DNA of 60,193 bases from a virus. Below are positions 1 to 60,193 of this stretch, in pieces. Within the stretch, counting starts at the first letter, position 1, and each line of letters opens with the position of its first letter. The translations under genes were made by a program, and so were the position numbers. The DNA lies in IMG/VR virus record IMGVR_UViG_3300012201_000003, positions 1 to 60,193 of that record; one strand, given 5' to 3'. The notes under the pieces were generated by a model. The model did not search any database and had not been told where the DNA came from. It saw only the letters and a program-made list of their open reading frames with translations.

Positions 1-2
1 CC

Positions 3-764
3 GCGCTCGCCGAGATCGCCGCGCGATTCAGCGCGGTCAACTGGCAAGCCGCATGGGACGCCGCCCCCGGCGAGATCCAGTGGCTTATCGAGCCGCTGAT
101 CGAGGCCGGGCAGTCCGTCGCCCTGTACGCCGTCCCCGGCACCGGCAAGTCGCTGATCGCCCTCGAATGCGCGGCGGCGCTGGCCGCCGGCCGGCCCGTG
201 CTCGGCAACCCTGCCCGTGACCCGGTCACGGTCGTCTACATCGACGTGGAGAACCGGCAGCCGAGCCTGGTCGAGCGGCTCCAGGCGTTCGGCTACCAGC
301 CCGCCGACCTGGACCGGCTGATCCTGTACTCGTTCCCGTCGATCGCCGCGCTCGACACCCCGGCGGGCGGCCAGCAGATCCTCGCCCTCGCGGTCACGGC
401 CCACGCTGCCATCGTCATCATCGACACCACGTCCCGGGTGGTCGCCGGGCCGGAGAACGACGCTGACACCTACCTCGCGTTCTACCGGCACACCGTGGTG
501 CCGCTGCGCGCCCGGGGCTGCGCTGCTGCGGGCCTGGACATCCCTGCCCTCGCCGCCCCAATGGGAAGTCCGCCTAACCATCCTAGCGTGAGGCTGCCCG
601 CCGGACCGATGCGCCCGCCCGCACCGGCAGCCGCCACCTCGACCCCGCCGGCAGGACGCCGCCGCCCAGCGACGGCATCACCAGCCGGGCCAGCATCTCC
701 CCCGCCAGCGGCGACCGGGCCGCGCCCCGGGGCTTGCCCGCCCACTGATGTCTCGGCCGGGTGA
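3..764 (+). CDS. RecA/AAA-type ATPase, 5'-partial and apparently truncated
   Basis: The frame is open from the window edge, so the true start lies outside. A Walker A motif (AVPGTGKS) sits at bases 135-158, followed by a hydrophobic strand ending in YIDVEN and a Walker B-like VIIDTTS, the layout of DnaB/RepA-like hexameric ATPases (AAA_25 type). The family continues into a third strand ending in Asp-His. Here the good match stops near base 520 (LRARG), after which the frame becomes Pro/Ala-rich with poor G/C third positions, while the opposite strand becomes coding-like from about 575. I infer a truncated or frameshifted gene whose open frame merely runs on to 764. It is distinct from the second ATPase at 38004. 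Confidence 0.55.
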   Translation, partial: ALAEIAARFSAVNWQAAWDAAPGEIQWLIEPLIEAGQSVALYAVPGTGKSLIALECAAALAAGRPVLGNPARDPVTVVYIDVENRQPSLVERLQAFGYQPADLDRLILYSFPSIAALDTPAGGQQILALAVTAHAAIVIIDTTSRVVAGPENDADTYLAFYRHTVVPLRARGCAAAGLDIPALAAPMGSPPNHPSVRLPAGPMRPPAPAAATSTPPAGRRRPATASPAGPASPPPAATGPRPGACPPTDVSAG

Positions 765-807
765 ACCGGCCGCCGTTCAGCTCACGCGGCCTTTGGGTGT
801 TCGACAC
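583..807 (-). CDS. Short hypothetical protein, possibly a gene remnant
   Basis: This minus-strand frame has almost exclusively G/C third codon positions between about 590 and 730, unlike the plus frame opposite it. GTG at 807 is a possible start but has no clear ribosome binding site. The N-terminal RELNGG resembles ARELNGG near the start of the protein at 1090-1449, so it may be a degenerate relative. No function is recognised. Confidence 0.3.
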   Translation of the reverse strand: MSNTQRPRELNGGRFTRPRHQWAGKPRGAARSPLAGEMLARLVMPSLGGGVLPAGSRWRLPVRAGASVRRAASR

Positions 808-847
808 GGCTACGATGATGGCACAACCGTCCTGGAGAGGACCCGCC

Positions 848-1093
848 ATGAGATACGCCGCCGTTCTGCTCGCCGCCCTGGCCATCGCCCTGACCGGGTG
901 CGGGTCCGGCAGGTCGCACGCCGAGCAGGTCAAGACCTGCGACCAGTACCTGTCCGCCAGGTTCAGGCACTACATGAAGGACCCGTCCGGCACGCCGCCG
1001 CTGAGGCACCGGCCCGCCCAGTGCGACGGCGTGACCGGCGCCGAGCTGAAGCGCATCGTCGGCCGGATCCTCGCCCGCCAGCTCAACGGCTAG
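848..1093 (+). CDS. Small lipoprotein
   Basis: This 81-residue protein has a lipoprotein signal: Met-Arg, a hydrophobic stretch, then the lipobox LTGC with Cys at about residue 17. The mature part has two further Cys and is basic. The start follows CCTGGAGAGG (831-840) by seven bases, the start-associated motif recurring through the window. It is an isolated plus-strand gene converging on the minus-strand operon; the two stop codons overlap at 1090-1093. It may alter the host envelope, for example by superinfection exclusion, but that is only a guess from its location signal. Confidence 0.7.
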   Translation: MRYAAVLLAALAIALTGCGSGRSHAEQVKTCDQYLSARFRHYMKDPSGTPPLRHRPAQCDGVTGAELKRIVGRILARQLNG

Positions 1094-1449
1094 CTGGACC
1101 GCACCTGGTCATACAGCGTCGCTGTGGCAGACGCGTCGGCGTCGGCCGGCAAGTCGGACGACCCTGCGGCGAACACCCCGCCGAACCACTCCCACTTGTC
1201 GTCGAAGCCGGCGGTGAACGTCGGGGCAGGCTCACCTGCCTCGATGATCTTCCAGAACGCGCTGCTCGCCGCCTGATTCCAGCCCGGCGGGCCGGTGACG
1301 AGCAGCGGGTGCCTGAACACGATCACGGCGAGGTCGCCGACGGTCATCTGGCGCGGCGGCTTCCATGGCTTGCCGCCGAGCGGGATCGTTATCGACATGC
1401 GCGGCATGACAGATCCGCCATTCAGCTCGCGGGCCATAGTCCACGCCAT
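1090..1449 (-). CDS. Conserved-looking hypothetical protein
   Basis: The product is 119 residues. ATG at 1449 is preceded by GGAGG at good spacing, which decides the start over longer in-frame options. The C-terminal half is acidic and aromatic (DDKWEWFGG). No domain is recognised. It is the last gene of the leftmost minus-strand operon and ends on top of the convergent lipoprotein stop. Confidence 0.65.
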   Translation of the reverse strand: MAWTMARELNGGSVMPRMSITIPLGGKPWKPPRQMTVGDLAVIVFRHPLLVTGPPGWNQAASSAFWKIIEAGEPAPTFTAGFDDKWEWFGGVFAAGSSDLPADADASATATLYDQVRSS

Positions 1450-1465
1450 CAGCTTGCCTCCGTAG

Positions 1466-2005
1466 TCAGTCGCCCGTGCCCGCCCGGGCCCGCCAGTCCG
1501 CCGCCGGCTCGAAGTCCAGGCCCGCCGAGCGGGCGCACTCCCGGTCCTCGGGTCGGTCGCCGACGAACAGGCCCAGGTACGGCGGATAGACCTCGCCGGG
1601 GAAACGCCGGCCCAGGGCGTGCGCGGCCTCCGCCACCGCGCCGGCTGACGGCTTGCGGCACCAGCACCGCGCCGCCGTCGGGTCAGCCGCATCCGGGTGG
1701 TGGCGGCACCAGGACATCAGGTCGAACAGGCAGGCGCACTGCCGCTGCGTCTCCGCCATCGCCTCGGCGACCATGGCCGGGCTCACGTAGCCGAGCGCGA
1801 TGCCGCCCTGGTTGGACACGCCGACAACCCGGCCGCCGCCGGCCTTCCACCGCCGCATCATGGTCACGGCCTCGGGGAACACGGCGACGTCCTGCGGGCC
1901 GTTGACGAACCGGCCGAGCGCGTCGTCCTTGCCCTGCCGCACCGTGCCGTCCAGGTCCAGGTACAGCACCGGCACGACCCTGCGCGGCGCCGTCATCGTC
2001 GTCAC
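1466..2005 (-). CDS. HAD-superfamily phosphatase (GmhB / PNKP 3'-phosphatase-like)
   Basis: The 179-residue protein has the HAD motif I DLDGT at residues 17-21 with both aspartates, motif II in VVGVSNQGG, and the late acidic motif FVGDRPED. Between them lies a Cys/His loop (CRHH, then CWCRKP) like the zinc loop of D-glycero-D-manno-heptose bisphosphatase relatives. The same subfamily includes polynucleotide kinase 3'-phosphatases, and phages often carry such enzymes for nucleic-acid end repair. Substrate cannot be told from sequence. GTG at 2005 is used, nine bases after the upstream stop; an ATG lies three codons in. It sits about 1 kb downstream of the permuted tRNA-like locus. Confidence 0.8.
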   Translation of the reverse strand: MTTMTAPRRVVPVLYLDLDGTVRQGKDDALGRFVNGPQDVAVFPEAVTMMRRWKAGGGRVVGVSNQGGIALGYVSPAMVAEAMAETQRQCACLFDLMSWCRHHPDAADPTAARCWCRKPSAGAVAEAAHALGRRFPGEVYPPYLGLFVGDRPEDRECARSAGLDFEPAADWRARAGTGD

Positions 2006-2014
2006 CTAACCGTT

Positions 2015-2206
2015 CTAGTCGGGATGCGAGTCAGTGATGGCATCCTCGTACGTGATCGCCCAGAACTCGCGGAGCTGCGTCCTGGTGAGCTTGAACGCCT
2101 CGTCGTGGGTGAACCCGGCCGCCTCGTAGTCGGCCATCACCTCATGCCAGGTAATCGCGTTCAGCCGTCCCGGCCCCACCGGGTCGAGCGGCGCACCACA
2201 GCTCAT
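2015..2206 (-). CDS. Small acidic hypothetical protein
   Basis: The product is 63 residues, acidic and Trp-containing, with no recognised domain. Its ATG overlaps the stop of the upstream helix-turn-helix gene by four bases (ATGA), so the two are probably translationally coupled. Confidence 0.65.
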   Translation of the reverse strand: MSCGAPLDPVGPGRLNAITWHEVMADYEAAGFTHDEAFKLTRTQLREFWAITYEDAITDSHPD

Positions 2207-2445
2207 TCGCCACCTGCTCCTTTCAGCCGCCCGGCCAGGGCCTCAGCCTCGGCCAGCGAGTACAGCGCCCGCCCCCGGCGGTCGGTGCCCATCCTGCGCA
2301 GCAGCCCGCGGTGCGCCCACGACCGCACCGTCGCCTCCTTACGGCCCGTCATGAAAGCGACCGCGCCGGTGTCAGCGAGGACCGCGAACTCTTCAGCAGG
2401 CGACCCAGATGCATCCACTGTCCCATCGTCCACGTCGCCTGACAT
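2203..2445 (-). CDS. Small MerR/excisionase-like helix-turn-helix protein
   Basis: This 80-residue protein carries one winged-helix segment: TGAVAFMTGRKEATVRSW, then HRGLLRRM and the wing GRALYSL. That order is typical of excisionase and MerR-like DNA-binding domains. It overlaps the 3' end of the next upstream gene by 97 bases in another frame. It probably regulates phage genes or acts in DNA packaging; the sequence does not say which. Confidence 0.7.
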   Translation of the reverse strand: MSGDVDDGTVDASGSPAEEFAVLADTGAVAFMTGRKEATVRSWAHRGLLRRMGTDRRGRALYSLAEAEALAGRLKGAGGE

Positions 2446-2981
2446 TGGCCGCAGGATATGACGCCGGCGTGCTGCCACACCACCACCACCATGTTGTCGC
2501 GCAGCCGCAGGAAGCCCTCCGACCCGACCACCACCAGCGGCTCCTGACCGCCGCACGCCGGGCAGCCGTACCGCAGCGGGATGTCCGGGGTCCGCAGCCC
2601 CAGCGCGCCCTTGCACTGCGACGTCCACCGGCCCACGTCGCCCGCCAGCCGCTGCTCCGCCCCCACCAGGCCGAGCTGGTGCAGCCGGCCGCCGAGCCGG
2701 GGCAGCGCGATCAGGCACTGCGCCACGCCGCGCTTGCCGTGCCGCTCGCGTACCAGGTCGCAGCACCGCGCCCAGACGTCCGGTATCTCCCGCGACAGCG
2801 TGACCATCGCCTGGAGAACGTCGCCGTTGACGACGCCGCCGGTTGACAGGACGACCTTCTGCGGCTCGCCGCCGCCGCCACTGTCGCGGGCGAGGGCCTG
2901 GGCCAGGGCGGGGAACATCAGCTCCAGTTCCTCGACCTGCGCGGGAATCGTGACCGACGGCTCCCCCTTCACCCGCACCAT
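2349..2981 (-). CDS. Zinc-finger-containing hypothetical protein
   Basis: The 210-residue protein has two Cys pairs in its C-terminal half (CPACGG and CGQC) that could bind one zinc ion. The N-terminal half is rich in hydrophobic heptads. It is the first gene after the tRNA-like locus and overlaps the following helix-turn-helix gene by 97 bases. I do not recognise a family. Confidence 0.65.
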   Translation of the reverse strand: MVRVKGEPSVTIPAQVEELELMFPALAQALARDSGGGGEPQKVVLSTGGVVNGDVLQAMVTLSREIPDVWARCCDLVRERHGKRGVAQCLIALPRLGGRLHQLGLVGAEQRLAGDVGRWTSQCKGALGLRTPDIPLRYGCPACGGQEPLVVVGSEGFLRLRDNMVVVVWQHAGVISCGQCQATWTMGQWMHLGRLLKSSRSSLTPARSLS

Positions 2982-3355
2982 GATGCCAGGCCCCGGGCCA
3001 GGGAACGACCCCCCCGGCTTATCCCATGCCGGAGGGGCCTGCGCGGTTGCACCGGTCCTCGTTTAGCAGACGGGTGGTGCGTTCCCGATGCGGTCGCCGC
3101 GTGCGGTCGCGGCCAGGTTCAACAAGTGACCGACGCTCTGCCACTGAGCTATGGCCCCACGTGGAGGGGCCAACGGGGGTCGAACCCGTGACTTCCGGCA
3201 CTACTGGCGCGGTTGCGCGAGACAACAGCAGCTCTGACGATGATCTTAGAGCGATACGGTGACCGGGACGAGAAGGCGCGCGGGGCCCTTGCGGGCAGCA
3301 TCACCGGCTGGCGACGCGGACGAGGATCTTGCGCTCGCCAGCAAGCCTAGCAGCC
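2982..3355 (-). other. Noncoding stretch around the permuted tRNA-like locus
   Basis: Between the stop of the gene at 3356 and the start at 2981 there are 374 bases with no convincing gene. Apart from the tRNA-like halves, the flanks are GC-rich with several short inverted repeats, for example GCTCT...AGAGC at about 3231-3252. They could hold leader and trailer elements for processing. I did not find a convincing group I intron core by eye. Confidence 0.5.
3112..3208 (-). tRNA. Circularly permuted tRNA-like locus (3' half before 5' half)
   Basis: Read on the minus strand, a 3' half comes first: a stem strand GCCGG (3199-3195), AAGTC, then the T arm ACGGG-TTCGACC-CCCGT (3189-3173), acceptor TGGCCCC, T and CCA (3172-3162). 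Only three bases (CGT) separate it from a 5' half: GGGGCCA (3158-3152), TA, the D arm GCTC-AGTGGCA-GAGC, G, and TCGGT (3133-3129). The acceptor strands pair perfectly over 7 bp, and the TCGGT/GCCGG anticodon stem makes 5 pairs, two of them G-U. Flanks GCCAG (3208-3204) and CTGGC (3116-3112) can also pair. No conventional tRNA folds in normal order. The anticodon cannot be assigned, because no join gives a U at position 33. Confidence 0.6.
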
Positions 3356-4093
3356 CTAGCTGTGCAGCCCGTCGAACAGGTAGCGAGCCACCGGGTCGGC
3401 CACCATCGTCTCTACCCCGGCCGAGTTCGCTTCCTCCCGGGCCGACCGGCACGCGTCGACGAGCCGCTGAATGCGGTCCGCCAGGGCCTGCACCCGGTCG
3501 AACGTGAACGCGCCCGAGAGCTGCGTCTGCGTCCAGTCGCCGACTGGCACCTCCCGCTCGTACGTCTTGACCTGGGCGGGGTGCTCCGGCGTCGCCGGGT
3601 ACAGCACGACCGGCTCCGGGACGCGGTCGTTGCGGGCCCGCTTCGACGGCATCCCCGCGTACAGGCCCCGCCGGTCCGTCAGCCCCCACCGTTCCTTCGG
3701 GTCCAGGACCGGCATCTTGCGGACGAACACCGCCAGCTCGGCGAGCTGGGCTTCGAGGAACAGCAGGTACGACGTCGGCACGCCGCCCAGCAGGGTGTCC
3801 CCGTCGACCACCAGGTCGGCCACGGCGTCCTGGTTGGCGGTGTCCTTGGTCAGCACCAGGCTGAACATGCGGGCCAGCACCTCGGCGAGCCGGTCCATGA
3901 CCTCCTCGCCGATGACCTGCACCAGCTTGTTCTCATCCGGGTACTGCTCGCCGTCGTCGGCTCGCGGCGCGTAGACCCGGGTCTGCCCGTTGATGGCCGG
4001 GCTGGCGAGCATCTGGGCCGCGCTGTCGAGCGCGGTCTTGGCGTTCTTGCGGGCGCCCTGCTCCAGGGCGATGATCTGGTTCAGCCGTGTCAT
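3356..4093 (-). CDS. Hypothetical phage protein of the RLNQIIALE type
   Basis: The 245-residue protein is mainly helical and charged, starting MTRLNQIIALEQG. The ATG at 4093 is preferred over 4099 because the purine-rich GGGGAAGGAA lies at proper distance from it. I recall similar proteins of unknown function in actinophages, but that is not confirmed here. It is followed by the tRNA-like locus. Confidence 0.7.
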   Translation of the reverse strand: MTRLNQIIALEQGARKNAKTALDSAAQMLASPAINGQTRVYAPRADDGEQYPDENKLVQVIGEEVMDRLAEVLARMFSLVLTKDTANQDAVADLVVDGDTLLGGVPTSYLLFLEAQLAELAVFVRKMPVLDPKERWGLTDRRGLYAGMPSKRARNDRVPEPVVLYPATPEHPAQVKTYEREVPVGDWTQTQLSGAFTFDRVQALADRIQRLVDACRSAREEANSAGVETMVADPVARYLFDGLHS

Positions 4094-4162
4094 CGGCATT
4101 TCCTTCCCCTATGCGGCGGTGCTGGCTACGGTGCCAGGGCCGACGGTGATGCTCAAGCGGAT

Positions 4163-4474
4163 TTAGGGCATCGGGTTCACCGGGAGCCGGGCCAGCCGCC
4201 GGTACTTCTCCTCCGTGCTGTGACCGTCCCAGTGGTCCGCGCGCAGTTCCAGGTGCGCGAACCAGCCGAGTTCGCAGTCGCGGATATGCCATGTCGCCTG
4301 CCCCGCCGGCAAGTGGACGCAGACGATGTTGCGCCACTCATCATCCCACCCGTCGCCTTCGTGGCGGGCGAGGTGCGACGGGTAGAGCTTGGCAAGCGCG
4401 GCGACAAGACGGTCCCGCTCGTGGTAGGCGACGTCCTTCTGGGACCGTTCGTAGTCAGCGTCGGCGCAGCTCAT
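4163..4474 (-). CDS. Hypothetical phage protein (HIRDCEL/WFAHLE type)
   Basis: The product has 103 residues with a motif block around WRNIVCVHLP, WHIRDCELGWFAHL. I recognise this as a recurrent pattern in small phage proteins of unknown role. ATG at 4474 overlaps the upstream stop (ATGA). Confidence 0.7.
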   Translation of the reverse strand: MSCADADYERSQKDVAYHERDRLVAALAKLYPSHLARHEGDGWDDEWRNIVCVHLPAGQATWHIRDCELGWFAHLELRADHWDGHSTEEKYRRLARLPVNPMP

Positions 4475-5040
4475 GGTTCCCTCCAGCGCACCAGCGGCGT
4501 CTTGCCGGGCAGGTACAGCGGGTGACGCGGGTCACCGGCCCTAGTCGTGCCCCAGCACCACAGCGGCTGGCCGGCCAGGTCACCGGCCAGCCGGCCGGCC
4601 AGCCGGCCGACCCGGGGCACCGACCCGTACGCGCCCCACGCCGCGACCACCGGCACGCCCGGCAGGACCCCGCCGATCACGCGGCGCACCACCCGGGCGT
4701 TCGCCTCGCCCTCCGCGTCCGGCTGCCGCAGCAGCTTGGCCGGCGAGCGGGTGCGGTAGCCGAACAGGTTAACCACGACCATGCCGCCGTGACCGTCGCG
4801 GCGCAGCAGCGACCGGACCTTGCGGACCGTCGCGTCGTCGGTGTCCGCGTCAGCGGTCGACGGGTTCAGCATGATCACCACCGGGCACAGGTGCAGGGTC
4901 GTGTCCGCCCACTTGCGGGTCAGGGCGTACCGGCAGGCCAGGTCCGCGCTGAACACCGCCGACCCTTCCTCGCCGCTGCGCGTCAGGCCGGCCGCGACCA
5001 CCACGTCCGTCTCGCCGAAGGCCCGCACCTCGATGCCCAT
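4471..5040 (-). CDS. DUF1643-family protein
   Basis: The 189-residue protein shows the DUF1643 signature: CPVVIMLNPSTADAD near residue 55, then VVVNLFGYR, and a later AWGAYG. Family members occur in phages and bacteria; function is unknown. ATG at 5040 shares one base with the stop of the upstream small gene (TGATG), which fixes the start. A run of GRLAG/DLAG repeats after residue 150 reflects local GGCCGGC-rich DNA (4567-4612). Confidence 0.8.
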   Translation of the reverse strand: MGIEVRAFGETDVVVAAGLTRSGEEGSAVFSADLACRYALTRKWADTTLHLCPVVIMLNPSTADADTDDATVRKVRSLLRRDGHGGMVVVNLFGYRTRSPAKLLRQPDAEGEANARVVRRVIGGVLPGVPVVAAWGAYGSVPRVGRLAGRLAGDLAGQPLWCWGTTRAGDPRHPLYLPGKTPLVRWREP

Positions 5041-5147
5041 CAGAACGGCAGCCCCGGCCCGATCGTGGCGCCGCAGGTCAGGCACAAGTCGCCACTCCGC
5101 TCCGACTCAAGATGCTTGCATGCCCCCGCGACCAGCCGGGCCGGCAT
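5040..5147 (-). CDS. Very small zinc-ribbon-like peptide
   Basis: The product is 35 residues and ends CLTCGATIGPGLPF. C-terminal segments of this kind recur in small phage proteins. Third codon positions are strongly G/C. The stop overlaps the next ATG (TGATG). The N-terminus is uncertain, and the gene overlaps the 3' end of the upstream gene by 70 bases. Confidence 0.5.
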   Translation of the reverse strand: MPARLVAGACKHLESERSGDLCLTCGATIGPGLPF

Positions 5148-5632
5148 GCCGAGTGCGGGCACCTCAACCCAGTGTACCGAGGTCGGCGGAACTCGGCGCG
5201 GTTAGTGACCCGCCGCACCACCTCTGCCCGCTCCTCGGTAATGCGCCAGTCCGCGCTGAGGCCCTCGTGCTCAGCGATCAGGGCGTCAATGGCCGCCGGG
5301 TCGCCGTCGCCGATAGTGTCGAGCTCGGCTCGGATCTGAGCCATCCGGCCCGCCGGATCCCCGGTGACCTTCGGCGCCGCCGCCAACGCACGCTGCGCCC
5401 AGTCGGCCTCGGCCTTGCGCTCGGCCTCGGCCCGCAGCTCGGCGACCGAGCAGCGGAACACGTCCCGCTCCAGCTCGGCCACCCGCCGCACCTGCAACCG
5501 GTTCTCGGCCGCCTGGTGCTCACCCAGCACCCGCGCCAGGTTCTTGTGCGGCCAGGCCGGCTCGCACCACAGTTCCCGGTAGCAGACGAACAGGGCCAGC
5601 AGGCCCGCCACCACGATCACCGCCATGCTCAT
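5078..5632 (-). CDS. Membrane-anchored coiled-coil protein
   Basis: The product has 184 residues. It begins with one membrane helix (residues 3-19), followed by a long Ala/Glu/Arg-rich helical region (about 45-150) likely to form a coiled coil. ATG at 5632 overlaps the upstream stop (ATGA). The last 25 residues lie opposite the 35-residue peptide frame and may be poorly conserved. Function unknown. Confidence 0.7.
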   Translation of the reverse strand: MSMAVIVVAGLLALFVCYRELWCEPAWPHKNLARVLGEHQAAENRLQVRRVAELERDVFRCSVAELRAEAERKAEADWAQRALAAAPKVTGDPAGRMAQIRAELDTIGDGDPAAIDALIAEHEGLSADWRITEERAEVVRRVTNRAEFRRPRYTGLRCPHSACRPGWSRGHASILSRSGVATCA

Positions 5633-6363
5633 AGTCCCGCCTCCGGCGTCCAGGACGGATGCTGGTTCGCTTGCCGCCAGAACCCGGGCTCGTCCCCTCG
5701 GACCATGAGCAGGTGCGCGATCACGTCGTCGGTCGGCGTCATGCATCCCGCCCAGGTGTCCCGGTAGAAGCCCACCGGGTGCAGGCACAGCACAGCCAGG
5801 CACCGCATCGAGTCGATCTGCGGATCGGTGTTCCGGGGGGTCAGTGCCACGGTGGGCCGCAGCTTGCGGAACAGGTAGGTGACCCGGCTGCGCCGGCTCG
5901 TCTCCAGGAAGGTGCCGGTCAGCATGTACTGGCGGGCCTGGTGCGCGGTGAGCAGCCCGGCGAGCTTAGTCAGCGCGTTCGCCTCGGCGTCCAGCGTCCA
6001 GGCGGCCGACGCGCCGATGGTCTGCAACGCGAATTTCAGCCGGGTCATGCTGGCCGCGACCGGCTCGGTGACTGCCCGCGTGCGGCCGGTGGCCAGGTCG
6101 CGCAGCAGGTAAACCCACACGTGCCGCGAGTACGAGAACCACCTGTTAACCACGGCTAGCTGGCCCTCATCGATGTTGTGGCAGGCCCGGCCATCCGGTT
6201 CGGGCGGATACAGAATCTGCTCGCTCAGCGCGACCTTGGCGGCCAGCGGATGGTCCTTGCAGAGCTGCAGGCGCAGTTCCGGCACGGGAACGGGCACGCC
6301 CTGCCATTCGCCGATCCGGTCAGCGTAGGCGTCCATGATCGCCCGGACCTGGCCGTTACCCAC
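5629..6363 (-). CDS. Conserved-looking phage hypothetical protein
   Basis: The product is 244 residues and soluble, with the helical N-terminus VRAIMDAYADRIGEW and several aromatic and Arg-rich blocks. No catalytic motif is recognised. It overlaps the upstream gene by eight bases and the downstream one by four, so it is an operon member. Confidence 0.65.
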   Translation of the reverse strand: MGNGQVRAIMDAYADRIGEWQGVPVPVPELRLQLCKDHPLAAKVALSEQILYPPEPDGRACHNIDEGQLAVVNRWFSYSRHVWVYLLRDLATGRTRAVTEPVAASMTRLKFALQTIGASAAWTLDAEANALTKLAGLLTAHQARQYMLTGTFLETSRRSRVTYLFRKLRPTVALTPRNTDPQIDSMRCLAVLCLHPVGFYRDTWAGCMTPTDDVIAHLLMVRGDEPGFWRQANQHPSWTPEAGL

Positions 6364-6757
6364 CGGCTGTCCGCCCGATCGCTGTCGCCCTGCTGCCCGC
6401 GACAGGCACGGTGCGCGGCTTGCGCTGGCGTTTCGGGCCGGGCTCGGGTGTCCCCGGTTGCGGCTCGGCGGCAGGTGTCACGTCGGGGGTATCGACCACC
6501 ACGTAAGCCATCGCGTCGGGCAGGAACCTGGTCACCTTGAGCGGCCCGTCGTCCGTCTCCACGAACAGGGTGTAGCCCTTCCGCAGCATCTCCTCGATCA
6601 GCCGCTGGGCGTCGGCGCGGTCCTTGTTGCTGTCGCCGACCGCGATCTTCAGATCGCCCTTGCCGACGCTGAGCACTTCCAGCATGCCGGGAGACCGCAC
6701 CTCGAATCTCGCGGTGCGCCGCCGCCGCTGCTGCTTGAGTCTGCTTTGCCGTCCCAT
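6356..6757 (-). CDS. Hypothetical protein with a P-rich, basic tail
   Basis: The 133-residue protein has a basic N-terminus (KQQRRRR), then a compact segment (residues 20-85) with MLRKGYTLFVETDDGPLKV. The tail, from residue 90, is Pro/Glu-rich and then Arg-rich. The middle segment resembles small phage proteins of unknown role. No function assigned. Confidence 0.65.
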   Translation of the reverse strand: MGRQSRLKQQRRRRTARFEVRSPGMLEVLSVGKGDLKIAVGDSNKDRADAQRLIEEMLRKGYTLFVETDDGPLKVTRFLPDAMAYVVVDTPDVTPAAEPQPGTPEPGPKRQRKPRTVPVAGSRATAIGRTAGG

Positions 6758-6772
6758 CAGGGCGTCCTTTCA

Positions 6773-7024
6773 TCAGCGGCCACGGATCACCTCGTCACCC
6801 GGGCGGGCGGGCGGCCGGGCCGGGTACGCCATCACGGCGGCGAGCATCAGCGCGAACGCCAGCAGGTAGCCGACCATCGCCGCGTTCTCCGCCGGGATCC
6901 CCGCCTGCGCGAGGACCAGTGACAGGGCCGTGCCGTCCAGCACCACCGCAGGCCCAGCGACGACTGCGTACCGCAGCGCCCGCCAGTCCACGTCAGTGCG
7001 CCGCGTCGTACGCGGCAACGACAT
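6773..7024 (-). CDS. Small membrane protein with two membrane helices
   Basis: The product has 83 residues, with hydrophobic helices at about residues 20-40 and 50-67 and short charged ends. It overlaps the 3' end of the Lsr2-like gene by 32 bases. No function assigned. Confidence 0.6.
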   Translation of the reverse strand: MSLPRTTRRTDVDWRALRYAVVAGPAVVLDGTALSLVLAQAGIPAENAAMVGYLLAFALMLAAVMAYPARPPARPGDEVIRGR

Positions 7025-7310
7025 CGCCCGGGATGCGGCCCCGGTCGCGCACGGCGTGGCCTCCGTCCTGCGCCCACGTGCGGATGGCGGCACCCCGCCG
7101 CCGCGCCGCTGTCGACCGGCGCGGCGGCGGGGGCGCGGCCCGGCGGGCGAACCCTGCCAGGTATCGCAGCAGGCCGGCCAGCTCGTCCTCGTGTGACTTG
7201 CACAGGTCAACGGCCTGCGCGTGGCCGTCCCAGGTGAACGCGACCTCGCGGGCATCGTCATTGTCGCCGGGCATGTCGCACGTAACGGTGACCGTGACCT
7301 TCTCAGCCAT
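6993..7310 (-). CDS. Lsr2-like nucleoid-associated protein
   Basis: The 105-residue protein has both halves of the Lsr2 family. The N-terminal dimerisation part begins AEKVTVTVTCD. The C-terminal DNA-binding part is IRTWAQDGGHAVRDRGRIPG, with the RGR element that enters the AT-rich minor groove, then VVAAYDAAH. Lsr2 silences horizontally acquired AT-rich DNA in actinobacteria; a phage copy may antagonise host silencing or control its own genes. ATG at 7310 matches the family N-terminus. An upstream ATG at 7322 directly abuts a CTGGAGA motif, so a four-residue longer form is possible. Confidence 0.85.
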   Translation of the reverse strand: MAEKVTVTVTCDMPGDNDDAREVAFTWDGHAQAVDLCKSHEDELAGLLRYLAGFARRAAPPPPRRSTAARRRGAAIRTWAQDGGHAVRDRGRIPGDVVAAYDAAH

Positions 7311-7347
7311 TGTGCCGTCCATTCTCCAGGGTGCCTGAGTCTATATG

Positions 7348-7926
7348 CTAGCGTCTGCTCGCGGCCAGCCGCACAAGCAAGACAACAGCTCCGCCGCAGG
7401 CCAGGACGGCTGCCGGGCGGACCAGCCACCATTCAGCGGTGTGCCGGCGCCGGTTCGACCCTTGCACCTTGACTGGCCGCAGCCCCGTTCGGACGCGCAG
7501 GCCAGGCGGCAGCAGGTGCCACTTCGTCAGGTCCGGCCACAGCACCGGGCAGCCCTCCTCGGTGGCCAGGTCGGCGGCGACGTGCGCCACCCATCCGCAG
7601 ATCGCGGCCAGGGCCAGCCACGGCGGCCAGCCGGTCACGCCGACCAGCACCAGGACGGCGGCGGAGAAGATGACGGCGCCGAGCGCGGAGTGGGTGACCC
7701 GGCGGTGCCCGCCGCAGGACTTGCGGATCGCCCACGACACGACGCTGGTGACCGGCGGCAGGGCGCGGGACGCCTCGGAGCCCTTGAGGTCGATGTCGGG
7801 GGCGAGGGCGAGCGCGGCGGAGATCCCGGTGCCGGCGGCGACGGGCAGCAGGTGCGGGTGGCCGGCGGCGGCGGAGCCCGCCAGCCACCACGACGCGCCG
7901 ATCAGCGCGTGTGTCGGGGCCATCAT
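7348..7926 (-). CDS. DUF457/YdjM-like membrane-bound hydrolase-like protein
   Basis: This 192-residue membrane protein begins MMAPTHALIGA and carries LAPDIDLKGS, HRRVTHS and WVAHVAADLATEEG. These His/Asp motifs between membrane helices are those of the DUF457 (YdjM-like) family, described as metal-dependent membrane hydrolases. Three to four membrane helices are visible. Its role in phages is unknown. ATG overlaps the upstream stop. Confidence 0.8.
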   Translation of the reverse strand: MMAPTHALIGASWWLAGSAAAGHPHLLPVAAGTGISAALALAPDIDLKGSEASRALPPVTSVVSWAIRKSCGGHRRVTHSALGAVIFSAAVLVLVGVTGWPPWLALAAICGWVAHVAADLATEEGCPVLWPDLTKWHLLPPGLRVRTGLRPVKVQGSNRRRHTAEWWLVRPAAVLACGGAVVLLVRLAASRR

Positions 7927-8330
7927 GATGATCTCCTCGCTCTAGCCTGGTCGATGGCGTCGTACAGGTACTGGTTGCGCGGCGTCAGTTCCTTGATCAC
8001 GTCGATCAGGTCGTCCTGCGTCACGCCGTCCTGGTTCTTCCACGCGGCCCACAGCCCGAGGAACGCCTCGGCGCTCCCGCTGGCGAGCACGGTCGCGGCC
8101 TGCCTGCGGAACGCGGCGAGCAGGCCGGGCCGCTCATCCCAGCCCGAGGCGAGGGCGGCTTCGGCGAAGTCGAACGGCTCCGCCCACTCGGCGTCCGGGA
8201 AGTCCCGCCGGATCTTCGCCTCGACGTCCTCCAGCCGGCCCTGGTAGTCGGGGACCTGCTCCCCGGCCGCGTTGACCGCCATGACCATGCCGTTGTTGGA
8301 GAACGTCCACACCCGTACCACGGCGCTCAC
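7923..8330 (-). CDS. Hypothetical protein
   Basis: The product has 135 residues from GTG at 8330, which overlaps the upstream stop (GTGA). It is acidic and helical in the second half (AEAFLGLWAAWKNQDG). No family recognised. Confidence 0.6.
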   Translation of the reverse strand: MSAVVRVWTFSNNGMVMAVNAAGEQVPDYQGRLEDVEAKIRRDFPDAEWAEPFDFAEAALASGWDERPGLLAAFRRQAATVLASGSAEAFLGLWAAWKNQDGVTQDDLIDVIKELTPRNQYLYDAIDQARARRSS

Positions 8331-8581
8331 GGGGCGGGCCACGGCAGGGTAACGTCGACGCGCAGCGCCGACCGGGCGGGCAGCCGGTCCGCGCGCAGCA
8401 CATCCCCCGGGCCCATCAGCATCCCGTCGCGGGGAATGATCACGTAGGCGGTCATGCCGTCCTCCGGTTCCGGGTCAGCTAGCCACTCGCACTGCGTGAC
8501 CGTGCCGTCGCGGCGCTCGATGCGGACGTTGAGCAGGCCGGGCTCTGGCTCGGCCGGCGGCCCGGGACGGAACCATCTCAC
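8327..8581 (-). CDS. Hypothetical protein
   Basis: The product has 84 residues from GTG at 8581, chosen because AGGAAGGGGG lies upstream. It has a beta-rich middle (TQCEWLADPEPEDG, AYVIIPRDG). No family recognised. Confidence 0.6.
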   Translation of the reverse strand: MRWFRPGPPAEPEPGLLNVRIERRDGTVTQCEWLADPEPEDGMTAYVIIPRDGMLMGPGDVLRADRLPARSALRVDVTLPWPAP

Positions 8582-8597
8582 GGCGGCGGCCCCCTTC

Positions 8598-8876
8598 CTA
8601 GCGTGATAGCTGGCGGGCGCGACTCCGCTGGAACACGCGCACCCCCAGCCGGACATGGCCCTTGGCGCCGTGGCAGCACCAGCAGTCACCGTAGGCGTAC
8701 TTCCAGAACCGGCCCCGGTTCGCCCCCGACCCGCCGCACGGCCGGCACGGGCGCATCGGCCGCCGGCGCAGGCTGTACGCGTAGGCGACGGCGATCACCA
8801 GGCCCGCCACGGCGGCCAGGCCAGGTTCGGTGCGGGCCACGATGATGCTGCCCGCGACCATGACCAGGTACTTCAC
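8598..8876 (-). CDS. Membrane protein with DnaJ-type CxxCxGxG zinc knuckle
   Basis: The product has 92 residues from GTG at 8876 (GTGA overlap with the upstream stop). One membrane helix at residues 3-48 is followed by CRPCGGSG and then CWCCHGAKG, a pair of Cys knuckles like those of the DnaJ zinc centre. The role is unknown. Confidence 0.65.
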   Translation of the reverse strand: MKYLVMVAGSIIVARTEPGLAAVAGLVIAVAYAYSLRRRPMRPCRPCGGSGANRGRFWKYAYGDCWCCHGAKGHVRLGVRVFQRSRARQLSR

Positions 8877-9163
8877 CGCTCCGCCGCCGCCTTCGCCAGG
8901 TCGGAGACCAGCAGGTGCCACAACGCGTGGCCGCTGGGCTGACTGCCGAGGTGGCCGACGCGGACTATCCGGTCGAACATGACCACCCGCCCGATCCGGT
9001 AGTGCACCTGCGTGAACGTCACCTCGGCTTCCGTGCGCAGCATGTCCGCGACGCTGACCCGGTTCGGGACGACCACGTGGACCCCGTTCAAGGTGGCGGC
9101 GACGATCCTGCGGTCTGCCGGCCCGCCGATCAGCAGCGCCGGGCGGCTGTCATAGACCGTCAT
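8873..9163 (-). CDS. Hypothetical protein
   Basis: The product has 96 residues. ATG at 9163 overlaps the upstream stop (ATGA). It looks like a small beta-barrel (VVVPNRVSV, EVTFTQVHYRIGRVVMFDRI). No family recognised. Confidence 0.6.
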   Translation of the reverse strand: MTVYDSRPALLIGGPADRRIVAATLNGVHVVVPNRVSVADMLRTEAEVTFTQVHYRIGRVVMFDRIVRVGHLGSQPSGHALWHLLVSDLAKAAAER

Positions 9164-9603
9164 GTCGCCTCGCCCATCCTGCGCGCCCGCGCGATCAGGT
9201 CCTCGCCGTACGCCCGCAGCGCCTCGGCGGTCATGCCGCGCGGCGGGCCGTCCGGCCACTCCACTCGCAGCCGGGCCTTCACGCCAAGCAGCGTGCACTC
9301 CCCGCCCGCCAGCATCGTCCCGACCATCGACATCTCGCGGGCGGCGTCAAGGTCGCGGTTGCGGCGCAGGTGATTGGCCTCGTTCTCGGCCATGACCACC
9401 TGCGCTCGGCGGGCGGGGCCGTGCAGATCCGGCCATTCGTGGCTGTCGGCCAGGTACTTGGCCATGTCCTCCCGGTCGTGCCCGGACCGGACCCAGCAGG
9501 CGAGCCCGGTACGGCGCTCCTCAGCCGCGACCAGGTCCCGCATCTGCGCGTCAGTTCGCCGGCCGCCGGCGAGCCACCCGCCGCCCGGGTCCACGAGGCT
9601 CAC
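9160..9603 (-). CDS. Hypothetical protein
   Basis: The product has 147 residues, soluble, charged and helical. A HDREDMAKYLADSHEWPDLH block and a C-terminal helix are visible. No family recognised. It overlaps the upstream gene by four bases. Confidence 0.6.
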   Translation of the reverse strand: MSLVDPGGGWLAGGRRTDAQMRDLVAAEERRTGLACWVRSGHDREDMAKYLADSHEWPDLHGPARRAQVVMAENEANHLRRNRDLDAAREMSMVGTMLAGGECTLLGVKARLRVEWPDGPPRGMTAEALRAYGEDLIARARRMGEAT

Positions 9604-10193
9604 CCTTGACCGCCGTGGGCGATGGCCTCCCGGAGCATCCGGGCGCAGGCGGCCAGCTCGTCCAGGGCGGTGCCCTCAGCCGGGCCGATGCCGTCGGCGT
9701 GCCGTCTGGCGGCCTGGTCCTCCCAGGCTGAGGCGAGAGCGACCAGCGGCCCGATAGCCACCTGGTGGCAGCCGCACTCGCACGGTCCGCCCGTGCAACC
9801 GCCGGTCCTGTTGCCGTCCGCGTCCCGCGTCTCGTGCTTACCGGCCCGGCAGTCCGGGTCGGTCACCGACGGCCGGGCGGGCTTGCGGGCATACCACACC
9901 GAGATCCGGCCCGCCGCGCACGAGGTGCGGGTGATCTCGATCAGCTCGTCGACCTCTGGCGGCGGGCCGGGCGTGACGTTGTTCGGCCGGTCCGGGCCGG
10001 CCTCGTTGAGCCAGACCATCCGGTCGGACTGGATCGGCGGCAGGTGCCCCCGCGTGACGTCCGTCGCCGCGGACGCCGTGGCGCGCAGCACCTCTACCTG
10101 CCGCCGCACCGCGTAGGCCAGCGCAGCCGGGATGTCCGCGTAGCCGATCAGCTCCACCAGCCGCGAGTACGCGGCGCCCGCCTCGATGCTCAT
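9600..10193 (-). CDS. Hypothetical protein with Cys-rich loop
   Basis: The product has 197 residues from ATG at 10193. A Cys/His loop (DPDCRAGKH, later CTGGPCECGCHQ) suggests a metal site; the rest is helical. It is translationally coupled to the genes on both sides. Confidence 0.6.
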   Translation of the reverse strand: MSIEAGAAYSRLVELIGYADIPAALAYAVRRQVEVLRATASAATDVTRGHLPPIQSDRMVWLNEAGPDRPNNVTPGPPPEVDELIEITRTSCAAGRISVWYARKPARPSVTDPDCRAGKHETRDADGNRTGGCTGGPCECGCHQVAIGPLVALASAWEDQAARRHADGIGPAEGTALDELAACARMLREAIAHGGQG

Positions 10194-10636
10194 AGCCTGC
10201 CTTCCAGGTAGACGCCCCGGGCGCGGGCGACCGCCCGCTCGAACTCCTCGATGATCGACTTCGTCACCTCGACCGTGCGCAGCCGCTGAAACACCTCGCT
10301 GCCGACCCACGCAGCGATCGGCGTCGACGTCCCGCCGTTGCCGTGAAGCTGGTCCCACATCGCGTGCAGGATCAGCGACTGCATCGTGTTGTTCGCCTCC
10401 GCCGGGCTGGACAGCGCCTCGCCGACCCGCTTCTCCACCACTGTCCTGATGTCCTCGCGGATCAGCTTCCGCAAGTCCTTCCGGTCGCCCTCGATCGCCT
10501 GGGCGGCGAGCCGCCGCGCCACCAGCTCACCGATCGTGACGGCCTCGTGGTCCCCGTACTCGTCCGACACGACGGCCACCATGGACAGGATCTCCTCCAC
10601 CGGCACGGCGACGTCGATCCTCACAACCTCGTTCAT
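10190..10636 (-). CDS. Hypothetical helical protein
   Basis: The product has 148 residues from ATG at 10636, which overlaps the FtsK-like gene's stop (ATGA). It is charged and mostly helical with no recognised domain. The coupling suggests co-expression with the translocase. Confidence 0.6.
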   Translation of the reverse strand: MNEVVRIDVAVPVEEILSMVAVVSDEYGDHEAVTIGELVARRLAAQAIEGDRKDLRKLIREDIRTVVEKRVGEALSSPAEANNTMQSLILHAMWDQLHGNGGTSTPIAAWVGSEVFQRLRTVEVTKSIIEEFERAVARARGVYLEGRL

Positions 10637-12585
10637 GCGGCCTGCCCGATCAGCCACGTCGCCGGGTGCGACCCCCGCCGCTCGATCTCCCCGTCCGCCT
10701 CAGCCTCCGCCAGCACGTCGTACAGCCACGCCCGCGACCGGCCCGTCCGCTCCCGCAAATCTGCCAGGTCCGTCAGCCGGAACTCCGGCCGTCCCGCCAG
10801 CCGCCACTCCGCAAGCTGCCGGCGGAACTCCCGCCGCGCCCCGTCCGCATCCATCCGCTCCCCCGCCCGGGGCGTCGCGAACACCCAGCCGTCCACCGCC
10901 TCGCCGCCCGCCGCGATGTCCGCGTCCAGGTCCCCGTCGGGGCCCGCGTCGGCCAGGTCGTCATCGGGGACGTCGCCAGGCAGCGGCAGGCCGTCATCCA
11001 TGTCATCCACCTCCAGGTGAAGCCCATTATCCACCTTCCGCAGGTCAGCGCCACGCTGCCGGACCGGCGGCGGGGCGGCGAGCGCCGCCGCCGTCACCTC
11101 GTCCAGGGGCCGGGCCGCCGCCGGGAACCGGGCCGCGTGCGCCGCGATCAGCGACGTGTCCTTCCCCCAGTACCAGGCCCGCATCGGCATCGCCTTGCGG
11201 TCCTGCGGGATGCACGCCGCGTCCAGGAACGCCATCCCCGGGTGCGAGTCGCCCCACAGCTCCGGCTCGCAGTCATGGTCCTTCTGGTACGCCGACAGGC
11301 CGAACGCCGCGTCGCCGTCGTTCAGCACCCCGAAACACATCTTGCCGAGCTGCCCCCGGGCCAGGGTCGGCATCTGCGTCCAGTCCGACCGCTGCAAGCT
11401 GATCACCCACCGGATCCCCGCCGACCGGGCCGCCTTCACATCCGACAGCCACAGCTCCTCCGCGTCGTCGCCCAGCAGCGCGACCACGTCGGGGGCCTCC
11501 TCCAGCCACACCGTCAGGTGAGTCAGCCCGCAGCCCTCCTGCCACCGGCCCAGCCCCCTCGTCGCCAGGTAGTCAGTGCGGGCCCGCACCGCGCGGTGCA
11601 CCCCCGCCAGCAGCCCCAGCGCCCCCGCCCCGTCCGTCTCCAGCCGGTGCAGCGCCGGGCGCAGCGGCCCCAGGAACTGCTCGCCCTTCGTGATGTCCAC
11701 GGCAACCACCGCCGCGTCGGAACGGGTCACCGTCTCCCCGATCTCCGACCACGCCCCGCCCTCGGTCTTGCCAACCCCGCTCGCGCCCATCATCTGCAAG
11801 TGGTGGTTCGTCACCGTGTACGCCACCGGCACGCCGTCCTGCCACCGGCCAGGGCAGACCGGCTCCGCGATCGACGTGCCCGGACGCGACGGCCCCGGCC
11901 ACGGCTGCGGCTTGCGCAGGATACGCGGGTCGGTGATCGTGAACCGGGCCTGGTCAGCGCGATCCAGATCCTTGGTCACCAGCAGCGCGCCGGGCGGGTA
12001 CTTCAGGCCCGCCTCCATCCGGGCCGCCGCCTTCACCGCGTCGTCGGCGACCTGGCCCGGCGCGAGCTGCATCGTCCCCTCGGCCTTGAACTCCGACCGC
12101 TCCAGCCTGATGATCTTCGCGCCGTCCATGCCCGCCACAACGGCGGCCCTAGTGAACACCCGGTCCAGGCCCGCGTCGGTGCCGTCGGCGTGGAACGACC
12201 GCCACGCCGTCCACGCCGAGCACACCCCGATCCCGCCGATGAACCACACGCCGAGCAGCGTCCGTGACAAGCCGATCATCTCGGCCGCCGCCATCCACCC
12301 GAACCCGCACGCCAGCGACAGCGACGGCAGCCACCGGCCCACCCCCCGGCGGTGGTGCGTCAGGTGCCCGGCCAGGACCGCCAGCGCCGCGCCGATCACG
12401 CCCGTGCACGCGGCGGCCAGGGCGAACGGCCACGCCAGGTGCAGCACCACCGAGGTCACCAAGGTCAGCAGCCACCCGGCCCACGCCTCCGCGATGTGCA
12501 GGAGCCGGCCCAGCGCGTGCGAGACGACGTGCTCATACGTCGACGCCGTCTCCGTCACGCTCGCCTTGCGGCGGGTCGCAGCCAT
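10633..12585 (-). CDS. Membrane-anchored FtsK/SpoIIIE/Tra-like DNA translocase
   Basis: In this 650-residue protein, residues 35-125 hold three to four membrane helices. The motor domain has Walker A GASGVGKTEG at about 267-276 and Walker B LTVWLEEAPD near 360. A winged-helix-like C-terminus follows an acidic linker (about 525-590). This order fits FtsK/SpoIIIE motors and the related Tra proteins that move double-stranded plasmid DNA between actinobacterial cells. In a phage it may serve DNA segregation or transfer. It resembles plasmid biology more than standard phage packaging. A longer upstream start is excluded by a stop at 12598. Confidence 0.8.
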   Translation of the reverse strand: MAATRRKASVTETASTYEHVVSHALGRLLHIAEAWAGWLLTLVTSVVLHLAWPFALAAACTGVIGAALAVLAGHLTHHRRGVGRWLPSLSLACGFGWMAAAEMIGLSRTLLGVWFIGGIGVCSAWTAWRSFHADGTDAGLDRVFTRAAVVAGMDGAKIIRLERSEFKAEGTMQLAPGQVADDAVKAAARMEAGLKYPPGALLVTKDLDRADQARFTITDPRILRKPQPWPGPSRPGTSIAEPVCPGRWQDGVPVAYTVTNHHLQMMGASGVGKTEGGAWSEIGETVTRSDAAVVAVDITKGEQFLGPLRPALHRLETDGAGALGLLAGVHRAVRARTDYLATRGLGRWQEGCGLTHLTVWLEEAPDVVALLGDDAEELWLSDVKAARSAGIRWVISLQRSDWTQMPTLARGQLGKMCFGVLNDGDAAFGLSAYQKDHDCEPELWGDSHPGMAFLDAACIPQDRKAMPMRAWYWGKDTSLIAAHAARFPAAARPLDEVTAAALAAPPPVRQRGADLRKVDNGLHLEVDDMDDGLPLPGDVPDDDLADAGPDGDLDADIAAGGEAVDGWVFATPRAGERMDADGARREFRRQLAEWRLAGRPEFRLTDLADLRERTGRSRAWLYDVLAEAEADGEIERRGSHPATWLIGQAA

Positions 12586-12597
12586 GCCCGCAGTCCC

Positions 12598-12889
12598 CTA
12601 CTCCCACAGTGTCGGCCCGTTCAGGTCACCGCTCAGCCACTCGGTGACCCAACGGTCAAGCTGCAAGTCCCCTTCCTCCGGGCAGCCAGGCTGGTGCAAG
12701 TACGGCGGCCGGCCATCGGCGCGGTAGCTGCCGCCAGCACCCGCGCCGGGTCATGAGTCCGGTGGAGAAACCGACGATCACCAGCGAGCCGGGGTCGATC
12801 GTGAAATGCGTATCCGGCCACAACGCCAGGGCATTACTGGCGTTCGCGTGCTCCACAGCGGCGAACAGCACCAGCAGGACATCAGTCAC
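12598..12889 (-). CDS. Small membrane protein, apparently frameshifted
   Basis: GTG at 12889 follows GGAGGGTG. The first frame encodes a hydrophobic N-terminus (TDVLLVLFAAVEHA) up to about STGLMTRR and is open to 12656, but its third positions become poor after about base 12740. From there the +1 frame has clean codon bias (YRADGRPPYLHQPGC...WVTEWLSGD) to a TAG at 12598, with no start codon of its own. Either a sequence indel, a mutation or a +1 frameshift joins them. The N-terminal coding DNA is repeated at 43028-43088. Confidence 0.45.
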
Positions 12890-12914
12890 CGGTCACCCTC
12901 CGCTGCTACTCCTA

Positions 12915-13106
12915 TCAGTTCAGCCGCGCCGTTGACCGGCGCAAGCTCTGGGCCTTGTAGCGCGCGAGGTCCTTCTTCTGCCTCGCCACCCGCTCGTCAT
13001 GCTCTTTCTTGCGCCGGGCGCGGCCCTTCCGATTGGCGCCGAGCTTCTTGTCGTCGGAGTGCGGCCGGCCTGTCGCCGGGTTGATCCGCTTGCCGAACAG
13101 TCCCAT
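12915..13106 (-). CDS. Small, very basic hypothetical protein
   Basis: The product has 63 residues and is Arg/Lys-rich with a KRINPATGRPHSDD start and a helical RKKEHDERVARQKKDLARY segment. AGGAGGAGCG precedes ATG at 13106. Its charge would allow nucleic acid binding, but no motif is specific. Confidence 0.6.
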   Translation of the reverse strand: MGLFGKRINPATGRPHSDDKKLGANRKGRARRKKEHDERVARQKKDLARYKAQSLRRSTARLN

Positions 13107-13114
13107 CGCTCCTC

Positions 13115-13285
13115 CTACCGTGCCCACCAGGGCACGTTCTTCTCGGCCCGGATCACGGCGGCGTTCAGCCGCCGGAACTTCGCTGTCTCCTCGCGGGCAC
13201 GGTTCCCTTCCCGCTCCAGCGCGGCGCGGGCCTTCTTCAGCTCCGCGCGGCCGGCCTTGACCTCAGCCTTCGTCCTCCTGGCCAT
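13115..13285 (-). CDS. Small helical protein, paralogue A
   Basis: The product has 56 residues and is a charged single helix ending ETAKFRRLNAAV...PWWAR. The neighbour at 13305-13505 has ETAEFRHLNQAV...SWW in the same place, so the two look like a tandem duplication. ATG at 13285 follows GGAAGGAACGG at some distance. Confidence 0.6.
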   Translation of the reverse strand: MARRTKAEVKAGRAELKKARAALEREGNRAREETAKFRRLNAAVIRAEKNVPWWAR

Positions 13286-13304
13286 CACCGTTCCTTCCTT
13301 CCGC

Positions 13305-13505
13305 TCATTCGCCGGTCATGTCCTCGCGGTGCCTGCGCCACCAGCTCAGGTCACGCGCGGCGTCACTCACTGCCTGGTTCAGGTGCCTGAACTCGGCCGT
13401 CTCCCGGCTGACGCCCCGTGCCCGCTCGCGCCTGCCGTTAGCCGCGAGAGCCGCGTCTGCGGCGCGGAACCGCGCCAGCGCGGCCCTCCTGCTCCTCGCT
13501 CCCAT
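13305..13505 (-). CDS. Small helical protein, paralogue B
   Basis: The product has 66 residues and is a paralogue of the gene just downstream, sharing the ETAxFRxLNxAV block and a Trp-Trp pair. ATG at 13505 overlaps the preceding stop (TGATG), and GGAGGAAGGAAC precedes it. The function is unknown. Confidence 0.6.
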   Translation of the reverse strand: MGARSRRAALARFRAADAALAANGRRERARGVSRETAEFRHLNQAVSDAARDLSWWRRHREDMTGE

Positions 13506-13609
13506 CACTGTTCCTTCCTCCCGATGGCGCGGCGGACCATCCGCGCGCCGAACCTGTACCGCCGGCCAGAGCCGCCGCACAGCCAGCAGCGCCCGTCCCT
13601 GCCGGCCAC
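13505..13609 (-). CDS. Tiny basic zinc-knuckle peptide
   Basis: The product has 34 residues from GTG at 13609, with CWLCGGSGRRYRFG followed by an Arg-rich tail. The CxxCGGSG element recalls half a DnaJ zinc knuckle. The stop is fused to the next start (TGATG). The start is uncertain. Confidence 0.45.
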   Translation of the reverse strand: MAGRDGRCWLCGGSGRRYRFGARMVRRAIGRKEQ

Positions 13610-13617
13610 TAGACGCG

Positions 13618-14007
13618 CTACTTGTCCTTGAAGTCCCAGGAACTCTTCCTGCGGTCCGGGTCGATCAGCTCGGCGTACACCTGCCGGTAGGCCCGCCAGA
13701 ACCGCATGCACTCATCCCCGGCCGCGTTCGCGTGCGCCGCCGACCGGCGCAGCCGGTTCGTGACCTGCCGGGACGCCCGCCGGGCGGCGAACCGCTCCCA
13801 CAGCCCGGCGCCTGCCTTCGCCAGCCGCATGTCCAGCTCGTGCGCCGTCATGTCCAGCTCCATCGCCAGCGCGCGGCCCAGGTCCCGGGCCTCCTGCGCG
13901 TAGGCGGCGACGTCACGGGTGCCGCGCAGCTCGATCCGCGCCAGGTCAGCCGGGGACTTGGCGCGGCCCCGGCCGGCGGTCCTGGCCGTCTTGGCGGGTG
14001 ACGTCAC
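13618..14007 (-). CDS. Hypothetical helical protein
   Basis: The product has 129 residues with a basic N-terminus and long helices (ELDMTAHELDMRLAKAG). GTG at 14007 is supported by CTGGAGGAGGG upstream. It begins a minus-strand transcript from the divergent region at 14008-14088. Confidence 0.6.
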   Translation of the reverse strand: MTSPAKTARTAGRGRAKSPADLARIELRGTRDVAAYAQEARDLGRALAMELDMTAHELDMRLAKAGAGLWERFAARRASRQVTNRLRRSAAHANAAGDECMRFWRAYRQVYAELIDPDRRKSSWDFKDK

Positions 14008-14088
14008 GGGAATCCCTCCTCCAGGTAGTCAGTACAGGGTACGGCACCGGGCAGACGGACGGCAGGCTGTCATGGCATCCTTAGCGGC
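14008..14088. promoter_or_regulatory. Divergent control region
   Basis: This 81-base gap separates genes transcribed outwards. It contains GTACAGGGTAC (14032-14042), a GTAC-N3-GTAC inverted element resembling the palindrome at 37493-37512. The next-door gene at 14089 encodes a ribbon-helix-helix-like protein that could be an autoregulator. Promoter boxes are not clear by eye. Confidence 0.4.
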
Positions 14089-14379
14089 ATGGCCACCACC
14101 ACCCGCACCTTCCGGTGCCCGGACGAGCTGTGGGCGCCGGCGATGGCCAAGGCCCGCCGTGAGGGCCGAACCCTGACCGACGTGCTGGTCGAGTATCTGC
14201 GGTGGTACGCCGAGGAGACCGGCTGCGAGCCGGTCTCGTGGGGCAACGTCCAGATGACGGTGACGTGCGGTATGTGCCGCGACGAAGTCCAGACCTCCTG
14301 GGTTCAGCACCTGCGCGACGTCCACGGAATCCCGGCGTTCGCTGACGCCGCCGGCGCCTCGGTTCAGGCGGGCCGGTAA
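14089..14379 (+). CDS. Ribbon-helix-helix-like protein fused to a C2H2-like finger
   Basis: This 96-residue protein has an N-terminal segment (TRTFRCPDELWAPAMAKARR, then TLTDVLVEYLRWYAEE) matching the strand-helix-helix pattern of Arc/MetJ-type regulators. The C-terminal segment has C-x2-C (CGMC) followed by HLRDVH, a C2H2-like spacing. It is a lone plus-strand gene between minus-strand operons, which fits a local regulator. Function is inferred only. Confidence 0.65.
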   Translation: MATTTRTFRCPDELWAPAMAKARREGRTLTDVLVEYLRWYAEETGCEPVSWGNVQMTVTCGMCRDEVQTSWVQHLRDVHGIPAFADAAGASVQAGR

Positions 14380-14495
14380 AGGCGACCTGCCGACGTCACG
14401 GCGACCACGCCAATCGGTCGCGAACCATTCCCCCGGCGTACTCGTATGGGTACGGCGGGAAGGCCGTCAGAATGGCGCTCAGGGCCATACGGGAC

Positions 14496-15176
14496 CTATG
14501 CCGCCGGCGCGTTCAGCTCCGCCATCAACTGGCCCCCGACGTACTCCGTATACGGAGGCGGAACGGCCTGCGCCATCTCGTCGCGGGTCATCCACTCGAT
14601 CCCCATCACCCGCGTGTAGTCGGCCTTGTTCACCGACCGGCCGAGTCGCCTGCGGGTCGACGACGACGACCCGTGGCCTACCACCGAGATCGCGGGCATC
14701 ACATGGCAGCACGGCGGCCGGAGATCAAAGCCGCGCCATGATGTCTCGAACCAGCGGACCCGGCGCAGCTCGGGCAGGCCGAACATGCAGCCGCAGAGCT
14801 GGTAGTCGGGGCGCATCGGGGCGTGCGGCGGCACGTTCTCGATCACCCACGGCAGGCCGATCTCCTGGAGCAGGCGCCGGGTTTGACCGAGCAGCCACCA
14901 GGTGCCGTGGTCGACAGGCCCGAAGTTCTGCATCAGGCTGTTGTCCTGGCAGGGCGGGCTCGCGGCGATCGCATCGAACTCACCCGACCCCGGCCACGGT
15001 TCCCGGCCCGCCGCGAGCGCGTCCAGGACATCCAGGGCGTCGCCCTGGCGGAACTCGAACGGGTAGCGGGGCTGCGGCTCGATGTCGACGCCGACGACCT
15101 CGAACCCGGCCCGCGAGTAGCCGACGCTGGTTCCGCCCGCCTTGCAGTACAAGTCCAGCAGCCGCCTAGCGGTCAC
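14496..15176 (-). CDS. DNA (cytosine-5-)methyltransferase
   Basis: The product has 226 residues from GTG at 15176. Motif I is LLDLYCKAGGTSVGY, then VVGVDIEPQ, the catalytic ASPPCQ with Cys at about residue 76, and WVIENVP at about 111-117. These are the C5-methyltransferase motifs in order. The target-recognition part is short compared with host enzymes, as in compact phage forms. It would protect phage DNA from restriction. GTG overlaps the upstream stop (GTGA). Confidence 0.85.
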   Translation of the reverse strand: MTARRLLDLYCKAGGTSVGYSRAGFEVVGVDIEPQPRYPFEFRQGDALDVLDALAAGREPWPGSGEFDAIAASPPCQDNSLMQNFGPVDHGTWWLLGQTRRLLQEIGLPWVIENVPPHAPMRPDYQLCGCMFGLPELRRVRWFETSWRGFDLRPPCCHVMPAISVVGHGSSSSTRRRLGRSVNKADYTRVMGIEWMTRDEMAQAVPPPYTEYVGGQLMAELNAPAA

Positions 15177-15370
15177 GGCTCCTCGCGCACTTCGGTCACC
15201 TTGCCGTCGACCAGCCGCCACCGCCACCGCCACCGGAGCCGCTCCCCGGTCAGCGGGTGCAGACCCGCCTCGACCAGCGTCATCCGGTACGCCACCAGCT
15301 CGCGGTCAACCACGGCGAGCCGGCGGCGCAGTTCTGCTGCCCGCAGCTCCGGCGGCATCCAGCACCTCAC
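15173..15370 (-). CDS. Small hypothetical protein
   Basis: The product has 65 residues from GTG at 15370 (GTGA overlap). It is helical (LRAAELRRRLAVVDRELVAY) followed by a basic, Trp-rich strand region. It sits between WhiB and the methyltransferase in one transcript. Confidence 0.6.
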   Translation of the reverse strand: MRCWMPPELRAAELRRRLAVVDRELVAYRMTLVEAGLHPLTGERLRWRWRWRLVDGKVTEVREEP

Positions 15371-15633
15371 GACGCCGCCCCGGCAGCCCTGCGCCGCCGG
15401 CCCTGCCGCCGGAGCACGCCGCCCCAGGCGCCCTCGACGGTGTGCGTCGCCTCGGCGAAGTCCTCGCACTCGCGGCGGACCGGGCACGCCCCGCAGATGC
15501 GGTGCCGCGCGTGCCGGTTACTGTCCCCCTCGATCACCTGCTGGTCGTCGTCCGCGCCGAAGAACAGCACGTCGGCATCCGCCGGGTCGAGGCCGATGCA
15601 GCTCGCCGAGTTCATCCACCCCAGGTCCCTCAC
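15367..15633 (-). CDS. WhiB-family transcriptional regulator
   Basis: The product has 88 residues from GTG at 15633. Four cysteines at about 12, 47, 50 and 56 (C-x34-C-x2-C-x5-C) are the WhiB iron-sulfur ligands, followed by the beta-turn VEGAWGGV and a basic tail that contacts DNA. WhiB proteins bind the sigma factor; phage copies are known to inhibit host WhiB2 in some mycobacteriophages. It is coupled to the gene upstream by a GTGA overlap. Confidence 0.9.
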   Translation of the reverse strand: MRDLGWMNSASCIGLDPADADVLFFGADDDQQVIEGDSNRHARHRICGACPVRRECEDFAEATHTVEGAWGGVLRRQGRRRRAAGAAS

Positions 15634-16019
15634 CGGGCACCGCCCCCGGCTGCCTGCCGCGACTTCCACCGCGCCCGGTCCTTGCAGGTGGCCCAGTGGG
15701 ACACCGCCCGGTGCTCGCCGGGCTTCAGCGGCCCGCCGTGGTCGCCGTGCTCGTCGCAGTACGGGTCCGGGGTCCCGTCCTCCCGGCACGTGCACGGCCG
15801 GAGCCGTTTGCGCAGGTAGCGGAACTTCAGCAGCCCCAGGTGGTCGCGCCACACCGCCAGGTTGCCCTTCGGGTTGTGCGTGCACTCCGGGCCCGTGCCC
15901 AGGCACGGCGGTCCCGGGTCATGGTTGATCGGGTTGGATTTCCCGTCCGGGTGCTTCTCCTCCGGGATGGTCCCCGTCGCCCACCAGATCTCCGCGTGAC
16001 AGGACCGGCACTCCTCCAT
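15630..16019 (-). CDS. Zinc-binding hypothetical protein
   Basis: The 129-residue protein begins MEECRSCHAEIWWATG and has further Cys/His groups (CTCREDG, YCDEHGDH). Openings of this type occur in small phage zinc proteins. CCTGGAGAGG lies nine bases before ATG at 16019. It overlaps the upstream helix-turn-helix gene's 3' end by 101 bases. Confidence 0.65.
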   Translation of the reverse strand: MEECRSCHAEIWWATGTIPEEKHPDGKSNPINHDPGPPCLGTGPECTHNPKGNLAVWRDHLGLLKFRYLRKRLRPCTCREDGTPDPYCDEHGDHGGPLKPGEHRAVSHWATCKDRARWKSRQAAGGGAR

Positions 16020-16326
16020 GTTCGTGCTCCTCTCCAGGGTCGAGCAGTTCCAGGACCAGGCCGTGCCCGGCGAGCAGCACCCGCCTGTTCCCGGCGGCCA
16101 TCTTGCGGGCGACCGGGGCGGCCACCTCCGGTTCCAGGCCGGCCTGGACGAGGCGGACCATCAGCCGCGCCACCGCCAGCTCGCCCGGCGTCCAGCGGCG
16201 CGGGCAGCCGGTGCCGCCGCCGTACGACGGGACCAGCCAGCGGCGGCGCGCCCAGTGGTCAAGCTGCCGGTACGTCAGCGGGGAGCCCTCCACCATCTCC
16301 GCTGACGACAGCAGGCCCCCGGTCAT
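15919..16326 (-). CDS. MerR-like helix-turn-helix protein
   Basis: This 135-residue protein has an N-terminal MerR-type segment: LTYRQLDHWARRRWLVPS, a Gly-rich wing, and RRWTPGELAVARLMVRLVQAG. The last 30 or so residues lie over the next gene in another frame and are probably not constrained. ATG at 16326 overlaps the methyltransferase stop. A regulator of the methyltransferase/WhiB operon is a reasonable guess. Confidence 0.75.
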   Translation of the reverse strand: MTGGLLSSAEMVEGSPLTYRQLDHWARRRWLVPSYGGGTGCPRRWTPGELAVARLMVRLVQAGLEPEVAAPVARKMAAGNRRVLLAGHGLVLELLDPGEEHEHGGVPVLSRGDLVGDGDHPGGEAPGREIQPDQP

Positions 16327-17471
16327 GTTGTCTTGCCCAGGCCGAACAGGGCGCCCTGGATGTCGCGGTCCAGGCGCTTGCGAATAAGGTCGGCGGACTG
16401 CGGGTCACGCTCGACCAGGATGGCCCGGTATCCCTCGGCGATGCAGGCGTGGCCGGTGGCGCCAGAGCCGGCGAACGGGTCCAGGACGAGGCCGCCGGGC
16501 GGGGTGACGAGCTGGATCAGCCACGCCATCAAGGTGACGGGCTTGACGGTGGGATGGGTGGTGCCGTCGGGGAGACTGGGCCGTTCGTGGCCGGGGGCTT
16601 TGGCCTGGTAGCGGAACATGGGGAAGAACCGAGACGCCCCGCCATGGTCACCCTTGCCCACCTGCATGCCGCCGCCCCGGGGCATCCCGCCGCCCCGGGG
16701 CATCCCGCCGCCGTAGATCCCGGTTGACAAGGGATCACCGCCGCTGGTCCCGGTACTGCCGCTGACGCCAGACTGGCGGTCTAGCTCGGCGACCGGACAG
16801 CCCGGCACGCACAGCCACGCCTCCACCGTCTCGGTCCCGGACTTGCGTTCGGCCAGTCCCTCTTGGCCGGGCATGCCGAGCGTGCTGATCCCGCCCTTAC
16901 CCCGCGCCGCCGGATGGTGCCCGTCGGACCGGACCGTGCGGGTTCCGGCAGGCTCGCAGTCCTCTGCGTGGGTCAGCACCACATTCGGCGGCCACCGGCC
17001 TTCCGCTGACCCGTAAATCCACATGATCGAGTCGCGGATCTCAAATCCCGCGTCCTCGGCCGCGCACACCAGCCGGTGGTAAGTGCGGGTGCCGCCGAAC
17101 GCCAGCAGGTGCCCGCCCGGCTTCAGCACCCGCAGGCACTCAGCCGCCCACGCCTGGCACCATGCCTGGAAATCCGGGCCGCCGCGCACCGGGCCGGCGA
17201 TGACCGCCTCATTCCCGTACGCCGACGCGCTCCTAGACGCCGACCGGCCAGGGCGAGACGCCGACGCCGGCCCCAGCGACTTCCGCGCCTCACGGTCACG
17301 CTGCGCCGCCGCCCTGATCGCCGGGCCGTCCCACTCCTTGCCCATGAAACCGATCCCGTAAGGCGGGTCGGTCACCACCGCATCAACCGAGCAGTCAGCC
17401 AGCCCCGGCAGCACGTCGAGACAGTCACCGAGGTACAGGGTGACGTCCCGGTCAGTCCACAACGGGTCCAC
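16323..17471 (-). CDS. N6-adenine/N4-cytosine DNA methyltransferase
   Basis: This 382-residue protein has the catalytic DPPY at about 35-38 and the SAM-binding DPFAGSG near 345, with LKPGGHLLAFGG between. DPPY before FxGxG is the beta-class order, so the variable middle should hold target recognition. HPTVKPVTLMAWL just before motif I is typical. The middle contains an 18-base tandem repeat (16665-16715) coding for GGGMPR units. With the C5 enzyme it suggests double protection against restriction. Confidence 0.85.
   Translation of the reverse strand: MDPLWTDRDVTLYLGDCLDVLPGLADCSVDAVVTDPPYGIGFMGKEWDGPAIRAAAQRDREARKSLGPASASRPGRSASRSASAYGNEAVIAGPVRGGPDFQAWCQAWAAECLRVLKPGGHLLAFGGTRTYHRLVCAAEDAGFEIRDSIMWIYGSAEGRWPPNVVLTHAEDCEPAGTRTVRSDGHHPAARGKGGISTLGMPGQEGLAERKSGTETVEAWLCVPGCPVAELDRQSGVSGSTGTSGGDPLSTGIYGGGMPRGGGMPRGGGMQVGKGDHGGASRFFPMFRYQAKAPGHERPSLPDGTTHPTVKPVTLMAWLIQLVTPPGGLVLDPFAGSGATGHACIAEGYRAILVERDPQSADLIRKRLDRDIQGALFGLGKTT
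16665..16715 (-). repeat. 18-bp tandem repeat inside the methyltransferase gene
   Basis: Two full copies and one partial copy of an 18-base unit (16665-16682, 16683-16700, 16701 on) encode the repeated hexapeptide GGGMPR. In-frame repeat change would vary the length of the target-recognition region. Confidence 0.7.
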
Positions 17472-17475
17472 GCGC

Positions 17476-17712
17476 TCAGCCCGCAGCCCCGTCGGGGCGG
17501 ATCACCAGGTCGAACGTCAGGTCCACGAACCGGCCGTCCTCGACCACCTCGGCGCGGATCAGCCGGCCCGTGCCGACGACTTCGCTGCCCTGGAACTTCA
17601 CCGGCACCTCCTGGCCGATGCACCGCTGGAACGCCCGGGGGCCGAACCGCTCCGGGAAGCTGCCGTTGACGCGTTCCGCTCCGGCGGGCCTGCGTACCGT
17701 CACCAGCGCCAT
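17476..17712 (-). CDS. Small hypothetical protein
   Basis: The product has 78 residues from ATG at 17712, fused to the upstream stop (TAATG). It is beta-rich (VVEDGRFVDLTFDLVI). No family recognised. Confidence 0.6.
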   Translation of the reverse strand: MALVTVRRPAGAERVNGSFPERFGPRAFQRCIGQEVPVKFQGSEVVGTGRLIRAEVVEDGRFVDLTFDLVIRPDGAAG

Positions 17713-17996
17713 TACCGGGCCGCCTCTCCGCGCACCAGGCCGCCGCCTGTAGCGGACCAGCCCGGCGCCGCCGACCACAGGTCCACGTCGCGGCCCTGCT
17801 GCGCCCGGTACTCGCGCGACCGGGTGACCTGGCCCGCCTGCTCCATCCTGATCAGCAGCTTCAGCGTGCTGCCCGAGTGGACGTGCGCGCTAGTCGGGCC
17901 CCGCTTGCGGAGCGCGACCCGGGCAACCTCGTAGGCGGTGCGGCCGGGATGGAGTACCAGCCATGACCAGACCACTTCGCGGGTGCTAGGTTCCAC
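17712..17996 (-). CDS. Winged-helix DNA-binding protein
   Basis: The 94-residue protein has the pattern WSWLVLHPGRTAYEVARVAL, then TLKLLIRMEQAGQVTR, a winged-helix fold with the wing at the end. It starts at GTG 17996 and overlaps the upstream gene by 11 bases. A small regulator is likely. Confidence 0.65.
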   Translation of the reverse strand: MEPSTREVVWSWLVLHPGRTAYEVARVALRKRGPTSAHVHSGSTLKLLIRMEQAGQVTRSREYRAQQGRDVDLWSAAPGWSATGGGLVRGEAAR

Positions 17997-18591
17997 TGCC
18001 GGGCTGCCTCTCTCCTGGGACGTCGTGCGCGGTGCACGACGGGTTGACTTCGATCAGGTGCCAGCCGCCGCCGCCGTCGAACCAGGACGGGCAGATGCAG
18101 CCTTCGGCGGCCATGTTCCGGTCGTAGTGGTGCAGGCAGCCGGAGCTGACTCCCTCATCCAGGAGCCCGCCGTCGCAGCCGGGCGGGAACACCCGCACCC
18201 GTACCGCGTCGCCCGGCTCAGCCTGGCCCACTACGGTCCGGTACACCTCCCGCGACACCGAAAGCTGCCCGCCGGGCGGGACCACGACCTGGTCCAGGTC
18301 GATGCCCCGCCCGGCCAGCGCGGCGCGGCCCTCCGCCGTCAGGACCGCCTCACCCCGGACCATGCCCTCCTCGCGCGGCATCAGCACCGCCTGCCCGTCC
18401 CCGGGCGACTCGCCCTGGAACTGGTAGCCCAGAGCGCGGGAATGGTCGCGGAGCTGGCGGCGGGCCAGGCCGGCGAACTCCGGGTCAGACCAGCCGTGGT
18501 CAGCCAGGGCCTGCACCACCTCGGCCAGAACCTCGTTCAGGCTGGCCAGGTTCGCGGCGACCGCCCGGGTCGTCTTGTCATACAGCAGCAT
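17986..18591 (-). CDS. Hypothetical protein
   Basis: The product has 201 residues. The N-terminal half is helical; a Cys-bearing C-terminal region (PPGCDGG, GCLHHYDRN, CICPSWFDGGGG) may hold a metal. ATG at 18591 shares a base with the upstream stop (TGATG). Family not recognised. Confidence 0.6.
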   Translation of the reverse strand: MLLYDKTTRAVAANLASLNEVLAEVVQALADHGWSDPEFAGLARRQLRDHSRALGYQFQGESPGDGQAVLMPREEGMVRGEAVLTAEGRAALAGRGIDLDQVVVPPGGQLSVSREVYRTVVGQAEPGDAVRVRVFPPGCDGGLLDEGVSSGCLHHYDRNMAAEGCICPSWFDGGGGWHLIEVNPSCTAHDVPGERQPGSGT

Positions 18592-18845
18592 CAGAAGTCA
18601 CCCTCTCCGGGCAGGCCGTTGACGCAGACCCGCTCCCGGTTGTCCGGGCAGCCGCTCCCGCACACGCCGTCCCCCGCGAACGGGCAGAACGGCGGCGACT
18701 GGTCAAGCCAGCCCGACGACTCAGCGGTCGCGCAGTACGGTGCCGGAGTGTCAGCAGCCGGTCGGTCCTGCGGCTGCCCGCCGCCGGCATCCCGGCAACC
18801 CGGCACCCGGGCAGGCCCGTCACCACCCCGGTCCCCTGCGCACAT
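18591..18845 (-). CDS. Small Cys-rich protein
   Basis: The product has 84 residues, with eight Cys scattered (FCPFAGDGVCGSGCPDN near the end) and a Pro/Gly-rich N-terminus. ATG at 18845 is fused to the DUF2637 gene's stop (TGATG). Function unknown. Confidence 0.55.
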   Translation of the reverse strand: MCAGDRGGDGPARVPGCRDAGGGQPQDRPAADTPAPYCATAESSGWLDQSPPFCPFAGDGVCGSGCPDNRERVCVNGLPGEGDF

Positions 18846-19576
18846 CACGTCACGCTCCCGTTCTTCGATGCGGCGATGACGTTGCGGGCCTCACGGCGCG
18901 ACACACCCTGATTGTCCGCCAGGGCACGCTCGCTCAGCGGAGCGCCGAGCGTGACACTGGCCCGGTACGCCTCCACCGCTCTCGGCGGCACCGACTTGGC
19001 GCGGCTGCCACGCGGCTGCCTGGCTCCAACGGGCCGGGGCGTCGCGTTGGCACGCGGCCGGCCCGGTGCAACCGGCGTTGCAGTGCCCGGCCCGGCGCAG
19101 ACGTCCACATGGGCATCGGCAAGCTGTTGGCCGGGCCGGGGCAAGTCGGTGGTCCGTTCCGGCTGGTCCGCTGTGGTCCGCTTCAGAACGCCGAGCGCGA
19201 CGAACAACGCGAGCGCGGCGGCGACCGGCGGTGCGCCGTAGGTGAGCCGTGTGGGCCAGTCAGCGGACCACGCGTCGCCCACGTTCCCCGCCACCGAACC
19301 AGCGAGGCCCACGGCGGTCAGCGCCCATCCGGCGAGGCGGTGCCACCAGCGGGAGCCGTGGACCACGAGGGCGAACACGGTCAGCTCGCCCACCACAATG
19401 AACACATCGACCATGAGCGGGAAGCCGAGCGCCCGCCACTCGGGCAGGCCATGGCCGAGCGCCCAGTGCAGCAGCCCGTCGTAGCTCTCGGCGAACGCGG
19501 CGGCGTCGGCGAGGACGCACGCGGCGGCGATGGTGCGCAGCGCGGCGGCCCGGGCCCGGGCCAGGGCGCCGTTCAC
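18845..19576 (-). CDS. DUF2637 membrane protein (SpdB-like)
   Basis: The product has 243 residues from GTG at 19576 (GTGA overlap). Four membrane helices occupy about residues 10-140, with WALGHGLPEWRALGFPLMVD and an ADWPTRLTYGAPPV signature. A helix-turn-helix-like tail (LSERALADNQGVSRREARN) ends the protein. DUF2637 proteins are common on conjugative plasmids and integrative elements of Streptomyces, where spread proteins work with Tra. Here it lies in the same strand block as the FtsK-like motor. Confidence 0.8.
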   Translation of the reverse strand: MNGALARARAAALRTIAAACVLADAAAFAESYDGLLHWALGHGLPEWRALGFPLMVDVFIVVGELTVFALVVHGSRWWHRLAGWALTAVGLAGSVAGNVGDAWSADWPTRLTYGAPPVAAALALFVALGVLKRTTADQPERTTDLPRPGQQLADAHVDVCAGPGTATPVAPGRPRANATPRPVGARQPRGSRAKSVPPRAVEAYRASVTLGAPLSERALADNQGVSRREARNVIAASKNGSVT

Positions 19577-19968
19577 AGCCGGCCGCCCTGCACCTCGACG
19601 TTGCCGGCGGGCGGGATCACGGTCGGGCCGAGCACAACCTCGGCGGTGACCCGGGCCAGGTCCCGGACCATGACACTGTCCAGCCCGATCTGCTCGGAGG
19701 CGTCGAGAACCTGGTCGGTGACGACGGCGAGGTGGCGGACGCAGGCCAGGCGCGGGAACACCCACCCGGTCGAGACGAGATACCGGGCCAGGACCCCGCA
19801 CGGCCGGGCCCGGGGGGGCGGCTCCCATCCGCACGGCAGGCTGGCCAGCGGCATCCGGTGCGGCATCAGGCGGTCCTCCCGCCGGCACGCGTGGCATACG
19901 ATCTCCGGGGCCGAGCTGGCGCTCCGCGTGACTGGCAGCCGGCAGCGGGAGCACTGGTCGGCGCTCAC
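19573..19968 (-). CDS. Zinc-finger hypothetical protein
   Basis: The 131-residue protein begins with a treble-clef-like Cys cluster (CSRCRLP, then CHACRRED) and continues with a helical, Val-rich half. It is coupled to the DUF2637 gene. Confidence 0.6.
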   Translation of the reverse strand: MSADQCSRCRLPVTRSASSAPEIVCHACRREDRLMPHRMPLASLPCGWEPPPRARPCGVLARYLVSTGWVFPRLACVRHLAVVTDQVLDASEQIGLDSVMVRDLARVTAEVVLGPTVIPPAGNVEVQGGRL

Positions 19969-20180
19969 GCGTGCCCCCAGCCGTGAGCCAGCGCACGGCG
20001 GACGTCCGGCCTCAGGCTGGACTTCAGGACCGGGACCTGGAGCGGCGGGCTGGCACCGATCAGGTCGAACAGGTAGTGGCGGGCCGACCCGGTGGTGAAC
20101 ACGCGGAACCGGCAGCCGAAGGCGCCGTTGACCTCGGCGACGTACTGCTTGGCCTGGAGCTGCGGCGGGAACCCGTTCAC
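19965..20180 (-). CDS. Small hypothetical protein
   Basis: The product has 71 residues from GTG at 20180 (GTGA overlap): VNGFPPQLQAKQYVAEVNGA, then a beta region. No family recognised. Confidence 0.55.
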   Translation of the reverse strand: MNGFPPQLQAKQYVAEVNGAFGCRFRVFTTGSARHYLFDLIGASPPLQVPVLKSSLRPDVRRALAHGWGHA

Positions 20181-20419
20181 CACGGCACCTCGGCCGGCGG
20201 GGTCGCGGCCGACACCGCCGCCTCCTCCGCTGACCTCGCGGCGGCGATCGACTGCTGGTCGGCCTCCTCGGCGTGCGCGGAGGCTTGCTCGGCGTACTGG
20301 TTGGCCTCGTCCGCGTAGTCGTTGGCGAGCAGGCAGAACGCGCGGGCGCGGCGGACGTTCCACCACGACACGGCCAGGGCCGCCAGGCTGACAGCCAGCG
20401 TCACAAGGCTGGGGATCAC
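20177..20419 (-). CDS. Small membrane protein with coiled coil
   Basis: The product has 80 residues from GTG at 20419 (GTGA overlap). One membrane helix (residues 3-21) precedes an Ala/Glu-rich helix with regular AEQA/AEEA spacing, so a membrane-anchored coiled coil is likely. Its role is unknown. Confidence 0.6.
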   Translation of the reverse strand: MIPSLVTLAVSLAALAVSWWNVRRARAFCLLANDYADEANQYAEQASAHAEEADQQSIAAARSAEEAAVSAATPPAEVPW

Positions 20420-20934
20420 TGTGTCCACGCCCTCGCGCGGGCGGCCTCGAACTCCTCGGCCGTCACCTGCTCCAGTGTCGCGATGTGCGCCGCGCCCAGC
20501 TCGCCCTCGACCTCGACCTCGGAGAACCACTCGCCGTACCGCCAGCCCCGCTCGTAGCCCTGCCGCATCGTGTCCAGCACCGGGGCGATCGCGGCAGCCG
20601 CGTCGGCGTCGGTGATGTCCTCCGGGTACGACGCGCGCTCGCGGGCCGCCAGCTCCTCCAGCGGCCACACCTGCCCCCAGACCAGCAGCGGCCGGGGGGC
20701 CATCGGGGCGACGTACCAGCGGCGGACGTAAGCGCCGTGCGGGATGGCCTTCTGCGCGTCGGTGGCGGCGGCGAGCATCCGCTGCTCGTCCCGCCGGGCC
20801 GTCTCGAATGCGAGCCGCAACGCGGTCGCCGAGTCCGGGGCGGCGCCCGCGATCATCCGGGCTTCCATGTCCGGGGTGGTGAACTCGACGTCGGCCAGGA
20901 CAACCGTGCCGTCCTTGGCGAAGTACTGGATCAT
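20416..20934 (-). CDS. Hypothetical protein
   Basis: The product has 172 residues from ATG at 20934 (ATGA overlap). It contains an aromatic block YVRRWYVAPMAPRPLLVWG and acidic helices. The membrane protein at 33715 has a similar WVRHWYLAPLPTRERWVW segment, hinting at a shared module. Confidence 0.6.
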   Translation of the reverse strand: MIQYFAKDGTVVLADVEFTTPDMEARMIAGAAPDSATALRLAFETARRDEQRMLAAATDAQKAIPHGAYVRRWYVAPMAPRPLLVWGQVWPLEELAARERASYPEDITDADAAAAIAPVLDTMRQGYERGWRYGEWFSEVEVEGELGAAHIATLEQVTAEEFEAARARAWTQ

Positions 20935-21353
20935 GACCGGTCCTCTCTGGCGTCGATGAGCCGCCGCACCTTCGCGGCGGCGGACACCGCATCCTCGCCC
21001 GGGTGCCCCAAGTCCCGCAGGCCGTGCTCGGCGGCGGCGGCCCCGGTGGGGTGCAGCGGGACCGGGCAGGTGTACGACAGCGCCGACTCGTCCAGGCTGC
21101 CGGACAGGACGCCGAGCCGGACCGCTAGCAGGTCGCGGGGGGCGCGGTAGCCGGCCCAGCCGGCACACACCCGCTCGGGGGTGCTGTGGCAGTGGAACGC
21201 GCCCAGTGCCCCGGTGAGCGCCTGCTGCCCGGCCGGGCCGTCATAGCCGGGCAGCTTGGCGTACTCCTCAGCAGCCCACAGCCCGCTCGGCGCATCGAGC
21301 CGGTACGGGCACGTGACGCACGGCTGGGACCGGACCTTGGCAGGCTCAGCCAT
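20931..21353 (-). CDS. DUF6283-like Cys-rich protein
   Basis: The product has 140 residues from ATG at 21353. It has QPCVTCPYRLDAPSGLWAAE, then FHCHSTPERVCAGW. This pattern of CxxCPYR-DAPSG-W and a later CH...C.GW is what I recall for DUF6283, a family of small actinobacterial and phage proteins of unknown function. The four Cys and His could bind a metal. Confidence 0.7.
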   Translation of the reverse strand: MAEPAKVRSQPCVTCPYRLDAPSGLWAAEEYAKLPGYDGPAGQQALTGALGAFHCHSTPERVCAGWAGYRAPRDLLAVRLGVLSGSLDESALSYTCPVPLHPTGAAAAEHGLRDLGHPGEDAVSAAAKVRRLIDAREDRS

Positions 21354-21714
21354 CGGACGCACCGGCCTTCGCGGCGGCCCGGCGGGCCAGCCACGGCTTG
21401 ATGTCCGACCACGCCCACTGCGGGGCGTCGCGGATCGTGACCTGGTGAGTGCCGCCGCCGCCCCGGTTGGCGACGTTGACCTTCCGGTCCGCCGTCAAGA
21501 CAGGGCCGGGCAGGTCACCCGGCCACGGCGTCCCGGCGGCCGACCGCTTGCGGGACAGGTGCAGCAGCACCGTCACCGCCTTGGCCGACCGGTAGCCGGC
21601 CAGCCGCGCGACGTCCTCGGTGAACAGCAGCAACTCCGGCGACCCGGGCAGGTCACACCGGCAGCCAGCCTGGTCGCAGAACATCATCGGCGGCGAGTTG
21701 AAGTGAGCCGTCAT
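21346..21714 (-). CDS. Putative helix-turn-helix protein
   Basis: The 122-residue protein has FTEDVARLAGYRSAKAVTVL followed by a basic LHLSRKR, resembling a MerR/excisionase recognition segment. A Cys pair precedes it (CDQAGCRC). Confidence 0.55.
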   Translation of the reverse strand: MTAHFNSPPMMFCDQAGCRCDLPGSPELLLFTEDVARLAGYRSAKAVTVLLHLSRKRSAAGTPWPGDLPGPVLTADRKVNVANRGGGGTHQVTIRDAPQWAWSDIKPWLARRAAAKAGASDG

Positions 21715-22091
21715 CGTTCCTCTACCTCCGCCGGCGGTTCCACGCCCGGGTAGTCGCTAGCGGTTTCTTGTCTGGCCACCTTTGGGCGCGGTCCGATCCG
21801 TTCCAGCCAGGCATGGAAAGCGCGCATTTCCCGGGTCGCTGCCCGGCCGCTCTCGCTGTGAGCGTCATGCACAGCGAGCGAAAAGTCGCCGAAGTAGTCT
21901 TTCACTGTGTTCACGCGCATATCGCGACGACGAGCTGCTGCCACGATCAGGCGCCGGAACACGTCTTGGTTCGCTACGCGATAAGCGATCTGGCCGAGGC
22001 CGGTGCAACTGATCTCGTCAAGGATCTTCTCAGCCCATGCGTCGGTTCCGAAGCGCAGACGCACCTGCCTCGGGGTGCAGGGATCATTCAT
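21711..22091 (-). CDS. Hypothetical protein
   Basis: The product has 126 residues, helical. The start at ATG 22091 is decided by CTGGAGAGG at eight bases spacing. Codon use is less GC-extreme than its neighbours (for example the stretch 21830-21960), which may mark a recent arrival. Confidence 0.6.
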   Translation of the reverse strand: MNDPCTPRQVRLRFGTDAWAEKILDEISCTGLGQIAYRVANQDVFRRLIVAAARRRDMRVNTVKDYFGDFSLAVHDAHSESGRAATREMRAFHAWLERIGPRPKVARQETASDYPGVEPPAEVEER

Positions 22092-22167
22092 CAGGTCCAC
22101 CTCTCCAGTGGTGCTTAGGCGGGCGCCACGCCCTCCCGGGGGGGGTGGGAGGACGTGGCGCGACCGG

Positions 22168-23463
22168 TCAGGCGCGGGCCGCGACCCGGGCCGCGCTGGC
22201 CAGGATCTTCTCGGCCTCAGCCTGGATCTCGTAGGCGTCGTCCGCGTCGCCGACGGTCTGCGCGAACGCGGTCGCGGCCTGCATCACGCCGCCGGCCGTC
22301 TCCTGGCCGCCCCGCCAGAAGAACCCCAGCAGGTCGTCCACCGCGCTCTTGGGCAGCGACGACGACTGGGCGACCACCTCGGTGATGACGGCCTTGGCGT
22401 CGGTGACCGGCACGCCCGCCTTGGCGGTCAGCTCGGCGACCTGGCGTTCCAGCCAGTCGGTGTTCAGGAACCCGGCCACCGTGTCGCGGGTCCTGGCCGC
22501 GATCAGGGACAGTTCCTTGTCGATGGTGTCCTGGGACCAGTTGATGACGCCCTGCTCCTGCCGGGCGCCGAGGTGGGTGCGGTCGAACGCGGCGGCCAGG
22601 GTCAGCCCGTTCTTGCAGACCCGGACCCGGATCTCCGGGCGGATCGAGAACCCGCCCTGCCCGACCTCGCTGTTGCGGATGACGAACCCGGCGAACACGA
22701 CGGGCTCGGTGCCGGGCGCGTAGCCCTGGCCCTCGCGGGCCGCGGCGGCGAGCGCGTCCGGGACGGCCCAGCCGCCGGCGTCCCACTCGACACCTGCCGG
22801 GCCCTGGCCGCCGGGGAACGGGTTGCGGTAGCCCCCCAGCAGGCCGGGGGCCAGCGCGGCGACCTCGGGGGCGCGGACCCGGACGTACATGCGCCGGTCC
22901 GTCAGGTCACACGAGTCGACCTGGACCTGGACGCCGGCGTCGCGGATGCCGGTCAGCGCGGCCACGAGAACGTCGAGGTTGTCGATGATCGCGTACTTGT
23001 CGGACAGCATCGCGCGGGCCACGCCGTGGCTGGCGTCGTCGGCGCGGAACAGCCGCAGCAGGAACGAGCGCGGGTCCGGCGGAACGATGACGTTGCCGTC
23101 GCGGGCGGGGAAGTTGCCGCCCTCGGGCCAGCCGTAGTCGGTCAGTCCGTGGAGCCAGCCGTTGACGTTGGCGTCCCACAGGTCCGGCCGCAGCTCCCGC
23201 ATGCGGCGCACGTACTGGAGGTTGATCCCCAGCTTCTCGGCGACGCCCTCGTCGAACACGGCGGTCGGCTGGTAGGTGCCGGCCACGGAGGTGACCCCGT
23301 CGTCGTTCATGATGGCCTGGTCGCCGCTGATGACGACTTGCCCGCCCTGGGCGTGGAACCCGGCGGCGTTGACGATCAGGTCGAGGCGGCGGGCGCGGCC
23401 TGTCTCCAGGATCTGCCGCAGCGTCCCGATGTCGGCGTTCCTGGCGGTCAGTTGGTTACTCAT
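22168..23463 (-). CDS. Large conserved-looking protein, possibly DUF932-like
   Basis: The 431-residue protein has no clear catalytic motif. Its layout (early FDEGVAEKLGINLQYVRRMR, a long beta-rich centre, YRNPFPGG, then VIRNSEVGQGGFSIRPEIRV and a helical tail) resembles DUF932-type proteins found on plasmids and phages. CCTGGAGAGG precedes ATG at 23463. Third codon positions are extremely G/C, suggesting strong expression or long residence. Confidence 0.6.
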   Translation of the reverse strand: MSNQLTARNADIGTLRQILETGRARRLDLIVNAAGFHAQGGQVVISGDQAIMNDDGVTSVAGTYQPTAVFDEGVAEKLGINLQYVRRMRELRPDLWDANVNGWLHGLTDYGWPEGGNFPARDGNVIVPPDPRSFLLRLFRADDASHGVARAMLSDKYAIIDNLDVLVAALTGIRDAGVQVQVDSCDLTDRRMYVRVRAPEVAALAPGLLGGYRNPFPGGQGPAGVEWDAGGWAVPDALAAAAREGQGYAPGTEPVVFAGFVIRNSEVGQGGFSIRPEIRVRVCKNGLTLAAAFDRTHLGARQEQGVINWSQDTIDKELSLIAARTRDTVAGFLNTDWLERQVAELTAKAGVPVTDAKAVITEVVAQSSSLPKSAVDDLLGFFWRGGQETAGGVMQAATAFAQTVGDADDAYEIQAEAEKILASAARVAARA

Positions 23464-23545
23464 CTGATGCTTCACCCTCTCCAGGTGATCCGCCCCCCGG
23501 CCCCTGTGACCCGGGGGGCACGATACTAGTAGTGTACACGTCGTG

Positions 23546-23635
23546 TCAGCACACGCAACCGGAACAGTTGCAGTTGCACGACGCCTGGCAGGTGCAGCGG
23601 TTCGTCCCGCAGCAGTTGCCCTCCGGGTCGCCCAT
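23546..23635 (-). CDS. 29-residue Cys-rich, metallothionein-like peptide
   Basis: Nine of 29 residues are Cys: MGDPEGNCC, then CTCQASCNCNC and SGCVC. CxC and CC spacings are those of metallothionein-like metal binders. GGGAGGTAAGCG precedes ATG at 23635 at ideal spacing, and TGA at 23546 closes it. No other frame competes. Metal sequestration is inferred from composition only; disulfide-rich or structural roles are possible. Confidence 0.65.
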   Translation of the reverse strand: MGDPEGNCCGTNRCTCQASCNCNCSGCVC

Positions 23636-23639
23636 TCGC

Positions 23640-23879
23640 TTACCTCCCTCCAGCCGAAGCGCGGGCGATCCTGACTACCAGGTCCCCCTCCTCGTCGAAC
23701 CCGACCGGGCACCCCAGCTCGCCGAGCCGGCGGGCAGCGCCCCGCTCGCCGTGCACCAGCTTGAGCGCCATGGCGATGCCCAGCCACTCGATGCTCGCGG
23801 CGACCGCCGTCACCTTCTCATCAGGGCTCAGCTCCGCCGAGCCCGCCACGTCCAGCAGCCGCACCGTGACGTCACTCAT
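23640..23879 (-). CDS. Small hypothetical protein
   Basis: The product has 79 residues and is acidic, with a helix pair and a beta hairpin ending (GFDEEGDLVVRIA). Its stop lies five bases before the Cys-rich peptide's start. Confidence 0.6.
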   Translation of the reverse strand: MSDVTVRLLDVAGSAELSPDEKVTAVAASIEWLGIAMALKLVHGERGAARRLGELGCPVGFDEEGDLVVRIARASAGGR

Positions 23880-24187
23880 CGTCGCCGCCCCCCTCCGGCT
23901 GCGCGGCTGGCGGCGACGTGCTCGCGGATGACAGCCTCGCAGAACGGCCGGAAGACGAACGGGTGACGGCGCTTGTCGTACCCGGCCGCATCAAGGGCGC
24001 CCATCGCCGCCTGCCACGCCGCGTACACCGGCTTGTGCGTGTCGTACCACGCCAGCCAGCCGGCACTATCGACTGGCAGGTCGTCGGCGTCGTTCTCGAA
24101 CGCGTCACCGGCGGCCTGAGACGCGGTCAGCTTGCCGTCGGCGGCCAGGGCGGCCTTGGCGGCCCTGTACAGCTTGCTGGTGGTCAT
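23876..24187 (-). CDS. Hypothetical protein
   Basis: The product has 103 residues, helical, with an Arg-rich end. ATG at 24187 overlaps the upstream stop (ATGA), and a CCTGGAGAGG lies seven bases before it. Confidence 0.6.
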   Translation of the reverse strand: MTTSKLYRAAKAALAADGKLTASQAAGDAFENDADDLPVDSAGWLAWYDTHKPVYAAWQAAMGALDAAGYDKRRHPFVFRPFCEAVIREHVAASRAAGGGRRR

Positions 24188-24813
24188 CCGGTCACCTCTC
24201 CAGGGGTGTCGTGCTCGTGGGCTTCCGTGCGGTCGCAGTCCGGGCAGCGGCCGAAGATCGCGCGGACCAGCCGCAGCTCCCGGTTCGCCGGGTCGGCGGG
24301 CGGCAGGCACGACCCGTCGTGCTCGCCCGGCTGGTGCCCTGCCGTGCAATAGGTGCGGGCGGCCCGGCCCGATGCGCAAGGCCCGCAGACCGCCGCGTTC
24401 GGCTCGGCCCGCTGCGGGTCGCCGACCGTGAACTCGACGGGCACGTCGGCCAGCTTGCAGACCAGGCAGCGGATCGGGATCGTGATCACCAGCCGGGCCA
24501 GCGCCTCCACCTTGACGATCACCTTGCCCGCCAGGGCCGTCTCGCCGGCACGGGCAAGCCCGGCATGGGCGGCCCGGAGCGCGTCGTAGTCGGCGCGGGC
24601 CCACGACAGCCCGGCGTAGGTCTGGGCGTACTTGCTGGGCGCGGGCGCCGGCAGCGTGCGCTTGGCGGTCATCGTTGTTCCCCCCTTCTCGGACCGGATC
24701 GGAGATCCGGCCCCGTCCTCCAAGTGCTCGAAGTACCCGTGCAGGCTGCGATCGCTGCCGGGGTGGCTGTGTTCGAGGGTCTGGCCCTGGTACTCGTGCC
24801 TGTGCATCGTCAT
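24184..24813 (-). CDS. Zinc-binding protein with His-rich N-terminal extension
   Basis: The frame is open for 209 residues from ATG at 24813. Residues 1-35 are His-rich (MTMHRHEYQGQ, EHSHPGS, HGYFEHLED). An internal ATG at 24672 follows GAAGGGGGGAAC, so a 162-residue form may be made separately; in related genomes these may be two genes. The main part has CLVCKLAD, CGPCASG, CPDCDRTEAHEHD: three Cys pairs that probably bind zinc. Confidence 0.6.
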   Translation of the reverse strand: MTMHRHEYQGQTLEHSHPGSDRSLHGYFEHLEDGAGSPIRSEKGGTTMTAKRTLPAPAPSKYAQTYAGLSWARADYDALRAAHAGLARAGETALAGKVIVKVEALARLVITIPIRCLVCKLADVPVEFTVGDPQRAEPNAAVCGPCASGRAARTYCTAGHQPGEHDGSCLPPADPANRELRLVRAIFGRCPDCDRTEAHEHDTPGEVTG

Positions 24814-25301
24814 GACGCCCTCGCCAGGGTGGTCATGGCTTTCGGGTCGGGGCTGCCGTACGACACCCACGGCAGCGAGTCGTCGCCGGGCTTGGGGACG
24901 CACACCAGGGTCATGTGGGCGAACGAGCGGGGCAGGTCATCGGGCGACACCCAGAACGTGCGGGGCGACGGCCCGTCCGACCAGATCACGCCCCGGGTCA
25001 CGATGCCCTCGCCGCGCTGCGAGTCGGTACGGGTGTAGCCGATCGGCTTACCGGGCGCGTACTGGCCGGGCTGGTAGTCGCGGGCGGCGGGCATCTTCCA
25101 TGATGGCCGGACCCGGCGGCACCACGGGGGCGCCGGGGCGGCCTGCCAGTCGGCCACCTCGATGTCGGTGGCGGCGACCCGGACGGAGCCATCCGCTTCG
25201 GCGCAGGCGCAGTGGCTGGGCTGCGGGCCGGCAGCGGTGTTGCGGTACTCGGGGTGCCCGCACTCCTTGTAGCCGGTGTACTCAATGTCGGTGGTGGTCA
25301 T
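24810..25301 (-). CDS. Hypothetical protein
   Basis: The 163-residue protein has an N-terminal Cys/His group (CGHPEY, HCACAE) and a beta-rich body. CCTGGAGAGG at 25311-25320 and a promoter-like block further upstream make this the first gene of a transcript. Confidence 0.6.
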   Translation of the reverse strand: MTTTDIEYTGYKECGHPEYRNTAAGPQPSHCACAEADGSVRVAATDIEVADWQAAPAPPWCRRVRPSWKMPAARDYQPGQYAPGKPIGYTRTDSQRGEGIVTRGVIWSDGPSPRTFWVSPDDLPRSFAHMTLVCVPKPGDDSLPWVSYGSPDPKAMTTLARAS

Positions 25302-25344
25302 TCTCGGTGTCCTCTCCAGGGGACCGGAGCGGCCCGCTGGCCCC

Positions 25345-25383
25345 TCCACTACTAACTATACCCCGTCCCGATACCAGTTAACC
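25345..25383 (-). promoter_or_regulatory. Promoter-like block, copy 1
   Basis: On the minus strand, GTTAACTGGTATCGGGA is followed by a short spacer and TATAGT. It lies about 45-80 bases upstream of the start at 25301. An almost identical block occurs at 26318-26356, so the sequence is probably a conserved phage promoter or operator. Confidence 0.5.
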
Positions 25384-25851
25384 GGGCGGGGGGCCGAGGA
25401 TCTTCACCAGCTCCCGCCGCAGCACGGCCAGGCCCAGCGACCAGTGCGCGGACGCGGCGCGGCGCGGCGTCAGCCGGCGCCCCGCCCACTCCCGCACCAG
25501 TTCCAGCCGCGCCGCCGCCTGGGCCGGCTGCTCCAGCCCGGAGTGCATGTACGCCAGCCGGGCCAGGGCAGCAGCCTCGTACCGGCCGCCCTCGAACCGT
25601 GACCGCCACGGCGCCCCCAGCTCGGCGCACGTCTCGCACCTGGCCATCAGGTCGCCGTCCGGCAGGCCGGAGAACACCACCCGGTGCAGCCTGCCGCGCA
25701 CGCCGGCGGGGACCGCCGGCCGTGGCCAGTTCCGCCCGGTGACCGTGGTCGCCGGCGGGTCCGGCGGGCCGGCCGGGCACCAAGCCCGGTGCGTCCGCCA
25801 CACCGTGGCGCCGACCCCGCAGATGCACGCGGAGCCCGGGGCGGCGCTCAC
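25378..25851 (-). CDS. Cys-containing hypothetical protein
   Basis: The product has 157 residues from GTG at 25851 (GTGA overlap). It begins with CICGVGATVWRTHRAWCP and has CETCAELG later, a plausible zinc site, then helices. Its TAA stop lies within the promoter-like block. Confidence 0.6.
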   Translation of the reverse strand: MSAAPGSACICGVGATVWRTHRAWCPAGPPDPPATTVTGRNWPRPAVPAGVRGRLHRVVFSGLPDGDLMARCETCAELGAPWRSRFEGGRYEAAALARLAYMHSGLEQPAQAAARLELVREWAGRRLTPRRAASAHWSLGLAVLRRELVKILGPPPG

Positions 25852-26177
25852 CCCGGCAGCATTCCGCCGGCGACCGCCCGGTCGATGACGTCCATGGCGG
25901 CCGAGGCGAGCCGGTTCGCGGCGGCCTGGCGGCGCAGCGCGGCGATCTCGCGGCCGGCGATCTCAGCCGCCCGGCGCAGCCGCTCCGGGTCCGGGCCGGC
26001 CCAGGCGACCGCGACGTCGGCGATCAGGTCCGCGAACCGGTCGGTGCCCTCGCTGCACAGGCAGCCGATCCAGCCGTGCCGGTGGCAGGGCTCCGGCCGC
26101 TCCTGCACGCGGCGGGGCGGCAGCTTAGCGACCAGCGCGGCGTGCGCTGCGGCCTCCTGCTCAGGGGTGTAACTCAT
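25848..26177 (-). CDS. Hypothetical helical protein
   Basis: The product has 109 residues, with an N-terminal MSYTPEQEAAAHAAL helix, a Cys/His stretch (CHRHGWIGCLC) and a long helix. CCTGGAGAGG lies six bases before ATG at 26177. Confidence 0.6.
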   Translation of the reverse strand: MSYTPEQEAAAHAALVAKLPPRRVQERPEPCHRHGWIGCLCSEGTDRFADLIADVAVAWAGPDPERLRRAAEIAGREIAALRRQAAANRLASAAMDVIDRAVAGGMLPG

Positions 26178-26219
26178 GGTGATCCTCTCCAGGGATTCAG
26201 TTAACAACGGCGCGGGCTG

Positions 26220-26273
26220 TCAACGCACCCGCCGCGCGCGCCGGGCCTCGGCGCGGTCGCTCTTGACGGTCAT
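26220..26273 (-). CDS. 17-residue basic micropeptide
   Basis: The frame MTVKSDRAEARRARRVR has ATG at 26273 preceded by CCTGGCGAGG, a variant of the start-associated motif, and by the second promoter-like block. It could be a leader peptide for the gene at 25848-26177. Only its context supports it. Confidence 0.4.
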   Translation of the reverse strand: MTVKSDRAEARRARRVR

Positions 26274-26317
26274 TTCCGGTGTCCTCGCCAGGGAACCGGG
26301 GGGCCGGACAGCCCTCC

Positions 26318-26356
26318 GCTACCAATAGTAGCGTATCCCGATACCAGTTAACAAGC
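26318..26356 (-). promoter_or_regulatory. Promoter-like block, copy 2
   Basis: On the minus strand, GTTAACTGGTATCGGGA is followed by TACGCTACTATT. It shares 17 bases exactly with the block at 25345-25383 in the same relative place, about 45-80 bases before a start. Confidence 0.5.
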
Positions 26357-26484
26357 TGGGTTTTCGCCCGAACCCGGGGACGGCCAGCCCGGCAATCCGT
26401 ACCGTGCCCGGTGACAGGCGCTGATCCCGGCAGGACCAGCACACCGGCTCCCCGGCGGGCGCGACCAACCACCATCGGAGACGC

Positions 26485-27525
26485 ATGTCCAGACACCGCG
26501 CAGCGCCCCGCCACGCCCGGCCGCCACGCCGCCGCCTAGCCCGCTACGCCCTCGCCGCCGCCCTAGTCGCCGGGCTGACGGCGGGGGCGCTGTCCGCTGC
26601 CGGCGGCACCGCCGCGCCCGCCGCCAGCTACGGGGCGATCGCGGCCCTCCCGCCGCTGCCCGTCCGGGGCAGCCACGACAACGCCCGGCTCGCCGAGCTG
26701 AAGCAGTCCGCCGCGCTGCTGCGGACCCGGGCCATCCGCCGCGACGCCGCCAGGACCAGAGCCCGCCAGCTCGCCGCTGCGGCAGCCACCGCCGCGCCGC
26801 CGCCCGCCCCGGCCCCGGTCCCGTCCGGCAGCCCGCAGCAGATCGCCAGCGGCATGCTCGCGTCCTACGGCTGGGACGCTTCCCAGTTCTCCTGCCTTGA
26901 CGCCCTATGGACGCGGGAGAGCGGCTGGGACGTCAACGCCACCAACCCGTCCAGCGGCGCCTACGGCATCCCCCAGGCCCTCCCCGGGTCGAAGATGGCC
27001 ACCGCCGGCGCCGACTGGCAGACCAGCGCCGCAACCCAGATCACCTGGGGGCTCGGCTACATCAGGGACACCTACGGGTCGCCCTGCGGTGCCTGGTCCC
27101 GCGAGCAGTCCGACGGCTACTACTCCGCCGGCGCCCGCCTGCTCACCGCCTCCGTCACCGCGCCCAAACGGCTCCGCGCACTGCGCTGGGCCGAGCACTA
27201 CAAGGGCTGCTGGTATAGCTGGGGCGGCACCGGGCCGTGCTCACGCGGCTTCGACTGCTCCGGCCTGGTCTACGCGGCGTACCGGCACCAGGGCTTCGCG
27301 ATCCCCCGCACCACGTACGGCATGCTCGGCTGGCGGCGGCTCAAGCGCGTCGCCCGCCCCCGCCGGGGCGACCTCGCGTTCTACGGCCCCGGCCACGTCG
27401 AGCTGGTCACCCGGCTCTGGCACGTCACGTTCGGCGCCCACGACGCCGGCACCAGAGTCGGCTACATCCGGTGGAACCGGTTCTGGGAGCCGACCGCGTT
27501 CTACCACGTCCGGGGCTCCGGCTAG
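26485..27525 (+). CDS. Secreted transglycosylase plus NlpC/P60 peptidoglycan hydrolase
   Basis: In this 346-residue protein, an Arg-rich N-terminus and hydrophobic helix (about 20-42) form a signal or anchor. A lysozyme-like transglycosylase segment (about 117-215) has TRESGW with Glu about 145 and SGAYGIPQALPGSKM. An NlpC/P60 domain follows: FDCSGLVYAAY with Cys about 258, RRGDLAFYG, and GHVELV with His about 304. GGAGACGC precedes ATG. It is the only plus-strand gene within minus-strand blocks. It may act at lysis or at the infected cell surface; export is inferred. Confidence 0.8.
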   Translation: MSRHRAAPRHARPPRRRLARYALAAALVAGLTAGALSAAGGTAAPAASYGAIAALPPLPVRGSHDNARLAELKQSAALLRTRAIRRDAARTRARQLAAAAATAAPPPAPAPVPSGSPQQIASGMLASYGWDASQFSCLDALWTRESGWDVNATNPSSGAYGIPQALPGSKMATAGADWQTSAATQITWGLGYIRDTYGSPCGAWSREQSDGYYSAGARLLTASVTAPKRLRALRWAEHYKGCWYSWGGTGPCSRGFDCSGLVYAAYRHQGFAIPRTTYGMLGWRRLKRVARPRRGDLAFYGPGHVELVTRLWHVTFGAHDAGTRVGYIRWNRFWEPTAFYHVRGSG

Positions 27526-28151
27526 AGCACCTTCACCGACTCCAGCAGCACCTTGACCGACTGGAGTTTCTGCCACGTGTCAGCGTCGCCGCCGCCGTGG
27601 TCCGGGTGCAGCCGCCGGGCCAGCCGCCGGTAGACCTGGTCCGGCGTGCCGCCCTCCAGCTCGCCGAAGTCGCGCAGCGCCGACGTCATCCAGGCGATCG
27701 CGCGGCGCGGGTTCTCCAGGTCCGGGTCGGGCGCCGACGGGCCCGCCCCGATCGCGGGCCGGAACCCGACGTACTGCTCGCCCCTCGACACGCCGTACCT
27801 GTCGACGGCGCGCAGCGCGGTCAGCGCCAGCGCGACCGCCCGCACGTTGTCCCGCCAGTAGGTGTACTCGGCGGTCGCGAACCGCTGCCTGCCGTGCCTG
27901 GACTCGAACACGACCCGGACGCCGGGGTGCCGGGGCGCGGCGGGGGGCCTGACCGAGTGCCGGTCACGGGTCAGCGACCCCATCTCGGTGTCGATCTCGA
28001 CCACGACCAGGCCCGCGTCCAGTCGCCCTGTCTCGTCGGCGAGCAGCCGCAGCGTCTGGTTCCACGTCGACCGGAACGTCGCCTCCCGGTGCCCCGGCTT
28101 CGCGGTCCACGGCTCGGACCACGGGCCAAGTTCCCATCGCATGCCGCTCAT
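27522..28151 (-). CDS. J-domain-like protein
   Basis: The product has 209 residues. The C-terminal segment (about 168-209) reads PDQVYRRLARRLHPDHGGG, with the HPD tripeptide that J-domains use to stimulate Hsp70. The upstream part (about 1-160) is of unknown fold. The last residues repeat SVKVLLESVKVL. CCTGGAGAGG is upstream of ATG 28151. It could recruit host DnaK. Confidence 0.7.
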   Translation of the reverse strand: MSGMRWELGPWSEPWTAKPGHREATFRSTWNQTLRLLADETGRLDAGLVVVEIDTEMGSLTRDRHSVRPPAAPRHPGVRVVFESRHGRQRFATAEYTYWRDNVRAVALALTALRAVDRYGVSRGEQYVGFRPAIGAGPSAPDPDLENPRRAIAWMTSALRDFGELEGGTPDQVYRRLARRLHPDHGGGDADTWQKLQSVKVLLESVKVL

Positions 28152-28609
28152 TGGTCGTCCTCTCCAGTCCAGATACTCCAGCAGAACTCGCCGTCGAGCA
28201 GGATCAGGCCCCGGTCCCACGACAGCACCGGGACGCGGGCCGGGTCGCCGTGCGACGGCACGACCCACCCGGCGGCATCGGCCCGGTTGTGGTGCGCCCA
28301 GCCGTGGCAGCCCGTTGTCCCGGACCCGCAGAGCGCGGCCCGGTTCTCCGGGCCGTCGGAGCCGCCCTGGGAGCGGAGCTGGCGGTGGTGGCACGACCAG
28401 CTCGGCGACCGGGGCTCGCCGAGCGGCCGGCCGCAGCGCAGGCACCGGCCGCTCTCCCGCAGCCACACGCCCTCCCGGACGTCATAGCCCGCAGGGCCGG
28501 TCAGGGCCGGCTGCTGATGGCCAGGCCCGACGTCCCGCCAAAGCAGTTCCACCCCGGCGGCAAGCCGCCCCAGCCGTCCTTCTCGGCCGTCGCCGTCAGT
28601 TGCAGGCAC
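28148..28609 (-). CDS. HNH endonuclease
   Basis: The nuclease core has CLRCGRPL, CHHRQLRSQGGSDG, N-R-A-LC, then GCHGWAHHNRADA: HNH with four zinc Cys. The frame is open from ATG 28609, but that part overlaps the upstream gene; GTG at 28468 would give a compact 106-residue enzyme. Phage HNH enzymes may act in packaging, homing or DNA processing. It lies far from any terminase, so a non-packaging role is more likely. Confidence 0.75.
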   Translation of the reverse strand: MPATDGDGREGRLGRLAAGVELLWRDVGPGHQQPALTGPAGYDVREGVWLRESGRCLRCGRPLGEPRSPSWSCHHRQLRSQGGSDGPENRAALCGSGTTGCHGWAHHNRADAAGWVVPSHGDPARVPVLSWDRGLILLDGEFCWSIWTGEDDQ

Positions 28610-29484
28610 TGCGCGACGAGCACGTTCGGGTTCGCCGACAGGATCTTGGTCAGCTTGCCGTACGCCGCCGCCAGCCGCTCGTTCGTGGTGACCTCCTGCG
28701 CGGCGATCGCCGTGTTGCCGTACTGCTGCTGGACGGAGTTCAGCCGCGCCTGGGTGGTGCGGTCGTAGCGCAGCAGCGGCATCAGGATCGACACGATCTG
28801 GATCCGGGAGCCGATGTCGGCGTTCATCGCCTTGAGCACCCTCGGCTGGAACGTGGTGAACTGGCTGTTTCCGACCGTGGTGGACACGCTGACGTCCTGG
28901 ATCGGGTTGTAGTCGCCGAGCACCTGGTTCGCGACCTGCCGCAGCTCGCGGACCACCACCGCGTTCTCGATCACCGGCATCAGGTCGCCCTGGTTGGCGT
29001 AGTCGGAGAACAGGCTGTCAGCGGCCTGGTCCTCGACCTTCCACTGGATCGTCACGTCCAGGCACGCGGTCTGCTGGCCGCCGATCCGCACCTCCAGGCA
29101 CGGCGCGGTCGACGACCCGGTGTCGCCCTTCGGCGGCGTCGTCACGCCCACGAGGTCGCCCTTCTGGCAGAACTGGCCCTGGCAGCCCTCGAACGTCGTG
29201 GTCTGGATTGTCTCGTCGAGGACCCGCAGGTGCTTCCACGGCGTCCACGTCTCGTGCAGCCCTGGCCCGTAGGGCGCGCCGACGACCTTCCCGAAGCTGA
29301 CCGGCACGCCGATCGACTTGGTGGGCACCGACTTGAACCCGGCGACCACAAACAGCAGGAACGCCAGCAGCAACGCCCCGGCGAACGTGGCGCCGCCCGC
29401 CGCGCCGTTGTACTTCCCGCCGGCTGCCACGGCGCCGATGACGCCGCCGATGACGACGAGGATCGCCAGTACGAACCAGAACAT
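28501..29484 (-). CDS. SPFH/Band 7 membrane protein
   Basis: This 327-residue protein has two membrane segments at about 2-22 and 30-50, followed by the SPFH pattern: VPTKSIGVPVSFGKV, LDVTIQWKV and VVVRELRQVANQV. Paired Cys in the middle are unusual. Family members are stomatin/prohibitin-like membrane scaffolds, and copies occur in actinophages. A role in protecting or reorganising the host membrane is inferred. Confidence 0.8.
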   Translation of the reverse strand: MFWFVLAILVVIGGVIGAVAAGGKYNGAAGGATFAGALLLAFLLFVVAGFKSVPTKSIGVPVSFGKVVGAPYGPGLHETWTPWKHLRVLDETIQTTTFEGCQGQFCQKGDLVGVTTPPKGDTGSSTAPCLEVRIGGQQTACLDVTIQWKVEDQAADSLFSDYANQGDLMPVIENAVVVRELRQVANQVLGDYNPIQDVSVSTTVGNSQFTTFQPRVLKAMNADIGSRIQIVSILMPLLRYDRTTQARLNSVQQQYGNTAIAAQEVTTNERLAAAYGKLTKILSANPNVLVAQCLQLTATAEKDGWGGLPPGWNCFGGTSGLAISSRP

Positions 29485-29507
29485 AGTGCACTTCTCTCTC
29501 GCGTTGC

Positions 29508-29756
29508 CTAACTGGGTTCCTGGGTGCCCGCGCCGAGGTCGTCCTCGGTTCGCGCGCGGGCGATCTGCCGCATCCTCCTGGCGTGCGCGGCCCGGTCTGC
29601 GGCCTCGCGGACCTCGGCTGCCGCCAGCCTCCGCGACCGGGCAAGGTCCCGCCGAGCCCGGTCCTGCGCGCGGCTGATGGCGGAGACGGCGACTGCCGCC
29701 GCGCCGCCGGCTACCAGCAGCGCGGCGGTCAGCGCCAGCACAACCGCCTCAGCCAT
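29508..29756 (-). CDS. Small membrane protein with basic coiled coil
   Basis: The product has 82 residues: one membrane helix (about 4-28), then an Arg/Ala-rich helix (30-70). It lies between the SPFH gene and small genes of the recombination block. Confidence 0.6.
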   Translation of the reverse strand: MAEAVVLALTAALLVAGGAAAVAVSAISRAQDRARRDLARSRRLAAAEVREAADRAAHARRMRQIARARTEDDLGAGTQEPS

Positions 29757-29765
29757 ATCACCCGC

Positions 29766-30044
29766 TCACATGCGGTCGGACTCGCCTTCGGCGATCGCGT
29801 CCATGGCCTGCGGGTCCGACATGACCGTCTCCCGCCACTCCGGCGACGCGAGCGTCATGGCCTCGGTTTCGGTCCACGTCCCCTCGACCACCACCGCATC
29901 CGGGGTCTGGCAGAAGCACATCCGCTTGATCACCGAGACAGGCAGAGGGCGGGACAGCGCGAATACCTGCGCCGGGTGATTCTCCACGCCGACGATCATC
30001 CACAGGTGCTCATGCGGGCGCGGGTGCCGGCGCCCGCGCCACAT
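29766..30044 (-). CDS. Hypothetical protein
   Basis: The product has 92 residues from ATG at 30044, which is fused to the Bet gene's stop (TGATG). It is soluble with a His-rich start. No family recognised. Confidence 0.55.
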   Translation of the reverse strand: MWRGRRHPRPHEHLWMIVGVENHPAQVFALSRPLPVSVIKRMCFCQTPDAVVVEGTWTETEAMTLASPEWRETVMSDPQAMDAIAEGESDRM

Positions 30045-32209
30045 CACAGCCCCCTCCCCGGCTCGCCCTGGCGCCCGGCCGGGCCGGCCGGCTCCTGCCA
30101 GTCCGGGGCGCCCTCAGCGTCCCACCCGCCGGCCCGCGCCAGCCGGGTCAGCGCCTCCCGCAACGCCGGCACGTCGTCGCCCCGGTCATCGACCAGCACC
30201 CGCAGCTTGCTGACCACCAGCGCAACCTCGTCGTCGGACAGCTCAGCCGAGCTGGACAGCTTCAGCGGCCCGGCGTCGGGGTTCTCGGCGGCGAGGATCG
30301 CCAGGATGCCGAGCCGCACCGGCCGGTTCTTGTCGCCCCCGAGGCCGAGATCGCGGAACAGGGCGTGCATGTGCCGCCGGTCCCGGGCGTCGGCCTGCTC
30401 GGCGTCCGCGCGGGCCTGCTGCTCGGCGGCCTGCTCGGCGGCCAGCCGGTCCGTCTCGGCGGTGTCCGCGTCGACGTCAGGCCCGGCGTGGCGGGGCGGG
30501 GACAGCCGCTGCGACCGCGCCGGCTGCGGCGGGCGTTCCGCCTGGGCCAGCGCCAGCGGCTGGTGCCCCATCTCCTCCTCGATGTACAGGCCGCCCAGGT
30601 CCGCCGGGAACGCCCGCCGAGACCCGAACGCCTCGCAGCACTGGCCCGAAATCATGGCCATACCGTTGCGGCGGACAATGATCAGGTGGCTGGGCACGGT
30701 CACGCACCACACCCATCCGTCGGCGTTCGGCTCTACACCGATCCCCGGCCGATCCCGCCAGGGCCTCGCGACCGGAGCAGTCGGCCGGGTCGCGGAAATA
30801 GTAATCACCCAGTGTGGCCGCGACGAAAGGTCGTCGCAGTCCCTCTTGCGGGGGACACTGACCGTGTAACCGGCGGCAGCGGCCAGCAGCTCGATTGCCC
30901 CCACATGCTCCTGGTTGCTGGTACCGAGCCGGCACGTCGGGCCCTGCCGAGTGCCGTCAAAGTCCGCCCACGCGTCAAGCACCGCACGGGCCTGCTCCTG
31001 CGACATGGCCACGACCGAGTCCGGGCTCACCCTCTTACCCGGGCTTACGCCCGTACCGGACAGCAGGTCCAGATCGTAAACGAATGTCACCTTGTCGCTG
31101 CGGGTACGCACCGGGCGCGGGCCACTGGACACCCGCCCGGCGTCCTTCTTAACCGTGGTCCGGCAGTGCAGCCCGAGAGCATTCAGCGCGGCGATCTTCC
31201 GGGGCCGGGACACGCTGAGCAGTGCCCGTCGGCCCTGCGCGTACCCGTCGGCCAGGAAGTACCCGGCGAGCCGCAGTCGATCCTGTGTGACCGGCAGTCC
31301 CATGCTCCTGCCCGGAGCCGTCAACGGTATCCGCCACCGGGGCCGGTGTGTGGCGGTGTTCAGCATCGTTTCCGCCTCCACCTTCCCTGCGGTAGTCATC
31401 ATGTCGTGGTTGGGTGTAACGCTGAAGTCCAGTCGTTCACCGTGGTAGCCGATCATCGGCCCGTCGTAGCGCTGCGCGAACGGAATAGCGCGGACTAGCT
31501 CGATACCGTGCTCAGTGACCTGCGCGATGCGTGCCGACCCGACGTCCGCGAACAACCGGAACCCCGCGTCGGTCAGAACCTCCGTATCGGACATAAAACA
31601 CTTTTCGATCATGTGGTCGGCCTGCACCGCCCACTGCGCGGCCGGGTCGCCGTTCCGCTTCGTCGCGATGTAGGCGTTCGTTCTCAGCACAGCCGGGAAC
31701 CGGTAGCCGTTCTTCAGCAGCACCACCTTGCACGCCGTCGGCACCCGGTCATCCCACAGCCACTCGGTGTACGGCCTGCCGTCCTCGTCGTACCAGACTG
31801 TCTCCTCGAACTCCACGCTCACCCGGTCACGGCGGGCCGCCCGCTCACGCTGCACCCGGAACCCGTCGATGCCGACCTGGATCGTCTGCCGCCACTCGTA
31901 CGCCTTGATGTCGTCGTTCCAGGTCTGCCGGGGGATCAGGTAAATCTGGCGGATGAACGGGTCCAGGCCGGTCTTGCGGCAGTAGTGGAAGAACACCGCC
32001 AGGTCACCCTCCGACGGCGCCTTCGGCCCCGCCGTCCGCATGCCCAGCGACCGCAGCGCCGAAAGCTGGCTGCCGGTCCAGAACGGCTGGTCGTCGACGA
32101 TCGCCAGGCGGGCGTCCTTGCTGGGGACCGACGTCCCCGGGGTGGCTGCCTGCTGTTCGGCTTCGCGGTCGGCGACCGCCTGCCGGGTTGTGGCCGGCTG
32201 ATTACTCAT
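30044..32209 (-). CDS. bet: Bet/RecT-type single-strand annealing protein interrupted by an intein
   Basis: This is a 721-residue precursor. Extein N (1-203) has DLAVFFHYCRKTGLDPF, RQIYLIPRQ and TIQVGIDGFR, the lambda Bet/RecT signature. Extein C resumes with CCEAFGSRRAFPADLGGLYI, so the spliced product reads through MIEK-CCEAF and is about 401 residues. It anneals single strands in phage recombination together with the YqaJ exonuclease 230 bases upstream on the same transcript. The acidic, Gln/Ala-rich C-terminus may recruit partners. The start lies after CCTGGAGGC, a degenerate start-associated motif. Confidence 0.88.
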   Translation of the reverse strand: MSNQPATTRQAVADREAEQQAATPGTSVPSKDARLAIVDDQPFWTGSQLSALRSLGMRTAGPKAPSEGDLAVFFHYCRKTGLDPFIRQIYLIPRQTWNDDIKAYEWRQTIQVGIDGFRVQRERAARRDRVSVEFEETVWYDEDGRPYTEWLWDDRVPTACKVVLLKNGYRFPAVLRTNAYIATKRNGDPAAQWAVQADHMIEKCFMSDTEVLTDAGFRLFADVGSARIAQVTEHGIELVRAIPFAQRYDGPMIGYHGERLDFSVTPNHDMMTTAGKVEAETMLNTATHRPRWRIPLTAPGRSMGLPVTQDRLRLAGYFLADGYAQGRRALLSVSRPRKIAALNALGLHCRTTVKKDAGRVSSGPRPVRTRSDKVTFVYDLDLLSGTGVSPGKRVSPDSVVAMSQEQARAVLDAWADFDGTRQGPTCRLGTSNQEHVGAIELLAAAAGYTVSVPRKRDCDDLSSRPHWVITISATRPTAPVARPWRDRPGIGVEPNADGWVWCVTVPSHLIIVRRNGMAMISGQCCEAFGSRRAFPADLGGLYIEEEMGHQPLALAQAERPPQPARSQRLSPPRHAGPDVDADTAETDRLAAEQAAEQQARADAEQADARDRRHMHALFRDLGLGGDKNRPVRLGILAILAAENPDAGPLKLSSSAELSDDEVALVVSKLRVLVDDRGDDVPALREALTRLARAGGWDAEGAPDWQEPAGPAGRQGEPGRGL
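30641..31600 (-). other. Intein with LAGLIDADG-type endonuclease, inserted in Bet
   Basis: Precursor residues 204-523 (320 residues). Block A begins CFMSDTEVLTDAGF; block B is FSVTPNHDMM. Endonuclease blocks LAGYFLADGYAQ and VLDAWADFDG follow, and block F is WCVTVPSHLIIVRRNG. It ends GMAMISGQ before extein Cys. The last residue is Gln instead of Asn, and the penultimate is Gly rather than His, a rare but known type of end. The insertion sits in the conserved MIEK-C site. Its lower GC content stands out from the flanks. Confidence 0.88.
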
Positions 32210-32439
32210 GATGGTGCCTCCAGGGATGCGACCGCCGCGCTGGTGCGCAGCGGGTACAGGTTCTCCACGGTGCCACGCAGTACTGACACCTGGTGGCCGG
32301 TCAGCTTCAGGTGCGCCAGCGCATCATCGCGCAGCGACCGCGACAGGGGGCTGCGGTAGCCGAGCGGCTGGCCCGCCGGGCAGGTGAAGCACGTCCACGA
32401 CTGCACGTATAGCGGAACCCCGTCGGTGGTGTACTCCAT
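32206..32439 (-). CDS. Small C2H2-like zinc-finger protein
   Basis: The product has 77 residues. CFTCPAGQ and, 26 residues later, HLKLTGHQV give a C-x2-C...H-x4-H pattern. ATG at 32439 is fused to the exonuclease stop (TGATG). Its place between the exonuclease and Bet suggests a role in recombination. Confidence 0.6.
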   Translation of the reverse strand: MEYTTDGVPLYVQSWTCFTCPAGQPLGYRSPLSRSLRDDALAHLKLTGHQVSVLRGTVENLYPLRTSAAVASLEAPS

Positions 32440-33455
32440 CAGTCCCACGCCCCCCTCGACGGGACAATCTTGTCGATCTGCTTGCCGGCCTTCGTGTACC
32501 GGGCGGCGATCTCCGGCTGCTCCTCGCGCAGCCGACCCGCGTCGATCCGTTTCGGCGCGGACACCGACCGGACCGCGAGGGACACGCCGTCCTTGTCGAC
32601 CGCCCGCCGGCCCGTGCCGAGCCGTTCCCGCAGCAGGTTCGCCGCCAGGCCCAGCCGCTCCTCAGCCCGGTCAGCGCCGGCGACAGCGCGCCGATACCGG
32701 CGGGCCAGGCCCCACGGCACCTCCACGTTCCGGTCGTCGACCTGGCCGCCGAACCGGCGGGTGATCGCCTCGGCGGTGCCGGCCGACCAGTCGATGTCCG
32801 GCTCGTTCCGCGCCTCGACCCGGGCGCGGAACGAGTCCAGCTCGCCGAGGATCCAGTCGATGTCGTCCTGCGCGTCGGCGTCGCGGGTCAGCAGGTACAC
32901 GGCGACCTCGCGGGTGTCGTGGAACATGGTCGGCACCCACACCCGCTCCGCGCCCGCTACGTGCAACTCGATCAGGCACTGCGGCCGGTAGTAACGCGGG
33001 ATATGCGCCGTGCCGGGCGGCCCCCAGTGCAGCGGGTTCCGCCACCCTGCCGTCTTGCACTGCACCACCTGCGGCGGCCACGCCACCTCGGCCGGGCTGA
33101 CCGCCGAGTGCTCGAAGGCCAGCCGGTCGAACGTGCAGCCGAGCCACGGCCGGTCGGCGTCGGCGTACAGGCCGCCCTCAGTCACCCACAGCTCCGGGTG
33201 GCGGCGGGCGAACCGCTGCGCCACCCACCCCTCCATGTACCGGCCCAGCTCCAGGATCTCGTCGTCGTCGTCGCCGGGCGGCTCCGGGTCGGTTTTCTCC
33301 CGGTACACGCTGAACGCCGACTGTTTCCAGCTCTTGGGGGCCAGGCCCAGGATGGCGGGCACGTCCGACGCGGTGATCAGGGCGTGGCGGGCTTTCAGCC
33401 AGCCGTCCCGGTCGGCCGCGACCTGGTCCTGCGACATCAGCAACTGGGCGGTCAC
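32439..33455 (-). CDS. YqaJ-type viral recombinase/exonuclease
   Basis: The 338-residue protein shows the YqaJ pattern in order: LITASDVPAILGLAPK, then ILELGRYMEGWVAQRF with the metal-binding Glu, GCTFDRL with the catalytic Asp, and VVQCKTA with the catalytic Lys after the core strand. These enzymes resect double-stranded ends to give single strands for the Bet partner, encoded just downstream. Together they form a complete lambda Red-like pair. Confidence 0.85.
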   Translation of the reverse strand: MTAQLLMSQDQVAADRDGWLKARHALITASDVPAILGLAPKSWKQSAFSVYREKTDPEPPGDDDDEILELGRYMEGWVAQRFARRHPELWVTEGGLYADADRPWLGCTFDRLAFEHSAVSPAEVAWPPQVVQCKTAGWRNPLHWGPPGTAHIPRYYRPQCLIELHVAGAERVWVPTMFHDTREVAVYLLTRDADAQDDIDWILGELDSFRARVEARNEPDIDWSAGTAEAITRRFGGQVDDRNVEVPWGLARRYRRAVAGADRAEERLGLAANLLRERLGTGRRAVDKDGVSLAVRSVSAPKRIDAGRLREEQPEIAARYTKAGKQIDKIVPSRGAWD

Positions 33456-33718
33456 CCGGGGCCCTCCGCCTCGATCGAGCGTGCCGCGCTGATCAGTGAC
33501 TGGCCTGCCTTCAGCAGCGCGGCGTGGGCGGCCTGCTCCGTGAAAGTGACCTGCCGCGCCGTCGTCAGGACAACCCCGTTCGCGAACGCCAGCGAGTCCA
33601 GGTAGCCCTCGTCGAAGGCCACCGCGTCGAGACGGCTCGTGAAGTGGCCCTCGACGCAGCAGTCGTCGAGCGCGACCCGATAGGTCTTGCCGGGCTCCAG
33701 GTCCGCCAGCTCGGTCAT
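33452..33718 (-). CDS. Small hypothetical protein
   Basis: The product has 88 residues. The N-terminal half is a small beta barrel (YRVALDDCCVEGHFTSRLD), resembling ligand or OB-like folds; the C-terminal half is helical. It is coupled to the exonuclease gene (overlap of four bases). Confidence 0.6.
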   Translation of the reverse strand: MTELADLEPGKTYRVALDDCCVEGHFTSRLDAVAFDEGYLDSLAFANGVVLTTARQVTFTEQAAHAALLKAGQSLISAARSIEAEGPG

Positions 33719-34551
33719 GGCGCCAGGAACGGGAACGAATGCCCCGACCCGATCCAGAAGTGCGCGATGAACCCCGTCACCGTCAGGTAGGCCACCAGCA
33801 GCAGCCCGACCCCGGCCAGCGCCGTCACCCACCCCGGCGCGTCCCGCCGGGCGGTCACGGTCACGTTGTGCTCCATCTGCCACACCCACCGTTCCCGCGT
33901 CGGCAGCGGCGCGAGATACCAGTGACGGACCCACGCCGGCGGCCGGAGCCCCGGAAGGTCCGCGCGGCGGATGCAGTACCGGTCCACCGACCGGTCAACC
34001 AGCCAGCCGTTCAGGGTCGCGCCCACCGGAGCCCAGACCGGCTTGACGATGTGGCCGAGCACGAACCCGGCCGCGACCGTGCCCGCCGCGAGCACCAGGT
34101 GGTTCAGCGGGCCGCCGGCCCAGCCGGGGATGCCGAAGTCCAGCAGCCAGATCGCGCCCGTGATCCCCGCCGCCGACACCGCGACCAGCAGCAGCGGAGC
34201 CGCCAGCATGTACCACCACGGGGCGCGCCGCGTCCAGGTTTTGCGCTTGGCGATGAGCGTGCCGACGATCAGGTAGGCCAGCTCCGGTTCGCCCTCGTTG
34301 CGGTAGCCGTGCCGGTAGAACTCCCAGCTCGGCGACGCGACCAGGCTGTCCCACCACCCCTTGAGCCAGAACAGGTGCCAGTTCACCTCCAGCACGTTGA
34401 AGTAGACGCCGGCGACAAAAGCCGCCGCGCACGCGCCGACGACGGCGGACCAGGCCACGGTCTGCGCGAGCCGGAACCGGGCGGGCCGACCGTCGTTCAT
34501 CGCGATCGGCGGGGGAAGCCGGCGGCGCAGCCGGGCAGCGATAGCAGACAC
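33715..34551 (-). CDS. Multi-pass membrane protein
   Basis: The product has 278 residues with four to five membrane helices (about 28-50, 115-135, 145-172, 243-265) and Trp-rich loops. A WVRHWYLAPLPTRERWVW segment resembles one in the protein at 20416. GTG at 34551 is used. The function is unknown. Confidence 0.65.
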   Translation of the reverse strand: MSAIAARLRRRLPPPIAMNDGRPARFRLAQTVAWSAVVGACAAAFVAGVYFNVLEVNWHLFWLKGWWDSLVASPSWEFYRHGYRNEGEPELAYLIVGTLIAKRKTWTRRAPWWYMLAAPLLLVAVSAAGITGAIWLLDFGIPGWAGGPLNHLVLAAGTVAAGFVLGHIVKPVWAPVGATLNGWLVDRSVDRYCIRRADLPGLRPPAWVRHWYLAPLPTRERWVWQMEHNVTVTARRDAPGWVTALAGVGLLLVAYLTVTGFIAHFWIGSGHSFPFLAP

Positions 34552-34558
34552 CGTGACC

Positions 34559-35086
34559 TCACTTCACCAGGTAGGCGCGCAGCGCGCGCAGCGCCGCCTT
34601 GAACGACCGGCCGCCGGCCACGGCGTCCCGGTCGGCCTGCTTGACCGCCGCGAGCGCGGCCCGGCCGTCGCCGGCCTGCCCGGCCTTGATCACCCGGTTC
34701 TGGTCGGTGCCGACCGCCCGGAACCTGGCGAGGGCGGCGGCGAGCCGGGCGCGGACGCCGGTCACGCACGCCGGGGGCAGGTCGGCGCCCGCGTCGGCGA
34801 CGGCCGAGCTGAGCGCGGCAGTCCTGGCGCGCACCGCCGCGACGGACGCGGCGGAGAACCGGGCCTGCGCGGCGGAGGTGTCGGCCCGGCCGGCTGCCTC
34901 CAGAGCGTGGCCGACGGCGGCCCAGCGGACCTGCCCGCCCGGCTGGGGCTGGCTGCCGTTGCCCTTGTACCAGGCGTGCGCGGCCACGATGCAGCCCGAC
35001 TTGGACTCGGCCTTGTGGACGGCGGAACAGCCGGCGCCGCCGGCCAGCGCCGTGGCGGCAGCGAGCACCGCGAGCGATCGGTTCAT
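34559..35086 (-). CDS. Lipoprotein with Ala-rich helical body
   Basis: The 175-residue protein has a signal (residues 1-20) with lipobox GGAGC. The body has two more Cys and long Ala/Arg helices. GAGAGGAAACC precedes ATG. It should be exported and lipid-anchored outside the host membrane. Confidence 0.65.
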   Translation of the reverse strand: MNRSLAVLAAATALAGGAGCSAVHKAESKSGCIVAAHAWYKGNGSQPQPGGQVRWAAVGHALEAAGRADTSAAQARFSAASVAAVRARTAALSSAVADAGADLPPACVTGVRARLAAALARFRAVGTDQNRVIKAGQAGDGRAALAAVKQADRDAVAGGRSFKAALRALRAYLVK

Positions 35087-35118
35087 GGGTGCGGGGTTTC
35101 CTCTCAGGTTCGCGGCGC

Positions 35119-35424
35119 TCACGGCGTGAGCACCAGTTCGGTCAGGCCGTGCCGGGTGACGCCGGCGGACTCCTCGTCCGGGTACTGGCACGCCCAGTGG
35201 AGGCCGAACAACCGCATCATCTCGCCCCTGGCCTCCTCGCGGGTGCCGGGCATCCGCACGTAGCGCCTGCTCAGCGGCACGCCGACCCCGGTCAACTGGC
35301 CGAGCTGGTGGTGGGTGGCCGAGGTGACGACCAGCCGGTGCGCCATGCCGAACGTGAAGATCCACGGGCCGTGGTCGTCGGGCGGGGTGCCAGCGGGGTC
35401 GCGTTCCAGCGCGGCGGCGGTCAC
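35119..35424 (-). CDS. Hypothetical protein
   Basis: The product has 101 residues from GTG at 35424 (GTGA overlap). Contains HRLVVTSATHHQLGQL and WACQYPDEES. No family recognised. Confidence 0.6.
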   Translation of the reverse strand: MTAAALERDPAGTPPDDHGPWIFTFGMAHRLVVTSATHHQLGQLTGVGVPLSRRYVRMPGTREEARGEMMRLFGLHWACQYPDEESAGVTRHGLTELVLTP

Positions 35425-35756
35425 CGGGCCGCCTCCGCCCGGGGCAGCGGCGCCTCGTGCAGCAGCGCCCACGCCTCGCTGATGACCTTCGACAAGACGT
35501 CCGGGACCATGGCGCCGACGAACCGGGGCGTCATCATCCGGCCGGACAGCGCGCCGCCGGGGCGGCGCCGCGCGCCGTACGCCTGCACCGACCGGACCCG
35601 GCCTTGTTCCTGTGCAGGCTGGCCGGGATGCGCGTAGAACTCGATGTCGATCCGCTGCGGGGCGATCGTGTCGCCCCCCTGCTGCACGTCAGGCCACCGG
35701 TCGGCGGGCTCGCGGTACGCGCGGACCTGGATCACGTATGTCGTCTCGATCTTCAC
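35421..35756 (-). CDS. Hypothetical protein
   Basis: The product has 111 residues from GTG at 35756 (GTGA overlap), beginning with a beta strand pair (TTYVIQVRAYREPADRW). No family recognised. Confidence 0.6.
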   Translation of the reverse strand: MKIETTYVIQVRAYREPADRWPDVQQGGDTIAPQRIDIEFYAHPGQPAQEQGRVRSVQAYGARRRPGGALSGRMMTPRFVGAMVPDVLSKVISEAWALLHEAPLPRAEAAR

Positions 35757-36136
35757 TGCTCCAGCTCCTCGGGGATTAGCGGCCGGATGCCCAGCAGCCG
35801 CACGTACGCGTCCGCGTCCGGCGGGGCCAGCAGCACCGCCGCCGCGCACCGCACCGCCGCCAGCTCATCCTCCGCCGAGCAGTACGCCCGCATGCACAGG
35901 TAGTGCAGGCACTCCCCGACCTGCGGGCCCAGCGGCCCGGTGCCTGGCCGGCGGTGACCCGGGACGAGGCGGACAATCCCCGGCCATGACACCCCGGCAC
36001 GCCGGTAGCCCTCGGCGGCGTCCAGCGTCAGCGGCGACCAGCCGCCGCGCCCCTGCGCCGGGGTGAGCGCGGTGATCTGCTGCTCGGCCGCGAACTCGAC
36101 GTCGTCAGATCCCCGAAGCCAGTGCCGGAGCCCCAT
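35753..36136 (-). CDS. Hypothetical protein
   Basis: The product has 127 residues; the second half is helical with CLHYLCMRAYCSAEDEL. It overlaps the upstream repressor-like gene by 32 bases. No family recognised. Confidence 0.55.
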   Translation of the reverse strand: MGLRHWLRGSDDVEFAAEQQITALTPAQGRGGWSPLTLDAAEGYRRAGVSWPGIVRLVPGHRRPGTGPLGPQVGECLHYLCMRAYCSAEDELAAVRCAAAVLLAPPDADAYVRLLGIRPLIPEELEQ

Positions 36137-36389
36137 CGTCCACCTCCTCCGGCTTGAGCGTGACGACCGTGGCCAGGGGGAAGTTCCCCCAGTACATGAT
36201 CGCCGCGAACGTGTTCGCGTCGGGGACGTAGCCCGGCTCGCGCAGCCGCGAGGGCACGTTCTGCGACACGCCCGCCTCGGCCATGGCCTTGCGCAGGCTG
36301 ATCCTGCGGTGCGCGACGACAGCCTGGATCTGGACGAGCAGTTTCGCGTTGTCCAGGACGACCGGCCGGCGGGCCGGCGCTTCTGCCAT
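36105..36389 (-). CDS. Cro/CI-type helix-turn-helix protein
   Basis: The 94-residue protein carries an XRE-like segment: LLVQIQAVVAHRRISLRKAM, then AGVSQNVPSRLRE and DANTFAAIMYWGNF. That is the five-helix repressor fold in order. AGGAGGCACCCC precedes ATG 36389. A transcriptional repressor or Cro is likely; its targets are not shown. Confidence 0.7.
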   Translation of the reverse strand: MAEAPARRPVVLDNAKLLVQIQAVVAHRRISLRKAMAEAGVSQNVPSRLREPGYVPDANTFAAIMYWGNFPLATVVTLKPEEVDDGAPALASGI

Positions 36390-36426
36390 GGGGTGCCTCC
36401 TGTCGGTTACCATTGACGCGGATCAT

Positions 36427-36528
36427 GCTTGAGCGCTCGCGTTCGCGGATCTCCGCCCCTCGGGGCGGCCTCTCCAGGGGTGAGCGGGCCCGCCGGCCAC
36501 TGACGGCGGGCCTTCTCGCTGCGCCCGG
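36427..36528. promoter_or_regulatory. Intergenic stem-loops near a start-associated motif
   Basis: Two inverted repeats lie here: CCGCCCC-GA-GGGGCGG, adjoining CCTGGAGAGG (36469-36478), and GGCCCGCCG...CGGCGGGCC (about 36486-36512). The second resembles a rho-independent terminator lacking a long T run. The start-associated motif is not followed by an obvious gene start, so the site may be a relic or a regulatory stem. Confidence 0.4.
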
Positions 36529-36729
36529 TCACCCGCACCGCCCGTGGCACCCGGCCGAGTGCGTGTTGCAGCACTTGCCGTCACCGTGACGGCTGCCCTC
36601 GCAGCCGGCACCGCGCACGGCCCTGGAGATCAGCGTGCCCTTGGGCGTGCGGACCTCCGCCTTGGGCTTGTGGCCGCAGGTGCAGTTGCAGCCGCTCTGC
36701 GTGCAGGCCGGGGCCGGACCCCGGCTCAC
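36529..36729 (-). CDS. Cys-rich small protein
   Basis: The product has 66 residues from GTG at 36729, with clean G/C third positions. Cys groups: ACTQSGCNCTCGHK, GAGCEG, GKCCNTHSAGCHGRCG; nine Cys plus several His. It overlaps the 3' part of the upstream gene (36581-37033) in another frame over 149 bases, where that gene's codon bias collapses. It could also be the end of a frameshifted fusion. Confidence 0.55.
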   Translation of the reverse strand: MSRGPAPACTQSGCNCTCGHKPKAEVRTPKGTLISRAVRGAGCEGSRHGDGKCCNTHSAGCHGRCG

Positions 36730-37033
36730 CTGCCCTCGCCGCCCAGTGACCGCACGGCGTCGCGGCGTCGCGGGCGGCGTTGACCGACGCCGACCACCGG
36801 CCCTGCTTGCCGCTCGCCGCGTACATGAAGCTGACCGACCACAGCCAGCCGTCGCCCGGGTCGCAGAAGTACCCGACGCGCAACGGCGGGTTCTCGTAGT
36901 CGTCGGCCTGCCGCGACCGCGTCTTGCGCAGCCGCGCGGCCTCGGCGTGCAGCATGCCGACTGCGGCCAGCACGTCGGCAACATCCAGGTCGCTGTCGGC
37001 TGCCCACGGCGGGACCGGCACGGCCTCGCTCAC
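36581..37033 (-). CDS. Hypothetical protein, 3' part doubtful
   Basis: The product has 150 residues from GTG at 37033 (GTGA overlap). Residues 1-100 look real (VLAAVGMLHAEAARLRKTR, VGYFCDPGDGWLW). After about residue 101 (base 36730) third positions lose their G/C bias and the +1 frame takes over. Either the genes overlap or a frameshift joins them. Confidence 0.5.
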   Translation of the reverse strand: MSEAVPVPPWAADSDLDVADVLAAVGMLHAEAARLRKTRSRQADDYENPPLRVGYFCDPGDGWLWSVSFMYAASGKQGRWSASVNAARDAATPCGHWAARAGEPGSGPGLHAERLQLHLRPQAQGGGPHAQGHADLQGRARCRLRGQPSR

Positions 37034-37452
37034 GACGCCTCGCCGATCTGCCGCGCCCACTTGCGCGCGGTGTTGGCAGGGTCCTTGCCCAGCTCCCGGG
37101 CGATCTCCGCCCACGAGTAGCCCTTGCCGCGCAGCCCGGCCACCGCCGTCACCATCGCCCGGTCCAGCTCCGCCGCCACTTCCGCCATGTCCGCCAGCAC
37201 CGTCGGGTCCGCGTCAGCGGCCCGCCGGGCGTAGGCGCGGATCATGCGGCGGGCGAAACCCTGGAACTCCCGGTTGTCCTTGCGCCAGGTCCGCGACGAC
37301 CGGACCCGGCCCGTAGTCGGATCGACTACGCGCTTCGTCCGCGCAGGCCCCACCCGGTGTACTCCGCTGGGTACAGTTGCCGGGGCCGTCTCCGTGGCTC
37401 CCAGAGCCGCCTGCGCGGCATCCTCCGCCGCCGGCCCGTCAGTCAGTCTCAT
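37030..37452 (-). CDS. Helix-turn-helix protein, divergent from the replication operon
   Basis: The 140-residue protein has a C-terminal segment YSWAEIARELGKDPANTARK that is a clear helix-turn-helix, after a long basic, helical middle. Its start (ATG 37452 or 37455) follows CCTGGAGAGG. It lies divergently next to the palindrome at 37493-37512 and is a candidate repressor of both operons. Confidence 0.7.
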   Translation of the reverse strand: MRLTDGPAAEDAAQAALGATETAPATVPSGVHRVGPARTKRVVDPTTGRVRSSRTWRKDNREFQGFARRMIRAYARRAADADPTVLADMAEVAAELDRAMVTAVAGLRGKGYSWAEIARELGKDPANTARKWARQIGEAS

Positions 37453-37608
37453 CATTCGTCCTCTCCAGGGGAACACTGCCACTGTAACATCGCTGTACCC
37501 GTACAGGTACAGTCTGCGGAGGATTCCCGCCAACACTATGGCCCCGCCCGCCCCGGCGATACCGTGTTCGGACATCACCAGTGCGCTATCCCTGGAGAGG
37601 AGCGGACC
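37453..37608. promoter_or_regulatory. Divergent promoter/operator region
   Basis: A perfect inverted repeat CTGTACC-N6-GGTACAG (37493-37512) contains overlapping GTAC steps. TACAGT on either strand could be -10 boxes. Start-associated motifs flank it on both sides: 37460-37469 on the minus strand and 37591-37600 on the plus strand. Confidence 0.55.
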
Positions 37609-38007
37609 TTGCGTGATCACCCCGGCGGCCAGATCGAGAGGATGACCCGCGCCCTGCTGGCCGACCCGCGCGAGCGAGCCCGGTTCCTGGCCCTGTCCGA
37701 CGAGCGCGACCGCGCGCACCGCCGCGAGCTGGCCGCCTGGCGCGCCGGGTACGCCGCCGCATGGCAGGCCGGCTACGACCAGGGCAGCGCCGACGAACAC
37801 GCCGCCTGGATGGGCTACCACGCCCCCGCCCACGCCGCCGCCCGCGAACGCGCCCGCCACCCCGGATACCTGCGGCTCGAAATCCTGCGCTACGCCCCCG
37901 CCGGGTGGCACGGCACCATCCCGCCCGGCCTCGACGCCGCCGCCCGCCGCCGCTGGCTCGCTGCCCGCAAGCACCGCGCCGACCGGCCCGCCGGGACGGC
38001 GCGGTGA
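37609..38007 (+). CDS. Hypothetical protein, first gene of the replication operon
   Basis: The product has 132 residues, charged and helical, with Ala/Tyr-rich WRAGYAAAWQAGYDQGSADE in the middle. TTG at 37609 is proposed because CCTGGAGAGG stands eight bases before it. ATG at 37642 would be the alternative start. Its stop overlaps the next GTG. Confidence 0.6.
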   Translation: MRDHPGGQIERMTRALLADPRERARFLALSDERDRAHRRELAAWRAGYAAAWQAGYDQGSADEHAAWMGYHAPAHAAARERARHPGYLRLEILRYAPAGWHGTIPPGLDAAARRRWLAARKHRADRPAGTAR

Positions 38008-39143
38008 ACCCGATCGACGAAGCCCTCGGCATCCACCCCGACCCCGGCGACGGCGGGCCCGACCCGCTCGCCAAAGTCGACCTCGGCGCCCTCGTCCGCG
38101 CCGGCCGCAAAGAACCGCGCCGGTTCGCCAACGGCCTGATGTACCCCGGCAAGATGCACTCCCTCACCGGCCCGCCCGAGTCCTGCAAGACGCTGATCGC
38201 GATCTGGGCCGTCCTCCAGGTCGTCAGCTTCGGCCGCAACGTCGTCGTCATCGACGAGGAGGCCGGGCGGGAGCAGACCGCCGACATGCTCGCCGCGTTC
38301 GGCGCCGACATGGACCTGGTCGACAAGCACGTCCATTACGTTGACGCCCCGGCGCTGTCCTACGGCGCCGCCGACATGGCCCGGCTCGGCGACCTGCTCC
38401 GCACCGCCGGCCCGGTGTTCACCGTGTTCGACTCGTTCTCCGCGATGCTGTCCTACGCCGGGGTCGACGAGAACAAGCCCGGCGACGTCACCCGGTTCTG
38501 CAAGCGCGTCCTGTACCCGATCGCCCGCGAGTTCGGGTCCGCTGTCCTGGTCACCGCCCACGACTCCAAGGAGGGCGGCAACAGCCGGTACGGGCGCGGC
38601 ACCACCGCGATCCTCGCCGAGTTCGAGGTGGCGTTCAAGGTGTCCGCGATCAAACCCGTCACCCGCGCCCAGGACGGCATCATCAACTTCCACGTCCCCA
38701 AGGACCGGCCCGCGTGGCTGCACCGCGACTGGCGGATCCGCATCACCCGCGACCCGCTCGCCCTGCACTGGGACAAGGCCGCCGAGACGATCGGCCCCGA
38801 CGGGCTCGGCCCCGCCGCCAAGAAACTCCTCGACGTCCTCGACGACACCCCGATGGCGATCGCCGCGCTGACCGACCGGCTCGCCGCCAAGTACGGCCAC
38901 GGCCTCAAGCGGGAGACGGCCAGCAGGTGCCTGACCGAGCTGATGGAGTCCGGGCTCGCCGACCGCATCGACCAGGGCCCCGGCCGTGCCGCGCTGTGGC
39001 TCAAGCGCGGCAACCAGCTCCCCGAGGCCGAGGACCCGGCCGGGCAGGCCCTCGCCGCCAGCCGCGAGGCCAGGGCCGAGCCGCCTCCGCCGGACGGCCA
39101 CGGCTGGCCCGAGGGCTCGGCCGGGGCGGAGGCGAACCAGTGA
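38004..39143 (+). CDS. RepA/AAA_25-type replication ATPase
   Basis: The 379-residue protein has Walker A at about 52-60, reading GPPESCKT: Cys replaces the usual Gly before Lys. Then NVVVIDEEAG, a FTVFDSFSAML strand and LVTAHDSKEGGNSRYG follow, the RecA-like hexameric core of RepA/DnaB-like ATPases. A winged-helix tail (about 275-335) could bind DNA. It is GTGA-coupled to the gene before it and lies directly upstream of a direct-repeat array, as replication initiator genes often do. Confidence 0.75.
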   Translation: MNPIDEALGIHPDPGDGGPDPLAKVDLGALVRAGRKEPRRFANGLMYPGKMHSLTGPPESCKTLIAIWAVLQVVSFGRNVVVIDEEAGREQTADMLAAFGADMDLVDKHVHYVDAPALSYGAADMARLGDLLRTAGPVFTVFDSFSAMLSYAGVDENKPGDVTRFCKRVLYPIAREFGSAVLVTAHDSKEGGNSRYGRGTTAILAEFEVAFKVSAIKPVTRAQDGIINFHVPKDRPAWLHRDWRIRITRDPLALHWDKAAETIGPDGLGPAAKKLLDVLDDTPMAIAALTDRLAAKYGHGLKRETASRCLTELMESGLADRIDQGPGRAALWLKRGNQLPEAEDPAGQALAASREARAEPPPPDGHGWPEGSAGAEANQ

Positions 39144-39343
39144 GCGGCCTGGGCGAGCGGTACACGTGCTCGGTCTGCGGCCGGGACCGCGTCAAAACGC
39201 GCAGCGACGGGGAAGCCCGCGCCGAGCAGTCCGCTACCTGGCAGCCGCAGTACGCCGGCGAGGACTCCGGCCTGGTGTGCGGGCCATGCTTCGCGGCGCT
39301 GATGGCATGGGTGCGAGCCGAGCACCCGGAGTACCTGCGGTGA
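39140..39343 (+). CDS. Small zinc-ribbon protein
   Basis: The product has 67 residues from GTG at 39140 (GTGA overlap). CSVCGRDR and CGPCFAAL give a four-Cys zinc ribbon. It probably binds nucleic acid or the ATPase encoded upstream. Confidence 0.65.
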   Translation: MSGLGERYTCSVCGRDRVKTRSDGEARAEQSATWQPQYAGEDSGLVCGPCFAALMAWVRAEHPEYLR

Positions 39344-39671
39344 GCGGACCGGCCGCCGCCGACCCGTGACCGACCCGTGACCGCACCTGTGACCGTCTCG
39401 TTGCTAGACCTGTGATCTGACCTGTGACCGTCACGCCTGCATGTACCGCAGCTAACAGGTACTACTACGGTGAGGGGTGCGCCTGACGGCGCCCCCGCCG
39501 GGGTTCTGGTCCTTAACCCCCGGTGGCTGGGGTTAACCTCAGCCGTCTACCCCCTGACCCCCATCCGGCGGAGTGTACTGATGGTGACCTGTGACCTGTC
39601 AAGTCACAGGTTCCCCGATCACGGGCCCGGGCGCCCGTGTACTGTCATTACACATCTGGAGAGGCAGACTG
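39344..39671. other. Iteron-like repeats, candidate replication origin
   Basis: This 328-base gap follows the ATPase operon. Five direct copies of GACC(C/T)GTGACC-like 11-mers start at 39361, 39372, 39384, 39407 and 39419 (spacings 11, 12, 23, 12), one more at 39586, and an inverted half at 39604-39612. A hairpin TTAACCCC-N8-GGGGTTAA lies at 39513-39536. Phased repeats beside a RepA-like gene fit an origin or a repressor array. A TCTGGAGAGG before the next gene ends the region. Confidence 0.55.
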
Positions 39672-39884
39672 ATGACGGAGCCGGCTGGCAGCATTGACCC
39701 GTGGACGGGCCCGTACGCGGCTGAGGTCCGCGACTACCTGGAGTGGTGCCGCGACGTGCCGTCGTCGAAGTACCACCCGAGCCCGGAGGGCGCACTGAAG
39801 ATGATCTACCACCGGGGTGACCGGGCCAGGGCGGCCCAGATCCGGGACGCGTATGGCGCGGTGCACGCTGCGGAGCATCGGTGA
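39672..39884 (+). CDS. Small hypothetical protein
   Basis: The product has 70 residues. TCTGGAGAGG is seven bases before ATG. It contains AEVRDYLEWCRDVPSSKYH and a helical tail. No family recognised. Confidence 0.65.
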   Translation: MTEPAGSIDPWTGPYAAEVRDYLEWCRDVPSSKYHPSPEGALKMIYHRGDRARAAQIRDAYGAVHAAEHR

Positions 39885-40117
39885 GCGGGGGATGCGCGGC
39901 TGAGCACGCCGGCGTGTTCGGCCGCGAGGCCCCGGTCCGCTGGGTGGTTCGCACGGGCATCGCCAAGGCCGAGAACGCAGATGAGGTAGTACCTCAATTC
40001 GCATTTCAGGAGGCTGGGGCGTGCTCGCGGCACCTGGCCCGGGTGTGCTCGCAGGTGATCCGCGACGCCGGGCGCGGCCCGGACGTTCAGCTCGCCGTTA
40101 CTGCGAGGCCGACGTGA
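39881..40117 (+). CDS. Small hypothetical protein
   Basis: The product has 78 residues from GTG at 39881 (GTGA overlap). Contains GGCAAEHAG and FQEAGACSRHLARVC, a possible Cys/His metal site. Confidence 0.6.
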   Translation: MSGGCAAEHAGVFGREAPVRWVVRTGIAKAENADEVVPQFAFQEAGACSRHLARVCSQVIRDAGRGPDVQLAVTARPT

Positions 40118-40428
40118 GCCACGGCCCGCACGAGGCCCTGCCCGGCCACGCGCCGGGGCAGATCCTCCATGACGGATGCGCCGAGTGCGAGTGGCGGGCG
40201 GCCGGCCGCGACCTCGGCATCGGCGCTCTCGACGCGGCCACGTTCGCCCGTGCGTGGCAGCGGGCGGTCACCTGGCAGCGTGAGGAGCAGGTGCGGCCAT
40301 CGGCTGCCGAGACGCCGCTGCTCGCCGTCCTGTGGGCAGTGCAGGTGCAGCTCGAACGGGCCGGGGTGCCGCTCGGCGTGCTGCCATGCGGCATCACGGT
40401 CACCGACGGGAAGCCGCAGACGTGGTGA
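40114..40428 (+). CDS. Hypothetical protein with Cys/His start
   Basis: The product has 104 residues from GTG at 40114 (GTGA overlap). The N-terminus has LHDGCAECEWRAAGRD; the rest is helical with ATFARAWQRAVTWQ. Similar compact proteins are frequent in phages. Function unknown. Confidence 0.6.
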   Translation: MSHGPHEALPGHAPGQILHDGCAECEWRAAGRDLGIGALDAATFARAWQRAVTWQREEQVRPSAAETPLLAVLWAVQVQLERAGVPLGVLPCGITVTDGKPQTW

Positions 40429-41075
40429 GCGCGCCTGACGGGTTCGACCTGGCCGCCGCCGAGATCCGCGAGTCCGCCTCCGTCCTGCGGGTCGGCGGCC
40501 TGGACCTGTCGCTCACCTCCACCGGCCTGGCCCGCATCGACGGCGAACGGCTGACCACCTGGGTGCACAAGCCCAGTACACTGCGCGGTTTCGAGCGGCT
40601 GGAGTCGATCATCGAGACGACTCTGTCGTACCTCGCGGACCGGGACGTGATCGCCGTCGAGGGCCTGTCGTTCGGCGCGAAGGGCAGCGCCATGCTCGAC
40701 CTCGCGGGGCTGCGCGCGGTGGTGACGCTGGAGCTGCACCGCGCCGGCCTGACGGTGGCTGACGTGCCGCCGGCGGTGGTCAAGAAGTACGCGACCGGGG
40801 TCGGCGGGGCGGATAAGTTCGCGGTGTACGCGCAGGCGGTGAAACGGCTCGGCGGCGAGTTCGTCGGCGACGACGCGGCGGACGCGGCGTGGCTGGCGCA
40901 CATGGCGGCCGACTACTACGGCTGCCCGCTGGTGACCATGCCGGCGGTGTCGCGGGCCGTGCTGTGCTCGCTGACGATCCGGGGCAGGCGCAAGGGCTTG
41001 CCCGTGGTGGAGTGGCCGGACCTGGCCACGGTCGCCGGGCCGCCCGCAGCGGCCGGGCAGGAGAGGATGCCGTGA
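40425..41075 (+). CDS. RuvC-like Holliday junction resolvase
   Basis: The 216-residue protein has an RNase H-like fold: Asp28 in VGGLDLSLTSTGLA, Glu80 in AVEGLSFGAKG, and Asp150-Asp154 in VGDDAADAAW. VPPAVVKKYATG is the family's VKK/ATGxGxA element. It would cut branched replication or recombination intermediates before packaging. GTG overlaps the upstream stop. Confidence 0.85.
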   Translation: MSAPDGFDLAAAEIRESASVLRVGGLDLSLTSTGLARIDGERLTTWVHKPSTLRGFERLESIIETTLSYLADRDVIAVEGLSFGAKGSAMLDLAGLRAVVTLELHRAGLTVADVPPAVVKKYATGVGGADKFAVYAQAVKRLGGEFVGDDAADAAWLAHMAADYYGCPLVTMPAVSRAVLCSLTIRGRRKGLPVVEWPDLATVAGPPAAAGQERMP

Positions 41076-41392
41076 TGGCAACGAAACAGGACATCGAAGC
41101 AGGAGTGGCCGTGAACATGGGCGGAACGGTGCCGTCCGGGCATGCGCTCGGGCCGATCCGGGCGCGGCTGCTTGATGCGCCGCGCGAGCGTCAGTGGGTG
41201 ATCGGCCAGGTCGTCTCCAAGGCCACGAACGTCGACCACCCGCCCGACGCTGACGACCGCCGGGCGCCGGTCATGGTGTTCGTCGACATGGCCGGGGTGA
41301 CGGACACGGCGGACTGCGACCAGCTCGACGCGATGATGACCCGGGCCCGCAACCAGGCGCCGGGCCAGACCCGGCTGGAGGGCGTGAGCTGA
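41075..41392 (+). CDS. Hypothetical protein
   Basis: The product has 105 residues from ATG at 41075 (TGATG with the resolvase stop). GGAGAGG lies eight bases upstream. Contains VFVDMAGVTDTADCDQLDAM. No family recognised. Confidence 0.6.
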   Translation: MATKQDIEAGVAVNMGGTVPSGHALGPIRARLLDAPRERQWVIGQVVSKATNVDHPPDADDRRAPVMVFVDMAGVTDTADCDQLDAMMTRARNQAPGQTRLEGVS

Positions 41393-41544
41393 TGTACTAC
41401 GGGCCGGACGCCTCGTACACCTGGCCCGCCGACGACGTGGGCCACGACGACTACCGCCTCTGGCAGGGGCGTTACTGGCCGGCGGCGACGCTGGCCGCGA
41501 TGGGAGTGATGACCGATGGCGCAGTCCAGCGCGCTGGCGCGTGA
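41392..41544 (+). CDS. Small Tyr/Trp-rich protein
   Basis: The product has 50 residues: MYYGPDASYTWPADDVGHDD, then YRLWQGRYWP and a helix. It overlaps the next gene by 29 bases in another frame and the previous gene's stop. Aromatic-rich acidic starts like this occur in small phage proteins of unknown role. Confidence 0.55.
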   Translation: MYYGPDASYTWPADDVGHDDYRLWQGRYWPAATLAAMGVMTDGAVQRAGA

Positions 41545-41773
41545 GATCGACGCCATGCGCAGGTGCGAGTCGGCCCTGGCCGGCCTCGACGACAAGGCCA
41601 GGTCGCGGGTGATCCGCCGCATGGTCGAGGAGTACGCCGAGAACGAGTGGATGGAACTGCCGGCGCGCGGCGGACAGCGGCTCCCGCCGCTGGAGGTGGC
41701 GGCGCTTGCCGATCCCGCTGTCATGGCCGCCGTTAACGCAGACAAGGCCGTCCCGGAAGGGGCCGGGGCATGA
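41516..41773 (+). CDS. Small helical protein
   Basis: The product has 85 residues, helical, with LDDKARSRVIRRMVEEYAEN near the middle. Coupled to the next gene by ATGA. Confidence 0.6.
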   Translation: MAQSSALAREIDAMRRCESALAGLDDKARSRVIRRMVEEYAENEWMELPARGGQRLPPLEVAALADPAVMAAVNADKAVPEGAGA

Positions 41774-42762
41774 CGGCGCCGACGTACCCAGGCCGCTACC
41801 TCGGCCTGCGCCGCACCGACCCGGAACGGCTCCGGCACACGATCCGGCTGCCCCTGACCGGCGCCACCCCGGGCCACCCGCTCGTCGCCGACCACCTCGC
41901 CCGGGTGCCCGCATGGAACGGGGCGACGAACTTCCACTTCGGCACCTGCGGGCCCGTGTCGGTCGTGAACAGCGCGATCCAGACGTGGAAGTACCTGCTC
42001 GGCGAGGACATTGCCGCCTCCGACCAGGCCATCTACGACCTGTACACCCGGTCCGGGAACCCAGACTTCGACCCGGCCACCGGGGCCGACGACTTCGGCG
42101 TCGACATGACCGTCATGCTGTCCGCGCTCGTCAAGGGCGGCATCATGGTCCAGCGGGCAAGCGGGCAGACCGAGATCGTCAAGCCGCTCTGCTTCGCCGC
42201 CACCCCAACCGCGATCGACGACGTCCGCGCGGTCACTTCGATCTTCGGCGGCGCCCTGCTGGCGGTAACCCTCCAGCAGGCGCAGCAGGCCCAGACCGGC
42301 GCCGGGCTGTGGGATTACTCCCTGTCGCCGCAGTGGGGCGGCCACGCGGTGCTGGGCGGCAGCTACAGCAGCGACATGGCCGCGCACCACGCTGACGAGA
42401 AGGTCGTCACGTGGATGCGGCCGGTCGGGACCACCGACGACTTCATGGCCCACCAGCTCGACGAGGCGTACGTGGTCGTGTGGGAGCCGCTGTGGGATCA
42501 TCCGGCGTTCCAGGACGGCGTGGACCGGGCGCAGCTCGCGGCCGACTTTGCCGCCGAGACGGGCAGGCCGTTCCCGTTCCCCGCGCCGTTGCCGCTGCCG
42601 GACCCGATGACGACGCACCCGGACCGGACGTTCGGCCACGACCAGCGGGTCATCGACTGGGCCACTGTCACCCAGCCATCACCAGCCGTCACCACGTCGG
42701 AGGAGCAGTACGCCGCGCAGCAGTACCGGCTGTGGCGGCAGGCGCGGGGCTACGCCCCGTAG
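41770..42762 (+). CDS. Papain-like fold protein
   Basis: In this 330-residue protein, GTCGPVSVVNSAI places Cys60 at the head of a helix, as in papain-like cysteine peptidases. QWGGHAVLGGSY places His192 in a strand, and the next strand has VVTWMRP. DEAYVVVWEP follows. The Cys-helix and GHAV-strand order is that of C1/C39-like peptidases. An Asn/Asp third residue is not certain. It ends the operon before a strong terminator. No signal peptide is visible, so it would act in the cytoplasm or virion. Confidence 0.65.
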   Translation: MTAPTYPGRYLGLRRTDPERLRHTIRLPLTGATPGHPLVADHLARVPAWNGATNFHFGTCGPVSVVNSAIQTWKYLLGEDIAASDQAIYDLYTRSGNPDFDPATGADDFGVDMTVMLSALVKGGIMVQRASGQTEIVKPLCFAATPTAIDDVRAVTSIFGGALLAVTLQQAQQAQTGAGLWDYSLSPQWGGHAVLGGSYSSDMAAHHADEKVVTWMRPVGTTDDFMAHQLDEAYVVVWEPLWDHPAFQDGVDRAQLAADFAAETGRPFPFPAPLPLPDPMTTHPDRTFGHDQRVIDWATVTQPSPAVTTSEEQYAAQQYRLWRQARGYAP

Positions 42763-42787
42763 CGCGGCGCTGTGCGCCATTCTGAGG

Positions 42788-42830
42788 CGTGAGGCCCCGT
42801 GGGGTACAGGATCATCCACGGGGCCTCACG
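42788..42830. terminator. Bidirectional terminator between convergent operons
   Basis: A perfect 15-bp inverted repeat (CGTGAGGCCCCGTGG at 42788-42802 and its complement at 42816-42830), loop 13 bases, followed by TTCGTCC. It lies between the plus operon ending at 42762 and the minus late operon ending at 42885. Confidence 0.8.
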
Positions 42831-42884
42831 TTCGTCCTGGAACCTGCCAGCGGCGCGCGCCTGGCGTACTCACAGTCGGCACCG

Positions 42885-43058
42885 TCAGCGCTGCCGCCGG
42901 GCCGGCGGGTCGTACCAGATCGGGTGGCGGTGGCACACCATCACGTGCGCCACCGCCGGCCCGCACGTCATGGGGCCGCCCTCCGCGACCGTAATAAAGA
43001 TCACCATGGCCAGCGCTGTGACGATGACGGCGAACAGCACCAGCAGGACATCGCTCAC
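42885..43058 (-). CDS. Small single-pass membrane protein
   Basis: The product has 57 residues from GTG at 43058 after GGAGGTG. One membrane helix (SDVLLVLFAVIVTALAMVIF), then a Cys/His-bearing tail. Its first 50 bases and leader are nearly repeated at 12860-12917, so the proteins are paralogues at the N-terminus. It ends the late operon, near the lysis genes. Confidence 0.6.
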   Translation of the reverse strand: MSDVLLVLFAVIVTALAMVIFITVAEGGPMTCGPAVAHVMVCHRHPIWYDPPARRQR

Positions 43059-43106
43059 CAGGGCACCTCCGCTGGTACTCCTACCAGGCCAGCCGCGCGC
43101 GCGGCG

Positions 43107-43157
43107 AAGGCCCCCGGTCACCTCCCCCACACGGGGAAGGGCCGGGGGCCTTCTTTT
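43107..43157. terminator. Stem-loop with T run
   Basis: AAGGCCCCCGG (43107-43117) pairs with CCGGGGGCCTT (43142-43152), followed by TTCTTTT on the plus strand. On the minus strand it lies after the holin gene, where it lacks a T run but could still terminate or protect the 3' end. Confidence 0.6.
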
Positions 43158-43188
43158 CATCGTTGCCCTGAACGGGCGTGATGAGTCT

Positions 43189-43425
43189 TTACGCGGACGA
43201 TTTGGGCGCCAGGTACGCGCCGACGTAGGCGAGCAGCGCCGGCATCGCCGCGTAGATGGCGGTGATGTCGGCCTGCGGCAGCGGGTGGTGCGTGACGTAC
43301 GCCTGGAGCAGGCCAACCACGACCCCGGCGACGGCGGCGCCCGCGCCCGCGCCGAGCCACGCCCCGTGCGCCTTGGGCGACACCGGATCCCGGGGCCTGG
43401 CCCCGGGTGCTAGCTGTCCGCTCAC
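43189..43425 (-). CDS. Holin
   Basis: The product has 78 residues from GTG at 43425 after GGGAGG. Two membrane helices (about 22-45 and 53-72) with a basic, Pro-rich N-terminus. It lies immediately downstream of the amidase endolysin, the usual place of a holin, which would form the membrane lesion that releases it. Confidence 0.75.
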   Translation of the reverse strand: MSGQLAPGARPRDPVSPKAHGAWLGAGAGAAVAGVVVGLLQAYVTHHPLPQADITAIYAAMPALLAYVGAYLAPKSSA

Positions 43426-43513
43426 GTCCGCCTCCCTTGGGTGGCGCCCCGGGCTCGCGAGGGTCCATGGACGCGGGCCGGGACAGCCGCTGGCATCGTA
43501 ACCCGCGCCGCTG

Positions 43514-44311
43514 TCAGCCGGGGTAAGTCCCGGCGTAGATGACCGTGCCCGCCGGGGGGACCTCGCCGGCGAGGGCGTCCGCCGCCTGGCCCTCCAGCGG
43601 CCCGAACCCGGACGGCCGGTGCACCGCCGTCTGCCACAGCAGGTGCTGGGTCCGCAGCCCGTGCCGGGCGGCGAGCTGCCCCCACGTCGCGTGCCCGTCG
43701 GCATGTATTTCTATCGGCTCGGCCGGCGGGACCGGGGCCGGGTCGCGGATCAGGTGCGCCCGGCGGATGATCTCGGCGCGCTGCCCCGACCGGACGTGGG
43801 CGGTGAACGACGAGTCGGGGCACGAGTGCCGGTTCAGGTTCCACGGGTCGCACATGCGGTGGTAGGCGAACCCCTGGCCGGCGCAGTCGTCGCAGACCTG
43901 CAGCGGGAACCCGGCGAACCGGGACAGGAACTCGGTGAGCTGCGCCCCGGCGGTGAGCGCGGCGTCGGAGATCGGGATGTCCGGGTTCCCGGCGTCCTCG
44001 AACTCGATGCCGTACCAGGCCAGGTTCGCGGCGTAGGCGTGCCACGCTTCCCAGCCCTTGCCGACCGGGCCGAACTGGTGGATCCGCCCGGCCTGGGACA
44101 CGCCGAAGTGGGCGGACGCCTGCCGGGCCGGGTCGTTGAATACCGCGATCGTGCCGGCCAGGAACCCGACCATCGTGTGCATCAGCACGCCGCGCATGGC
44201 CCCGGTCACGCCCAGCTTGCCGTTGACGCACGGGAACGGCGAGTTGTAGGTGATGTCGGCGTCGCCGCTGACCCTGCCGCTGGCCGTGTCGAGTCCGAGT
44301 GCGAGCGTCAT
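43514..44311 (-). CDS. Endolysin, N-acetylmuramoyl-L-alanine amidase
   Basis: The 265-residue protein has an amidase_2 fold: GVLMHTMVGFLAG with zinc His about 45, then AHFGVSQAGRIHQF, YGIEFED, and a late HSCPDSSF with the second His-Cys ligand pair. The tail (about 195-265) has HATWGQLAARHGLRTQHLL and AGTVIYAG, a LysM-like wall-binding domain. It cleaves peptidoglycan cross-links at lysis. No signal peptide, so it needs the holin. Confidence 0.85.
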   Translation of the reverse strand: MTLALGLDTASGRVSGDADITYNSPFPCVNGKLGVTGAMRGVLMHTMVGFLAGTIAVFNDPARQASAHFGVSQAGRIHQFGPVGKGWEAWHAYAANLAWYGIEFEDAGNPDIPISDAALTAGAQLTEFLSRFAGFPLQVCDDCAGQGFAYHRMCDPWNLNRHSCPDSSFTAHVRSGQRAEIIRRAHLIRDPAPVPPAEPIEIHADGHATWGQLAARHGLRTQHLLWQTAVHRPSGFGPLEGQAADALAGEVPPAGTVIYAGTYPG

Positions 44312-44352
44312 CGCTTCCTCCTAAGTCGCCTTGGGGGCTGCAGCCCCCAAGG

Positions 44353-44739
44353 TTACGAGCCGTTCTCCAGCGCGGCCAGCCGCTGGCGAAGGTCAGCGAC
44401 CTGACGTTGCAGCCGCGCGTTCTCAGCGGTCAGCTCCTCCTCGCGGCGCTCCAGCTCCCGGATCCGCCGCTGGTACGAGGCCGTCTCCTGCAACTGGGCG
44501 CGCAGCCCCGCGACCTCCGCCTTGCCCCGGTCCATCTGCTCCTGCAAATCGTCGATCACGCTGGACTGCACGATCACGGCGCCCTGCGCGGCCTGCACCA
44601 CGATCCTCGGACCCTCGGCCCGCAGCCGCAGGTACGCGGTCAGCCCGCCGCCGCCGAACACGGCCACGATCAGGCCGACGATCGCAGCCGTCCAGTCACT
44701 GCCGACCGCCGGAGCCGCTGCGGTCAGCACCCCCACCAC
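44353..44739 (-). CDS. Membrane-anchored coiled-coil protein
   Basis: The product has 128 residues if GTG 44739 is used; GTG 44730 is also plausible. One membrane helix (about 12-38), then a long Glu/Arg/Gln heptad coiled coil to the end. The place next to the lysis genes suggests a spanin-like or lysis-timing role, which is not proved. Confidence 0.6.
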   Translation of the reverse strand: MVGVLTAAAPAVGSDWTAAIVGLIVAVFGGGGLTAYLRLRAEGPRIVVQAAQGAVIVQSSVIDDLQEQMDRGKAEVAGLRAQLQETASYQRRIRELERREEELTAENARLQRQVADLRQRLAALENGS

Positions 44740-45184
44740 CCCCGTTCCCCGGCCGGATGACGATATGCCGGGTGCGCAGAGCACGAAGCCGCGCTGCCGC
44801 CGCGACCAGGAAAACCACATCGAAAAGGCCCGTCACCGCGAACGGCGGCCCGGGTCCCAGGTAGATGCCGTACAGCAGCAGCCTGGCCAGCAGCGACCCG
44901 CACATCATCGTCAGGCCGAGCGCCTCGACAGCGATCTTGTCGCCGGCCACGCCGGCCGCCGTGCCCGCGCCGGCCAGCAGGAACATGGCGGCCAGTGCGT
45001 CGGCCTCCCACCAGGGAAGCAGGGCGCTGACGGGGTCCGCCGACCCCCACCCGAGCAGCACCGCCGCCCCGAAGGCCAGGAACGTGACCGCGAGCGCAAC
45101 CTCGAACGGAACTACCCCCAGCCGTGCCTGTACCAGCGCAACCCTCGACGTGACGCGCCGTTCGTGACCCGGCTCACGAACCAT
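44696..45184 (-). CDS. Four-helix membrane protein
   Basis: The product has 162 residues with four hydrophobic helices (about 26-46, 64-84, 88-108, 118-136). ATG 45184 or GTG 45190 may start it. It may be a second holin or antiholin, given its neighbours. Confidence 0.6.
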   Translation of the reverse strand: MVREPGHERRVTSRVALVQARLGVVPFEVALAVTFLAFGAAVLLGWGSADPVSALLPWWEADALAAMFLLAGAGTAAGVAGDKIAVEALGLTMMCGSLLARLLLYGIYLGPGPPFAVTGLFDVVFLVAAAARLRALRTRHIVIRPGNGGGGGADRSGSGGRQ

Positions 45185-45220
45185 GTCCACCCATGGCCTG
45201 CCTTCCCCTGGCTGCTGAGC

Positions 45221-46450
45221 CTAGCCGCGCACGTGCGGCGGCCGGGCATGAGGCGGGCGCCGCTGCCAGCGGGTATGCCGCCCGCGCCCCTCAAACGACC
45301 ACTGCAGGTGGCCCCTGTGCCGGAACACGTCGTACTTGCGGCCCTTCGCCCGCGCCGCCCGGGCGGACAGCAGCCCGGCGAAGTCCTCGTCCGGTGTGGC
45401 GAACGGCGTGATGTCAGCGGTGTCAGTGTCGTCGTCGTACTCGTAGCGACCCACCATGAAGTGCGGTGACCCTGCCTTGACCTCGCCGCCGAACCCCTGG
45501 TCCATCAGCATCAGCTTGCACACCATCGGCCCCTCGCCGCCGGCGAAGAAGCACCCGAGATCCTGGGGCTGCCCGTTCAGGGTGCGCAGGTTCCCGGCCC
45601 GGACCGTGAACGGTCCCGCGTAGCTGGCGCGCTTGTACCGCTTCAGCGCCGACAGGCCAACCGCCTGCGCGTCGACCTGGGTCATGGCCCCGTTGGAGGA
45701 GAGGTCCACGTAGTCCTCGGTGCGCCCGTGCTTGTCGATGCTGGCCTGGTCGAGCGCCCACACGGTGGCGAACAGGGCCGGGTAGCCGGCCCCGAGGTCG
45801 GGGGTCTTGCAGTAGCGGACCTGGATGGCGTTGACGTCGCCGCCGAGGGTCCTCGGCGCGGCCTCGGCGGTGAGGAGCAGCCGGTTGGGCGTGTCGTCAT
45901 CGACGGGGAATATTTCAAGTTTCTGCCCGGCGGGGGTGCGGCGGACCCACCAGGTCAGGCCGCCCGGTGAGGTCATCTGGTTCAGCATCGCGTCGATGAA
46001 GATGCTGCCGCTGTCGGGGACGGACCCGAAGTACAGGCCGGCGGTTCCGTGCACCGAGGTGGGCAGCCAGGACAGGCCCCGGCCGATGGCGTTGGCGATG
46101 ACGGTGTCGGGGGCGAGGGCGGCCCAGGAGTTCCCGATGCCGTAGTCGGCGGCGTACCGGCTGCCGAAGGTGCCGGACCCGTTGGCGGTGACTTGCCAGC
46201 CGCCGCCGGGGGCGGGCTCGGCGAGGGTGCCATCCCACACCACCGACCCGCCGCGGACCACCTCGACGAGCCGGCCGGGGTCGAGCGCGTCGGTGCGGGA
46301 CCGGGCATCGACCCCGATGGTGCATGTCATGGCCTCGCAGCCGCCGGGCACCGTGTAGGAGTAGGTGAGGCCGCCGACGGGGCCGAGCGCGTTCAGGTAG
46401 CGCGCCCCGGTCCGGTCGGGGCGCAGGGTGCGGACCTTGGAGTGCGACAC
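45221..46450 (-). CDS. Minor tail protein
   Basis: The 409-residue protein has a beta-rich N-terminus (GLTYSYTVPGGCEAMTC, VEVVRGGSVVWDGTLAEP) typical of baseplate/tail-tip proteins of actinophages. A middle part reads ANAIGRGLSWLPTS, and the Arg/His tail is basic. It is downstream of the giant tail protein and one smaller tail gene, as the minor tail cluster expects. Confidence 0.75.
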   Translation of the reverse strand: MSHSKVRTLRPDRTGARYLNALGPVGGLTYSYTVPGGCEAMTCTIGVDARSRTDALDPGRLVEVVRGGSVVWDGTLAEPAPGGGWQVTANGSGTFGSRYAADYGIGNSWAALAPDTVIANAIGRGLSWLPTSVHGTAGLYFGSVPDSGSIFIDAMLNQMTSPGGLTWWVRRTPAGQKLEIFPVDDDTPNRLLLTAEAAPRTLGGDVNAIQVRYCKTPDLGAGYPALFATVWALDQASIDKHGRTEDYVDLSSNGAMTQVDAQAVGLSALKRYKRASYAGPFTVRAGNLRTLNGQPQDLGCFFAGGEGPMVCKLMLMDQGFGGEVKAGSPHFMVGRYEYDDDTDTADITPFATPDEDFAGLLSARAARAKGRKYDVFRHRGHLQWSFEGRGRHTRWQRRPPHARPPHVRG

Positions 46451-46454
46451 GGGC

Positions 46455-47027
46455 TCAGGCCTCCCGCCAGATCCGGGCGCCCTTGACGGTCAGCGAGTGC
46501 CCGGCAGCGCCTGGCGTGAACTGGAACGCCAGCGTCAGGTCCCGGTCACCGCTCGTGGTGAGGCCGGCCTGGTTCTGGGTGCTGGTCCACGTCACCGACG
46601 CGGCGACGCCGGTGGCGGTGCGCCAGTTCAGCTCGATGGTGGTTTCGGCCTCGGTCGCCGACACGAACGTGACGTGGCATTTCACTGACCAGCCCGCGCT
46701 GGCCGCGTTCGCCCACAGCCCCGCCGCGGGGACCGTCAGGGAGCACAGCGACGAGCCGCCCACCCCGTTCCAGTACAGGGTGAACATCATCAGGGTCGGC
46801 GCGGTGCCGCCGGTGGAGAACCCGCCGTGCGCGAACGCCTCGAATGCCTCGCCGCCGGACAGCAGCGCCGCGTCGGCGGCCGGGACCGTGTAGTGCGCGA
46901 CCGCGGTGTTGACGCCGCCGCCGGACGGCCCGATCACGGCGTTGTCGACGGCACCCCGCACCGGCCCGGCCTGCCGCATGAACGCCGCGAAGCGGGCTTC
47001 GGTGGCGCGGCTCTTCTCCGACGCCAC
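46455..47027 (-). CDS. Tail-associated beta-sandwich protein
   Basis: The product has 190 residues. A short helical start (ARFAAFMRQAGPVRG) is followed by strand-rich sequence ending SLTVKGARIW, the style of a lectin or carbohydrate-binding jelly roll. GTG 47027 starts right after the upstream stop. A receptor-binding or fibre role is inferred. Confidence 0.6.
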   Translation of the reverse strand: MASEKSRATEARFAAFMRQAGPVRGAVDNAVIGPSGGGVNTAVAHYTVPAADAALLSGGEAFEAFAHGGFSTGGTAPTLMMFTLYWNGVGGSSLCSLTVPAAGLWANAASAGWSVKCHVTFVSATEAETTIELNWRTATGVAASVTWTSTQNQAGLTTSGDRDLTLAFQFTPGAAGHSLTVKGARIWREA

Positions 47028-47028
47028 G

Positions 47029-50000
47029 TCAGGCCAGCCTTTCGAGCTGCCAGCGCGAGAAGTGGGTGAGCTGGCAGGCGGGGGCGCCGTCCGGGGAGTA
47101 CGCCAGCAGCGTCTGGTTCCCGAACGGGTCGACGTGCAGCGGCGGCCCCGACACGTCCGCCGACCCGAGCACCGACACGGCCTGCCCCCGGTCGAACATC
47201 GACCCCATGATGTTGCCGATCTCCGCGGACCCGGCGGGCTCGTCAACCCAGTACGACGTGTACCCGGTGGGGGACTGCACGACGACCGTGGACCCGAGGG
47301 TGTCGAGGAACAGGGCGTCCTGGAACCGGTCAGCGGTGTCGCCGCTGGTGATGGCGACGGTGAAGTAGCCGCCGGTGTTGTCGAGCGGCATCGCGCTCAC
47401 GGGCAGGGTCAGCTCGCCGAGCAGCACCAGCGGCGACTTCAGGTTCGCCGGGGTGATGCTCTGGGACGCGGCGGCGGGGTAGACGGTGCCGCCGGCCTGC
47501 TCGTACTGGCGGACCGTGGCGGTGACGGTGCGGGCGGCGGACGGGTTGTGCCACGAGCTGGCGACCACGTAGACGGTGACGGTGAACGGCCGGTCGGGGT
47601 CGCCGAACCGGGCCGCCGACCCGTCGATGAGCTGGGGCAGCGTGTACTCGGCGGTGCCGTCCGGCGGGTCGTTGGCGCTGAGCGCGCACCACGGCGTGAA
47701 CGTGTCCGGGGCGTCGAACCCGGGCTGGTGCACGACGAGGGTTTTCCAGCCGATGGTCTGGGTGTAGGTGACGGCGACCTTGGCGTCGCCGCCGTACCCG
47801 GCGAGGTCGGGCAGGAGCAGCCGCTGCCCGGCGCCGCCGCCGCCGCCGCCGCCGGGCCGGCCGGGGGACCCGTACTGGGCGACGCCGGTCCCGCCCTGCC
47901 CGCCGCGCCCGGCGTCGCCGCCGCCGCCTGTCCCGCCCGCGCCGCCTGAGGACCCGGCCTGGCCCGCCGACCCGGCCCCGTCCGGGCCGCCGGCGCCGCC
48001 GCCGCCGCCCCCCGCAGTCCCGGATCCGGAACCGCCCGCCCCGCCGGCGTTGGCCGCACCTGAGGTCAGGGTGACCGTGTCGAACCAGTGCGCCTCGCTC
48101 CCGGCGGCGGTGGCCTTGACCCTGGCCCTGGCCCGGCACCACACGGCCCCGGACGGCGGGCTCAGGGTGGCCTGGGTGAGCGCCACGAACGCCGACGTGG
48201 AGTTGTTCAGGTCCGCGCCGTACAGGGTGCCCAGGGAGACGCCGTTGGAGTCCCAGAACTCGGCGCCCAGCGAGCACGCCCGCACCGTCGTGGCCGCCTT
48301 GGCGTACCCGTTCACGACGACGGGCAGCAGCGGGTCGCACGGCTCGCCCTGGCTGGCGTAGTTCGCCGCCAGGCACGACCCGGCCGACATGTCCCCCGAC
48401 GCGGTCGAGGTCAGCTTCAGCGACCCGGTGCCGGCCTGGTGCTGGGTGGCGTCGGCGGTGGCGGTGCCGTTGCCTGTGCCGACCCAGTTCCCGATCCCGC
48501 CGTCGAAGCTGGAGTTCTGGCCGGCGAGCTGCTGGATCGGCGCGTACCCGGTCGCGCCTGCTACTCCCGTGCTCACGTTGTCGGCCATGTTGGCGCCGCC
48601 GTGGCCGCGGACGGTCACCCCGAGGTCGGTGGTGAACTTCGCGTCGCCGGGGGTGCCGGCGGGGCCCTGCCCGCCGTGCGGCACCACGATGGTCTGGAGC
48701 GCGCCCGCGGTCATGGGCAGGCCCGGCTCGGCGGCGTACTCCCCGCCGGGGCCGCCGGCCCGGCCGGCGCCGGACGTGTCAGTCGAGCCCTTGCCGGCCG
48801 GGCCGGTGCACTCGGTGCGCTGCGCCGACACCAGCCCGCCCGGCGCCCGCCAGTAGAACGTGCCCGGCGTCGTCCACTTCCGGGTCACCGTCTGCACGCT
48901 GCCGGGCGGCTGGGTGAACTGCAAAGAGACCGCCGACCGCGCCGACCCGGCGATGCCGGCCAGGCTGACCAGGTTCCCCGACGCCGGCTGCACCTGCTGC
49001 GCGGAGGCGTAGGGCACGGCGCGGAACGTGTCGAGGTACACGTCGGTGTACTGCAGGTCCCCGGCCTGCCGGTTGCTGATCTTGATCGTGTAGCCGGTGA
49101 TCGCGGCGAGGTTCAGGCTGCTGCCGGACGGGATCGGGACGTGGATGCGCTGGAACGCCGGGTCCGACGCGTTGCCCGACGTGCGGACCTTCCGGGTCAC
49201 GTGCGTCGTCGCCGAGTGGGTGCCGTCCGAGAGCGTGAACGCGAACTGCACCGGGCCGCGCTGCCCCTGACCCCACCACGGGAAGAACAGCGACGCCCCG
49301 AACCCGGCGATGACGGACAGGCCGTTCAGCCCGGCCAGGTTCAGCGGGCCCATCCCGGACCGGGTGTACGAGGCGACGAGGCCGGTGCCGGACCCGGCCG
49401 GGTCGTAGTGCGCGGAGAACGGCCCCGGGCCGATCAGCGCCTGCGACCACCGGGTGCCTGACACCGTGGAGAAGTCGTCGATGAGGACCGGGCTGGCCGG
49501 GGGGGTGCGGCCGGACAGCGGGACGGGGAAGTCGACGGTGACGGGCTGGTCGGACCGGCCGTACGGGTGCGCCTCGAACGACACCAGGACGTTGGAGACG
49601 AAGCTGGCTTCCTTGAGCAGGTCGTAGTCGACGACGGTGGCCTGCGCGCTGTAGCAGTCGAGCACGAACGGCAGCCCGCCCGCCCGGGTCCAGGTGACGG
49701 TGAAGGTGCGTGCGGAGACGGCGCGGATGAGGACTTCGCGGGCGGCGGCCAGCGTGGCCCGGTCCGGCGCGGTGATCTTGACCGGGAGGGAAGGCTGCCG
49801 GTTGGCGGCGTGAGGCTGCCCCGCCGGCCGCTCCCCGTCGAGCATCGACGCGACCATGTTCGCGGTCGGCTGCGGGGCGGACAGGTCGAACCCGGGCACC
49901 AGCAGGAACACCGCGCCGGCGCACGCCGGGATCGTGGAGGCGACGCCGCCGGCGAGCAGCTCGATGTCTGGGGTGAGGAGAAGGCTGTCGCCGGAGGAGA

Positions 50001-52569
50001 CGACCAGCAGGCCGAGGACCGCCGCGGCGGTGGCTGCCAGCGAGTCGGTGACGGTGACGCCGACGCTGAACGTGCCCGCCTGGACAGGGGTGCCCGAGAT
50101 GACCCCGGCGGAGGACAGGGTCAGCCCGGCAGGCAGGCTCCCGGATGTCAGCGACCACGTGTAGGCCGGGGTGCCCCCCGCGGCGGCCAGGGTCGCCGTG
50201 TAGGCGGTTCCGGTGGTTCCGCCGGGCAGGGTCGTGGTGGTTACCGTCAGCGACGTGACCGTGATGGACAGGGCGCGGGTGGCGGTGGTGTAGGCGTCGG
50301 CGGCCTGCACCGTGAATGACGAAGTTCCGCCCGTTGTGGGCGTGCCGGTGACCGCGCCGGTGGAGGCGTTGAGGGTAAGCCCGGCCGGGAGGGATCCCGA
50401 GATGGTGCTCCAGGTCAGCGACCCGACGCCGCCCGACGCGGCCACCGCCCCGGAGTACGCCTGGCCGATGACGCCGCCCGGCAGGCTGGCCGTGGCGACC
50501 GCGAGCTTCGCCGCGACGGTGACCGTCAGGGTCACGGTCGAGGTGGCGGCGGTGGCGTCGGTGACCTGGAACGTCACCGACTGCGACCCGGCGGCGGTGG
50601 GCGTGCCCGACAGCACCCCGGCCGAGGAGAACGCCAGGCCCGCGGGGAGCGTCCCGGACGCCTGCGACCAGGTGTAGGGCGTGGTGCCGTTCGCGGCGGC
50701 GAACGTCGCCGAGTAGGCGGACCCGGCCTCGGCGGCGGGCAGCGAGCTGGTCGTGACCGACACGGCGGTGACCGCGGCGATCGTGACCGAGTACGCCTGG
50801 GTGTCGGTGTGGCTGGCGGTGTCGGCGACCTGGACGGTGAAGTTGTACACCCCGGCCACGGTCGGCGTGCCGGTGATCACCCCCGCCGAGGACAGCGACA
50901 GCCCGGTCGGCAGCGTGCCGCTCGCCAGCGACCAGGTGTACGCCGGGGTGCCCCCGGCAGCGGCCAGGGTCGTTGACGGGTAGGCGGTGCCTGAGGTGCC
51001 GTTCGGCACGGTCGCGGTGGTGATGTTCAGCGCCGTCGTGCCCGAGGTGCCGTTCAGCGCGTCGAACCACTGGTCGAACAGGGCGTTCCGGTACTCGGTG
51101 ACCCCGTTCGGCGCCACCGACCCGTCCGGGACGGTGATCGCCGTCTCCTGCGTCAGCACCGAGTTGGAGTTGAACACCATGATGTCGGCGTTGGGCTTGC
51201 CCGCGGTCAGCCGCGCGGTGAAGAACGTCTTGACGTACCCGAAGTAGGCGGTGGCCTGCGCCTGCGTCTGCCCCGACGCCGGGTCCGTGCTGGAGTTGGC
51301 CTCCCACAGGCCGAACGGCTTCGGCGGGCTGGCGGCGTCCGCGATCGAGGCGGCGAGGTCGAGGCGTTCCCCGCCGTTGTACTCGCTGCAGTAGAAGTCG
51401 GTCGCGACCCGGTCCACCCACGCGTCGCCGGGGTAGTAGGCGTTCTCGCCGTGGTGGTTCACCGAGTAGATCGACGTGTCGAACGTCATCGGGAAGTACT
51501 GGCGGATCGTGGTCGCGTAGAACTGCCACCCGGCGACGAACAGCGACTGGGTGAGCCCGTCGGAGACGTGACCGGGCAGGCCGCTGCCGTAGGGCTCCTG
51601 CCACAGGCTGACCTCGGCGTTCAGGCCCGCGGTCTTCATCGCCGACAGGAACGTGTCCAGCGCGGCCAGGTCGGCGCTGGTCGGCGGGTTGAACGCCGGG
51701 CGCAGCGACATGCACACCTTGCGGCCCGCCGCGATGTCAGCCGCCAGGTCGGTGGGGACGGGGCTGCCGGCCGGGATCTGCTCCGTCGTGTAGTACTGGC
51801 GGCGGACCGTCAGCGTCCGCCCTGAGTCAGCCTGCCAGGTGTTGATGGCCTGCGCCTGCGTGGTCCCGGCCGGGAACGGCGACGACGGGACGTACGCGCC
51901 GACCAGCCCTGGCGTGCCCGTCGCCGGCGGGGCAGGGGAGAACGTGGCGACGACGCCGGCCCAGCCGTGCGCGTTGTCCGACGCCGTGTTCGACTTGCCT
52001 GTGACCGACACCGGGCCGCCGAGCGCGACCGACAGGTCGTAGCCGCCGTACAGGTGGTTGCCCGCCGACGCGGTGTCGGACCGGCCCAGGGTGAACCCGG
52101 CCGGGTCCGTCCACGTGACGGCGGCGGCAGTGGTGAAGTGCTCGTGGAAGCAGCACACCCAGAGGTCACCGGAGGCGGAGTTCGTGCCGCCGGCCACCGT
52201 GACCTGGGCGACCGTGCCGCCCGGCCCTGTCCCGTGAGAGTTCAGCACCCACGTCGCGTTGGCGACGTCGGTGTGGAACTCCTGCAGGTAGCCCTTGATG
52301 TTCGGCGTCCCGGAGGCCACCGAGCACAGGACCCCGGTGATGCCGCCCGGGTTGTTCGGGTAGTACCAGATCTCGGCGTGGGAGATGCCGCTGTTGCTCA
52401 GCCCGTCGGCCCTCTGCCAGCCGGCAGGCAGCGTCCACGCGTTGCCGCCGCCCTGGATCAGCCAGCAGACCAGCAGGTTCCCCGCCGTCGACGCGACACC
52501 CAGGGTGGGCGTGATCGATATCGCCGAGCCCGTCGCCTCAGGCGATATCTGCACCGACGTCGTGGTCAC
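47029..52569 (-). CDS. Giant Dit-like tail protein with glycosidase-like domain and PIG repeats
   Basis: The 1846-residue protein begins with a beta-sandwich (1-215). Residues about 215-505 look like a TIM-barrel glycosidase: AEVSLWQEPYG (Glu about 325), SIYSVNHHGENA, DFYCSEYNGG, FGLWEANSS (Glu about 424). Four putative Ig repeats of the He_PIG type (about 515-855) follow, each with PAYTWSLASGTLP-like and GxITGTP-like cores. Then comes a Dit-like region (VKITAPDRATLAAAREVLIR, FEAHPYGRSDQ), a carbohydrate-binding-like part, a Gly-rich collagen-like stretch (DNA about 47830-48050) and a final sandwich. It probably binds and trims the host surface glycans. Confidence 0.8.
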   Translation of the reverse strand: MTTTSVQISPEATGSAISITPTLGVASTAGNLLVCWLIQGGGNAWTLPAGWQRADGLSNSGISHAEIWYYPNNPGGITGVLCSVASGTPNIKGYLQEFHTDVANATWVLNSHGTGPGGTVAQVTVAGGTNSASGDLWVCCFHEHFTTAAAVTWTDPAGFTLGRSDTASAGNHLYGGYDLSVALGGPVSVTGKSNTASDNAHGWAGVVATFSPAPPATGTPGLVGAYVPSSPFPAGTTQAQAINTWQADSGRTLTVRRQYYTTEQIPAGSPVPTDLAADIAAGRKVCMSLRPAFNPPTSADLAALDTFLSAMKTAGLNAEVSLWQEPYGSGLPGHVSDGLTQSLFVAGWQFYATTIRQYFPMTFDTSIYSVNHHGENAYYPGDAWVDRVATDFYCSEYNGGERLDLAASIADAASPPKPFGLWEANSSTDPASGQTQAQATAYFGYVKTFFTARLTAGKPNADIMVFNSNSVLTQETAITVPDGSVAPNGVTEYRNALFDQWFDALNGTSGTTALNITTATVPNGTSGTAYPSTTLAAAGGTPAYTWSLASGTLPTGLSLSSAGVITGTPTVAGVYNFTVQVADTASHTDTQAYSVTIAAVTAVSVTTSSLPAAEAGSAYSATFAAANGTTPYTWSQASGTLPAGLAFSSAGVLSGTPTAAGSQSVTFQVTDATAATSTVTLTVTVAAKLAVATASLPGGVIGQAYSGAVAASGGVGSLTWSTISGSLPAGLTLNASTGAVTGTPTTGGTSSFTVQAADAYTTATRALSITVTSLTVTTTTLPGGTTGTAYTATLAAAGGTPAYTWSLTSGSLPAGLTLSSAGVISGTPVQAGTFSVGVTVTDSLAATAAAVLGLLVVSSGDSLLLTPDIELLAGGVASTIPACAGAVFLLVPGFDLSAPQPTANMVASMLDGERPAGQPHAANRQPSLPVKITAPDRATLAAAREVLIRAVSARTFTVTWTRAGGLPFVLDCYSAQATVVDYDLLKEASFVSNVLVSFEAHPYGRSDQPVTVDFPVPLSGRTPPASPVLIDDFSTVSGTRWSQALIGPGPFSAHYDPAGSGTGLVASYTRSGMGPLNLAGLNGLSVIAGFGASLFFPWWGQGQRGPVQFAFTLSDGTHSATTHVTRKVRTSGNASDPAFQRIHVPIPSGSSLNLAAITGYTIKISNRQAGDLQYTDVYLDTFRAVPYASAQQVQPASGNLVSLAGIAGSARSAVSLQFTQPPGSVQTVTRKWTTPGTFYWRAPGGLVSAQRTECTGPAGKGSTDTSGAGRAGGPGGEYAAEPGLPMTAGALQTIVVPHGGQGPAGTPGDAKFTTDLGVTVRGHGGANMADNVSTGVAGATGYAPIQQLAGQNSSFDGGIGNWVGTGNGTATADATQHQAGTGSLKLTSTASGDMSAGSCLAANYASQGEPCDPLLPVVVNGYAKAATTVRACSLGAEFWDSNGVSLGTLYGADLNNSTSAFVALTQATLSPPSGAVWCRARARVKATAAGSEAHWFDTVTLTSGAANAGGAGGSGSGTAGGGGGGAGGPDGAGSAGQAGSSGGAGGTGGGGDAGRGGQGGTGVAQYGSPGRPGGGGGGGAGQRLLLPDLAGYGGDAKVAVTYTQTIGWKTLVVHQPGFDAPDTFTPWCALSANDPPDGTAEYTLPQLIDGSAARFGDPDRPFTVTVYVVASSWHNPSAARTVTATVRQYEQAGGTVYPAAASQSITPANLKSPLVLLGELTLPVSAMPLDNTGGYFTVAITSGDTADRFQDALFLDTLGSTVVVQSPTGYTSYWVDEPAGSAEIGNIMGSMFDRGQAVSVLGSADVSGPPLHVDPFGNQTLLAYSPDGAPACQLTHFSRWQLERLA

Positions 52570-52572
52570 GGC

Positions 52573-55536
52573 TTACCTCGGGGAGTACTCGGCGCGGAAC
52601 GCGGCCCGGCGGGACGGCCCGCCGAGCGCGGCGGCGACCCCGGCGGCGGTGCTGCGGGCGTTGTCGTCGACGGCGCCGATCAGCTCGCCGAGCAGCCCCG
52701 CGATGTAGTCCAGCTTCTCGCCGACGTCGGACCCGGCCACGTACTCGCGGCCGGACTCGGCGAAACTGTGCCGCCGCCCGGTACGCAGCCCAACACCGAC
52801 GACGGGCTCGTCGATCCACCCGCCCCGGCGGAACGACCGGCCCGGCGGGATCCCGAACCCGCCGAACGGCCCCGACGTCGTGAACGGGCTGATGATCGTC
52901 CCGAACCCGGTGCCGTACGCGTTGACCATCCGGTTCGCGCCGACCACGATGCCGACGTGGCCGGCGTTGGCTGCGGTGCCGTCGGCGCCGGCGAAGAATG
53001 CCAGCGCCCCCGCCATGGGGAACCCGATGTGCCGCGCCCAGTGCTGCTGCTCGGCTGCGGTGCGCGGGATGCCGCTGATCCCGGCCCGGCGGTAGAGGTT
53101 GAACGTCATGCCGGAGCAGTCCCACCCGGCGGGCGTGGTGCCGCCCCACACGTACGGCACCCTGCCGACGTAGGACAGCGCCATCCGGGCGATCGTCGCG
53201 CCGAGGACGGTGGTGAACACGCCCGACGTCAGCATCATCTGGGCGAGCTTCTCGACCGGCGGCCAGACCGCCGCCTGGATGACCGGCTTGGCCGGCAGGC
53301 TCGCCGTGACCGACACCCCGCCCGGCCGGCCGCCCTGGGCCATCTTCGGGAACCGTTTCGCGTTGACGGCCTCCATGAACGCCTGGCCGTAGTAGTCGAC
53401 GGCGGCGGCGTTGTGCACGAACTCCTTGTTGGACAGGGCGTAGAGCCCGGCCGTGTCGGAGGTGCCCGTGCCCGGCCCGGTGACCAGCCCGCCGGCCGCC
53501 AGGGTGTGCTTGCCCTGGCCGGGTGCCTGGAACGTCCCGCCGAACGCCACCCCGACGTTCACGGTCCGGTTGTTGATGCCGGTCAGCGACCCGTTGACGT
53601 CCCGGCGGAACTGGTCGAACTTGGCGGCGGCTTCCTTGAGTTTGTCGCCGAGTCCGGGGATCCAGCCGAGCATGTCCGCTGCGCCGTGCAGGATCATGCC
53701 GAAGTAGCCGAGCACCTTGTCGGCCAGCCACGCGATGCCCTTGCGGATCGCGGTCGTCACGGTGTCGAAAACCGAGCCGACGAAATGCCAGGCGGTGACC
53801 GCAGCGTCACGCACCGTCCGCCATGCTGCCGGGACGGTCTTGGTGAAGAACGGCAGGAAAGTCTGCGTGAACCAGGACACAACGGCCCGCACCGCGACCA
53901 GGATGGCCTGCCACACGGCCTGCACGAAGTCGCGGAACCACCTGAAGTGCTTGTAGGCGTAGACCACCCCGACGACCAGCGCGGCGACCGCGATGATGAC
54001 CAGCCCGATCGGGTTGGCATCCAGGGCGACGTTCCACAGCCACTGCGCAGCCGCAGCGATCTTGCTGGCGATGGCCTCAGCCTTCTGCGCCACCGCCGCC
54101 GCGAACGCCGCCACCCTGGCCGCCACGACCCGGGCCGTGTTCTCGGCCCATGCCGCCGAGCTGAGCACCGTAGCCTTCGTCCAGAGCGCCATCGTCTTAG
54201 CGCCGGACCCGATCGTGGTTATCAGCGACTTGACTTTCCCGCCGATCGTCCCGGCGGTGCCGGTGAACTCTGACGCGGCGGCGTTGGCGTTGCGGAACCC
54301 GGCGGAGAAGTCGAACAGCCACTGCCGGGCGGTCTTGATGTTCGCGAAGGTGGTCGTGATGCCGTCCTTGACTGACTTCAGCGGGCCGATGGTCTGCCCG
54401 AGCGCCGACTTGGCCAGCAGCATGTACATCACGAACTGGACGAGGCCCTTGTTCCGGGACAAGGTGGCCAGGATGCTGGTCAGCGGGCCGAGGAGCTGGA
54501 GCAGCGCCTTGCTGTTCGCCGGGGTCGAGATCCCCGCCATGTTGGCCCCGACGTTCTTGAGAACCATGACCAGGTTCTTCAGGATCGCGGTGACCAGCGG
54601 CGTGTCCTGCTTGAACATCGCCATCAGCGCCTGGAACCCGGAGTGCCGGCCGAGGGTCTGCCCCCACTGGGCGAACTTGGCCGCGCCGCGCTCGATGACC
54701 CCGGTCACCTTGATCGCCTCGGGCGCGAAGGCGCGCATGATCCCGCCGACGCCGACGAAGATGTGGCCGATGGTCCGCCCGAGGTTGACGATGGTAGCGA
54801 AGATCGCGGGGCCCATGGCCTTGACCCACCGGGCGAACCCGCCGCCCTTGACCGCCGCCGTCACGTCGTTAACCAGGAGCTGGATCGCGCCTGACGCGGT
54901 GCGCACCGCCGGGGACAGCGCCTTCAGCAGCGGGTGGACCAGCCGGAGGCCCTGGGTCAGGGGGGTCAGGACGGGCTTCTCCAGCCCGGTCGCCCACGCC
55001 CGGTACTGGGTCTTGGTCTTGTCGAGCTGGTTCCAGAACGCCAGGAACGCCGGCGACAGGCCCTTGAGCATGAGGGTGAGCTGCTTCTGCGCGGCCTTGC
55101 TGCCGCCGGCTGCCTGCTGCTGGAGCGTGGTGAGCTTCTTGATCGTCGTCATGACGTTGGACATGACGAGGCCGTACGCGCCGAGGCCGACAGCCCCGGC
55201 GGAGAACGCCGCCGCCACGCCGCCGGCCACCACGATCAGGCCGGACATCGCGGGCTCCAGCAGCCCGGTGGCCAGGTTGATGCCGAGCATCACCTTGGAG
55301 TACAGGCCCATCTTGCCGGTGTTCTTGCCGAGCGCGTTGCCGACCCCGAAGATCGACCCGGTCAGCCCGGCCAGGCTGACCTGAGACGATTTCGCCGCCG
55401 CGTCCTGCCGCTTCAGCGCCGCGTCGTTCCGGGCTACAGCGCCGTTAGCCCGGTCGACGCTCCGGGCGAACCGGTCGAACGCCGACGACCCCCGGTCGTC
55501 TCCGAGAATGATGAAGCGCAGGTTCGAGGCTGGCAC
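52573..55536 (-). CDS. Tape measure protein with NlpC/P60 domain
   Basis: The 987-residue protein has an N-terminal coiled coil, several long hydrophobic helices (about 95-125, 470-545) and many AAA/VA stretches: the tail-length ruler pattern. Near 800-880 an NlpC/P60 peptidase is embedded: [20 protein letters not shown], then GALAFFAG and [10 protein letters not shown], with catalytic Cys and His. The peptidase would open the cell wall at DNA entry. About 987 residues fits a tail of roughly 140-150 nm by the usual ruler relation. Confidence 0.9.
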
Positions 55537-55551
55537 CCGGTGGCGCTCCCT

Positions 55552-56106
55552 TCAGGACAACTGGCGCATGACGTCATCGATGGCGCGCTGGCAGGCGGCC
55601 CGCAGCCGCCCGGCGCGGGCAACGACCGGCAGCTCGAACCACCCGGTCGTGCCGTGCTGTCTCACCCACGTCCAGGCGCCGGCCTTGACCTGCGCCGGGC
55701 TCGCGAACCCCCGCCACTTGCGGGCGCGGGACGGCGCGAGAGTGAACCGTGCCCCGCGCGCGAACACCGGGTGCGACCAGCCCTTGGCCCGGTCGGTGTA
55801 GGCCGGCAGGTTCCGTTTGCCCTCGGGCATCCGGCTGCCGAGCGAGCTGATCGTCACCTTCACGCCCCGGCTGGTCACCGTCGCGGACGTGGTGATGGTG
55901 GCCGCGATCTCCTCCCGCAGCCCCTCCTGGTATCTGGCGGCCGGCATGTCGAGCGCGGACCGGCGGACCGCGTCAGCCGCCGGCGCCACCTCGTCGCGGA
56001 GCCGCTTGTACAGCGCGCGCCGCAGCTTCGGGTCGGCGGCCTTCAGCCGCACCGCCAGCAATTCCATCTGCGGGACGCCGGGCCCCGTCACCCTCGCCGT
56101 GCTCAC
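55552..56106 (-). CDS. HK97 gp10-like tail component
   Basis: The 184-residue protein has a helical, basic start (LKAADPKLRRALYKRLRDEV), then VTISSLGSRMP, YTDRAKGWSHPVF and WTWVRQHGTTGWF. The small alpha-beta core is like gp10/tail-completion proteins. Position between the chaperones and the tape measure gene is unusual, as gp10-like proteins normally precede the major tail gene. GTG 56106 overlaps the frameshifted chaperone's stop. Confidence 0.65.
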   Translation of the reverse strand: MSTARVTGPGVPQMELLAVRLKAADPKLRRALYKRLRDEVAPAADAVRRSALDMPAARYQEGLREEIAATITTSATVTSRGVKVTISSLGSRMPEGKRNLPAYTDRAKGWSHPVFARGARFTLAPSRARKWRGFASPAQVKAGAWTWVRQHGTTGWFELPVVARAGRLRAACQRAIDDVMRQLS

Positions 56107-56725
56107 CGCCGCCGCCTCCGCTCCTGCGCCGCCTCAGCGTCCGCCCGCGCCCGCTCCTCGGCCCGGATCCGGTCCTCCGCGACCCACTCGGCGATCTCCA
56201 GCGACGAGATGCGGCGGAGCAACTCGGCGACCGTCATGCCGAGCCGCTCCGCTAGGTCGAAGTAGTAGCGCCGTTCAGGGCTGGCCCGGAGTCTTTTTCC
56301 AGGCCAGCGATGTCCTCCTCCTCAAGCCCGGACAGCCGGGCGGCGACCTCGAACACCCGGCCCAGCGCCGCCGCCGACTTGGCGCCGAGCAGGTCGATGT
56401 CGTGCTGGGTGAACAGCGGCTCGCCTGTCTCGCCGACGACGCACTGCGCGACGAGCTTCGCGGACACGTTGCGGGTGTCGCGTCCGATGATCTGCCCGCC
56501 CCGGGCCACCGCCATGGAGGTGAAGTACGCGTCGCGGTCCTTGCCGGACAGGCCGCGCACGCGGACCATGCCGCCCCACTCGGGCACCTCCACGTCCTCG
56601 GCTGGCAGATCCTGGGCGGCGAGGATGTCGTCGCGGCCGAGCAGCCGGGCCGGCGCGGGCGCGTGCGGCAGGCCCAGCTCCGATTCGAGCTGCGTGATGT
56701 GGCCGTAGTCGGGTGTCTCGCTCAT
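56103..56725 (-). CDS. Tail assembly chaperone, -1 frameshift fusion (GT-type)
   Basis: About 207 residues. Translation starts at ATG 56725, slips -1 at GGAAAAA (56300-56294) and continues as ASPERRYYFDLAERLG, MTVAELLRRISSLEIAEW, then an Arg/Glu helix to TGA at 56103. The second frame has no useful start of its own near its beginning. This two-product layout upstream of the tape measure gene is the hallmark of siphovirus tail chaperones. Confidence 0.85.
56252..56725 (-). CDS. Tail assembly chaperone, short form (G-type)
   Basis: The product has 157 residues in the unshifted frame, ending shortly after the slippery site at TAG 56252. Contains MVRVRGLSGKDRDAYFTSMA and ETGEPLFTQHDIDLLG, a pattern common in actinophage chaperones. 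AGGGGGAACC precedes ATG. Confidence 0.88.
   Translation of the reverse strand: MSETPDYGHITQLESELGLPHAPAPARLLGRDDILAAQDLPAEDVEVPEWGGMVRVRGLSGKDRDAYFTSMAVARGGQIIGRDTRNVSAKLVAQCVVGETGEPLFTQHDIDLLGAKSAAALGRVFEVAARLSGLEEEDIAGLEKDSGPALNGATTST
56294..56300 (-). promoter_or_regulatory. Slippery heptamer for -1 ribosomal frameshifting
   Basis: GGAAAAA followed by G, read G-GAA-AAA in the zero frame. After slipping, the new frame reads on for about 63 codons with good G/C bias. It is not the ideal X-XXY-YYZ, but GGAAAAA-type sites are known in phage chaperones. Confidence 0.8.
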
Positions 56726-56757
56726 GCTCGGGTTCCCCCTATGGTCAGCGGGCCGGG

Positions 56758-57240
56758 TCAGGCCGGGATGGTGACGTTCTCCGCCGGAGCGCGGGTCACG
56801 TAGAAGATCAGGTTGATGGTCCCGGGGGTGCCGATCGCGTTGGGCTTGCCCTGCGACCCGACCTTGACCGGGAACACGTCGCACTTCCTGCCCGCGACGT
56901 CCCCGCCGGGCATCTTCACGATGAAACCGGTCGTGTTCCGGGGGAGCAGCGTCCGCACGTCCGCCGAGGCGACGTCGGCGTACAAGTTCAGGGTCGTGCC
57001 CTCGGCGATGACGTTGCCCGGGATCTGCGGGGTGAAAGCCGCCGCGTAGTCGGGGGTGTCAATGGCCTCGGAGCTGATCGCCCAGTCACCCGCCTCCGCC
57101 AGCTCCGGGGTCAGGTCCGTGCCGGCGTTGATCTCGGCGCGGGTCGGCGAGGCGATGTTCGCGCAGGCGGGCAGGAAGTTGTAGTGCGTGACGCCCTGCG
57201 GGACGTACCTGTTCGACGCGGCGATGGGGGTGGCGGGCAT
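56758..57240 (-). CDS. Major tail protein
   Basis: The 160-residue protein begins ATPIAASNRYVPQGVTHYNF, then SPTRAEINAGTDL, a pattern common to actinophage major tail tube proteins. TGFIVKMPGGDV and CDVFPVKVG belong to the tube beta-sandwich. It sits directly upstream of the chaperones, as expected. Confidence 0.9.
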   Translation of the reverse strand: MPATPIAASNRYVPQGVTHYNFLPACANIASPTRAEINAGTDLTPELAEAGDWAISSEAIDTPDYAAAFTPQIPGNVIAEGTTLNLYADVASADVRTLLPRNTTGFIVKMPGGDVAGRKCDVFPVKVGSQGKPNAIGTPGTINLIFYVTRAPAENVTIPA

Positions 57241-57243
57241 CGG

Positions 57244-57480
57244 CTACTCCTCGTTTCCGGCGGATTCCCTGGCCGCCTTGGCGGATTCCCTGGCGGCCTT
57301 CGCGGCCTGGGCCTTCGTTATCGGCTCCGGCTCCGGCCCGGGGGTGTCCTGCGCCGCCTGCTCGTCGTCGGTCAGGAGCCGCCACCCGGCCCGGTAGTGG
57401 TGCGGCAGCGACTCGGCGGGGACCTCAGCGACTGACCCGTCCGACGGGTGGATGATCTTCACGTGCGCGGGCTCTGACAT
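57244..57480 (-). CDS. Small protein with AARESAK repeat
   Basis: The product has 78 residues. The N-terminal half (HVKIIHPSDGSVAEVPAESL...GWRLLTDDE) is like small structural-cluster proteins preceding the major tail gene. The end repeats AARESAKAARESA, from a direct repeat GGATTCCCTGGC in the DNA (57265-57300). Confidence 0.65.
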   Translation of the reverse strand: MSEPAHVKIIHPSDGSVAEVPAESLPHHYRAGWRLLTDDEQAAQDTPGPEPEPITKAQAAKAARESAKAARESAGNEE

Positions 57481-57490
57481 GCGGGGCCTC

Positions 57491-57868
57491 CTACTGGCTG
57501 ATCGCGACGACGGCGCCGCTGACGGTGCCCGCCGCGATGTCGATGGTGGCGAGCCCCGTAACCGGGTCCGCGTAGACGGCTGCGGGCAGCGGGATGACCG
57601 TGATGGCGCCGACCGTCGCCGGCAGGGTGATCCGCCGGGCGGGCGCGGCAGCACCGGCCGGCGTCGCGGCGGGCAGGCCGTCGACGGTGGCGTCGCTGCG
57701 CACGCGCACGTCGACATTGACCGTGGACGCGGCGCCGTTGACGAGCATCAGCCCGATGCCCGCGCCGCACGGCGCCGTATGGGTGAAACCGCCGAGCGCA
57801 GCAGACTGGACCGCCGGGTTCAGCCCGGCGTGCCCCGCTACCTGTGTGGTGAAGGCCGTGGCCGCCAT
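57491..57868 (-). CDS. Structural-cluster beta protein
   Basis: The product has 125 residues, Ala/Val/Thr-rich, with strand patterns (STVNVDVRVRSDATV, ATVGAITVIPLP). It may be a tail or decoration protein; no specific family is recognised. Confidence 0.6.
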   Translation of the reverse strand: MAATAFTTQVAGHAGLNPAVQSAALGGFTHTAPCGAGIGLMLVNGAASTVNVDVRVRSDATVDGLPAATPAGAAAPARRITLPATVGAITVIPLPAAVYADPVTGLATIDIAAGTVSGAVVAISQ

Positions 57869-57879
57869 CGGTGCTCCTT

Positions 57880-58341
57880 CTAGGTGATGGTGTAGGCGTC
57901 GCAGTTGACGGTGAAGCGCAGCCGGGCGAGCGCCCCGGAGTTGGTCTGGTCGCCGCGCAGCGACCAGTCCGACAGCGACGCGTTCAGGACCGCGCCGCCG
58001 AGGGTGCTGTCCGCGCGGAGCAGGTCGCCGACCAATCCGTGCAGCGCCAGGGCCCGGTCACGGGCGGCGGCCAGATCCTGGTCGCCGTTCAGCACGCTGG
58101 CAGAGCAGTGGATGTCGTAGTTCTCCCGGTCGCGTGTCCCGGCCATGCCCTCCGGGGTGATGGTGCCCTCGATCGCGTACTCGTCGGTGCCGCCCGTGTA
58201 GCCGACCGACAGGCACTCCGGGTTCGCCGTGCTGGCCAGCCCCGGCCCGTCGGTGATGTCCGCCCCGGCCAGGAACGCCGTCGTGCGCAGCGCGGACAGG
58301 AGCGCCGTGGTCGCGGCCCCCGACGACGACCTGTAGCTCAT
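57880..58341 (-). CDS. Tail terminator-like protein
   Basis: The product has 153 residues from ATG at 58341 (ATGA overlap). ATTALLSALRTTAFLAGADI, then YAIEGTITPEGMAGTRDREN, DIHCSASVLNGDQDLAAARD and LRFTVNCDAYTIT. Short helix, strands, helix, final strand: the tail terminator fold. The position before the major tail gene supports it. Confidence 0.7.
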   Translation of the reverse strand: MSYRSSSGAATTALLSALRTTAFLAGADITDGPGLASTANPECLSVGYTGGTDEYAIEGTITPEGMAGTRDRENYDIHCSASVLNGDQDLAAARDRALALHGLVGDLLRADSTLGGAVLNASLSDWSLRGDQTNSGALARLRFTVNCDAYTIT

Positions 58342-58886
58342 GCAGGCTCCATCACTCCGTCGCGGATGAACCCGTGCCACCCGTCCGGCTGGTTATGCCA
58401 GATCGACGGTGACACCGTGATCCGGGGCGGCGTCCCGGTGACCGTCCACTTCCCGCCGCCAGTCGCGGCCTGCGTCGTGACCCATGACCCCCCGTCCGGC
58501 AGGATGATGAGCCACGACTCGCCGCCGAAGTGCCGGTCAGCCCACGGCACGCGGACCATCGCGCCGGGCGGTGCCTCCTGAAGCGACCCCCACAAGATGA
58601 ACTCGGTGCCGTCCGGCAGCCGGTAGACGGCGCAGTCGTTCCGCTGCCACTCGTCAGCCGCTGCGAACTCATAGCCGCAGGCGCACCTCGCGGGCCACCG
58701 CCGGTCATCATGCGGCCAGTTGTCGCCGTGCACCGCCTCATGCTCGGCTTCGCTCACCTCGCCGAGAGACACGGACGCGTCGTGGTAGCCGGAGACGGGG
58801 CAGTCACCCGCGCCGTGCTTGAACCGCCGCAGCGACCGCCGGTAACGGCCGGACGGCTCCGCGACCACGAGCGGGATGCCGGTCAC
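58338..58886 (-). CDS. Hypothetical protein with DUF6527-like end
   Basis: The product has 182 residues from GTG at 58886 (GTGA overlap). A Cys pair (CACGYEF) is followed by CAVYRLPDGTEFILWG. The C-terminal PRITVSPSIW and GWHGFIRDGVM recall the DUF6527 pattern (P.SPS, H.FI.DG), which often carries a metal site. It is in the place of a head-tail connector protein, but I do not see that fold. Confidence 0.55.
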   Translation of the reverse strand: MTGIPLVVAEPSGRYRRSLRRFKHGAGDCPVSGYHDASVSLGEVSEAEHEAVHGDNWPHDDRRWPARCACGYEFAAADEWQRNDCAVYRLPDGTEFILWGSLQEAPPGAMVRVPWADRHFGGESWLIILPDGGSWVTTQAATGGGKWTVTGTPPRITVSPSIWHNQPDGWHGFIRDGVMEPA

Positions 58887-59689
58887 GATGACGGCACCAT
58901 GTCCTGCTCCAGCAGCTCCAGCACCCGGCGCGGCACCGAGAACGACCAGCCCGACGTCGTCGTGTAGACCTCCTCGCCCTGGATCAGCACCGGGGCCTGC
59001 CCGCCGCGCTGCGTCTCCCACAGATGCCGCACCTGCTCCTTGCACGCCTGCAACCACGGCTCCCGCATCACCTTCCGGCCGGCCGTGTACGCCACATCCC
59101 ACGGCCCCCACCAGAACGGGAACAGCGGCGCCGCCGGGCGCACGATCCCGGCTTCGAGGTCCGGGTTCAACTGCGCCGTCGTCCACGACGGGCCCGACGG
59201 CCACACCGACGTCACCGACTCCACCGACAGCACCGGCCGGTTCGGCAGCACCAGGCTCCACGCCTCGCCGCCGTCGACCCGGCTGGTGAACGACCGCCGC
59301 ACGCACTTGCCGACCTTGTCCTCGACCATCTCGGTAGCGGCCTGGATGAAGTTCCGCAGCTCGTCGTCGTTGACCGACGACTTGGCGTTCAGGTGCAGCT
59401 TCATCTCCCCCAGGCCGACCATCGCCACGTACTGGCGGACGTTGAACACGTCCGCGCCCGCCCCATCGGGCTGGGTCGTGACCCACGACTCCTGGAACAG
59501 CCCGGCCATCGCCGGCTTGTAGTCCACAACCAGCAGCCCGGTTGTGGACGGCGGCAGCGGCACCGCCGGCGTGTCGACCGTGCCGTCGGGCAGCTCGATC
59601 GTCAGGACCGCCGACGCCGGGTTCGCCGGGTTCCCGCTGGCGTCGACGACGGCGAGGGTGGCCCGGTAGGTCTGCCCGAGGTCGATCAC
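58883..59689 (-). CDS. Head-to-tail adaptor with Ig-like N-terminal domain
   Basis: The 268-residue protein has residues 1-95 that look Ig-like (YRATLAVVDASGNPANPASA, VVDYKPAMAGLFQESW). From about 100, VNDDELRNFIQAATEMVEDK, SFTSRVDGGEAWSLVLP, then a helical end (ACKEQVRHLWETQRGG), the gp6-like adaptor core. It would sit on the portal and receive the tail. Confidence 0.8.
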   Translation of the reverse strand: MIDLGQTYRATLAVVDASGNPANPASAVLTIELPDGTVDTPAVPLPPSTTGLLVVDYKPAMAGLFQESWVTTQPDGAGADVFNVRQYVAMVGLGEMKLHLNAKSSVNDDELRNFIQAATEMVEDKVGKCVRRSFTSRVDGGEAWSLVLPNRPVLSVESVTSVWPSGPSWTTAQLNPDLEAGIVRPAAPLFPFWWGPWDVAYTAGRKVMREPWLQACKEQVRHLWETQRGGQAPVLIQGEEVYTTTSGWSFSVPRRVLELLEQDMVPSS

Positions 59690-60193
59690 GGCGGTTTCCC
59701 TCCCGCTGTCACGTTGGAGACCCGGTCACCCCCGGCCGCGCCCCGCGCCGTCACGTCCCCGCCGGCCGCCGCGACCCTCACCCCGCCGCCGCCGGCGAAA
59801 GCCCGGCCGTAGTACACGGCAGCCTGGGTGAGGGCGGTCACGCCCGGCGCCGTGGCGAGCGCCACTGCGGCCTGCGCGATCGCCCGTGCCGCCAGCAGCG
59901 CCGTGACGGCGGGAGCCGTGCCGGTGCCCTGCGCGAGGCCCGGCGCCGCTGTCCTGGCGGCCTGGCCAGTCGGGCCCGGCGCGGTCCCGGTCCCGGCAGC
60001 CAGCCCGGCGGCCACGGCGGCGGCGCCGGTCGCGGTCACAGCCGGCGCGGTCCCGGTCCCGGCGGCCGGGCCGGCCGCTGCGGCCTTGGTCACCTGGACG
60101 CCCGGAGCGGGCGCGGTGCCCGTTCCCTGAGCCGGGCCGGCGGCGGCGGCGAACGCGGTCTGCGCAGTGACGCCGGGCGCGGTGCCCGTGGCC
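59686..60193 (-). CDS. Repeat-rich Ala/Gly/Thr protein, 5'-partial
   Basis: The frame is open beyond the window edge. It consists of tandem 22-residue units, each starting GTGTAP, with Ala-rich spacers. A Gly-rich end follows (GRAFAGGGGVRVAAAGGD). At least four units are visible. Low complexity suggests a fibre-like linker or a decoration protein; position upstream of the adaptor places it in the head/connector cluster. Confidence 0.6.
   Translation of the reverse strand, partial: ATGTAPGVTAQTAFAAAAGPAQGTGTAPAPGVQVTKAAAAGPAAGTGTAPAVTATGAAAVAAGLAAGTGTAPGPTGQAARTAAPGLAQGTGTAPAVTALLAARAIAQAAVALATAPGVTALTQAAVYYGRAFAGGGGVRVAAAGGDVTARGAAGGDRVSNVTAGGKPP

Follow-up and report, generated by a model that had tools for sequence, protein, structure and literature searches.

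The interrupted bet gene and its insert

The window analyzed here, a 60,193-nucleotide stretch of viral DNA (IMG/VR record IMGVR_UViG_3300012201_000003), carries on its minus strand an open reading frame (ORF) of 721 aa (30044-32209) that, read in frame, is open throughout and consists of two exteins (residues 1-203 and 524-721) separated by an insert. The 203-aa N-extein (31601..32209, minus strand), which ends in DHMIEK, was matched by the RecT model PF03837 (E 7.9e-10, residues 69-207, above the cut-off) and by bet_lambda TIGR01913 (E 4.5e-14, residues 66-206, below the curated equivalog cut-off). Both matches stop at the insert, and the segment aligns to the Redbeta structure 7ujl via a family profile. 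The C-extein (30044..30640, minus strand) begins with Cys+1 (CCEAFGSRRAFP), and its junction aligns with the KCAEAAAWR of two intein-free homologues, L014 and L015. Both exteins retain the residues invariant in the Bet alignment. On this sequence evidence, the host protein is a phage Bet/RecT single-strand annealing protein, for which annealing activity is predicted. A gene for a YqaJ-like exonuclease (PF09588, E 1.2e-15) adjoins bet on the same strand (32439..33455, minus), as expected for an exonuclease-annealase pair. Elsewhere in the window, minus-strand genes encode a Band 7/SPFH-domain protein (28501-29484; PF01145, E 3.6e-12) and a protein of 1846 residues with repeated Ig-like and PKD domains (47029-52569; PF05345 and others), which may belong to the surface of the virion or to its tail. 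Window positions 20000-44999 had no near match among 50,697 phage records.

The insert (30641..31600, minus strand) spans 320 aa, from Cys1 to Gln320, corresponding to residues 204-523 of the ORF; it reads CFMSDTEVLT...MISGQ|C and is flanked as DHMIEK|C...SGQ|CCEAFGSRRAFP. Removing it would leave a spliced product of 401 residues, the length also given by the initial annotation. Splicing blocks A, B, F, and G were all found: the block A nucleophile Cys1 (31598..31600), the block B motif T-P-N-H with T62 and H65 (31406..31417), a block F with Cys299 at position 4 (30704..30706) and a histidine, His305 (30686..30688), and a block G ending in Gly319-Gln320 (30641..30646, read directly; the Gln320 codon is CAG, 30641-30643), followed by Cys+1. 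The penultimate His is absent, and the terminal Asn is replaced by Gln. Conservation at these positions is high, with His at the H65 position in 212/212 relatives, Thr at the T62 position in 197/212, and Cys at the Cys299 position in 207/212, although part of this sample was gathered with a pattern requiring that cysteine. Cys1 occurs in every same-site Bet intein, these having been gathered with patterns that leave the residue out, and in 123 of the 125 pattern-derived relatives.

Neither Pfam nor NCBIfam intein models matched the insert (LAGLIDADG_3 was sub-threshold, E 0.14), so its identity as an intein rests on tblastn, block alignment, same-site homologues, fold, and homologues with an empty site. 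Full-length tblastn matches, at 22-28% identity, lie within unrelated phage proteins. The best named match was the ThyX intein of Corynebacterium phage P1201 (E 1e-14, ~26% identity), whose host is annotated as intein-containing; other hosts were NAMPT (Tr1, Stab23), a mycobacteriophage nucleotidyltransferase, PhoH, a primase annotated as intein-containing, and the Francis47 phosphoesterase. NrdA and NrdB were matched across the first 68 residues only, and their inteins could be completed via block motifs. All aligned phage inteins share Cys1, the block B His, Cys F:4, and penultimate Gly; the 12 others all end in Asn, whereas the window intein ends in Gln. By these residues (Cys1, TxxH, Cys F:4, penultimate Gly), the window intein is placed in a widespread phage family. 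Two further contigs (L286 and L287) each hold two matches to the intein C-terminal pattern ~1.1 kb apart, possibly two close inteins.

An AlphaFold prediction of the window intein, built on an alignment of 64 relatives, reached a mean pLDDT of 93.6 and comprises a Hint splicing domain and a LAGLIDADG endonuclease. Over its entire length, the model matched whole endonuclease-bearing inteins (TliVMA, Z 19.5; PI-SceI, Z ~18), and it also matched Hint domains alone, as in the AceL NrdHF intein (Z 17.6, 141 residues, 2.4 Å), which the family profile also detects (E 1.2e-11). The silence of the intein models would suit an ordinary Bet domain in place of an intein, but we consider this extremely improbable in view of the Hint and LAGLIDADG fold, of homologues that match over the full length inside ThyX, NAMPT, PhoH, and further unrelated hosts, and of intein-free homologues in which the K and C of the junction are contiguous. 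That the insert is a real, full-length LAGLIDADG intein is confirmed, far past chance. The initial annotation had placed a full intein with a LAGLIDADG endonuclease at exactly these coordinates, and blocks and fold bear it out; its MIEK|C site and Gly-Gln end are read directly from the sequence, and its Bet-type host is borne out by the RecT/Bet profiles.

The Bet insertion site

Besides the window intein, at least 21 distinct inteins occupy the same Bet site, between the Lys and Cys of M-x-x-K|C, and 19 of them end in Gly-Asn. This same-site set, collected with profiles of relatives, comprises L017-L020, L097-L116, and the bacterial contigs L170-L172, and in the tree the Bet-site inteins form one clade (support 99/98). 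The nearest homologues of the window intein are ~46% identical, a distance at which activity may have been lost locally. Searched alone, the insert and the N-extein yielded no close relatives in viral and genome contigs, but the family and Bet-site alignments did detect some. In the 50,697 phage records, full-length tblastn matches to the intein did not exceed 28% identity, so no close Bet-site intein was among them. For one Bet gene of the set (L098), E. coli genomes offered no near match; among plasmids, its intein matched only once, and weakly (25%).

The comparison with intein-free bet homologues suggested by the initial annotation could be made: an uninterrupted K|C junction is seen in LAK|CAEAAAW (L014) and IGK|CAEAAAW (L015), from a Gordonia phage and a Mycobacterium prophage, against IEK|intein|CCEAFGS in the window. 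Lys203 and Cys204, the residues that splicing would join, are invariant in 10 Bet proteins aligned without inteins. Run against the PDB, the profile of these same 10 proteins hit only lambda Redbeta (7ujl, E 5.2e-5), where the splice point maps between residues H153 and K154. The structure of Redbeta with DNA shows the phosphates of the template strand held by R128, W143, H153, K154, and R161 (PMC9512822). The window Bet is of the same protein kind as Redbeta/RecT and differs in that an intein separates the residues corresponding to H153 and K154; because these two residues are phosphate contacts, the intein would interrupt the grip on DNA. With this pair split, we infer that the unspliced Bet precursor should be unable to anneal DNA. 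A search of the open-access literature found nothing on inteins within Bet/RecT, though a report may exist.

The terminal glutamine and the block F histidine

The initial annotation took the penultimate Gly to replace a usual His, a view that does not hold for this family. Gly occupies the position in 177/177 Asn-ending members and in 31/35 Gln-ending ones (part of the sample having been gathered with a pattern requiring Gly); as the family norm, it marks no loss of His in the window lineage. Known inteins of this type work with it, and His there has been found harmful. Splicing of the Bethlehem RDF intein is complete with penultimate Gly and becomes slower when His replaces it (G316H; PMC5050341). 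AceL NrdHF, which has neither C-terminal histidine, splices in minutes, and G145H leads to a loss of its activity (PMC7891396).

Terminal Gln was found in 35 of 212 sampled family inteins, and ~17 to 22 changes are needed to account for it on the trees. At the Bet site, it occurs in three inteins, that of the window, L111 (Arg-Gln), and L115 (Gly-Gln); the tree pairs the last two as sisters and places the window intein apart from them. Sisterhood of the three was considered and rejected, since the L111/L115 clade leaves the window out; a single origin of Gln at this site is thus unlikely. As read from these sequences, the terminal Gln is a recurrent variant in the family, present in at least two same-site lineages. 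The L111 intein (3001-3987, IGRQ|C) has neither penultimate Gly nor terminal Asn. In two cyanobacterial contigs (L174 and L175), near-identical C-termini at one site end in Gln in one and Asn in the other, both with a block F His, forming a natural pair.

Gln ends were already known, as the initial annotation said, but its addition that they often splice by altered chemistry is overstated, because published Gln-ended inteins use the same side-chain cyclization step (PMC4031507, PMC8175363). They cyclize like those with Asn, more slowly in Pol II inteins and better than with Asn in the Chilo iridescent virus (CIV) RNR intein (PMC4031507). In the Gln-ended Pyrococcus abyssi (Pab) Pol II intein, a block F His sits 4.1 Å away from the terminal residue, whose amide it is proposed to activate (PMC8175363). 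Both inteins splice with a Gln end, as the window intein has, but their hosts and lineage differ from those of the window intein; Pab Pol II shares the block F His with it but also has a penultimate His.

The block F His covaries with the terminal Gln. All three Bet-site Gln-enders have it (VPSH, VPTH), whereas the 19 Asn-enders have Gly there; in the sampled family, His occurs in 26/35 Gln-enders versus 41/177 Asn-enders. Pattern scans of viral contigs that left the position unspecified gave His in 20/31 Gln-enders versus 28/112 Asn-enders. When all columns and residues of the merged set were compared (1281 tests), His305 topped the ranking after the terminal residue itself (p 1.4e-8), with the next position at 3.6e-5. 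The association was noticed before it was tested; a held-out test excluding the prompting sequences gave 14/23 versus 21/80 (p 0.005) but contained too few independent pairs. Independent pairs on supported branches fell almost always in the predicted direction, at 5.9:0.1 in the 125-row tree (median sign-test p 0.03) and 3.5:0.1 in the 212-row tree (median sign-test p ~0.25), so that the association is weakened by relatedness and, once corrected for phylogeny, only suggestive. An obligatory block F His, as in the first dozen Gln-enders, all of which had it, was rejected when the unbiased scans returned 8 Gly and 3 Ser among 31, and the claim was cut to enrichment. Nine of the 35 Gln-enders likewise do without it, so His is not strictly required. 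By this covariation, His305 likely helps Gln320, with Asn needing such help less, which fits a His-assisted cyclization of Gln by the ordinary route and not a new chemistry. That the block F His permits the Asn-to-Gln change, with the Gln/His pair acting as a tuned, slower splicing switch, is a further reading that we hold to be rather unlikely.

A decayed intein, in which the change from Asn to Gln320 abolished splicing or left mainly cleavage, so that bet is inactive, would agree with the slowness of Gln-ended Pol II inteins (PMC4031507) and with the spliced junction, which would have Cys where the second C-extein position is nearly invariant Ala. We nevertheless judge decay to be very unlikely: the 721 codons are open with every splicing and endonuclease residue in place, no invariant Bet residue is lost from the exteins, the intein shares His305 with most Gln-enders, and Gln ends in at least two same-site lineages, with the many changes counted across the sampled family, are unlike sporadic decay.

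Splicing route, endonuclease, and significance

Cys1, the putative first nucleophile of a class 1 route, is present in the window intein and conserved in same-site inteins, and its occurrence in every same-site homologue makes the class 1 order the most likely. The near-invariance of Cys F:4 across the family opens another route, resembling class 3, in which Cys299, and not Cys1, attacks first and forms a block F branched intermediate. Class 3 splicing has been proven for AceL NrdHF, whose B:12 residue is Met (PMC7891396), like Met67 of the window, and one member of the same family (L274) has Pro at position 1; together with the cysteine, these suggest that Cys299 could share or take over the first step. 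Such a route would not need Cys1, however, which is kept in all same-site Bet inteins and nearly all pattern-derived relatives; moreover, some relatives have Asp or Ser at F:4, and the WCT signature is missing, with B:12 not Trp and G:5 Ser. We regard the route through Cys299 as distinctly unlikely. Membership of class 3 proper was rejected given the presence of Cys1 and given that, at the positions of the signature (Trp B:12, Cys F:4, Thr G:5), the window has Met67, Cys299, and Ser318, with only the Cys in agreement. The window intein also has Asp66 in place of the block B:11 Arg on which AceL NrdHF partly relies. L274 itself (IMG/VR 3300037751_000355; GAP|YSRDTEILT ... YCVTVKNH...SGN|S), with Pro1 and Cys F:4, looks like an independent class 3-like member.

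Mycobacteriophage RDF (metallophosphoesterase) inteins, such as Bethlehem gp51, resemble the window intein in Cys1, TxxH, Cys F:4, penultimate Gly, LAGLIDADG, and similar length, but differ in host protein, an Asn end, the absence of the block F His, and low identity (22%). The Francis47 gp50 phosphoesterase intein, of the RDF kind by annotation, aligns full-length with it. The AceL NrdHF-1-1 split intein (6zgq), the top fold match of the splicing domain, shares Met B:12, Cys F:4, and penultimate Gly with the window intein but is split, lacks an endonuclease and Cys1, is class 3, and ends in Asn (PMC7891396). The P1201 ThyX intein has the block signature and block F His of the window intein and differs in its ThyX host, Gly-Asn end, and a C-extein starting with Ser.

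We consider it highly likely that the phage Bet/RecT protein of the window is interrupted by a complete LAGLIDADG intein that is probably competent to splice, most likely in the ordinary class 1 order of steps. In such a scheme, Cys1, perhaps aided by Cys F:4, would attack the bond after Lys203, and the N-extein would transfer to Cys+1; Gln320 would then cyclize to a glutarimide with help from the block F His305, which would stand in for the absent penultimate His, and the ligated 401-aa Bet would be released. Family, site, fold, residues, and covariation are read from the sequences, whereas splicing and how fast it runs, the parts played by His305 and Cys299, precursor inactivity, and homing are inferred.

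The endonuclease carries a first LAGLIDADG motif, LAGYFLADG with D118 (31244..31270, minus strand), identified by alignment and a predicted endonuclease helix, and a second, LDAWADFDG with D215 (30953..30979, minus strand), with Asp in 209/212 relatives. As both helices keep their acids, the window endonuclease may be active, and an endonuclease half with both catalytic aspartates would support homing into intein-free bet genes. The initial annotation's proposal that homing exploits the Bet host protein is a guess, with which the two catalytic acids and the neighboring YqaJ-type exonuclease gene agree without bearing on it. In another Bet-site intein (L020, 3001-3957), the acid of the first motif is lost (FLCCG), leaving a probably dead endonuclease with the splicing part kept.

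Because no close relative of the window turned up in the collections, selection was read from the sister prophages L098-L103. Variable codons there were synonymous versus nonsynonymous at 32:3 in the N-extein, 27:11 in the intein, and 16:1 in the C-extein, and all 11 intein replacements fell within residues 90-281, with none in the flanking splicing segments. Such a pattern would be expected if the splicing domain works while the endonuclease it surrounds is less constrained; it is family-level evidence and does not speak directly for the window intein.

With this intein, a recombination annealing protein joins the hosts invaded by phage inteins, and the insertion point separates two mapped DNA contacts. 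Natural Asn and Gln variants at one insertion site, together with a covarying His, make the needs of Gln cyclization testable by point mutants. If the Gln/His pair did act as a switch, Bet-site inteins would delay the appearance of active annealing protein, its DNA-binding helix remaining split until splicing.
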